From Mediterranea sp. (in: CFB group bacteria) (lineage in GTDB: Bacteria > Bacteroidota > Bacteroidia > Bacteroidales > Bacteroidaceae): a DNA stretch of 42,807 bases. The notes beneath the pieces are model-generated. The model worked only from the letters and a program-made list of their open reading frames with translations, did no database searches and had not been told where the DNA came from. The DNA is taken from contig JAIRKY010000066.1 of assembly GCA_031259755.1 (NCBI GenBank), positions 1 to 42,807 on the forward strand, given 5' to 3'. Shown one piece after another: positions 1 through 42,807 of the stretch. A program made the translations under genes and the position numbers. How positions within the stretch are numbered: the stretch's first letter is position 1; every line of letters starts with the position of its first letter.

Positions 1-71
1 AATACTTTGTTTTTCTTTTGCCACGTGGGACATTAATCTTAAATTTACACCAATTTTCAAAATCATAATGT

Positions 72-1160
72 ATGAAAGTCATTGTAGATAGGAAGATTCC
101 ATATATAAAAGAGGCGATCGAAGCCATAGCTGATGAAGTTGTGTATGTTTTCGGTAATGAATTTACGCCGGCATTAATAAAGGACGCAGATGCCCTGATC
201 GTTCGTACCCGCACGAAATGTAACCGTAAACTGCTCAAAAGGAGCAACGTGCAATTCATTGCCACAGCCACAATAGGTTATGACCATATTGACACCCAAT
301 ATTGTTACGAAGCGGGTATATCTTGGATAAATACGCCGGGATCGAACGCCAATTCCGTGGCTGAATATGTCGAATCGGCTCTGACCCTACTGAAGGATCG
401 TGAGATGCCCCTCAGTAAAATGAAAATGGGTATTGTCGGAGCCGGTAATGTCGGAACAAAAGTTGGCGAAAAAGCAATCACTTTTGGTATGTCCGTATTA
501 GAAAATGATCCCCCACGTGCGGCGCGGGAAGGCGGCGAACACTTTGTTACACTGGAACAGATTGCCAAAGAGTGCGATATCATTTCTTTTCATACCCCAC
601 TAATTATGAAGGGCGAATACAAAACTTACCATCTTGCAGACAAAGATTTTTTCCACTCGCTCAAAAAGAAACCGCTCATTATCAATACCGCACGGGGTGA
701 AGTGATAAACACCAAGGCCCTATTGGCTGCAATGAACGAAAGGATAGTTTCGGATGCAATCATCGACGTATGGGAAAACGAACCGCGTATTAACCGCGAA
801 TTACTAAGACAGGCGTATATTGCCACTCCTCATATTGCCGGATATTCGGCAGACGGAAAAGGAAATGCCACCCGGATGGTATTGGAAGGATTGTGCAAAC
901 ATTTTCATATAGATGCCGAGATTAAAATTAAACTACCGCGCCCGAGGATAACAGAAAAAACACTTTTCAATAACTATACTGATCTCGTTCTTGTCGCTTA
1001 CGATCCGAGGAGAGATACAATGTGGCTAAAAGAGGAACCGGGACGTTTCGAAGAATTCCGCAATAACTATCCACTGAGAAGAGAGGTAGAAATATACTAC
1101 GAAGCGTGGGAGAAATGCATCTCCAACAAATCCCTCAGGAAAAAGATAATGAAAAGATAA
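72..1160 (+). CDS. pdxB: Erythronate-4-phosphate dehydrogenase (PdxB-like)
   Basis: MKVIVDRKIPYIKEAIEAIADEVVYVFGNEFTPALIKDADALIVRTRTKC; NAD-binding GIVGAGNVGTKV; D-2-hydroxyacid dehydrogenase motifs NTARGEVINTKAL and ATPHIAGYSADGKGNAT; PdxB-type C-terminal extension. Confidence 0.9.
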   Translation: MKVIVDRKIPYIKEAIEAIADEVVYVFGNEFTPALIKDADALIVRTRTKCNRKLLKRSNVQFIATATIGYDHIDTQYCYEAGISWINTPGSNANSVAEYVESALTLLKDREMPLSKMKMGIVGAGNVGTKVGEKAITFGMSVLENDPPRAAREGGEHFVTLEQIAKECDIISFHTPLIMKGEYKTYHLADKDFFHSLKKKPLIINTARGEVINTKALLAAMNERIVSDAIIDVWENEPRINRELLRQAYIATPHIAGYSADGKGNATRMVLEGLCKHFHIDAEIKIKLPRPRITEKTLFNNYTDLVLVAYDPRRDTMWLKEEPGRFEEFRNNYPLRREVEIYYEAWEKCISNKSLRKKIMKR

Positions 1161-1308
1161 ATGTGATAATCTTCCTTAAAAGTGTGTCATAAACCATAAG
1201 GGAATAACTTCCCCATACTCGACAACTTATTATAATGCATAGTCAATATAGATTTTAGATAGCGCTCGGGATTTCAAAGTGATTGCTTTATCTTCCGGCT
1301 ATCCATTT

Positions 1309-1743
1309 CTACTTTCTTTCTTCAAGCAATTTCTTCAGAAAATCAATTTGATTTTGTTTGTCCTTCAATTGCCGCTCATAAAGAGTTTCCTTCTCTTCGT
1401 ATAATTTCTGAATCTCGTCAAGAGAACAATAATTATTATAGTCTTTTGCATGAACAGTTTGTGTATTATCTCTGGCCTCAAACGTATTATTCTCTACATA
1501 AAAAGAAACATCAGAAACATCTTCCATTTCTCTCAAGACATCAACCGGAACCTCCAAAACAATAGCCATTTTGTCCAGAAGAACTTCTTCAATAACGGAC
1601 TTCTGTTCTATTTGCGAAACTGCTTGTTGGCTCAGGCCTATTAATTGAGCTAAAGTAAACTGCTTCATTCCTCTCGATTCACGTACGCGTTTAATATTAC
1701 GCCCTTGATGTACGTTTTTCTCATGTTTGCTCTCTGCTTCCAT
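1309..1743 (-). CDS. XRE-family helix-turn-helix regulator with C-terminal coiled coil
   Basis: N-terminal HTH (RNIKRVRESRGMKQFTLAQLIGLSQQAVSQIEQKSVI); coiled-coil tail EKETLYERQLKDKQNQIDFLKKLLEERK. Confidence 0.85.
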   Translation of the reverse strand: MEAESKHEKNVHQGRNIKRVRESRGMKQFTLAQLIGLSQQAVSQIEQKSVIEEVLLDKMAIVLEVPVDVLREMEDVSDVSFYVENNTFEARDNTQTVHAKDYNNYCSLDEIQKLYEEKETLYERQLKDKQNQIDFLKKLLEERK

Positions 1744-1987
1744 AAAATAACGTATTTATCTTTTATTACGATTATAATTCTAGCCACCAAATATAGCGAA
1801 TAGTTCTGAAAACAAACGGAAAGTGAGCCATTAATTGTAAATACAAGCAGCCAACTTGTTTTTTACAAGAAATATCATTCATTCAACAAGCAAAAGACAC
1901 GCTACTTTTGTCGCAATTATAGTGGTTTGAAGGATCAGTCGCTTTCTTTCATTTGCTCAACAGACAACATATTGACACATTCTTATT

Positions 1988-3085
1988 ATGTATCACAAGA
2001 TTGATAATTTAAGGAGTCAAAGCCTGGATTTACTCCGATTCCCTTTGGCTATAGTCGTTTTAGCCAATCATTTAATAGGTAATATTAGTAGTGATGTTCC
2101 GGATAATATGCCGGATCTATATGTGTACTCTTTATTGGAAAATATCCAGAAAGCGTTCTTTTCAGGCCAATCTGTACCTGTTTATTTTTTTATCTCAGGT
2201 GTAGTTTTCTTTTTAGGTACGGATTTCAATAAAAAAACATTCATTCAAAAGCTGAAAAATAGAACCAGATCTTTGCTGATACCCTATATAATATGGAATT
2301 TAATCGGCCTTGTGTATCTTTTGTGGAGAATTTCACTCAACGCCGAGACGTCTTTATCCGTCACCCTTTCGGAGTTTTCAATAGCCCGTTTCTTCTCGGC
2401 TTTTTGGATGTTTTCAAGCGATCCTGAAGTTGCGGGATTTTACCCTGCGGATGGTCCCCTGTGGTTTATCCGGGATTTAATTATTGTGGTTTGTTTAGCT
2501 CCCATTATCTGTTTTGCGATAAAAAAGACAAAGTATTACTTTATAATACTTCTTGGTATTGCATGGTTCATACTTGGTCTTGATCACGATAATTGGATAC
2601 GTTTATGGCAATTAGCCCATGCCTTTTTCTTTTTTTCATGGGGAGCGTATATAAGTATTTGCAAACCGGATATGATCGAGTACTTCAGGCGTTTCTTCAA
2701 ATTATCCATTTTCTTGTATCTTACATTAGGGGTCTTATGTTTAATTTTTCATGATAAGCCGTTATTTAGCTATTTAAAATCATGTAATATAATTGTCGGA
2801 CTGTTTTTTGCTTATAATTTATCGGCAGGATTGTTGAAAAAGAATATACTGAAAGTCAGCAAATTCCTATCATCATCCAGCTTTTATATTTATGTCTCGC
2901 ATACATTTTTAATAGGTGGGATTAGGAGAGTAATGACGATAATTTTTAATCCTCAAACCGGTTATGATTTCGTTATTGTATTTTTTGCTTCATTGGTATG
3001 TATTGTCGCAATATTATTAATCACATTCTATTTACTAAATAAATATTGTAGTTTCGGATTGAAGATTTTAATGGGGAAGAAATAA
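1988..3085 (+). CDS. Acyltransferase family 3 membrane protein
   Basis: SLDLLRFPLAIVVLANHL start, many TM helices, DGPLWFIRDLIIV and SHTFLIGG motifs typical of Acyl_transf_3. Confidence 0.8.
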   Translation: MYHKIDNLRSQSLDLLRFPLAIVVLANHLIGNISSDVPDNMPDLYVYSLLENIQKAFFSGQSVPVYFFISGVVFFLGTDFNKKTFIQKLKNRTRSLLIPYIIWNLIGLVYLLWRISLNAETSLSVTLSEFSIARFFSAFWMFSSDPEVAGFYPADGPLWFIRDLIIVVCLAPIICFAIKKTKYYFIILLGIAWFILGLDHDNWIRLWQLAHAFFFFSWGAYISICKPDMIEYFRRFFKLSIFLYLTLGVLCLIFHDKPLFSYLKSCNIIVGLFFAYNLSAGLLKKNILKVSKFLSSSSFYIYVSHTFLIGGIRRVMTIIFNPQTGYDFVIVFFASLVCIVAILLITFYLLNKYCSFGLKILMGKK

Positions 3086-3093
3086 TGCCTGGT

Positions 3094-4260
3094 TCATGCG
3101 GTATCAAAAAGATTTCCCCAAGGGTAACTTCCGGGTTTGAGCGTTATGGTAATACCCGGATTCTTGGCGGGCGCCATTCGAATTACTCCATGGGTGACTT
3201 CACATTCTATACTGAATATATTCCAGGCTGTACGTTTAAGGATTGAAAAGGCGGTTGCTCCTCCTTCAATGATTAATTCTTGTGGGATACGTTCGGATAA
3301 GAGCGCTGCGACAGCTTTTCCCATTTCTTCCCTTAATCTCAGAGCAATATCTCTACCTTTTCTGGGGGGATGATTAATGTAAAGGATCAGTGAGTCGTGC
3401 TTGGCGTATGCTCTTTTCAGTTTTTCGATCCATTGTTCGGGCGCTTCCCTGTAAAAAAGAACCGCGGGTATGTTGTATTGAACGATGTCCTGGCGTTGAA
3501 TATAGCTAAAGTCTGCCGGCGGCTTGCTGTTCGTACTTCCCAGAATGATTAACGCATGTTTGCTTTGTATACCTTCGAATGGCGCGTGCGCGTCTACATT
3601 ATATCCCCTGGCGATAAGCCAGGCGGTAAAAAAGTCTGCTCCTCCCGCGGCTAATATTCCTTCTTTTATTTCTCCGGCTCGCCGTTTGACGTCCTCTACC
3701 GTGGCGGCTTCCGCTACATATAAGCCCCTTTCTCCCATACTTCTTTGGAGTATGAGTATCTTGCCGCTGTGTTTATGGAAAAGCAGCTTTGAGACATCGG
3801 CTGTTGTTACCGGAAATTCGGGATCGTTCGCAAAGATGGTTTTGTTCAGGGGTGTTTTGTTGATGTAGTACATCCCTTTTTCTATGGTTCGTCCCCGGCT
3901 TGGGTTCTGTGGGAGTAACAGGGCGCGTGTGATCCCGGTGATCTCCATCAATGTTCTTAGTTCGATGGCGATATGGCCTCTTAATATCGAATCTGTTTTC
4001 TTAAAGATATGGGTACACCCCATGTTCTTAATGGCATTGGCTATCCGGGTTGTTTCTTCAACGGCTTCCGCTTCAGTCATGGAACGGGTGTCCGTGGCAA
4101 AAACCAACATGTCGCATTGTTCCGGGCAAGCGACGGTTTCTTCTCCTCTATACATGGTCAGGTTCACCCGAAAGCCGAATCGCCAACCAATACCTGCGAT
4201 TTCGGCTGCTCCGGTGATATCGTCGGCAATGACGATCAGTTGACAGTTGGCAGATGGCAT
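3094..4260 (-). CDS. Four-carbon acid sugar kinase (DUF1537 / DtnK-OtnK-like)
   Basis: N-terminal IVIADDITGAAEIAG, FKKTDSILRGHIAIEL, LLLPQNPSRGRTIEKGMYYINKTPLNKT; C-terminal IIEGGATAFSILKR and PGSYPWG. Confidence 0.88.
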   Translation of the reverse strand: MPSANCQLIVIADDITGAAEIAGIGWRFGFRVNLTMYRGEETVACPEQCDMLVFATDTRSMTEAEAVEETTRIANAIKNMGCTHIFKKTDSILRGHIAIELRTLMEITGITRALLLPQNPSRGRTIEKGMYYINKTPLNKTIFANDPEFPVTTADVSKLLFHKHSGKILILQRSMGERGLYVAEAATVEDVKRRAGEIKEGILAAGGADFFTAWLIARGYNVDAHAPFEGIQSKHALIILGSTNSKPPADFSYIQRQDIVQYNIPAVLFYREAPEQWIEKLKRAYAKHDSLILYINHPPRKGRDIALRLREEMGKAVAALLSERIPQELIIEGGATAFSILKRTAWNIFSIECEVTHGVIRMAPAKNPGITITLKPGSYPWGNLFDTA

Positions 4261-4288
4261 TGTTTATACTTTATTATATTTTGGGAAC

Positions 4289-5335
4289 TTAACTGCCTTG
4301 GCGTATGGCTTGCAACTTGGTTATCGCCATACGTGTAGCATAGTCAATGGATAATAGCATGGCGTCCGGGCTTGCTATTCCTTTTCCGGCTACGTCGAAT
4401 GCTGTTCCGTGGTCTACCGATACACGGATGATGGGTAGTCCCAAAGTGATGTTTACACCTTGAACACTGCTCATTCTTCCGGTTTCGGGATCCCAGTTAA
4501 AGCCTACTACTTTAAATGGAATGTGTCCCTGATCATGATACATAGCTACACAGCCATCGTATTGTCCACACTTCGCTTTGGCAAACAGGGTGTCGGGGGG
4601 TATAGGACCATCCACGTTGTACCCCGTGTTCTTTAGCTCGTTTACTGCCGGGATGATTTCTTTTTCTTCTTCCCAGCCGAACAATCCGTTGTCGCTTGAG
4701 TGCGGGTTTAACCCTGCAATGCCGATGCGTGGGTTTTCAATGCCAAACTGCTTGCAGGCATCCGCCATGAGTTGGGTAACGTCGATAATGCGTTGTTTTT
4801 TCACCTTGTCGCAAGCTTCACGCAAGGAGACGTGTGTCGAAACATGGATCACTCTCAGGAATTCGTCGGCCAACAGCATGGCATATTTGCTTGTTCCCGT
4901 GAAGTGGGCATATATCTCCGTATGCCCGTCGAAATGATGCTCCGCCAAGTTCAACGCTTCCTTATTGATGGGCGCCGTAACTGTTCCATCCACTTCTTTG
5001 TTCATGGCCAGTTCGATAGCTGTCTTGATGGACAGGAAGGCGGCGTCTCCTGCTTTAGCAGACACTTTACCATATTCCAATTGATCTAATCCGGTATAGT
5101 TCAGGTCATAAACATCTATACATCCATATTCGAATCCGGCATCGGAAACCTTGCCGATAGGATGGATATGCATGGATAGCCCGGTTGTTTTGATCGCTTT
5201 ACGCATCACTCCGGCGTCGGCAATAACCAGTGGGTTGCACCGGTCATATATTTTTTTCTTGTCGAGGGCTTTCACTACGATCTCAGGGCCTATGCCTGCG
5301 GGGTCGCCCATGGTAATGGCTAATGTCGGCTTCAT
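4289..5335 (-). CDS. PdxA-family 4-phospho acid-sugar dehydrogenase (PdxA2-like)
   Basis: MKPTLAITMGDPAGIGPEI, GHTEIYAHFTG, MYHDQGHIPFKV, RVSVDHGTAFDVAGKGIA; adjacent to the DUF1537 kinase, favouring PdxA2 over biosynthetic PdxA. Confidence 0.88.
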   Translation of the reverse strand: MKPTLAITMGDPAGIGPEIVVKALDKKKIYDRCNPLVIADAGVMRKAIKTTGLSMHIHPIGKVSDAGFEYGCIDVYDLNYTGLDQLEYGKVSAKAGDAAFLSIKTAIELAMNKEVDGTVTAPINKEALNLAEHHFDGHTEIYAHFTGTSKYAMLLADEFLRVIHVSTHVSLREACDKVKKQRIIDVTQLMADACKQFGIENPRIGIAGLNPHSSDNGLFGWEEEKEIIPAVNELKNTGYNVDGPIPPDTLFAKAKCGQYDGCVAMYHDQGHIPFKVVGFNWDPETGRMSSVQGVNITLGLPIIRVSVDHGTAFDVAGKGIASPDAMLLSIDYATRMAITKLQAIRQGS

Positions 5336-5388
5336 TCTTAAATTGAGATTTGAAAGTTAAGTACGATCTTATAATTTTGCTGAACTAC

Positions 5389-8127
5389 TTAGTATAAATT
5401 ACGATATATTTCCCGTGCGTCCTTTTCGGTTACTTCTCTGGGGTTATTTTTCAGCAGCCGTTGTACTTGCATGGCAGCTTCGGCCATGTGATTGACCGCG
5501 CTTTCCGGAACGCCGATCTCTGTTAGCTTAGTGGGTATGCCGCACTCTTTGGATAGCCGGGTAATGAAGTCTACGCCTTTTTCGGCTGTTTCTTCATCTG
5601 TCCCTCCCGGGGTTACGCCGCATGCCAAAGCTATATCGGCAAACTTGCGGACGTCCGAACTACGGTTAAAGCGCATGACGGAGGGTAAAAGTATGGCGTT
5701 TGCCAGGCCGTGCGAAATATGAAATTCGCCGCCAAGCGGGTAGGAGAGTGCATGTACGGCGGCAGTATTGACAGGCCCCAGGCAAATGCCGCCATAGTAA
5801 CTTCCCAACATAAGAGCTTCGCGGGCTTCGATGTCTTTTCCGTCTTTTACGGCGCGTAGCAGATTTGCCGCGATCAGTTCAATACCTTTTCGGGCATACA
5901 TGTCAATGACCGGATGGGCAAACTTATTGGTATAAGCTTCGATGCAGTGTGTCAGTGCATCCATGCCCGTCTCGGCGGTCACTTTCGGCGGAACGGTTAC
6001 CGTGAGTTGCGGGTCGAGATATGCCGCATCGGCTACAAGGTAAGGGCTTACGATCCCTTTTTTCAGTTTATCTGTTTCGTCAAGCAAAATGACATTGGGC
6101 GATACTTCGCTTCCTGTTCCCGCGGTGGTTGGTAAGCAGGCCAGCCAACGCTTACGGCTTTTCAGGTATCCTGTTCCGAAGATGTCTTCCGCCTTTTGAT
6201 CGCTTCCGATAAGCGCGGCGGTCAGTTTCGCCGTGTCCAGTACGCTACCGCCTCCTATGCCAACAACACTGTCGGCGTCAAATCGGCGGGCTTCATCCAG
6301 CACAATATAGAAATCTTTTACGGAGGGTTCTTGCAATACCTTATCAAAAATGCAGATGGCTACTCCGTTCACTTTCAACTTCCGAATGGCCTCTTCGATC
6401 AGAGGCAGGATAGGAGGAGTAGTGAGCAGGAATAGTCTCTTTAATCCCGATGCTGAATAATCATTGCAGAATTGTGCGATACATCCTGTACCGAACACGA
6501 CTTTCCGCGGTTGCAAAAGAACTACAGCCTCACCCCGACCCTCTTCAAAGGAGAGGGAGCTTTTTTTCTTCTCTTTCCGTTTCTCGAGGAAGCCGTAAAT
6601 AGTCAAGTCTTTATCGGCAAAGGGGGCCTTGAAGAAGAAACTGGCGAAATATCCTACGACAAACAGTACGATGTGACTATAAACTCCCAGCATGTATTTG
6701 TGGTGTTTGAAGTTCCAATCGCCTAAATCAAGTAGCGCCCGGCTGCCTTGCCCGTCGCCGAAATCGAATTTGGTTGAGGTCAGCATGGCGTAAGCTGTAA
6801 ACAATACGGCAGCGGCAATACCCACATACAGACCTTGCTTGTTGGCGCGGCGGCTCAATAGCCCGAGTAGAAAAAGGCCGACGATACCGGCGGAGAAGAT
6901 GGCATATAACTCAAAGACAATGCCTAATACTCCCTCGCCTCCCCAATGGGCATAGATCAGCGCTACTCCAATGGCGGCTACCCCGGACAGAAGTACAAGT
7001 ACACGTGCCAGGCGCAAGCGTTGTTTATCGGTACTTTCAGGTTTGAACCGGACGTAATAGTCTTCCACGCCGATAGCTGCCAGGCAGTTCATGTCGGAGT
7101 CGAGGCTGGATATGGCGGTGGCGATCAGGGCTGCCAGAATAAGTCCCAGTATTCCCGTCGGTAGCTCCGTGGCCATGAAATAAGGGAATACAGCATCAGC
7201 TTTGATCCCTTCGGGAAGTGATGATCCGGCGATTTGATAATAGGCGAATAATCCTGTACCGATGAACATGAATAATGTCCAGACAGGTACACTCATGAAT
7301 ACGCCAATGTATGCCGCTTTTTTGGCTTCCTTGTCGTTTTTCGCAGCCAGATAGCGTTGAACGATCGTTTGGTCTGTACCATATTTCTGGATGGCATAGA
7401 AAATGCCATTGAATACCATAACGATGAAGGTGAGCTGTGTCAGATCCCAGTCATACGGGCCAAAACTGATCTTGTTGAAATCAATGGCTGTGTTGATTAC
7501 GCTCGCCGGGCCTCCCTCTGGTTTGAACAGAAGGAGCAATGCGCAGATGATCCCGCCGCCGATGAGCAGGAATCCCTGGATGACATCCATCCAGATCACC
7601 CCTTCCATGCCTCCGAGTAGCGTGAGCAGTATGATGGCGACCCCCAGTACGATGATGATCGTCTGAATATCAATGCCAAGGAAAGGAGATACGGCCAGCG
7701 CCACGAGGAAGAACACGGTTCCCATTTTCGAGAAATGTGTCAGAACGAAAGCTATTGAACCGTATATACGTGCGAAGAGCCCGAAACGTTGTTCAAAATA
7801 CTCGTATGTGCTGAGTTTGATCACACGGCGGAAGAGCGGTACGATGATCCAGATCAGGCCTATCAATACGATCGGAACCATTAATCCCTGAACCAGAAGT
7901 ATCCAGTTGCCTGCGTATGCTGCTCCCGGATAAGCCAGGAATGTTACACTACTGATCAGTGTAGCGAAGATGGATATCCCGATGGCCCATGCAGGGATCT
8001 TTCCGCTTCCGGCAAAATAGTTCTCCGTATTTTTCTGCCGGCGTGAGAAGTAAAGTCCCACACCGATAGCCAGCGCTACCGATACGATAATGATCGTAAA
8101 ATCTATCCAGTGGAGTGTTTGTTCCAT
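5389..8127 (-). CDS. Fusion: N-terminal sodium/solute symporter (SSS) plus C-terminal iron-containing alcohol dehydrogenase
   Basis: Residues ~1-520 multi-TM SSS with NTENYFAGSGKIPAWAIGISIFATLISSVTFLAYPG; residues ~535-912 Fe-ADH with VVFGTGCIAQF, VGIGGGSVLDTAKL, PTTAGTGSEVSP and metal-ligand segments VADAAYLDP, TGMDALTHCIEAY, HALSYPLGGEFHISHG; a single uninterrupted ORF. Confidence 0.9.
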   Translation of the reverse strand: MEQTLHWIDFTIIIVSVALAIGVGLYFSRRQKNTENYFAGSGKIPAWAIGISIFATLISSVTFLAYPGAAYAGNWILLVQGLMVPIVLIGLIWIIVPLFRRVIKLSTYEYFEQRFGLFARIYGSIAFVLTHFSKMGTVFFLVALAVSPFLGIDIQTIIIVLGVAIILLTLLGGMEGVIWMDVIQGFLLIGGGIICALLLLFKPEGGPASVINTAIDFNKISFGPYDWDLTQLTFIVMVFNGIFYAIQKYGTDQTIVQRYLAAKNDKEAKKAAYIGVFMSVPVWTLFMFIGTGLFAYYQIAGSSLPEGIKADAVFPYFMATELPTGILGLILAALIATAISSLDSDMNCLAAIGVEDYYVRFKPESTDKQRLRLARVLVLLSGVAAIGVALIYAHWGGEGVLGIVFELYAIFSAGIVGLFLLGLLSRRANKQGLYVGIAAAVLFTAYAMLTSTKFDFGDGQGSRALLDLGDWNFKHHKYMLGVYSHIVLFVVGYFASFFFKAPFADKDLTIYGFLEKRKEKKKSSLSFEEGRGEAVVLLQPRKVVFGTGCIAQFCNDYSASGLKRLFLLTTPPILPLIEEAIRKLKVNGVAICIFDKVLQEPSVKDFYIVLDEARRFDADSVVGIGGGSVLDTAKLTAALIGSDQKAEDIFGTGYLKSRKRWLACLPTTAGTGSEVSPNVILLDETDKLKKGIVSPYLVADAAYLDPQLTVTVPPKVTAETGMDALTHCIEAYTNKFAHPVIDMYARKGIELIAANLLRAVKDGKDIEAREALMLGSYYGGICLGPVNTAAVHALSYPLGGEFHISHGLANAILLPSVMRFNRSSDVRKFADIALACGVTPGGTDEETAEKGVDFITRLSKECGIPTKLTEIGVPESAVNHMAEAAMQVQRLLKNNPREVTEKDAREIYRNLY
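6526..6562 (-). repeat. Hairpin-containing dispersed-type repeat embedded in frame in the linker of the SSS/Fe-ADH fusion
   Basis: Minus-strand AGCTCCCTCTCCTTTGAAGAGGGTCGGGGTGAGGCT with CCCTCT/AGAGGG stem; resembles a motif I recall between genes in Bacteroidales genomes. Confidence 0.6.
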
Positions 8128-8157
8128 GATATAAAAATCAAATCAGATAAAGTTATA

Positions 8158-8211
8158 ATACTTGCATCCCCAAGAGATGACCCTTCACTACGTTCAGGAT
8201 GACGCAAGTAT
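8158..8211. repeat. Inverted-repeat element between the symporter fusion and the aldolase gene
   Basis: Arms ATACTTGC (8158-8165) and GCAAGTAT (8204-8211); core GTCATCCTGAACGTAGTGAAGGGTCATC on the minus strand; supplies the stop codon of the aldolase gene. Confidence 0.55.
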
Positions 8212-9156
8212 GGTTGAATTTAATATTTTCTTTTCTTCCTCCACGCTAACTTGTGTCAACGGTGCAAGCATATAGGGTTGGCAGAGGTTCTTTGTTCCCA
8301 TCATGACTTTCAGGGCTGCCAGTGATTCACCCAATGTACGTCCTTCCTGATAGATGCGAGCGATCTTGTCTGTTTTCTCTTGCAGGTCATTCGCTTTCTG
8401 TATGTCACCTGAAACGGCAGCGTTATATAATTCGGCAAACATGTCCGGGACGAAATTGCCTGTGCTGGGAACGATGCCGTCTGCTCCATTCAACAGGCTG
8501 TTTGCCGATTGTGCGGCCCATCCGCAGAAGTAAGCGAAGCCGGAGTTGTTACGTGAGATCGCCAAACATTCTTTCATGCGCTCCAGGTCACGTTCCGAAT
8601 CTTTCAGTCCAACGATGTTAGGGTGTGTGCTGAGGCGTTTTATAATTTCAACCGGAATGCTCGTATGTGTTGTCGCCTTGATATTATAAAGCATGAGCGG
8701 GGCAGTGATGTTGTCGGCCAATGTCTTGTAGTAGTTGTACATTTGTTCATCCGTCAAGGCATAGTAGCCGGGCAGGGTGGCAACGATGACATCGGCCCCG
8801 AGTTTGTGGTATTCGTTTGCCGTCCGGATATGCTCGCTTACGCAACAGCCGCTCAGCCCGGCATAAATGATTATTGCGGAAACGTTCCGCCGCGAGGTTG
8901 AGGCAACGCGCTCCTTCGGGTTCTCCATACGGGATACTGCTGCGCGGGCGGCTTCCACTGCGATTTTAACGAACAGAAGTCCTTGCCCGGGCGATACGGA
9001 ATTACCTTCGCCGGTTGTACCCATAAGCAACGGGTGGATATTGTGTTCAGCAAAAAGTTCAATAATTTTATCGACTGCCGTAACGTCTATCGCTCCTTGC
9101 TCTGTGACGGGAGTGATCATCGGAACAACGACTCCTCTGTATTTGCTATCTTTCAT
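8194..9156 (-). CDS. Dihydrodipicolinate synthase/N-acetylneuraminate lyase family aldolase
   Basis: LLMGTTGEGNSVS motif, catalytic Tyr region LMLYNIKATTHTSIP, Schiff-base Lys region IVGLKDSERD, NGADGIVPSTGNFVPDMFAEL. Confidence 0.88.
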   Translation of the reverse strand: MKDSKYRGVVVPMITPVTEQGAIDVTAVDKIIELFAEHNIHPLLMGTTGEGNSVSPGQGLLFVKIAVEAARAAVSRMENPKERVASTSRRNVSAIIIYAGLSGCCVSEHIRTANEYHKLGADVIVATLPGYYALTDEQMYNYYKTLADNITAPLMLYNIKATTHTSIPVEIIKRLSTHPNIVGLKDSERDLERMKECLAISRNNSGFAYFCGWAAQSANSLLNGADGIVPSTGNFVPDMFAELYNAAVSGDIQKANDLQEKTDKIARIYQEGRTLGESLAALKVMMGTKNLCQPYMLAPLTQVSVEEEKKILNSTILASS

Positions 9157-9427
9157 CTGAACGGAATATATTGTAGTTGGAATAAGTACAAGTTAGCATT
9201 CCCGCGCTATATTATAGTATATATTGAATTTTAATCCATACCTAAGACGAAAAAACAGGTATTTAGTACTCATCGGCAAGTCACCGGTTGCTGTCTGGAG
9301 AAACTGTTTTTCCGGTCAACTTTTCTATGGTAAAGCATCCGCCGTTAATCGTTATTCTATATAAATGTTAAGATTGAAGTTCGAATTCTTAAACCATGTT
9401 ATAAGAGGATCGTTTTCGCACACGACG

Positions 9428-9458
9428 TTTGCAGATTTGAGAAAAGTCCATATCTTTG
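9428..9458 (+). promoter_or_regulatory. Bacteroidetes-type promoter for the candidate sRNA
   Basis: TTTG at 9428-9431, 19-bp spacer, TATCTTTG (TAnnTTTG) at 9451-9458. Confidence 0.65.
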
Positions 9459-9463
9459 CATCA

Positions 9464-9526
9464 TGTTTTTCATAGTATTAGATTTAAGGTTAACAAGGAT
9501 TGGGATCAGGCGTGATCCCTTTTTTT
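9464..9526 (+). ncRNA. Candidate ~63-nt small RNA with its own promoter and intrinsic terminator
   Basis: No ORF; starts ~6 nt after TAnnTTTG; body CATAGTATTAGATTTAAGGTTAACAAGGATT; ends in GGGATCA-GGCG-TGATCCC plus T7. Confidence 0.65.
9502..9526 (+). terminator. Intrinsic terminator of the candidate sRNA
   Basis: Perfect 7-bp stem GGGATCA (9502-9508)/TGATCCC (9513-9519), loop GGCG, T-tract 9520-9526. Confidence 0.8.
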
Positions 9527-9574
9527 ATGCATGTATGCCTCAAGTCTCTGCACTTCTCTGCTTTAGAAACTAAG

Positions 9575-9594
9575 TGTTTCATACGTATGAAACA
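9575..9594. promoter_or_regulatory. 20-bp perfect palindrome, possible operator
   Basis: TGTTTCATACGTATGAAACA is its own reverse complement. Confidence 0.5.
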
Positions 9595-9786
9595 AGTTGA
9601 AACTATAATGAGAGTATAAATCTGTTGCCTTCATCCGTTAAGATCCGCGTCATCCGCGTACCCACCCTATAAAATTACTTATCGTAACCTGCATTTGAAG
9701 AAGAGAAAGAAGTAAAAGAGGTAAAGAAGAGAAGAAGTAAAGTCTTCACTTGACCTTATCTGTCTGACGCCGATGTAAAACTTTCG

Positions 9787-9913
9787 CTATGCGCATGATG
9801 AGGGTCTTGTCATGCGCATAACGACCCCTTCATCATGCGCATAACAAGGCCTTCATCATGCGCATAACAAGGCCCTCATCATGCGTATGACAAGACCCTC
9901 GTCATGCGCATAG
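9787..9913. repeat. Degenerate 23-bp tandem repeat array with inverted terminal units
   Basis: Units CATGCGCATAACGACCCCTTCAT / CATGCGCATAACAAGGCCTTCAT / CATGCGCATAACAAGGCCCTCAT / CATGCGTATGACAAGACCCTCGT; 9787-9819 is the reverse complement of 9881-9913 at 31/33 positions. Confidence 0.85.
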
Positions 9914-9952
9914 CAAAACCTGTTCGTTCCTATTGGGGGACGTGTTTGGAAT

Positions 9953-12793
9953 TTATATCTTCCGCAGGAAATCCGCTAAGTTATCTTCCGGATTTAATTG
10001 TAGTTTCTTTCTTAAACGATACCGGCCGATCTCAACGCCCCGAACCGAGATATTCATCAACGGAGCAATCTCTTTAGACATCAAATCCATTTGGATATAA
10101 GCACACATCAGTTTCTCTTTTTTGTTTAGTTCAGGGAAATGCTGTTCCAGTTTTTCAAAAAAGTGATGATGGAGTGAATCGAATGATGTTTCGAATGTGC
10201 GCAAGTCTTCGTCATGTTCAATGTTGGTATCGATATGGCTGATTAAACGAAGCATTTTTCTGCGGATATTCGGCAGATTTTCTTCTGTTATGGAATGAGA
10301 GATACCAACGGCTTCCTTCTTTATTTCTTGCAGCATTTCATTTTTGCGTACAATGTTAAGGGTACTGCGGATCAATTCATCCGATTTATGAGTGAGGTCG
10401 GCCTGTAGTTTTTCCTCTTTCAATGAATCGATTTTCTGATCTTTCAGCTCGTTTTGCTTCTTCTGTTTGATGATTTCCCGTTCTTTCTGTTCAATGGCCC
10501 TTTTTTGATGTTTGCTGAGTTGATCATATCCATAGCATAAGAGTCCGATGAGACCGGATGTATAAATGGCGTATGCCCACCAGGTACGATACCACGGAGG
10601 AAGAATCTCAAAACGAAACGAGGTCGTGACAGGGTCTTTATCCTGACTTGTGATGATCTTGACATGGAACGTATATTCTCCTTCTTTAAGATTGGTGTAC
10701 TCTTTAACGGTATTTTCATTATATGCACTCCAGTCATCATTGGCATCTCCTTCAAGCCTATATGAATATAGTGTGGAGATGGACTTATTGTAATTGTCGA
10801 CGCTGTACTCTATGCGGACGGAATTATTTTTGTAAGAAATAGCAATTGGGGAGTCATTGTAAATATAACTTCTGCCGTAGATCAGCGAATCTTTGCCTAT
10901 GGTAAGGAAAACTCTACGTATTTGTAGATTCAGAGGGTATTTCTTTGCTATGTTCTTGTCGAATTGTAATAACGAAAATCCCTCCTCTGTCCCTATAATG
11001 GCTTGGTTATTGTCGAAAATCCGGATGTGTTCGAAATCTTCGATCAGAAAATCTTTCAGGTAGGTTTCACTTTCATCTTTCAGATAAGTTTTGCTTTGAG
11101 AATTGTAACGGGTAATCTTTAGCATACCATCGGTCACATACCAGATATCTCCATATTCATCTTGCGAAATATAGGTATAAACAGTTCTGCCATCAAGTAA
11201 TTCTTCCAGTTTGGTGTGTCTTTCCAGGCAATCCTTTATCTGGTTATAACGGAAAAGGCCTTGGCGGGAAGCGATGACCACTTCGTTATCTATGTCTGAA
11301 ACATAGACATTGTTTCCGACAGGTAGCTCTTTGTTATTATAGTTTTTCTCTGTTACGGATTTTAAATCAGGAGATAAGATCAACCGGCGCAGGCCATATT
11401 CTTTGTTGGCTACCCATATCGCATTCGATACTTTTTCTATGTACATTGTTTTGGGTGAGTAACCTCCTCCCTCCAATTGATGAGATACCTGCCATCTATT
11501 TCCGTTCTTCTTCAATATAGATACCCCGAAGTATGTACCTGCCAAAAGAACATCCGGATGATAGCTTATTGTTTTGATAGACCAAACTCCACGGATACCT
11601 CTTATGCGCGATATTTCTTCTCCGTCGATAACGATCAATGAATTGGCGCCCCCACAGAAAAGTTTGTTATCATATCCGGTCAACGACCATACCTGCCCTT
11701 CTGTTCCGGGAATAAGTTCCGGGTTGACTTCTTTATGTAGTGAAGCCGGATAATCCGTAGTATATAGCCCCTGGTTGGTTCCCAGATATAGCTTTCCTTG
11801 ATAGTAATTGGAGGTATAACCTGAGCCTATGGTCGATTTATTACTATACAAGAAATACATCGGGGAATTAAGGTTCACACAGTCGATCCCGTTGTCTAAA
11901 CCCAGCCAGAGATTGTTTTCTCTGTCGAATTGCATCGAGAGTACCGTTTTGTTTTGTAAACCGTTCTGAATGGATATCTTTTCCGTTTCATTATCGGACA
12001 TATTTAACAGGAGTACTCCATCTTGTACGGATCCGAATGCCAGGAGCGAATCTTTCATTGCTGTGCAGAATAGTTGGTTGGAGTGAAGAAAGCTGTCGGC
12101 CGAGCTTTCGTATTTTGTCACACTCACGCCATCGTATAAATACATGCCATGCTGCTTGGTAACAATCAGAATCTGATCGTTTACAGCATACAAACCGACC
12201 ACTTTACTCTTGACTGCTTCTAATGTATTGGGTAGTAAAGTAAATGCATCTCCGTTTAATATCATCAGACCTTCCCAGGTGGCAATATAAAACTTGTTGT
12301 TGAGAATAGCGGAATGCATGATGCCTGAACCATAGTTTATATGCTTGATAGAATCGTTTTCTAAATAAGTAATGTGCCGGTCGGCCTGAAAATATACCCG
12401 GTCGTCTACAATTTGAATATTCCATATATTCCCCGCTCTTTCATCTTTTAGACTATCTGAAAGACATATATAATCCAATCCGCCCAGTTTGTTGGGAACG
12501 AAATAGCCGAACTGCCGTAATCCTCCTACGTATATACGTCCATCATTGTTACACTTAATGGCCCGTGTTTTTGCATTATGAATAGAGTAGGTGTTCCATG
12601 ATGTTCCGTCATACTCCAGAAGCCCCTTGTTGTTGGCAAAATACATCCATCCGTTCCCATGCTGTATGACCATCCAGTTTTGGTTGGCTGCTTTATAAGT
12701 CTGTCGATTGTAATTCGTAACCGATCTTTGCCAATTGGCCAGAACTTCAGGGATACAGAGGAATAAAAAGAAAAGGAATAAAAGTTTTTTCAT
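9953..12793 (-). CDS. Membrane-anchored transcriptional regulator: periplasmic beta-propeller, Y_Y_Y domain, TM helix, coiled coil, LuxR-type HTH
   Basis: Signal peptide; repeated propeller blades (WMYFANNKGLLEYDGTSWNTY, IYVGGLRQFGYF, LYLGTNQGLYTTDY); YSYRLEGDANDDWSAYNENTVKEYTNLKEGEYTFHVK (Y_Y_Y); TM WWAYAIYTSGLIGLLCYGY; C-terminal KEKLMCAYIQMDLMSKEIAPLMNISVRGVEIGRYRLRKKL (HTH); no histidine kinase or receiver motifs seen. Confidence 0.85.
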   Translation of the reverse strand: MKKLLFLFFLFLCIPEVLANWQRSVTNYNRQTYKAANQNWMVIQHGNGWMYFANNKGLLEYDGTSWNTYSIHNAKTRAIKCNNDGRIYVGGLRQFGYFVPNKLGGLDYICLSDSLKDERAGNIWNIQIVDDRVYFQADRHITYLENDSIKHINYGSGIMHSAILNNKFYIATWEGLMILNGDAFTLLPNTLEAVKSKVVGLYAVNDQILIVTKQHGMYLYDGVSVTKYESSADSFLHSNQLFCTAMKDSLLAFGSVQDGVLLLNMSDNETEKISIQNGLQNKTVLSMQFDRENNLWLGLDNGIDCVNLNSPMYFLYSNKSTIGSGYTSNYYQGKLYLGTNQGLYTTDYPASLHKEVNPELIPGTEGQVWSLTGYDNKLFCGGANSLIVIDGEEISRIRGIRGVWSIKTISYHPDVLLAGTYFGVSILKKNGNRWQVSHQLEGGGYSPKTMYIEKVSNAIWVANKEYGLRRLILSPDLKSVTEKNYNNKELPVGNNVYVSDIDNEVVIASRQGLFRYNQIKDCLERHTKLEELLDGRTVYTYISQDEYGDIWYVTDGMLKITRYNSQSKTYLKDESETYLKDFLIEDFEHIRIFDNNQAIIGTEEGFSLLQFDKNIAKKYPLNLQIRRVFLTIGKDSLIYGRSYIYNDSPIAISYKNNSVRIEYSVDNYNKSISTLYSYRLEGDANDDWSAYNENTVKEYTNLKEGEYTFHVKIITSQDKDPVTTSFRFEILPPWYRTWWAYAIYTSGLIGLLCYGYDQLSKHQKRAIEQKEREIIKQKKQNELKDQKIDSLKEEKLQADLTHKSDELIRSTLNIVRKNEMLQEIKKEAVGISHSITEENLPNIRRKMLRLISHIDTNIEHDEDLRTFETSFDSLHHHFFEKLEQHFPELNKKEKLMCAYIQMDLMSKEIAPLMNISVRGVEIGRYRLRKKLQLNPEDNLADFLRKI

Positions 12794-13155
12794 ATCGTAT
12801 TATAGAGTTAGTAGATTTCAAAGTTAAGGATAATTTGCCAATCGCAAAAAATAGTAGATGCTTTAGAACGACTACAATCGTTAGACGGGATTTATAATAT
12901 GTTGAAAAACATGGTTTTATCCTAACGGGACTACATCAATAGATGTTTTCTCATCATAATTAACTGTATCTTTTTTGATAGTTATTATATTGATTGTCAG
13001 TAATATCTTTCACTTATTGAGAAAGTATAAATGTAGTATGGGTCATTTTCATTTGAGGTTTTGTTGTAGTATCTTTTAGGATTTTTTCTAAAACTTATCC
13101 ATATATTCGCATTACATTCGTTCAGCAATAATTTACTTAATAAAATCTGTCTATT

Positions 13156-16100
13156 ATGAGAAAGAAACTTTTTCTAAGAGAAGTTATACAGCTACTTTCT
13201 TTATGCTGTATGTTCTTTTTCCCCTCTTCGGAGCTTTTCGCTCAAAACAGTGTAACTGTTCAGGGAGTAATTCTTGATGCAACAACGCAAGAACCTTTGA
13301 TCGGTGTTTCTGTTTTGGAGAAGGGGACAACCAATGGGACCATCACTAACCTTGATGGTAAATTTAATCTTGATGTCGCTTCTGGTGCAACAGTGGCCTT
13401 TTCTTATATTGGCTATCTGACTCAAGAAGTGAAAGCTGAAAATGTAAAAGGTAACATTTTACTTAAAGAAGATTCCAAAACATTGGATGAAGTAGTTGTA
13501 GTGGGATATGGAATACAAAAGAAAACAAATCTGACCGGAGCCGTATCGCAAGTGACAGGTAATGACATTACCTCAAAAGCAAGTACCGATATACTCAATG
13601 CCTTGCAGGGACAAATGCCGGGTGTAACGGTATTAAGAAGCAGTGGCCAGCCGGGTTCGGAAACATCGGGTATTCGTGTGCGCGGCTTTTCATCGGCCAA
13701 TGAAGCAAGCGCCCTGGTGCTGATTGACGGTGTGGAAGGCGATATGAAATTGCTCAATCCGGAAGATGTGGAGTCTATTTCCATATTGAAAGATGCAGCC
13801 TCTGCGTCCATTTACGGAGCGCGGGCTGCTGCCGGCGTCGTTCTGGTCACTACCAAAAAAGGAAAGCAAACAGATGGAAAAGCAAACATTACCTATAACG
13901 GTTCATTTGGTGTAAATCTGCCCGGGTTTATGCCTCAGCGCATGAGCCCTTGGGAAGAACAGCAATTCATCGATAACCCCGGACGCGGACGCGAACGTTC
14001 ACTGGAACAAGATGAGGAACGGCGTTCGTGGATTGCCAATCCGAATTACAATTACCGTCCCAATAACACCCGGTGGGAAGCATTTGCAAATACCAACTGG
14101 CTTAACGAAGGTACCAGCGACTATACCACGCAACAATCTCATGCCGTGTCGGTAAACGGCGGTTCCGACAAACTTCGCTATTACCTGTCAACAGGCTACT
14201 ACACCAAAGACGGATTGTTGTCGAAACATGGAGAAGACAACTACAGCCGTTATAACCTGCGTGCAACCATTGATGCGACACTCAGTAAATATGCAGATAT
14301 TAACTTCATTGCCGGTTACGAAGGAGGGTTCACTACACAGTCTTCTTACGGCTCTACCAACCTTCTGTCGGAAATGTACAGTGCACGCGGTCGTCAACTG
14401 TTCTATCTTCCCGAAGAAGACACGAACTACGAAACCAATCCGTATTCGGGCGACTTGCATCTTAATACCGTTGCTGTCATGAAGAATGGCGGACTCGACA
14501 AGATCCGCAATGAAAAGATGACCGGAAAGATCGGGCTGCATCTGCATGATTTCGTCAAAGGATTGTCCGTCGATCTGAACGCATCGCGCCGCGCCGACTA
14601 TTACAACCGCGAAAGAGACAGGCGGACTGTGAAGGCTGACGGACGCAACGGCCTGCTTACCGCAACTACGTCTAACGCGAACGGCGCCAAGATCGCCAAT
14701 TATCCGAATAGTGTGGAAAAGACCAAAAACTACGCTTATCAGGATAAATTGGAAGCTTTGCTCAATTACGACCTGAAAATTGAAGATCATACGATACATG
14801 CCATGTTGGGCGCATCTTACGAGCAATACCTGAAAGACCAGACCATCGCCACAGCAAGGAATCTTGCATCGAATGACTTTTTCAGTCTTAACTATTATGC
14901 AAAAGATCTGGCTACCAATTCCGTAATGTCCGACCTGATAGAGCCTTGGAAAATGGCTTCGTTGTTCGGACGCCTCAACTACGATTACAAATCACGCTAT
15001 TTATTCGAAGCTAATTTCCGTTATGACGGTTCATCACGTCTGGCTCCGGGCAAACGCTGGGGATTATTTCCATCGTTCTCTTTAGGCTGGCGTGTGAGCG
15101 AAGAAAAGTTCTTTGAACCACTAAAGAAACATATTGATAATCTGAAGTTGCGCGCCAACTGGGGTAAACTCGGAAACAGCACAGTACTGGACGACATGTA
15201 TTACCCGTATATCGGTACAATATCCGGCAGCACGATTATGGGTAAAGCTTCTTATTATCAGGATGAACTCGCTTCGCAGAATATTACGTGGGAAGTGCTC
15301 ACTTCCACAGGCATAGCTGTAGATCTCGGATTGTTCAATAATCGTTTGAACATGAGCGCCGATTACTTCTGGAAGCGAAACAGCAATATGCTGTCGAAAG
15401 TGGAAGTCGCTCATTTGGTAGGTGTGAACATACCTTATGTGAATATGGGAGAACTAAAGACCTGGGGATGGGAAATATCCGTGAACTGGCGTGACAAGAT
15501 TGGAAATGTGGAATATTCTGTCGGCTTCAACATCGATGACGACCAGAACGAGCTGGTAAAATTCGGTGATGACGATATCATCTCAACGCTTGAGGCGACC
15601 AAGCATCTGCAAGGTTATCCATTAAATTCAATATGGGGATACCAGACTGCCGGATTCTGGAGCAGCAGGGAAGAATACGAAGCCTACAAAGCGGCTAATC
15701 CCGGTTATATAAGTTTTGAAGACGCCTACGTATGGGGTGGCGACGTGCGCTATATCGCGCAAGGCAATGCCGATCACCAGATAGGCCCCGGTTCACAAAC
15801 CACAGCAGACCACGGAGATCTTGTCTATATGGGTACAACCAATGCCCGTTATCATTTCGGCATAAATCTCGGCGCCAAATGGAAAGGGTTTGACCTCTCC
15901 ATGTTTTTCCAGGGAGTAGGCAAACGCTCATTCTTTATAAACCCGTACACGTTGTGTCCGCTATATTACAGTTATCAGATGCCTTGGACGATCCATCAGG
16001 ACCATTGGACAGAAGATAACCAGGATGCCTACTTCGCCCGCATCAACGGACGGGATGAAAAGATATACAACTATTACTATTCCGACAAATGGGTACAAAA

Positions 16101-16320
16101 CGGAGCGTATATCCGCCTGAAGAACATTTCACTGGGTTATACCGTTCCGGGAATCCCAAAGAACATCCTGCAATCGTTGCGGGTGTACATTACGGGTACA
16201 GACGTATGGGAACACAACAATGTTTTGAGTGCATTCGACCCTGAAGCCGGCAACAATGCAGGCAGAACCTACTATCCGTTCTTCCGGACATGGACAATGG
16301 GGGTTAATATCAACTTTTAA
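13156..16320 (+). CDS. SusC-family TonB-dependent outer membrane transporter
   Basis: VTVQGVILDATTQEPLIGVSVLEKGTTNGTITNLDGKFNL (carboxypeptidase-like domain), LDEVVVVGYGIQKKTNLTGAV, plug VTVLRSSGQPGSETSGIRVRGFSS, DAASASIYGARAAAGVVLVTTKKG. Confidence 0.97.
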   Translation: MRKKLFLREVIQLLSLCCMFFFPSSELFAQNSVTVQGVILDATTQEPLIGVSVLEKGTTNGTITNLDGKFNLDVASGATVAFSYIGYLTQEVKAENVKGNILLKEDSKTLDEVVVVGYGIQKKTNLTGAVSQVTGNDITSKASTDILNALQGQMPGVTVLRSSGQPGSETSGIRVRGFSSANEASALVLIDGVEGDMKLLNPEDVESISILKDAASASIYGARAAAGVVLVTTKKGKQTDGKANITYNGSFGVNLPGFMPQRMSPWEEQQFIDNPGRGRERSLEQDEERRSWIANPNYNYRPNNTRWEAFANTNWLNEGTSDYTTQQSHAVSVNGGSDKLRYYLSTGYYTKDGLLSKHGEDNYSRYNLRATIDATLSKYADINFIAGYEGGFTTQSSYGSTNLLSEMYSARGRQLFYLPEEDTNYETNPYSGDLHLNTVAVMKNGGLDKIRNEKMTGKIGLHLHDFVKGLSVDLNASRRADYYNRERDRRTVKADGRNGLLTATTSNANGAKIANYPNSVEKTKNYAYQDKLEALLNYDLKIEDHTIHAMLGASYEQYLKDQTIATARNLASNDFFSLNYYAKDLATNSVMSDLIEPWKMASLFGRLNYDYKSRYLFEANFRYDGSSRLAPGKRWGLFPSFSLGWRVSEEKFFEPLKKHIDNLKLRANWGKLGNSTVLDDMYYPYIGTISGSTIMGKASYYQDELASQNITWEVLTSTGIAVDLGLFNNRLNMSADYFWKRNSNMLSKVEVAHLVGVNIPYVNMGELKTWGWEISVNWRDKIGNVEYSVGFNIDDDQNELVKFGDDDIISTLEATKHLQGYPLNSIWGYQTAGFWSSREEYEAYKAANPGYISFEDAYVWGGDVRYIAQGNADHQIGPGSQTTADHGDLVYMGTTNARYHFGINLGAKWKGFDLSMFFQGVGKRSFFINPYTLCPLYYSYQMPWTIHQDHWTEDNQDAYFARINGRDEKIYNYYYSDKWVQNGAYIRLKNISLGYTVPGIPKNILQSLRVYITGTDVWEHNNVLSAFDPEAGNNAGRTYYPFFRTWTMGVNINF

Positions 16321-16325
16321 AAAGC

Positions 16326-18137
16326 ATGACGATTATGAAAAAGAAAATAGTACTTAGTTTGATAAGTTTATCAATTCTGTTGATTTCCTGCGATGACCTG
16401 CTGAATGTCATTCCCGGCTCCGACCTGACCGACAGCGGCTTCTGGAAGTCGGAAACCGATCTGAAGACCGCGTGCAACCGTATGTACCAACAACTCTCTT
16501 CGGGTAGCCATGATACGCGGGGCGATGATCAGTTCGGAAGAAGCGGGACGAACAACGTCAGCAACAGTCAGCGTACACTGCAGGATGCCGACGAAAATGA
16601 CTGGAAAGACCCTTATGACCGGATCTTCATTGCCAACAATATTATTGAGAAGGCGGCAGGTGCGGACGTTGCTGAAAGTGTGCGCAACCGTTATATCGGT
16701 GAAGCCATGTTCTTCCGTGCATGGTATCACTTTGATCTGGTGAAGAAATATGGCGATGTACCCTTGGTTACGAAAGTTTTTGAAGGCGGCGACGATCCTG
16801 AACTGAAAATGCCGCGTACATCGCGGGAAGAAGTCATACAGCAATGTTACAGCGATCTTGACTTTGCCGCCGCTCATTTGCCTACCCGTGCGGAATGGAC
16901 AACCACCGATGAATTTGACCGTCGTCGTGCGACCCGTTCATCGGCTTTAGGGTTAATTGTTCGTATCGCCTTGTATGAAGGCACTTTCCAGAAATACCAT
17001 ACGGGTAAAGCCTATAATACTCACGGTGGAGATTCTAAAGCCCATCTTAAGAAAGCCATCGATGCTTTTGAGTTGCTAAAGAAAGAAGGGCATGAACTCT
17101 TTACGACCGGTGGGACGGAACGTGCCTATCAGGACATGTTCGGCGAAGAAGACCAAACTAAAAACAAAGAAATTATCTTTGCCAAAGCCTACGGGCCAAA
17201 CGGTACGACCGGAACCGGAAGTTCCAATACTTCTTATACCAACGACAGCGAAGGAAATTATGCTATTTCACGCAAAATGATAGACCTCTATCTCTATGCC
17301 GACGGCTTGCCGATTGAGAAGACGGCCCTCAGAGTCGAAGAGGAATCCTCGCACAACAATATCGTGGGACTGGAAAGTGATTGCGCTACCCCTCTGGCCG
17401 GAGGCAAGGGCGCGCGTGATCCGCGTCTGAAACTGTCCATTTGGCTTTATAACGATCCGCAGAACAACGACGATATATATGGCTGGGGATTAGTTGGAAA
17501 AGGCGATTACCGTCCGTTGAATACCATGCAGGCATTGGGCTACCATCTGAGGAAACGCTTCTTCCGCAAATGCTACGGGCCGAGCGCCGACTACACCGAC
17601 GTCCAGCTGATACGCTACGGCGAGATGCTGATTTCGTATGCGGAAGCGCTGTATGAATACAACGGTTCCATAACCGACGCACAATTGGACGAGACGGTGA
17701 ACGCATTGCGTGCCCGCGTAGGCTTCGACAAAAAGCTGACCAATACCTTTGTCACTACCAACCAACTGGATATGTTAACTGAAATACGCCGTGAACGCAC
17801 TGTGGAACTGATGGCTGAGAATTTGCGTTATAACGACCTGATCCGTTGGAAAACTGCGGAAACAGAACTTCCAAAGGCTATACTCGGCGCTCATTACAGC
17901 CCGACTGAAGTGCCCGATTTCGGCGCCGAATATGCCGCACGCCTGACAAGCGTTGATGGTAAGTCACAAGGAGAAACTGTAATGACAGGTATCGCCATCC
18001 AGAAAGACATTTATGTCTTTGAGTTGCCTAGTAGGCGCACATTCCATCCTGAACGGGATTATCTCTATCCGATACCGCCTTATGAAATTGTCCACTCCGA
18101 CGGGAATGTAATCCAGAACCCGGAATGGGACAAGTAA
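16326..18137 (+). CDS. SusD-family surface glycan-binding lipoprotein (start probably ATG at 16335)
   Basis: Lipobox LLISCDDLLN; SDLTDSGFWKSETDLKTACNRMYQQL; EAMFFRAWYHFDLVKKYGDVPLV; LRYNDLIRWKTAE; C-terminal YLYPIPPYEI. Confidence 0.95.
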   Translation: MTIMKKKIVLSLISLSILLISCDDLLNVIPGSDLTDSGFWKSETDLKTACNRMYQQLSSGSHDTRGDDQFGRSGTNNVSNSQRTLQDADENDWKDPYDRIFIANNIIEKAAGADVAESVRNRYIGEAMFFRAWYHFDLVKKYGDVPLVTKVFEGGDDPELKMPRTSREEVIQQCYSDLDFAAAHLPTRAEWTTTDEFDRRRATRSSALGLIVRIALYEGTFQKYHTGKAYNTHGGDSKAHLKKAIDAFELLKKEGHELFTTGGTERAYQDMFGEEDQTKNKEIIFAKAYGPNGTTGTGSSNTSYTNDSEGNYAISRKMIDLYLYADGLPIEKTALRVEEESSHNNIVGLESDCATPLAGGKGARDPRLKLSIWLYNDPQNNDDIYGWGLVGKGDYRPLNTMQALGYHLRKRFFRKCYGPSADYTDVQLIRYGEMLISYAEALYEYNGSITDAQLDETVNALRARVGFDKKLTNTFVTTNQLDMLTEIRRERTVELMAENLRYNDLIRWKTAETELPKAILGAHYSPTEVPDFGAEYAARLTSVDGKSQGETVMTGIAIQKDIYVFELPSRRTFHPERDYLYPIPPYEIVHSDGNVIQNPEWDK

Positions 18138-18165
18138 TAATAACCAATCAAATAAGAAGAACGAT

Positions 18166-18813
18166 ATGAAAAATATAGGTTATATATTGAGCGCAATTTG
18201 TCTGCTCCTGACTGCGGGTTGCGAAAAGGACAATGTCTGGGGCGACGGCGACCCGAAATACGAACATGTTTATTATGTGGGATTCTACAAAAGCATCCTG
18301 TTCAGTTACTACGTGACCTACGAAATAGCCGCCGACGGTTCGACACAGTGGCGTGAAGGTTCATCTACCTCAAACGGCACATGGGCTGCTCTGGAAGAAA
18401 GGAATGTAGTGGGTATTCCGTTCGAGTTCCATAGCGAACGGGTACGCACATACGACGTAGTGACCAAGTTCTGGATAACGACGGGGGATGGGTTAGTTGC
18501 CGGAACAGACTATGACCTTTCACTCGGAGACGGTGCTACGCTGACTTCAGAGGGAAACGGTGTGTATTCTTTCGTTTGGCCACAGGCCGTCAAAGGTGTG
18601 AAGAAGGTGAACGTCACCCGCAAGAGCGCCGCCACAGGAACGTTGAAGTTTTATACCCTTGATCCGGGAAAACAGGTCAATACAAACGACCTCACTACTT
18701 TGGTAAACAATAAAACTTCTGAATATGAAGTTGATGGCTTGTCGCATGATCTGGCTTTCAATGCCAGTACTTTTGCGATTACCGATAGTAAGATGAGGGT
18801 CAGCTTCAGATAA
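18166..18813 (+). CDS. PUL lipoprotein of unknown function (SusE/F position)
   Basis: Lipobox LLLTAGCEKDN; 215 aa; directly downstream of susD. Confidence 0.75.
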   Translation: MKNIGYILSAICLLLTAGCEKDNVWGDGDPKYEHVYYVGFYKSILFSYYVTYEIAADGSTQWREGSSTSNGTWAALEERNVVGIPFEFHSERVRTYDVVTKFWITTGDGLVAGTDYDLSLGDGATLTSEGNGVYSFVWPQAVKGVKKVNVTRKSAATGTLKFYTLDPGKQVNTNDLTTLVNNKTSEYEVDGLSHDLAFNASTFAITDSKMRVSFR

Positions 18814-18833
18814 TCCGTGCAAACGAATACCTT

Positions 18834-18893
18834 TACGGCCAATGGCCAATATCCGTTACAAGATTGGTCATTGGCCGTATTGTTTTTGTTTTA
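18834..18893 (+). terminator. Strong intrinsic terminator closing the susCD-lipoprotein operon
   Basis: 17-bp stem TACGGCCAATGGCCAAT (18834-18850)/ATTGGTCATTGGCCGTA (18863-18879) with a single G-U, then TTGTTTTTGTTTT. Confidence 0.85.
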
Positions 18894-18914
18894 TTACTTG
18901 TTTGATTACATTTG
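18885..18914 (+). promoter_or_regulatory. Putative promoter for the lyase-GH88/GH2 genes
   Basis: TTTG 18885-18888, 18-bp spacer, TACATTTG 18907-18914. Confidence 0.5.
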
Positions 18915-18944
18915 CATACAAAAAATGTGATAACAATAAGAGCC

Positions 18945-21281
18945 ATGTATATCATGAGAAAGAAGAATATAATTATTTGTTTGTCCCTGATCTGGATAAT
19001 GGGCGTGAATGCACAATCTATCTGGAATCCCCAACACCTGAAAGAAGTTAAAGAGTCAATCCATAGACCGGCTTATGCAACCGCTTATCAGGCGTTGTTG
19101 GTTGAGGCCGATGAAATACTGATCAAAGAGCCTCTTTCGGTTATTATGAAAGAGAAAACTCCGGCGAGTGGAACAAAACACGACTATATGAGTCAGGCTC
19201 GTTATTTCTGGCCTGATCCGGCAAAGCCTGACGGATTGCCTTACATTCAACGGGATGGCGAATCAAATCCGGAGTTGGAGGAGCTTGACCGGATACGTTT
19301 GGGGACTTTTGCCGAGAGGGTAACGACATTGTCTTTGGCATGGTACTTCAGTGGAGATGAGCGATATGCTCAAAAAGCAACCGAACTGATTCGTGTATGG
19401 TTCTTTAATAAAGCGACCCGGATGAATCCGAACCTGAACTATGCTCAGGTAGTGTTTGGCCATTCTAATGATAAAGGTCGTTGTTATGGTGTGATCGATA
19501 CGTATTCTTTTGTGGAAATGCTCGATGCCGTGCAGTTGCTGGAGCGGTCTAAAGCATTTACTTCAAATGACAGTAAGAAACTGAAAGAATGGTTCAGCCG
19601 ATTATTGGATTGGATATTGACCAGTGAACAAGGCCGGCAAGAAGCAGATCAGAAAAACAATCACGCGGTAGCGTATGATGCACAAGTGATCGCTTTTGCA
19701 ATGTATGCCGGAAAAAAAGAAATAGCCGAACGTGTTATAAAGGAGTTTCCTGAAAAACGTATCTTTACTCAAATCGAACCTGACGGAAGACAACTACAAG
19801 AGTTAAGAAGAACCTTGGCTTTCGGGTATTCCCAATTCAATCTTCATCACATGATCGATATTTTCCTTATGGGACAGAAAATAGGGCTTTCCATCGATAA
19901 CTCCATATCCCCGGATGGCCGGAACTTCTATAAGGCGGTCGACTATATCACTCCGTATCTGGGAAAAGACCTGTCCCGGTGGCCTTATGAACAAATCAGC
20001 GATTGGGAAGGAAAACAGCAGGAGCTTTGTAAAGACCTCTATCGTATTTATATGTTTAATCCTGCCCGTACCGGTTACCTGCATTTATACAAAACACATA
20101 TCCGAAAGAATTGGAAAGATCGTTTTCATTTGCTTTATGTGAAGGCGGATGTTGCCGATCATGCCTTTGCATTCGCCACGGACCAATTAAAATATGCGAT
20201 GAAATGTACGGAAGAAGCCAAGAAATTGGCTGCAAACAAGAAATTGGTGAGTCCGCGTACAGTAGAAAAAGAAGGTAGTTTGCGTATCGTGCCTCCTCGT
20301 GACTGGTGTTCCGGGTTCTTCCCGGGAAGTTTATGGCAGATGTACGCATATAATCATGACAGCTATTGGCGTCAGGAAGCAGTAAGTTACACATGGCCCA
20401 TTGAAGAGATGAAGCGATATAAGGGTACACACGATTTAGGCTTTGTCATTTACAACTCTTTTGGGCAGGCCTACCGTTTAACGGGCGAAAGATCGTATAG
20501 AGATGTGGCTTTGCAAGCTGCCGGATCACTCGTATCCCGTTATCGTGATCAGGTGAAGGCCATCCGTTCGTGGGATCATAATAAAGACAAATGGGATTAT
20601 CCGGTGATTATAGATAATATGATGAATCTGGAACTTCTGTTCTGGGCAACAGCGGAGACCGGCGATTCCATCTATCATAAGATTGCGGTAAACCATGCCA
20701 ATACAACATTGAAGAATCATTTCCGTGACGACCATTCGTCGTATCATGTGGTGAGTTACGATACCATTACAGGTAATGTGGCGAAGAAAATAACTCATCA
20801 GGGCATTCATGATGAGTCTATCTGGAGTCGCGGACAGGCTTGGGGATTGTATGGCTATACGATGTGTTACCGTTTCACAAAAGATCCGGCATATTTAGAT
20901 CAGGCCGAGAAGATCGCCGGATTCTTTTTTAATTTGCCGGATTTACCTTCCGACCTGATCCCTTATTGGGACATGAAAGACCCTGCCATTCCGCAATCGC
21001 CGAGAGATGCTTCCGCAGCTGCGGTATTTGCTTCGGCGCTTTACGAACTGTCTGTTTATACTTCCGCATCTATGAGTAATACCTATAAGAAGTGGGCGGA
21101 TACCATCGTCGAAAACCTTGAAGCGCACTATCAGGCGGAACCTGGTACTGAAAAGGGCTTCTTACTCTTACATTCTACGGGTAATTATCCAAGTAATGAC
21201 GAAGTAGACGTACCTATATCATATTCGGATTATTACTATCTTGAAGCGCTGTTGCGTAAAATAGGGATCACTAATTACTAA
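18945..21281 (+). CDS. Bifunctional fusion: alginate-lyase-superfamily (PF05426, PL38-like) domain plus GH88 unsaturated glucuronyl hydrolase domain
   Basis: N-terminal YFWPDPAKPDGLPYIQRDGESNPE, KNNHAVAYDAQ, FGYSQFNLHH; C-terminal GH88 signatures RDWCSGFFPGSLW, THDLGFVIYNSFGQAYRLTG, DNMMNLELLFWATAETGD, ESIWSRGQAWGLYGYTMCYR. Start moved from 18912 because that codon lies in the putative -7 box. Confidence 0.85.
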   Translation: MYIMRKKNIIICLSLIWIMGVNAQSIWNPQHLKEVKESIHRPAYATAYQALLVEADEILIKEPLSVIMKEKTPASGTKHDYMSQARYFWPDPAKPDGLPYIQRDGESNPELEELDRIRLGTFAERVTTLSLAWYFSGDERYAQKATELIRVWFFNKATRMNPNLNYAQVVFGHSNDKGRCYGVIDTYSFVEMLDAVQLLERSKAFTSNDSKKLKEWFSRLLDWILTSEQGRQEADQKNNHAVAYDAQVIAFAMYAGKKEIAERVIKEFPEKRIFTQIEPDGRQLQELRRTLAFGYSQFNLHHMIDIFLMGQKIGLSIDNSISPDGRNFYKAVDYITPYLGKDLSRWPYEQISDWEGKQQELCKDLYRIYMFNPARTGYLHLYKTHIRKNWKDRFHLLYVKADVADHAFAFATDQLKYAMKCTEEAKKLAANKKLVSPRTVEKEGSLRIVPPRDWCSGFFPGSLWQMYAYNHDSYWRQEAVSYTWPIEEMKRYKGTHDLGFVIYNSFGQAYRLTGERSYRDVALQAAGSLVSRYRDQVKAIRSWDHNKDKWDYPVIIDNMMNLELLFWATAETGDSIYHKIAVNHANTTLKNHFRDDHSSYHVVSYDTITGNVAKKITHQGIHDESIWSRGQAWGLYGYTMCYRFTKDPAYLDQAEKIAGFFFNLPDLPSDLIPYWDMKDPAIPQSPRDASAAAVFASALYELSVYTSASMSNTYKKWADTIVENLEAHYQAEPGTEKGFLLLHSTGNYPSNDEVDVPISYSDYYYLEALLRKIGITNY

Positions 21282-21293
21282 TATTCTTGTCCG

Positions 21294-23720
21294 GTGAAAA
21301 ATATCTTTTCAGCATTGATTCTATGCAGTTGCTTTCTGTGCGAGGCGATTGCAGTCGTTGTACCTTCTTCGAACAAAATACGTTTAAATGAAGGTTGGGA
21401 GTTTGTTCGTCAGGATATGGGGAATGTCTGGGAAGTGATGCGTCCGGTACGTGCAGGACAGCCCGAATCTGTTCCGTTATGGACGGAAGTGACCCTTCCG
21501 CATTGTTTCAATGCAGAAGATGCGGTTGATCCTGATGTGAATTATTATCAGGGTGCGGGTTGGTATCGTACTTGTCTTGAGCTTGATAATCCCTATTCCG
21601 GTGGTCGTACTCTATTGGAGTTTGAAGGCGCGGGGCAGCGTTCGGAAATCTATGTATATACAACCAAGGTCGGTGGCCATGTGGGTGGTTATGATGGCTG
21701 GAAAGTGGATATTACCGACGCAGTCAAGGCTTTCACTCAAACCGAAGCTTATCGAAAACAGTTTAAGGGGAAAATACCTGTCGCTGTGCGTTGCGATAAT
21801 CTCCGGGATACGGAGACTATACCGTCGGATATGTCCGACTTCAATTTGTATGGCGGCCTTTATCGTTATGTGAATCTTATTTATACCCCTGAAGTTTCCT
21901 TTGACCGGATCAAGATCAGCCCATCGGTCGATTCAACGGGAAAGAAAGGCCGCTTGGAAGTGGTTGCTTCATTCTATAATCCGACAGTTAGTATAGCTGC
22001 CGGAACAATAACAGTCGTCATCAAATCACCGGATGGGAAGGAGATTTTCCGCGATCATGCGAAGCGATCATTTCAGACAGAAGCTATACTTACCAATATT
22101 AATATCAATAAACCGGTCTTGTGGGATGTAGACCGTCCACAATTATACGCTTGTGAGGTTACACTCGAGATCAACGGGCAGGTGATCAAAGCGGAAGACC
22201 GTTTTGGATTCCGCCATTTTGAGTTTGTTGAAAAGGGCCCGTTTCTGTTGAATGGCCGCCGGATATTGTTGAAAGGTACACATCGCCATGAAGACCATGC
22301 CGGATCAGGCGCGGCGCTCACCGAAGAGTTAATGATCAAAGAGATGAAACTCATCAAAGATATGGGTGCAAACTTTATTCGTCTGGGACACTATCAACAG
22401 TCTGATATTGTGTTGCGTCTGTGCGATGAATTGGGGCTTTTAGTATGGGAGGAAATTCCCTGGTGTCGTGGCGGACTTGGCGGAGAACGTTATAAAGAAC
22501 AAGCTCGCCGGATGTTGACCCACATGATCGGGCAACATTATAACCACCCCTCTATTGTGCTTTGGGGGTTGGGTAATGAAAACGATTGGCCCGGTGATTT
22601 CGATTACTTTGATGAAAAAGCTATTCGCGTTTTCATGAAAGAATTGCATGACTTGTCGCATCAATTGGATAATAGCCGGTTGACTGCGATCCGTCGCTGT
22701 GAGTTTTGTAAAGACATTATAGACGTGTATTCACCGACAATTTGGGCGGGTTGGTACAGCCGTACATTCAAAGACTATCGTGAAATGAACGATAAAGGAT
22801 TCGAGGGCGCCACGCGCTTCTTCCATGCCGAATGGGGTGGCGACAGTCATGCCCGCCGGCACAACGAAGATGATTTTGCCACGCTCGGCAATGCAGCTAA
22901 AAACGGTGACTGGTCGGAATCATATATCGTCCGTTTGTTTGATTGGTATCTGAAAGAACAAGAAAATATGCCTGACCTGACCGGCTCGGCTTTCTGGACT
23001 TTCAAGGATTTCTCTACGCCTTTGCGCCCTGAGAATCCGGTGCCTTATGTGAACCAGAAAGGTGTCGTTGAACGCGATCTGACGCCTAAAGAAAGTTATT
23101 ATGTCGTTCAATCTTATTGGGGCAGGGAACCAGTGGTTCATATCTATGGACATACCTGGCCTGTGCGTTGGGGCGAAAAAGGAGAGAAGAAAGAAGTGCT
23201 GGTGTATTCCAACTGTCCCGAAGTGGAACTCTTTGTTAACGGTATATCTCAGGGAAAGAAGAAAAGGAACAGTCAGGACTTTCCAGCAGCCGGCTTGCGT
23301 TGGGAGATCGTTTACAAAGCAGGAGCCAACACACTGCATGCTGTCGGCATAAACAAGAAACACCGGATTTCCGATAAGATCATACAGGAGTATCAAACCG
23401 AGAAATGGGGCGCACCGTCACGAATAACCTTATCGCACACCTCCCTCGATCGTGATACCGTCTTGATACAAGCAGAGATCAAAGATACGAATGGCATACG
23501 TTGTCTGGACGCCCAGGCATATATTGAGTTTAGTTTGGCAGGTGGTGGAAAACTTGTTCAGAACCGGGGAACATCAACAGGCTCCCGTAAAGTTCAGGCG
23601 TATAATGGGCGGGCGTACATAAAGGCTGTGAGAACGGATAAAATTGTTGTGTGCGCACACCTTTTGTCGGAAACAGGTATTCAAGCCTCTGAATTTATCA
23701 CCATATTTGCCGGTGAATAA
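21294..23720 (+). CDS. Glycoside hydrolase family 2 (beta-galactosidase/beta-glucuronidase-like)
   Basis: RLNEGWEFVRQD, LLKGTHRHEDHAGSG, acid/base region VLWGLGNENDWPGDF, nucleophile region RFFHAEWGGDSHAR; signal peptide; GTG start. Confidence 0.92.
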   Translation: MKNIFSALILCSCFLCEAIAVVVPSSNKIRLNEGWEFVRQDMGNVWEVMRPVRAGQPESVPLWTEVTLPHCFNAEDAVDPDVNYYQGAGWYRTCLELDNPYSGGRTLLEFEGAGQRSEIYVYTTKVGGHVGGYDGWKVDITDAVKAFTQTEAYRKQFKGKIPVAVRCDNLRDTETIPSDMSDFNLYGGLYRYVNLIYTPEVSFDRIKISPSVDSTGKKGRLEVVASFYNPTVSIAAGTITVVIKSPDGKEIFRDHAKRSFQTEAILTNININKPVLWDVDRPQLYACEVTLEINGQVIKAEDRFGFRHFEFVEKGPFLLNGRRILLKGTHRHEDHAGSGAALTEELMIKEMKLIKDMGANFIRLGHYQQSDIVLRLCDELGLLVWEEIPWCRGGLGGERYKEQARRMLTHMIGQHYNHPSIVLWGLGNENDWPGDFDYFDEKAIRVFMKELHDLSHQLDNSRLTAIRRCEFCKDIIDVYSPTIWAGWYSRTFKDYREMNDKGFEGATRFFHAEWGGDSHARRHNEDDFATLGNAAKNGDWSESYIVRLFDWYLKEQENMPDLTGSAFWTFKDFSTPLRPENPVPYVNQKGVVERDLTPKESYYVVQSYWGREPVVHIYGHTWPVRWGEKGEKKEVLVYSNCPEVELFVNGISQGKKKRNSQDFPAAGLRWEIVYKAGANTLHAVGINKKHRISDKIIQEYQTEKWGAPSRITLSHTSLDRDTVLIQAEIKDTNGIRCLDAQAYIEFSLAGGGKLVQNRGTSTGSRKVQAYNGRAYIKAVRTDKIVVCAHLLSETGIQASEFITIFAGE

Positions 23721-23728
23721 CAGCTAAT

Positions 23729-24178
23729 CTATTCTAAAAGTTCTTTTACTTTAGCTGAGATGGTGCGTCCTTCGGCCAGTCCGGCAAGCTTTTTGGAAGC
23801 TATACCCATAACTTTACCCATGTCTTTGCCATCTTTTGCGCCGGTTTCGGTTATAATTTCTTTCAGGGCTGCTTCGAGTTCTTCCGCGCTTAGTTGTTTC
23901 GGAAGATAAGTCTCCATAACGGCAACCTGTGCCAGTTCGGCATTAGCAAGTTCCTGGCGTCCTTGTTCCGCATAGATTTGAGCGGAGTCTTTACCTTGTT
24001 TCACCAACTTCTGAATAATCTTCACCGCAGTTTCGTCGCTCAGTTCGTCGTTTGCTCCCGGAGCGGTTTTTGCTTCGATGAAGTACTTCTTTACGTTTCT
24101 CAAAGTTTCGAGGGCTACTTTGTCTTTAGCCTTCATCGCGTTTTTAATGTCTTCGCTGACTTTATCAAATAAATTCAT
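23729..24178 (-). CDS. GatB/YqeY domain protein
   Basis: MNLFDKVSEDIKNAMKAKDKVALETLRNVKKYFIEAKT; YLPKQLSAEELEAALKEII; GKDMGKVMGIASKKLAGLAEGRTISAKVKELL. Confidence 0.92.
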   Translation of the reverse strand: MNLFDKVSEDIKNAMKAKDKVALETLRNVKKYFIEAKTAPGANDELSDETAVKIIQKLVKQGKDSAQIYAEQGRQELANAELAQVAVMETYLPKQLSAEELEAALKEIITETGAKDGKDMGKVMGIASKKLAGLAEGRTISAKVKELLE

Positions 24179-24211
24179 TTGAGTTTATAGTTTTAAGTTT
24201 ATAGTTTTGGG

Positions 24212-25504
24212 TTACCATGTGGGCGAGGTTTCAGTTTCTCCGTCGCTTTTCGTGGGGTTGGTAGCTTTGGTTCGTATTCTTTCGAGGGTGATTTTGTCAC
24301 GGCAGTAGGTCGGTGAGTTTTCTACCATGGCAATGACCTCGTCATTGTCTATATCTTCAGGTGTGAAGAGATAGATATGGCGGCGTTTTTTTTGCGGATA
24401 TTTGCTGTTGATATCCTTTCCGTAATACACCATCCGGCGATTCCGTTTCATATCTTCTTCCTCTTCCAACTCCGCCATGCGTTTCTGCTCTTCAGCAGTA
24501 CGTTGTGTGATGCGATCGTCCATCTCTTTAATATGGATATCCTGAATGCCGAAACCGGTAGCAAGTAAAGTGATCTTTACTTTTTGTTCCAACTTATCAT
24601 CGATAGCCATGCCGAATTTAGTTTCGAAGTCGCGACTGAACCGATTCATGAATTCTTTTATCTCGTCCATTTCACTCATCATCAGCTTGTGTTGTGAGCT
24701 ATAGGAAATATTGAGTAATACTTTCTTGGAGTTGAAAATGTCGTTGTTGTTCAATAACGGTGAATGTTGAGCGTTCTGAATCGCCAGACTGACACGGTTT
24801 CCTCCTTCGCCATATCCGGTACTCATAATCGCTACGCCGCCATCTTTCAATACGGTTTTTACATCGTTGAAGTCGAGATTTACCTTTCCGTGTAGTGTAA
24901 TGATCTCGGCAATGCTCTTTGCCGCTATCGAAAGCGTATCGTCCGCTTTATCGAAAGCATCGTCGACGGATAGCTCGCTGTAGATTTCGCTTAGCTTCTC
25001 GTTGTTGATAACCAATAGAGCGTCTACGTATTTGCTGATCTCTTCTACACCATCCAGCGCTTGGTCGATCTTTTTATCACCCTCCCAACTGAATGGAATA
25101 GTGACAATACCAATCGTCAGAATGTCCATCTCCTTAGCCGTTTTTGCAATGACAGGTGCAGCTCCTGTGCCTGTACCACCTCCCATGCCGGCAGTGATAA
25201 ACACCATTTTAGTGCCATCGTTCAACATATTACGGATGTCTTCAATACTTTCTTCGGCAGCCTGTCGAGCACGTGCAGGACGGTTCCCGGCGCCTAAACC
25301 TTCCTTGCCGAGTTGTAGTTTTACAGGTACAGGAGAACTTTTCAATGCCTGATTATCCGTGTTGCACAATACAAACGTTACGTTATGTATACCTTCACGA
25401 TACATGTGGTTGACAGCGTTACCTCCACCTCCTCCAACACCAATTACTTTGATGATCTTCGGAGAGTCTGTCGGAAATTCGAATGGTACTATTTTGTCTG
25501 CCAT
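24212..25504 (-). CDS. ftsZ: Cell division protein FtsZ
   Basis: IKVIGVGGGGGNAVNHMYREGI, tubulin signature GGGTGTGAAPVIAKTAKE. Confidence 0.97.
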   Translation of the reverse strand: MADKIVPFEFPTDSPKIIKVIGVGGGGGNAVNHMYREGIHNVTFVLCNTDNQALKSSPVPVKLQLGKEGLGAGNRPARARQAAEESIEDIRNMLNDGTKMVFITAGMGGGTGTGAAPVIAKTAKEMDILTIGIVTIPFSWEGDKKIDQALDGVEEISKYVDALLVINNEKLSEIYSELSVDDAFDKADDTLSIAAKSIAEIITLHGKVNLDFNDVKTVLKDGGVAIMSTGYGEGGNRVSLAIQNAQHSPLLNNNDIFNSKKVLLNISYSSQHKLMMSEMDEIKEFMNRFSRDFETKFGMAIDDKLEQKVKITLLATGFGIQDIHIKEMDDRITQRTAEEQKRMAELEEEEDMKRNRRMVYYGKDINSKYPQKKRRHIYLFTPEDIDNDEVIAMVENSPTYCRDKITLERIRTKATNPTKSDGETETSPTW

Positions 25505-25586
25505 ACTATTTAAGTTTATAGTTTTGAGTAGCCTGAGGTTTATATAGATATCTGTTTACATAGTAACTTCAATCGTAAATTGTAAA

Positions 25587-26978
25587 TCATTTCATTTCTT
25601 CGTCGGAGAAAATTTCGTTCGACAACTTGTTGATTGCAGATTTGAACCACTCGGAGTGGTTCTTCTTTTCTTCCCGTTTACGCTTTTTCTCTTCTTCCTT
25701 TTTGCGTTTCTCTTTTTCTTCCTTTTTCTTCTTTTCCTCGCGGGCTATTTCCTCTAGTCTATGTAGTTCCATGTCATCGTCGAATAATCCTTTCGACGGA
25801 TCGTTCGGTTCTTCGGCTTTCGGCTGGTAACAGTATTCCGTTCCAGAAACAAGTAATCCGAAGAGCGTGTTTTGCGTTCCATCTTTCAGATCGGTATATT
25901 CTTGTGATTTCACGTCATAATGCGGCGCACTTGCTATTCTGATCTTTTCCGTCTCACTCTTTCTACGGATCAGTTCATCCATATTCCTCAGGTTTGAACC
26001 CCCGCCTGTGATTACGATGCCCGATAGTAGCTTATCGGTATAACCCGAAAGTTTGATCTGATTCGATACGTTTGCTGCAATTTCTTCCGCCCGGGCTTCG
26101 ATCACATCATTCAGCATATAAAGCTCTACGGTCGTTTGACTATCTTCCGATTGTACGGTTTCCGGTTTTTCCGCTTCTGTTTCGTGGTCAAATATGGCAT
26201 TCCCATATTTAATCTTCAGCTTTTCAGCCTCTTGCTCTTCCATGCGCAGTGATGTAATGTCGCGGGTGATATTGTTTCCTCCCAATGGGATCACAGACAG
26301 GAAGCGTAAGATGTTGTTCTTGTAAACAGATACTGTTGTGGTTTCGGCCCCAAGATCAACCAATGCACATCCGGTGCGCATCTCATTTTCTGTAAGTACA
26401 GCCTTTGCCGTAACGAGCGGAGAGGGAAACATATCAGCTATTTCAATCTTTGCCTGAGAAAAACAACGTTCCAGATTCTTTCTGATGGTTGTCCGTGCCA
26501 CAATGTTCATGAAGCGTCCTTCGATATAGTTCGCAGGTATCCCGACAGGTTCTGCCTGTAGGATGTTCCCTACTTTATATTCTTGTGGCACAACATCCAG
26601 AATCTCCATATCTTCCGAAACTACACTCCGGTTTTCGTCACAGATTGCGTCAATCAGTTCTGGAGAGATAACCGTTTCATCTTCCAGCTCACGCGTCACA
26701 GTGTGCTTTACGGTATGCAACGACTGTCCGCTGATTCCTACATATACCTTGCCGACAGAACAGTTTAGTGAACTTTCCAACTTGTTGATGATGGATGTCA
26801 GGCTCTGGACCGTTTTATTCAGCTTGAAGATCATACCTTTGCGGATAAAAGAAGAAGAATCCTCTTTTGCCCGAGCCAGAATCTGGATGCTACCATCGCT
26901 ATTTTTCCTTCCTGCTATTCCTGCTATTTTTGAAGAGCCAATCTCGATAGCAGCGATAAAATCTGTAGTTGACACCAT
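25587..26978 (-). CDS. ftsA: Cell division protein FtsA
   Basis: TDFIAAIEIGSSKIAGIAGRK, CALVDLGAETTTVSVYKN, GIVITGGGSNLRNMDEL; adjacent to ftsZ. Confidence 0.95.
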   Translation of the reverse strand: MVSTTDFIAAIEIGSSKIAGIAGRKNSDGSIQILARAKEDSSSFIRKGMIFKLNKTVQSLTSIINKLESSLNCSVGKVYVGISGQSLHTVKHTVTRELEDETVISPELIDAICDENRSVVSEDMEILDVVPQEYKVGNILQAEPVGIPANYIEGRFMNIVARTTIRKNLERCFSQAKIEIADMFPSPLVTAKAVLTENEMRTGCALVDLGAETTTVSVYKNNILRFLSVIPLGGNNITRDITSLRMEEQEAEKLKIKYGNAIFDHETEAEKPETVQSEDSQTTVELYMLNDVIEARAEEIAANVSNQIKLSGYTDKLLSGIVITGGGSNLRNMDELIRRKSETEKIRIASAPHYDVKSQEYTDLKDGTQNTLFGLLVSGTEYCYQPKAEEPNDPSKGLFDDDMELHRLEEIAREEKKKKEEKEKRKKEEEKKRKREEKKNHSEWFKSAINKLSNEIFSDEEMK

Positions 26979-27003
26979 ATATTTAAGTTTATAAGTTATA
27001 AAG

Positions 27004-27747
27004 CTATTTTTCTTTTTTCTTTGTACAAATGATCTGGTTATCGAATTCTACGTTAATTCGTTCGTACTTGTTCCACCCCACTTTGTTCAATCCCTTTTGA
27101 TAAAACTTCTTCAGGCGGCTTAGTTTACTTTCATAGTTATCCATCTTTCCGAGGAATACGATATGGTCGCCAACTCGTGGAACCAACTCGATCTCTCTTC
27201 CTTTCAGAATGTTGATCTGTTCGATCTGAGCACTCCAGAACTTATTCTTTTGCAAAAATAAAGCAAACTCGTGTAAATCCGTCAATGCAAACGATTTTTC
27301 AACATTTCCGGTCACAACAGGCAGGTGAGCAATGCATTTTGTTTCGGGCGACATAATGGTTCCTTTGTTATCGACAAAGTAATTCTCGCCGTTCTTACCG
27401 AATACCCGTAAGACAGGTACCCGCTGAGTAACTTCTACGTAGAGTTTGCCTCCGGGAGTTTTATAACACTCCACCCTATCAATCAATGAATGTTTGACCA
27501 ATATCTCTTCCAATACTTTCAGATCGACTTCTTCCGTCTTCTTACCGATAGGGTTGGCGCCATGCTTTGACAGGATGGAAGTAACTTCATTCTTAGTGAT
27601 GAAACCGACGTTAATCGAATCCTTGATAACCAAATCGATATCCTGACAAACCAGATCGGCCGGTCTGACATTAAATGCCGTGATGGCTAAAACTAGGTAG
27701 GCCAGAATCACCAACATCACTATTGATAGAAGTATTCTTTTTATCAT
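27004..27747 (-). CDS. ftsQ: Cell division protein FtsQ/DivIB
   Basis: N-terminal TM, POTRA-like VEVTQRVPVLRVFGKNGENYFVDNKGTIM; position between murC and ftsA. Confidence 0.88.
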   Translation of the reverse strand: MIKRILLSIVMLVILAYLVLAITAFNVRPADLVCQDIDLVIKDSINVGFITKNEVTSILSKHGANPIGKKTEEVDLKVLEEILVKHSLIDRVECYKTPGGKLYVEVTQRVPVLRVFGKNGENYFVDNKGTIMSPETKCIAHLPVVTGNVEKSFALTDLHEFALFLQKNKFWSAQIEQINILKGREIELVPRVGDHIVFLGKMDNYESKLSRLKKFYQKGLNKVGWNKYERINVEFDNQIICTKKKEK

Positions 27748-29123
27748 CTGTTCTCCAGCATTTGATATATACGGGGTACGTAATCTTCAATATCACCCGC
27801 ACCAAGTGTGATTAATATATCTAATGATTTGTTTTTTAGCTTATTTTCCAATGTTTCTTTGGTACACATGTTTTTCTTTATACCCGGTTTCAGGTTTTGA
27901 TAGATCAGCTCGCTGGTTACTCCCGGGATTTGTTTTTCCCTGGCAGGGTAAATATCCAGCAAGATCACTTCATCGGCTAGCGACAGGCTATCGGCGAATT
28001 CCTTATAAAAGTCGTTGGTACGACTATAGAGGTGTGGCTGGAAAACCGCCGTGATTTTTCTTCCCGCATACAAATCGCGAAGAGACAGGATGCTTTGCCT
28101 TATCTCGGAAGGATGATGGGCGTAATCGCTAAGGAACACCAACTTGTCTGTTTTGATTTTGAAGTCGAAACGACGATCCACTCCGCGGAAGTTTTCCATT
28201 CCTTGCTTGATCTCTTTGTTTGTAACCCCATTCAAGTGTGCCAAAGCCATAGCCGCTACGCCGTTCTCAATGTTGATACTCACTGGGACACCCAATTTAA
28301 TGTCGTAGATGCGAGTGTCCGGAGCAACGAAATCAATAACGATCTCACCCTTTCCGATACGAATATTCTCTGCGTGAAAATCTCCTTCATTCCTGGAATA
28401 GGTGTACAGTTTCACACCCTCTTGTAACTTCGGTTGTAATGCGATGCCTTTGCGTATAATAAGGCAACCACTTGGTTGGACCAGTGAAGTATATTGTTCG
28501 AAACCTTCCATGTAGGCCGCTTCCGTACCGTAAATATCCAAATGGTCCGGATCAGTCGATGTGATGACAGACATATATGGCGATAACCAATGGAATGAAC
28601 GGTCGAATTCATCAGCCTCGATCACTGTATAAGGACTACTTTGAGATAGTAACAGGTTGGTTTTATAGTTTTTGGAAATACCACCCAGAAATGCGGTGCA
28701 ACCCACATGCGACTGATATAATAGGTGCGCTGTCATGGTAGAAGTAGTCGTTTTACCATGCGTGCCGGCCACACACAAACCTTTACTCGAATGGGTAATC
28801 GTACCCAACAACTGCGCGCGTTTTTGTATGTTGAAACCGGCCTCACGGAAGAAAGTCGATTCGGAATGATCCTGAGGGACAGCGGGAGTATATACTACCA
28901 ATGTGTTTTCTTTGTCCCGACAACTCTCAGGAATCAAAGCGACATTATCCTCATAATGTATCTGAGCGCCTTCTTTATTCAGCTCTTCTGTCAATTCGCT
29001 TGGAGTACGGTCGTAACCGGCTACGACCTTCCCTTGGGAAAGGAAATAGCGGACAAGAGCGCTCATCCCGATGCCTCCGGCGCCAATAAAATAAACGGAC
29101 TTTATATTTTCTATAGTTAGCAT
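27744..29123 (-). CDS. murC: UDP-N-acetylmuramate--L-alanine ligase
   Basis: YFIGAGGIGMSALVRYF, VAGTHGKTTTSTMTAHLL, SDYAHHPSEIRQSI. Confidence 0.97.
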   Translation of the reverse strand: MLTIENIKSVYFIGAGGIGMSALVRYFLSQGKVVAGYDRTPSELTEELNKEGAQIHYEDNVALIPESCRDKENTLVVYTPAVPQDHSESTFFREAGFNIQKRAQLLGTITHSSKGLCVAGTHGKTTTSTMTAHLLYQSHVGCTAFLGGISKNYKTNLLLSQSSPYTVIEADEFDRSFHWLSPYMSVITSTDPDHLDIYGTEAAYMEGFEQYTSLVQPSGCLIIRKGIALQPKLQEGVKLYTYSRNEGDFHAENIRIGKGEIVIDFVAPDTRIYDIKLGVPVSINIENGVAAMALAHLNGVTNKEIKQGMENFRGVDRRFDFKIKTDKLVFLSDYAHHPSEIRQSILSLRDLYAGRKITAVFQPHLYSRTNDFYKEFADSLSLADEVILLDIYPAREKQIPGVTSELIYQNLKPGIKKNMCTKETLENKLKNKSLDILITLGAGDIEDYVPRIYQMLENR

Positions 29124-29186
29124 CTTTGCATTTACGAGTTGACTATTTACGTTTGAAACATGAATATGCGGTGTGAATGTTGAAAA

Positions 29187-30311
29187 TTAAATAATTTGCG
29201 TTTCAACTAATCGAATAACTTCTTTAGCGATGATATTAGCCGAATTGGGCTGGGCGAACCGGGCGATATTGTCGCTGAGTTCTTTTAACAATGTCTCGTT
29301 ATAAATAGTTTCCAATGTTGTCGGGATCAACTTCTCTATCGCTTCGGCATCTTTAATGTATAGAGCAGCTTGTTTATTAACCAAAGCCAATGCGTTTTGT
29401 GTTTGGTGATCTTCCGCAACGTTGGGAGAGGGAACCAGTATCACAGGTTTGTGCAATAGACAGAATTCTGAGATCGAACCTGCACCGGCGCGGGATATGA
29501 CAAGGTCGGCGCCAGCGTATGCACTAACCATATCCTTGATGAAATCAGTGGTGTGGAGATTGGGTATTTTTCCTGCTGCTTTCATCGCTTCCATTGCCTG
29601 TTCATAGTAGAATTTGCCGGTTTGCCAGATGAATTGCACGTCAGACTGTTTGATAACCTCCAGATTTGTCATGATACACCGGTTAATGGTACGTGCGCCA
29701 AGGCTTCCCCCCAGGATCAGAATGGTTTTCTTTGTCGGTTCAAGATTGAACCGGAGTAATGCGTCCTCTCGTGTAATCTGACTATTTACTAGATCCTGAC
29801 GAACAGGATTGCCCGTCATGATGATCTTATCACCGGGAAAGAACTTCTCCATATTATCGTAAGCTACACAGATCTTTTTTGCGTGCTTAGCTAATAACTT
29901 ATTGGTAATTCCTGCATAAGAATTTTGTTCCTGAATTAAAGTTGGGATTCCTATCATTCCGGCAGTCTTCAACAACGGGCCACTGGCATATCCGCCTACT
30001 CCTACAGCCACATCCGGCCGGAACTGTTTAATGATCCGGTGCGCTTTGAGCTGGCTTCTGAACAGCTTCACCGGAATGGAGATGTTTTTCAGCAGATTCT
30101 TGCGGTCAAATCCTGCAATCGGAAGGCCAATGATCTCGTATCCGGCATCGGGTACGCGTTGCATCTCCATTCTTCCTTCAGCGCCTACAAAAAGGAGTTG
30201 TGCATCAGGCTGTAATTCTTTTATGGCGTTCGCAATGGATATAGCCGGAAAGATATGTCCTCCGGTACCTCCACCACTAATGATCACTCGTATTGGCCGT
30301 TCCATATTCAT
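29187..30311 (-). CDS. murG: UDP-GlcNAc:undecaprenyl-PP-MurNAc-pentapeptide GlcNAc transferase
   Basis: VIISGGGTGGHIFPAISIANA, GVGGYASGPLL, ISRAGAGSISEF. Confidence 0.97.
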   Translation of the reverse strand: MNMERPIRVIISGGGTGGHIFPAISIANAIKELQPDAQLLFVGAEGRMEMQRVPDAGYEIIGLPIAGFDRKNLLKNISIPVKLFRSQLKAHRIIKQFRPDVAVGVGGYASGPLLKTAGMIGIPTLIQEQNSYAGITNKLLAKHAKKICVAYDNMEKFFPGDKIIMTGNPVRQDLVNSQITREDALLRFNLEPTKKTILILGGSLGARTINRCIMTNLEVIKQSDVQFIWQTGKFYYEQAMEAMKAAGKIPNLHTTDFIKDMVSAYAGADLVISRAGAGSISEFCLLHKPVILVPSPNVAEDHQTQNALALVNKQAALYIKDAEAIEKLIPTTLETIYNETLLKELSDNIARFAQPNSANIIAKEVIRLVETQII

Positions 30312-30312
30312 T

Positions 30313-31596
30313 TTAATTGTTCGTTTCTTTAAACTCGCTGTCGCTGTTCAATACTTGGGCTGTTGGTTCCGCTGCCTGCAATGTCAATGCTGCTTCTTCG
30401 GCAGCCTTAGCAGCATTTTCTTTTTCTTTCTCAAGTTGAATCGTATAGCAACTTACACTCAGAATCATGCCGATATATGCGCAATTGATCAGTGTGCTTG
30501 TTCCTCCTTTACTGACCAGCGGCAAGGGTTGTCCCGTAACCGGACATAATCCTACAGCTACCATCATGTTCAATATGGCTTGTGAGACCAACATCAGGGC
30601 TATACCCATCACGAGAAAGGCGGGAAATGTCCGGTTGCATTTCTGCGCGATACGCCCTGCTCGAATAAGCAACCAAATGTAGAGGATTACAACAAAGCTT
30701 CCTCCCATAAGCCCCAATTCTTCGATGATAATAGCAAAGATAAAATCAGAGAACGCCTGACTTAAAAAATCACGCTGAACGGAATTGCCCGGAGCTTTGC
30801 CCGCCAGGTTACTAGTTGCAATAGCAATACGTGCATGGGCAATTTGAGCATTCTTATCAATATCAAATTTTGCAGCCGGTACCTTTTCGTCCTCAATGAA
30901 ATTGATAATACGATTCTTCCAAACGACAAGGCGATGCATGAAAGGGATCTTGGTATCGCTGGGTACAACAAGTGCGAGACCGATAACAAAAGTCCCTACT
31001 AATGCGATACTGCCAAATAATAGCAAAAGCTTTTTAATGGCTATCTGTCCGATAAACATTAAAAGTACTACTACAAAGAGCAGAAGCAGGGCGGTGGATA
31101 GGTTTTCAGGTGCAATAAAGACACAGACCATTCCGGTGATGATCATGATATACTTGAATGCTTTGGGATTGGCTCCTTCATCATTTTGCCTTTTAGAAAG
31201 AATAAACGATACAGCGATAATAACGGCCATTTTCGCCAACTCCGAAGGCTGGAATTGGATACCGAAAAAAGTCATCCAACGTGCTGCGCCATTCACGCGG
31301 TCACCGGTGATGAATCCCATAACCGCAACAAATATCAATAGAAAAATGGAAACAGGGAGTAGGAATACCGGGAATACCTGGAACCATTTGTAGGGAATGA
31401 TATGAACAACGATTACAACAATTACACCCACCATCAGGATAGTAACGTGCTGTGTAATAGGCGCCCAGTGGTCTCCTGTTTTGTAGGTCAATGTGCTGGC
31501 TGCGCTAAAAACCTCAATGATAGAGATCATACAGAGACATAGAAAGATGATCCATATTACTCTGTCACCCTTTAATAAACTCTTCAATAAATCCAT
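30313..31596 (-). CDS. ftsW: Peptidoglycan polymerase / division protein FtsW
   Basis: SEDS multi-TM protein; FFGIQFQPSELAKM, DFIFAIIIEELGLMGG, GLCPVTGQPLPLVSKGGTS. Confidence 0.95.
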   Translation of the reverse strand: MDLLKSLLKGDRVIWIIFLCLCMISIIEVFSAASTLTYKTGDHWAPITQHVTILMVGVIVVIVVHIIPYKWFQVFPVFLLPVSIFLLIFVAVMGFITGDRVNGAARWMTFFGIQFQPSELAKMAVIIAVSFILSKRQNDEGANPKAFKYIMIITGMVCVFIAPENLSTALLLLFVVVLLMFIGQIAIKKLLLLFGSIALVGTFVIGLALVVPSDTKIPFMHRLVVWKNRIINFIEDEKVPAAKFDIDKNAQIAHARIAIATSNLAGKAPGNSVQRDFLSQAFSDFIFAIIIEELGLMGGSFVVILYIWLLIRAGRIAQKCNRTFPAFLVMGIALMLVSQAILNMMVAVGLCPVTGQPLPLVSKGGTSTLINCAYIGMILSVSCYTIQLEKEKENAAKAAEEAALTLQAAEPTAQVLNSDSEFKETNN

Positions 31597-32927
31597 TATA
31601 ATGATCTTACGTATTCTTTAAATTGATCGCCTCGATCTTCGTAATTCTTAAACAGATCGAAGCTTGCGCAGCAAGGACTTAACAATACGGTATCGCCTTT
31701 TTCCGCCATCTTGTATGAAGCTTCCACAGCGTCTTTCATGCTTTGCACATCGGCTATAGGCAGACCGGACCCATCAAAGAACTTATGCAGTTTTGAATTG
31801 TCGGTTCCCATGAATACAAGCGCTCTACATTTTTCATGTATCAAATCGGCGATCTCTGTATAGTCGTTACCCTTATCGATACCCCCAAGAATTAATACCG
31901 TTTTTGTAATCATGCTTTGTAAAGCATACCAGCATGAATTCACATTAGTCGCCTTGGAGTCGTTGATGAATTCAATTCCCCGGGCGCGGGCCACTTTTTC
32001 CAGTCTATGTTCTACTCCTTTAAAATCGGAAAGAGCTTTACGTATATTTTCTTTCGTAATGCCAGCCAGGTTAGCCGATATACCTGCCGCCAATGAATTA
32101 TATAGGTTGTGCGTTCCGGTCAGAGCCAACTTTTCTTGCTCCATATTGAATGTAATCGGTTCATTGATAATCAATTCATGATCCTCTACGTAAGCGATTG
32201 CTCCATCTTCTTTCACGGCTGAGAAAGGATAGAAGTGGGCATGTATACCGTGTTTATCCAGTTCCTGTTTGATGATCGGGTCATCATTCCAGAAGATGAA
32301 TGCGTCTTCCGGAGTTTGATTCCGGGTAATACGGAATTTGGCATCAATATAATTCTGTATATTGTAGTCGTAACGATCCAAATGATCGGGAGTGATGTTC
32401 ATCAATACCGCGATATTTGCACGGAATTTATACATATTGTCTAACTGAAAACTGCTCAACTCAATGATGTAATAATCGTGCTTATTTTCGGCAACCTGCA
32501 GAGCAAGGCTTTTGCCGATATTACCTGCCAATCCGACGTTAAGACCTGCACTTTTAAAGATGTGATAGGTGAGGCTGGTCGTAGTAGTCTTTCCGTTACT
32601 ACCCGTGATACAGACCATTTTAGCATCGGTGTAGCGTCCGGCGAATTCTATCTCGGAAATGACAGAAACGCCTTGTTCCTTAAGCTTCATAATAATAGGC
32701 GCTTCATTTGGAATACCTGGGCTTTTGATGACTTCGTCGGCATTTAAAATGAGCTCTTCGGTGTGCTTGCCTTCTTCCCATGGAATGTCATATTTTGCCA
32801 TTAAGGTTTTGTACTTATCCTTGATGACAGACATATCGGATACAAAAGTTTCGAAGCCTTTAACCTTGGCAAGTACCGCAGCCCCCGAACCGCTTTCTCC
32901 TGCTCCCAATATTACAATTCTTTTCAT
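31596..32927 (-). CDS. murD: UDP-N-acetylmuramoylalanine--D-glutamate ligase
   Basis: VILGAGESGSGAAVLAKVKG, VCITGSNGKTTTTSLTYHI, INDSKATN. Confidence 0.97.
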   Translation of the reverse strand: MKRIVILGAGESGSGAAVLAKVKGFETFVSDMSVIKDKYKTLMAKYDIPWEEGKHTEELILNADEVIKSPGIPNEAPIIMKLKEQGVSVISEIEFAGRYTDAKMVCITGSNGKTTTTSLTYHIFKSAGLNVGLAGNIGKSLALQVAENKHDYYIIELSSFQLDNMYKFRANIAVLMNITPDHLDRYDYNIQNYIDAKFRITRNQTPEDAFIFWNDDPIIKQELDKHGIHAHFYPFSAVKEDGAIAYVEDHELIINEPITFNMEQEKLALTGTHNLYNSLAAGISANLAGITKENIRKALSDFKGVEHRLEKVARARGIEFINDSKATNVNSCWYALQSMITKTVLILGGIDKGNDYTEIADLIHEKCRALVFMGTDNSKLHKFFDGSGLPIADVQSMKDAVEASYKMAEKGDTVLLSPCCASFDLFKNYEDRGDQFKEYVRSL

Positions 32928-34195
32928 TATCGGATCTTTAATGTAATAATAGTGATAGCCGCCAACACAATGGTTACGATCCAGAAACGGACGGTGATTT
33001 TCGATTCATGGAAGACATGGGTTGGTTTGGTGAACATATACGTACAGTTTGGATCAAGCTGAGCCATGGTTGTACGGAAATGATCGTGTATGGGTGTACG
33101 TTTGAATATGCGCCGGCGTACCCCTTTCTTTTTACCTCTCTTGAAATAATTTACCTGTAAGAGAACCGATAGATTCTCTACAAGGAATACACCGCAAAGA
33201 ATAGGAATCAACAACTCTTTGTGTATGATAATGGCAAATACTGCAATAATACCACCAATAGTCAAACTACCGGTGTCACCCATAAATACCTGTGCAGGGA
33301 ATGCATTATACCAAAGAAAACCGATCAAAGCGCCGATGAAGCTGCAAATAAATATAACAAGCTCTTCGCTTCCGGGAATAAACATGATGTTAAGATAACT
33401 GGCAAATGCGGCGTGGCTGGAGACATAAGCAAGTATCCCTAACGTAAGTCCGATTATGGCGGAGTTACCTGCTGCCATTCCATCCATCCCATCATTCAGA
33501 TTAGCTCCGTTGGAAACGGCTGTTACTACAAAGATGGTTACGATGATAAATAATATCCATCCGGCGGTTTGTGCATGTTCGCCCATAAATTCGACGATAT
33601 TCGCGTAATCCAAGTCATTGTTTTTAAAGAATGGGATTGTTGTTTTAGTCGATTTGATATTATGTGGACGATGAATAATTTCTATAGCATCTCCTTCTTT
33701 TTGAATTTCCATATTCTCACGGATAACGACATCCGGGCTCATGTAAAGCGTCAATCCTACGATCAATCCAAGCCCTACCTGGCCAATCACTTTGAATTTT
33801 CCATGAAGACCTTCTTTGTTTTTCTTGAAGATTTTGATATAGTCGTCGGCAAAGCCCAGTGAACCGAGCCATAGGGTGGTAATCAACATCAGAAGCATAT
33901 ATACATTGTCCAAACATCCCAATAACAGGCAAGGAACAAGGATGGCTACTATGATGATCACTCCCCCCATGCTGGGAACTCCGACTTTACCCGCATTAAA
34001 TGGGTCGATGCCGGCATTACGTTGTACTTCAGTGATTTGTTTCCGTTTCAGTAGATTGATAAACCTGTCACCAAAGATACTGGAAATGAGCAATGCCAGG
34101 ATGATGGCCATCAACGCTCTGAATGAAACATAATTGAATATGCCTGAACCTGGAAAATCATATTCTTGGAGCCACTGAAATAAATAATATAACAT
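32927..34195 (-). CDS. mraY: Phospho-N-acetylmuramoyl-pentapeptide transferase
   Basis: GVPSMGGVIIIVAILV, NLNDGMDGMAAG, FMGDTGSLTIGG, PIHDHFR. Confidence 0.97.
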   Translation of the reverse strand: MLYYLFQWLQEYDFPGSGIFNYVSFRALMAIILALLISSIFGDRFINLLKRKQITEVQRNAGIDPFNAGKVGVPSMGGVIIIVAILVPCLLLGCLDNVYMLLMLITTLWLGSLGFADDYIKIFKKNKEGLHGKFKVIGQVGLGLIVGLTLYMSPDVVIRENMEIQKEGDAIEIIHRPHNIKSTKTTIPFFKNNDLDYANIVEFMGEHAQTAGWILFIIVTIFVVTAVSNGANLNDGMDGMAAGNSAIIGLTLGILAYVSSHAAFASYLNIMFIPGSEELVIFICSFIGALIGFLWYNAFPAQVFMGDTGSLTIGGIIAVFAIIIHKELLIPILCGVFLVENLSVLLQVNYFKRGKKKGVRRRIFKRTPIHDHFRTTMAQLDPNCTYMFTKPTHVFHESKITVRFWIVTIVLAAITIITLKIR

Positions 34196-34245
34196 GCTAT
34201 TTCTTTTTTATAAATTAAATCCTCGCTGCAGCGCATTGTCGCTGT

Positions 34246-35697
34246 TTAGCCAACTATTTCTTTAATGATCTCTTTATCATCAAAATGATGTTTTACACCT
34301 TTCACATCCTGATAATTCTCATGACCTTTTCCTGCTACCAGTATCACATCTCCCGGTTCGGCTAACATACATGCAGTCCGGATCGCTTCTTTACGGTCGG
34401 CAATAGTGATGGTTCTTTTACGGCCTTCGGCGTCTAACCCTGCAAGCATGTCATTGATGATATCCATGGGCTCTTCAAAGCGCGGATTATCGGATGTAAT
34501 TATAACACGATCGCTAAGGCGGACAGATTCTTTTGCCATGATCGGGCGTTTACCTTTGTCACGGTTACCACCGGCGCCAACAACAGTAATGACTTTACCT
34601 TTACCCTCGAGTACCTCATGAATAGTGTTTAATACATTAACCAACGCATCGGGTGTATGTGCATAATCTACAATAGTTATATAACCACTGGGCGAGCGAA
34701 TAGAATCGAAACGTCCTGCTACAGGGTGTAAAGCGCTTAGCGCGATCAGGACTTCCTCTTCTTTCTTACCGAGCAATACAGCCGTTCCAAATACAGCCAA
34801 AAGATTAGAGGCATTAAAACGACCGATGAATTGGACAAAAAGTTCTTTATTGTTGAAGTCAAGCAACATTCCATCGAAATGTGATTCCAGTATACGCCCT
34901 TTAAAGTCGCTTAGGCTACGTAGAGAGTAAGTATAGACATTTGATCGGGTATTTTGTGTCATAACCAATCCGTTCTTATCATCAAGATTGGTCAGGCTAA
35001 ACGCATTTTTCGGTAGATTATCGAAGAATTTCTTCTTTGCCTTGAGGTAATTTTCTACAGTTTTATGATAGTCCATGTGATCACGGGTCAGGTTGGTGAA
35101 GATACCTCCCGCAAATCTCAATCCGCTGATACGTTTCTGGTCAATAGCATGTGAGCTTACTTCCATAAATACGTATTTGCAACCTTCGTCGGCCATACGG
35201 CCTAACAAGCTATTTAATGTGATTGGGTCTGGAGTAGTATGTTCGGTCGGTATAGCTTCTCCGTCAATATAATTACATACGGTTGATATCAATCCCGTTT
35301 TATATCCAAATTTGCGAAACATTTCATATAATAAAGTAGCAATAGTCGTTTTACCGTTAGTGCCGGTCACTCCAATTAATTCAATCGTAGAAGTAGGATC
35401 GCCATAAAATGTTGTAGCAATTTTGCCCACAGCGTCTTCACTATCGGGAACTTGTATATATGTTATGTTTTCAACTTTTTCATCGGGAATTTCTTCGCAA
35501 AGAACAGCAGTGGCGCCATTCTGTATAGCTGCAGGAATATAAGTGTGTCCATCGATTTGAGTCCCTTTCATAGCCATGAAGATATGCCCGTTTTTCACCA
35601 TACGGGAGTCAATGTGTACTCCTGTAATGTCGATCTCGTATGGACCGGTGATTTGGATCACTTGGATCTTTTTGAATAATTCTCCCAGTTTCATCAT
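34246..35697 (-). CDS. murE: UDP-MurNAc-L-Ala-D-Glu ligase for the third residue
   Basis: [69 protein letters not shown]. Confidence 0.97.
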
Positions 35698-35698
35698 T

Positions 35699-37822
35699 CT
35701 AATGTATTAATTCTATCGATATTGTTTGTCCCGGTTTAATCTCACTTCCTTGCGGTATGGATTGCTTATAGACTGTTCCTACTCCCGATAGATGTACCTT
35801 TAATCCTTTGCTTTCAAGAAGATAAAGTGCATCTTTTGCACCCATTCCAATGACACTTGGCACTTTTTTCTTATGAACCTCTTTAGCATGTAATGTTACT
35901 GCGGTTGGAAGTGAGTGTGTGCTTCCCCAAATTTCTTGATCTTTTTTGCTTTTGAAATCTGTTTGGGCAGTTATCTTTAGGTCATCCAGAACATGTTTAG
36001 CTTCAGCAAGTTCTCCTGCTTTAACACTGGGTATGATAATATTGACCGAATCAATTGCATTTCTAATATCAAGTACAAGGTTCTTGGCATATACTCTTTC
36101 GGCAATTTTGCCAAATACGCTGCCGGCCATAAGACCTCCGGATGCAGGAAGGCCTGGCTTTTGAATGGCTACTATACAACTGTATTTAGGGTCATCGGCA
36201 GGGAAGTAACCACAAAAACTAACTAAATAGTTAATCGTACCACCCTTATATCCCGCTGCACCTTGAGATATCTGCGCTGTTCCTGTTTTTCCGGCTATAG
36301 GGAATTGTGAAGAACCGGCTGGCTTTGCAAGCCCTTTGCTGACCACTTGCTCCAAGATATCCTGTATTTGATGTAAAGTATGCTCAGAACAGATCGAAGG
36401 ATTAATAACCTCTGTTGGAAACTCCTCTACTACTTCATCATTTCGTGTTATAGCTTTAACGAATTTCGGACGCACCATTTTACCATTATTCGCTATCGCA
36501 TTATAAAAAACCAGCGTATTGATCGGTGGAACTTGGATTTCATAACCAATACTCATCCAAGGTAATGCTGTTTTGGACCAGTGTCCATCTTTCGGTCTGC
36601 GGATATTAGGCTTACCTTCACCGGGGATTTGTAGATTAAGTGGCTCGTTAAGGCTCATACGATGCAATCCTTCTACAAATTTATCCGGGTTCTTTCCGTA
36701 GTGCTTGTCAATCAAGTAGGCTACCCCAATATTGGAAGAAACCATTAGTATTTGAGGTACGGTAAGATATTGATAACCACCGCGACGCCAATTATGGTCA
36801 CGCATAGTGCGGCCATACATCGTCATAATCCCATTGCCCGTATCTACCCCATCTGATGTACTGATAACTCCATCTTCAAGCGCAACCATGAGAGAAGCCG
36901 TTTTGAAAGTCGACCCCGGTTCTATCATATCACTGATTGCGCCATTTTTAACTTCCCTATATTTGCCATCTTTACCTTTAGTCATGTTGACAATAGCTTT
37001 GACTTCTCCCGTAACTACTTCCATTAAGACTACAACACCTTCGTTAGCATTGATTTCAATGAGTTTGTCAACGAGAGCCTTCTCACAAATATCTTGCATG
37101 CCAACATCAATCGTTGATATAATATCACAACCATCTATGGGGGCAATATCTACTATGTTGAGGTATTTGTTCTTTACTTTTTGCCGATGGGTGATTCCAT
37201 TATGTCCTTTTAGAACGGAATCGAATGCCAACTCAATCCCATTTTTGGCGCCTTGTGCCGTATCGGCATAAATATCGCCTAACGTACGGGAAGCAAGCGA
37301 CCCGAATGGCTTTTTACGTCGATTATAAACCTGTTCATGGAAACCTCCTTTATATTTGTTGAGGCTGAATACGGGTAAACGCTTAACTTCTTTATATTGA
37401 ATATAAGATATGCGGTTAGGGTATATCAGGTAATTGCGCACACCCTGTTCCCTGCCTTTGAGCAAATGAACTTTGAACTGTGCCGCACTTTTATTCGGGA
37501 ATATTTTGTGCAAACCGGCACAAATTTCATTCAGGTGATTCATTAGCATAGTGTCTTTATCTACACCGCCCGCCTTGAAGTCCATGTAGATACGATATTC
37601 CGGAAGAGAGCTTGCCATCATGCTTCCATTGGCTGATAGTATATTGCCACGGTTTGGTTTAATGGTAACATTCTCTTTTACAAAACGACCTGCTACGTCT
37701 TGCCAGTATTGGCGTTCATCAAACATAATGATACCGGCTTTGACGACAATGGCAATTCCTATCAACCCCATAAGGAGGATGACAAATAAATAGCGGGTCA
37801 TTATATGTTTTTTATTAGCCAT
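35699..37822 (-). CDS. ftsI: Division transpeptidase FtsI/PBP with C-terminal PASTA domain
   Basis: [12 protein letters not shown] (SxxK), GKTGTAQ (KTG), [28 protein letters not shown]. Confidence 0.95.
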
Positions 37823-38151
37823 TATTTTATCAGGTATGGAGGATGAGTCGCAGTTTGCAACTCAGTCTCTTTTTCAGAAATATATTCTTCGATACGCGAT
37901 TGGCGACTTTTCTCCATCAATTCGGAGTTGCGTGTCAAAGCGTCATATTTAATGTCAATCAGTTCTTGTCTAAGACGATCGATTTCAATCATTTGTTGTT
38001 GAGCGGCATATCTGTTGTGAATGTAGAATATCACAAACATCATGATGAGGATAAGAAGTTTTGTTTGGCGGCGGAAAAAATCTGTCGCCAAAATGTCTCC
38101 TCCTAAAATGCTCTTCAAAGAAGACCCTTTTTTCTTTATATCTTCTTCCAT
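37822..38151 (-). CDS. FtsL-like small bitopic division protein
   Basis: 109 aa, single TM LLILIMMFVIFYIHNRY followed by coiled coil; between rsmH and ftsI. Confidence 0.8.
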   Translation of the reverse strand: MEEDIKKKGSSLKSILGGDILATDFFRRQTKLLILIMMFVIFYIHNRYAAQQQMIEIDRLRQELIDIKYDALTRNSELMEKSRQSRIEEYISEKETELQTATHPPYLIK

Positions 38152-38157
38152 ACTTTG

Positions 38158-39117
38158 CTACTCTTTAAATGAATCTGGATACAACTCCTTGCTTCCGCCG
38201 CCTTTCTTTTCAGCAATTCTCAGTTTAGCGCTCCTTGAACGCGGATTTCGTTCAATTTCTTCCGGAGTGGGTGTAATCACTTTGTTGTTGATCAAGCGAA
38301 ACGGTGTTTGTAGATTGCCAAAAAAATCTTGCTTTTGTTTTCCTTCAATATTTCCCGTTTTCATTAAGTTTTTCACCATTCGATCCTCTAATGAATGATA
38401 TGTAATGACAACTAAACGTCCACCGGGTTTGAGCGCTTCCGTAGCTGAAACAAGCATTTCTTTAAGTGCCTCTATTTCTTGATTTACTTCAATGCGAAGC
38501 GCCTGGAATACTTTGGCCAATTCCTTTTTCTCCCGCTTTTCGGGGAAAAGCGGCTTGATTGTCGTCAAGAATTCTTCTATAGTCCTTATGTTGTTCTTTG
38601 CCCGTTCGCGAACAATGACAGAGGATAACTTGCGACTATTTTTAAGTTCACCATACGAATAAAATATATTGGCAAGCCGTTCCTCTTCATAGTTATTCAC
38701 TATATCAGCGGCTGTAACGCCGGCCCGTTTGTTCATGCGCATATCCAATGCGCTATTGAAGCGGAAAGAGAAGCCGCGTTTACTATCATCAAAGTGACGC
38801 GATGACACCCCTAAATCGGCAAGTATGGCATCAACCTTCTCTACGTTGTAATAGCGTAGAAAATTACTTAGATAACGAAAATTGCTCCGAACGAAGATAA
38901 AACGTTTGTCGTTTACTATATTTTTTTCGGCATCCTCATCTTGATCAAAGCTGAGAAGTTTTCCCTTTGCGCCTAAGCGTGAGAGAATCTCCTTGGAGTG
39001 ACCACCACCACCGAAAGTAACATCCATATATGTGCCGTCAGGGTGAATATCCATCCCGTCAACGCTGTTTTTTAGCATTACAGGAACATGATATGTCATT
39101 TCTTCGTTTGTCATCAA
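38158..39117 (-). CDS. rsmH: 16S rRNA (cytosine1402-N4)-methyltransferase
   Basis: HVPVMLKNSVDGMDIHPDGTYMDVTFGGGGHSKEIL, DLGVSSRHFDDSKRGFSF, ALRIEVNQE, VITYHSLEDRMVK. Confidence 0.97.
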   Translation of the reverse strand: MMTNEEMTYHVPVMLKNSVDGMDIHPDGTYMDVTFGGGGHSKEILSRLGAKGKLLSFDQDEDAEKNIVNDKRFIFVRSNFRYLSNFLRYYNVEKVDAILADLGVSSRHFDDSKRGFSFRFNSALDMRMNKRAGVTAADIVNNYEEERLANIFYSYGELKNSRKLSSVIVRERAKNNIRTIEEFLTTIKPLFPEKREKKELAKVFQALRIEVNQEIEALKEMLVSATEALKPGGRLVVITYHSLEDRMVKNLMKTGNIEGKQKQDFFGNLQTPFRLINNKVITPTPEEIERNPRSRSAKLRIAEKKGGGSKELYPDSFKE

Positions 39118-39124
39118 GGAGTAT

Positions 39125-39583
39125 TTATAATTCGTTATTGTTCTTCATTATCTCTTCCAGAGCATTACCGAATGTTTCCGGCGACATAAATGGCTGTTCT
39201 GTTTTCTCTTTGGCCCAGATTTCAATCTTATTGTCTACGCCAATAAATCGCACATCATTCTGAATCCGGCATAGTTGAAGGTATCGCTTAGGGATCAATA
39301 TCCGACCATTTCCGTCCGGTATAATGATTTCAACATCACTCACGAACTGGCGAAATATTAACTGATGCGTAGCATTCCATTTATTGAGTTTTGAACGAAG
39401 TTCGTTTAGATCTTCATTCCATATACTCTCAGGGTATAGTGTCAGGCAGTCTTGAAAAACATCCTTGCGCATAATGAGCTTTTCTTCGGAAGTAATCTGT
39501 AATTGCTTCCTGAATTGAGCGGGGATGAAAAGCCGTCCTTTAGCATCTGCTTTGGCTTCAATATTACCCAAGAATCGGATCAT
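39125..39583 (-). CDS. mraZ: MraZ transcriptional regulator (start revised to ATG at 39583)
   Basis: MIRFLGNIEAKADAKGRLFIPAQFRKQL and DGNGRILIPKRYLQL (two SpoVT/AbrB-like repeats); the 23-residue N-terminal extension of the 39652 ORF is not MraZ-like. Confidence 0.93.
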   Translation of the reverse strand: MIRFLGNIEAKADAKGRLFIPAQFRKQLQITSEEKLIMRKDVFQDCLTLYPESIWNEDLNELRSKLNKWNATHQLIFRQFVSDVEIIIPDGNGRILIPKRYLQLCRIQNDVRFIGVDNKIEIWAKEKTEQPFMSPETFGNALEEIMKNNNEL

Positions 39584-39618
39584 TTTTACTTTGATTATAT
39601 ATAATAGATTGTAAAAAT

Positions 39619-39652
39619 ACACATTCCTCCACAATTCTCCACATTTTTCCAC
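39619..39652 (-). promoter_or_regulatory. Putative MraZ-box operator (10-bp-spaced GTGG direct repeats)
   Basis: Minus strand GTGGAAAAAT-GTGGAGAATT-GTGGAGGAAT-GTGT upstream of mraZ. Confidence 0.75.
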
Positions 39653-39767
39653 TAAAAATTTACTTGTTAGTTTTTAACAGCCTGTTAATAACTTATCTAT
39701 TTGAAAACTAACTCTCTTGATGGTGGAAGATAATCCCTTTGTTTAAGGTTCTATAGGGTGTAAAATA

Positions 39768-39829
39768 GCGTGAGTTTGATGTAAGAAAAAAGAGGTTTTT
39801 GGATGTGCTTCCTTACATCGAATTCACGT
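39768..39829 (+). other. Long inverted repeat/hairpin in the mraZ-glsA divergent intergenic region
   Basis: GCGTGAGTTTGATGTAAG (39768-39785) pairs over all 18 positions with CTTACATCGAATTCACGT (39812-39829) if G-U is allowed. Confidence 0.7.
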
Positions 39830-39917
39830 TAAAGTAAATTGCCAGTCTTGTTTTTTATTTGTTTTCTTGCAATAAATTAAAAAGATAGCTTAATTTTGCA
39901 GAATTGTTTTTTTAAGA

Positions 39918-40766
39918 ATGGCATACGACTCTTTGTTCTTGATTGATGTAGATAAAATACTTCGGGAAAAGGTTCCGGAGTACTACAAATATATCCCGGG
40001 ATTCATCGTCTCTTATTTGAAGCGGATTATTCATCAAGAGGAGATCAATGTGTTCTTGAACGACTCGAAAGACAAGTTTGGGGTAGACTTTTTAGAAGCA
40101 TCGTTGGATTTTCTGGATACGAAGATAGAAGTCAAAGGATTGGAAAATCTTCCTAAAAACGGGTTGTTCACGTTTGTGTCTAATCACCCTCTTGGCGGGC
40201 AGGACGGTGTTGCGATCGGATATGTTCTCGGCAACTATTATAACGGTAAAGTGAAGTATCTGGTAAATGATTTGCTGATGAACCTTAGGGGGCTCGCACC
40301 TTTATGCATACCTATCAATAAAACAGGGAAGCAGAGCAAAGACTTTCCAATGATGGTAGAAGCGGGGTTTAAGTCGGATGATCAGTTAATTCTGTTCCCG
40401 GCAGGACTTTGTTCGCGTAGACAAAAAGGAATGATTCATGATTTGAAGTGGTCGAAAACATTCATAGTAAAAAGCATTCAGAGTCAGAGAGATGTTGTTC
40501 CGGTTTATTTTGAAGGGCGTAACTCTGATTTTTTTTATAATTTGGCCAACTTGTGTAAAGCGCTCAACATAAAGTTTAATATAGCTATGCTTTATTTGGC
40601 CGACGAAATGTTTAAAAATCGCCATAAGACTTTTACTGTCACTTTTGGCAAACCTATACCTTGGCAAACGTTTGATAAATCTAAAACACCTGTTCAGTGG
40701 GCAGAGTATGTGAAAGAAGAAGTGTATAAACTGAAACAAGTCAGGGAAGAGGAAAAAGACAAATGA
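39918..40766 (+). CDS. glsA: PlsC-like acyltransferase, likely glycine-lipid O-acyltransferase
   Basis: FTFVSNHPLGGQDG (HX4D-like acyltransferase motif), LFPAGLCSRRQKG; overlaps the glsB-like gene. Confidence 0.75.
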   Translation: MAYDSLFLIDVDKILREKVPEYYKYIPGFIVSYLKRIIHQEEINVFLNDSKDKFGVDFLEASLDFLDTKIEVKGLENLPKNGLFTFVSNHPLGGQDGVAIGYVLGNYYNGKVKYLVNDLLMNLRGLAPLCIPINKTGKQSKDFPMMVEAGFKSDDQLILFPAGLCSRRQKGMIHDLKWSKTFIVKSIQSQRDVVPVYFEGRNSDFFYNLANLCKALNIKFNIAMLYLADEMFKNRHKTFTVTFGKPIPWQTFDKSKTPVQWAEYVKEEVYKLKQVREEEKDK

Positions 40767-41755
40767 CAGATATGGAAGAGATTATCACGCCGGTAAGCAA
40801 AGAGCTGATCAAAGCGGAGTTGACTGAAGATAAGCGGTTGCGTATGACCAATAAAAGTAATAATCAGATATACATTGTTACTTATCAGGATTCTCCGAAT
40901 ACCATGTTGGAGATAGGGCGTTTAAGGGAAATTGCCTTTCGTGCTGCAGGTGGTGGCACAGGTAAATCTTACGACTGGGATGAATACGATACGATGGAAA
41001 ATCCCTATAAACAATTGATCGTATGGAATCCCGAAGCGGAAGATATTCTGGGCGGATATCGTTATATTTTGGGAACTGATGTACAATTTGATGAGAAAGG
41101 GCATCCTATCCTTGCTACCGGTCACATGTTTCACTTCTCTAAACAGTTTATCAAAGAATATCTTCCGGTGACTATAGAGCTTGGCCGTTCATTTGTGACT
41201 TTCGAATATCAATCTACCCGTTTGGGTAGTAAAGCTTTGTTTGCGCTCGATAATTTATGGGACGGTTTGGGTGCGTTAACAGTGCTGATGCCCGAAGTGA
41301 AATATTTTTTTGGTAAAGTGACCATGTATCCAAGTTACCATCCTCAGGGGCGTGATATGATTTTGTATTTTCTTTGGAAACATTTTGCCGATAAGGATAA
41401 CCTGATTACTCCTTTGCGCCCATTGGTGATCGAGTCCGATCTCGGAAGACTTGAGGCATTGTTTAATAAGGATACATTTAAAGAAGATTACCGTATTTTA
41501 AATAGTGAAATACGTAGATTAGGACTCAATATACCTCCGTTAGTTAATGCTTATATGAGCTTAAGCCCTACTATGCGTATGTTTGGTACGGCTATTAATT
41601 ATGGTTTCGGGGATGTGGAAGAAACGGGTATACTGATTGCCGTTGATGAAATTCTTGAAGAAAAACGTATGCGTCATATCGAATCGTTTGTAAAGAACGA
41701 TCCGCACGATTGCAGGATCACGTCCGGGGCAAATAAAGTCTTCTATAAAAAGTAG
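40763..41755 (+). CDS. glsB: GNAT/hemolysin-like N-acyltransferase, likely glycine-lipid N-acyltransferase
   Basis: IGRLREIAFRAAGGGTGKSYDWDEYD, ELGRSFVTFEYQ; OlsB/hemolysin-like; paired with the PlsC-like gene. Confidence 0.75.
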   Translation: MTDMEEIITPVSKELIKAELTEDKRLRMTNKSNNQIYIVTYQDSPNTMLEIGRLREIAFRAAGGGTGKSYDWDEYDTMENPYKQLIVWNPEAEDILGGYRYILGTDVQFDEKGHPILATGHMFHFSKQFIKEYLPVTIELGRSFVTFEYQSTRLGSKALFALDNLWDGLGALTVLMPEVKYFFGKVTMYPSYHPQGRDMILYFLWKHFADKDNLITPLRPLVIESDLGRLEALFNKDTFKEDYRILNSEIRRLGLNIPPLVNAYMSLSPTMRMFGTAINYGFGDVEETGILIAVDEILEEKRMRHIESFVKNDPHDCRITSGANKVFYKK

Positions 41756-41794
41756 AATTTCTCACCTATGAAAGAAGGACTTTCTTTGAGGTTT

Positions 41795-41826
41795 TTTGCT
41801 CAATTTGAACAGAATACATATCTTTG
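41795..41826 (+). promoter_or_regulatory. Promoter for the glycosyltransferase gene
   Basis: TTTG 41795-41798, 20-bp spacer, TATCTTTG 41819-41826. Confidence 0.6.
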
Positions 41827-41844
41827 TGCGTTTTGGACGACACT

Positions 41845-42561
41845 ATGGATAAAATACATATTATCACTCCAGTAAAAGACTCCATTGATTTGACGCTACA
41901 AACAGCTAAAGCTGTTATGAGTTCGAAGGTCAATGTTCCTTTTGTCTACACGATATATAATGATTTCAGTTCAGAAAAGAATACCTGTATCTTGCAGGAA
42001 GAATCTGCTAAAATAGGATTTGAATTAGTAAATCTATCTGATTTGACGTCACACCCATCGCCCAACTATCTACTGATTTTACAGATTGCACAAGAGAAAG
42101 CAATCAATGACCGGGCCGGATTGCTAATCGTTGAATCCGATGTACTTGTAAAAGAAGACACCGTACAAGGATTATTTGACGGAGCTTCCGAACAGCCTAA
42201 CTGTGGTATTGCCGCTTCAGTAACAGTTGACGAAAAAAACCACATCAATTTTCCATATCTGTATGCAAAAGGAAGGGCGCCCGGAATATATGTCGAGAAA
42301 AAACGATTGAGCTTTTGCTGCTCGTTATTAACCCTAAGCTTTCTCAAATCATACAATTTCAATCAGTTAAATCCTGAAAAGAATTGGTTTGACATAACGA
42401 TCTCCCACGAATCACTCGGCAGAGGGTTCATCAACTATCTTTTCACAACACTCACCGTATGGCACCGCCCACATGGAAGTCGCCCATGGAAGCAATTGAA
42501 ATACAAAAATCCGTTTAAATACTATTGGTTGAAGTACACAAAAGGGCTGGATAAGATATAA
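41845..42561 (+). CDS. Family 2-like glycosyltransferase (start revised to ATG at 41845)
   Basis: MDKIHIITPVKDSIDLTLQTAKAVMSS...YTIYNDFSSEKN...LLIVESDVLVKEDT (GT-A fold-like). Confidence 0.7.
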   Translation: MDKIHIITPVKDSIDLTLQTAKAVMSSKVNVPFVYTIYNDFSSEKNTCILQEESAKIGFELVNLSDLTSHPSPNYLLILQIAQEKAINDRAGLLIVESDVLVKEDTVQGLFDGASEQPNCGIAASVTVDEKNHINFPYLYAKGRAPGIYVEKKRLSFCCSLLTLSFLKSYNFNQLNPEKNWFDITISHESLGRGFINYLFTTLTVWHRPHGSRPWKQLKYKNPFKYYWLKYTKGLDKI

Positions 42562-42807
42562 TTATAACGTCAAAATCAGATTTCGATACACGTCAAAGAG
42601 GAATCCAATAAATAAATATGTGTACTTTCCCACTTTACAAGCAATCATAATGAACAAGTAAATCTTGAAAAATCCAATTTAGGAGCCAAAATAGCAAAAT
42701 GTCTTCAATTTTATCTCCATTTTCTGTGAGAATACATACAAAGGCACTATCTTTATACACATTAAGACCACAAACTCTATCTGAACAACTGATAACTTAA
42801 TATTATG

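Follow-up and report, generated by a model that had tools for sequence, protein, structure and literature searches.

In the Mediterranea sp. MAG GCA_031259755.1, a Na+/solute symporter and an iron alcohol dehydrogenase share one 912-residue open reading frame, and the linker between them is encoded by one arm of a repeat of the intrastrand-triplex (TM) class, which is dispersed and mostly occurs in pairs. The fusion probably arose through the presence of this repeat at the junction of the two genes, together with a local deletion of the stop codon, the spacer and the ATG. As a rule, gene fusions are deduced from the finished product. The junction studied here was observed in three different conditions: empty (G148, G153 and G138), filled but separate (G127 and G074) and fused (the window, by which we mean the whole 42,807-nucleotide stretch analysed, positions 1-42,807 of contig JAIRKY010000066.1). 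With three states at a single junction, two ideas therefore become testable: small deletions may be triggered by repeats that form structures, and new composite proteins may obtain their linkers from deletions of this kind. Dispersed repeats read in proteins would offer a route by which new composite proteins can be built.

The fused gene and its neighbourhood

The genome is represented by one MAG assembly of 1.68 Mb, 60% complete and in 144 contigs. Both moieties of the fused reading frame were complete by Pfam analysis (SSF at residues 37-436, Fe-ADH at 540-706 and ADH_Fe_C at 717-911), and the frame runs from the symporter tail through the second arm of the usual repeat pair (arm 2) into the dehydrogenase (Table 1). 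An earlier sequence-only reading had described a hairpin repeat in this linker; its coordinates, sequence, linker peptide and CCCTCT/AGAGGG stem were as we found them, and its proposal that the repeat lies where the symporter stop codon and dehydrogenase RBS/start would be expected agrees with the orthologous junctions, which have the stop codon and the ATG at the position from which they are gone here.

Table 1. Features of the fused gene and its surroundings in the window
Feature	Position	Strand	Remarks
Four-carbon acid-sugar kinase family	3094..4260	-	
PdxA-family dehydrogenase	4289..5335	-	Same conserved cluster
Fused open reading frame	5389-8127	-	912 aa; symporter, then dehydrogenase
Fe-alcohol dehydrogenase moiety	5389..6525	-	aa 535-912 and stop; own ATG missing; Pfam Fe-ADH, ADH_Fe_C
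In-frame alternative starts just past the repeat	6496..6516	-	Only two: TTG codon 538 (6514-6516), GTG codon 544 (6496-6498)
Repeat arm, TM type B-like	6526..6559	-	'+' arm of the usual '-+' dimer; 34 nt, CTCCCTCTCCTTTGAAGAGGGTCGGGGTGAGGCT
Linker peptide SSLSFEEGRGEA	6526-6561	-	aa 523-534; encoded by the repeat arm and two preceding bases
Stretch across the fusion linker			EKRKEKKKSSLSFEEGR
Symporter moiety	6562..8127	-	aa 1-522, native tail EKRKEKKK; Pfam SSF; orthologues are separate genes
DapA-family lyase	8194..9156	-	Upstream of the fused gene
Rfam match to Bacteroidetes sRNA family FopS (RF04319)	9463-9529	+	72 bits, E 9e-9
Tandem 23-nt repeats on palindrome ATGCGCAT	9789-9921		Between the DapA-family gene and a 946-aa regulator

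The cluster of DapA-family lyase, symporter, dehydrogenase, PdxA-family dehydrogenase and acid-sugar kinase was kept in most relatives examined, and its protein families are consistent with a role in the uptake and breakdown of a small sugar acid. The DapA-family protein carries, at about residues 76-88, a 13-residue in-frame insertion (about SRMENPKERVAST) that is missing in three relatives and is not built from the fusion-linker repeat.

The junction in relatives

The two genes were separate at every orthologous junction that could be read across, making the fusion private to the window genome; no fused homologue was detected among 393 genomes of the order, and the case in which all orthologues are fused through unrelated linkers did not arise, as no orthologue was fused with any linker. 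The nearest relative is L039, identical in sequence to G148, with a symporter 91% and a dehydrogenase 85% identical to those of the window; its symporter ends in KLNND and a stop codon, followed by the ATG of a separate dehydrogenase gene. Its junction is empty of the repeat, as are those of a second close relative, G153, and of G138, and the comparison of orthologous loci proposed in the sequence-only reading thus found these repeat-free junctions unfused.

At the same junction, G127 and G074 carry an inverted repeat pair with the genes still separate. Arm 1 codes for the C-terminal residues of the symporter in these genomes (EKRKASPQPSPKEREQDR and EEKRKEASPQPSPKEREKEE, each followed by the stop codon), while arm 2 follows the dehydrogenase ATG and is translated as an N-terminal extension, the G074 peptide (MNKSTRASHSLSFGEGWGEALTILQP) being read in the same frame as in the window. 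The end position of arm 2 agrees within 2 nt between the window, G127 and G074, and the window retains only this second arm of the pair. Phylogenetic trees grouped the window with G148 and G153, both of which have empty junctions; the site must therefore have been filled, or else emptied, on more than one occasion.

Sequence, structure and spread of the repeat

The consensus of the repeat, CTCCCTCTCC-TTT-GGAGAGGG-CC-GGGGTGAGGCT, comprises a stem, a 2-nt linker and a third block, GGGGTGAGGCT, that mirrors the purine strand of the stem, so that the CCCTCT/AGAGGG stem reported earlier is present but forms merely part of a longer unit. Across 248 arms, 97% of triads were satisfied in register compared with 37-62% when slid, and 237/248 arms had at least 7 of 8 triads, a score that tests the consensus, since the arms were chosen by it. 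Judged by these stem/third-strand triads with a CCG-type second loop, the sequence of the repeat matches TM type B, the class II intrastrand triplex motif. Taken as a simple hairpin, the copy in the window was thermodynamically unremarkable (z -0.5 to -0.95) and exceptional in neither DNA nor RNA, and because no stem covariation above shuffles was detected among 14 own-genome copies, the structural claim rests on consensus symmetry. Neither a GTAG nor a CGTC end tag was present in the consensus CTCCCTCTCCTTTGGAGAGGGCCGGGGTGAGGCTGT, Rfam gave no match at the repeat and a plasmid collection contained no match to it. Five of the six reading frames of an arm are open, and the repeat can therefore sit inside proteins.

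The motif occurs once in the window against zero expected from shuffles. About a dozen further copies were recovered from the genome by BLASTN. A covariance model built from 14 copies recovered 20 in the genome at E < 1e-5, bearing out the suggestion of a dispersed repeat. Its earlier description as an intergenic repeat common in Bacteroidales needs qualifying: the repeat is dispersed, but patchy within the genus (a copy at E <= 1e-7 in 14/160 congeners, high copy number in about seven) and often inside genes. Many copies form inverted pairs with GTGAGGCT tails pointing outward, and in four genomes neighbouring arms were arranged '-+' in 94 cases and '+-' in none, giving the inverted dimers with short spacer that a REPIN requires. 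A RAYT/IS200-type mobiliser was considered and rejected, with Y1_Tnp present in several relatives, none of those examined flanked by the repeat, and its presence uncorrelated with that of the repeat: Y1_Tnp was absent from the incomplete assemblies of G000 and G153/G063, where the repeat is present, and present in G138, where the repeat is absent. The first arm inside gltD of G061 (L271 / L160, G061:C93) has about 20 extra loop bases, CCAACGGTCGGCGCAAGC, and similar long-loop arms elsewhere in G061 yield 60-base model matches.

Copies translated in other genes

Coding status of the copies was assigned with an ORF-wide test, which still flags some repetitive hypothetical ORFs, and the translated cases used here are only those with support from protein families or orthologues. 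The ORF-wide test replaced one confined to 180 nt around clusters, which missed clear cases including the window. Within the genome of the window, GltD contains an in-frame internal repeat pair and GltB an in-frame internal single arm, a copy lies between a signal-peptide-like start and the remainder of a GH51 arabinofuranosidase and of another protein, and further copies form C-terminal tails of a GH97 enzyme, a LeuC-like aconitase-family protein and a PepT-like M20 peptidase. Among relatives, copies were located in GltD (G061, G127), CarB (G061, G127, G074), CarA (G074), and ABC-F ATPases (G127 and G074, twice in one gene); in G127, a copy also separates the ATPase and receiver domains of a hybrid two-component kinase.

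Insertion sites in GltD and CarB recur between species. Among close relatives, the GltD site is filled in G000 and G061 and empty in G063 and G004, with filled and empty sites too diverged to define insertion ends for a target-site duplication; in G061 the insert has 12 more residues and keeps the reading frame. In place of the repeat-encoded SLTPAISKGERNT of the window's own genome, GltB of G061 (L271) has SPIPALSNPKNTS, apparently a degraded version of that insertion. CarA and CarB share one open reading frame in L214 (G127:C166) and L248 (G074:C85); in G061 the CarB ORF is separate.

Sites common to several species could go back to ancient insertions since lost from some genomes, or to insertion on several occasions, with gene conversion perhaps keeping the arms alike. 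We tentatively propose that, in this Bacteroidaceae branch, the TM-type dimer may be a long-lived protein-coding mobile element, occupying the same loops and junctions of central enzymes across species with homogeneous arms, and that local deletions there might create multidomain proteins, such as a transporter tethered to a pathway dehydrogenase. Translated copies show where enzymes such as GltD and CarB naturally tolerate insertions, and the wide translation in some Bacteroidaceae of a TM class that is intergenic in E. coli reports is relevant to annotation.

Origin and product of the fusion

In the origin that we consider probable, the repeat would first have settled in the junction of the two neighbouring genes; a local deletion would then have taken out the symporter stop codon, the spacer and the dehydrogenase ATG but spared one arm, in frame. 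An error in replication or repair close to the structured repeat may have caused the deletion; this cause, the order of insertion before deletion and the deletion endpoints are all reconstructed, and a single arm inserted directly, with the deletion occurring at the same time, would account for the junction equally well. The earlier proposal of a repeat-driven fusion of two neighbouring genes is supported in this form but was incomplete: because G074 and G127 carry the repeat with genes separate, the repeat alone does not fuse genes, and a local deletion of stop and start must therefore be added. Against this account, the empty junctions of the closest relatives demand several gains or losses. 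The unfused G074 and G127, with the repeat at the dehydrogenase N-terminus, would also suit a chance deletion or stop loss in which the repeat was a bystander already in place there. We regard this as rather unlikely, with no fusions at the repeat-free junctions examined, a missing segment that ends immediately at the arm, and small sequence changes far more numerous at E. coli TM loci than at intergenic control sites (PMC4666352), an excess that is a correlation, applied to one event. It is very unlikely that a repeat-mediated misjoin or collapse of the pair removed spacer, stop and start in the contig only. Repeats of this class are often found at contig ends of related MAGs, and the assembly is fragmented; however, the arm is below usual assembly words, collapse by direct overlap is not expected because paired arms are inverted, and the join connects natural neighbours and preserves the frame.

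As to its product, the open frame suggests translation as one protein, and on balance we expect a single stable, membrane-anchored transporter-dehydrogenase. Given the strongly basic tail of the symporter, a cytosolic position of the dehydrogenase domain is topologically plausible under the positive-inside rule. Were the dehydrogenase still made separately from TTG 538 or GTG 544, both in frame, with the repeat's GGTGAGG stretch upstream of the TTG as ribosome-binding site, the long fusion would be incidental. The unfused relatives make this unlikely: G074 has no in-frame ATG, GTG or TTG between the arm and the dehydrogenase domain, the only in-frame candidates in G127 lie inside the arm (TTG 15, GTG 20), and an ATG stands upstream of the arm in both, so that the arm is, as a rule, translated in these two relatives. 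That the fused gene is a decaying pseudogene heading for loss would fit a fusion known from a single genome, yet is highly improbable for a frame stop-free over 912 codons, with dN/dS against the nearest relative of 0.09 for the symporter and 0.17 for the dehydrogenase (0.15 between two unfused relatives) and terminal branches no longer than those of its sisters. The low dN/dS and ordinary branch lengths argue against decay, although a very recent fusion would not show it yet and much of the measured divergence may predate the fusion.

Comparison with known repeat systems

The closest counterpart is TM type B of E. coli (TMECO), reported as always intergenic (Holder et al. 2015, PMC4666352) and with triplex folding examined by CD or NMR. 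The repeat described here shares with it a near-identical sequence (E. coli CCCTCTCCCTGTGGGAGAGGGCCGGGGTGAGGGC), the order of stem, linker and third strand, frequent inverted pairs and a tie to local sequence change, whereas many copies here are translated in frame, the tail is GAGGCT and one copy lies within a gene fusion. Rickettsia palindromic elements (PMC3733652, PMC10969869) are likewise short palindromes in frame in unrelated conserved genes, encoding a surface-loop-sized peptide, and the GltD copies similarly represent in-frame insertion in a conserved gene with empty-site orthologues; their sequence and phylum differ and the arm here is much shorter, making this a likeness in mode only, with no relation claimed. 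Intragenic GTAG/CGTC REPs (Di Nocera et al. 2013, PMC3733652) are also hairpins of 20-40 bp that occur as singles and dimers, some within ORFs and sometimes twice per gene, but bear the end tags that the present repeat lacks. RAYT-mobilised REPINs resemble it in their two inverted hairpin units with a short spacer and differ in that no copy here flanks any Y1 transposase gene examined. No specific report of TM or REPIN repeats inside Bacteroides genes was found in the literature searched. Overall, the repeat class is already known, while its dimeric protein-coding form in Bacteroidaceae and a junction that is found empty, filled and fused look new.
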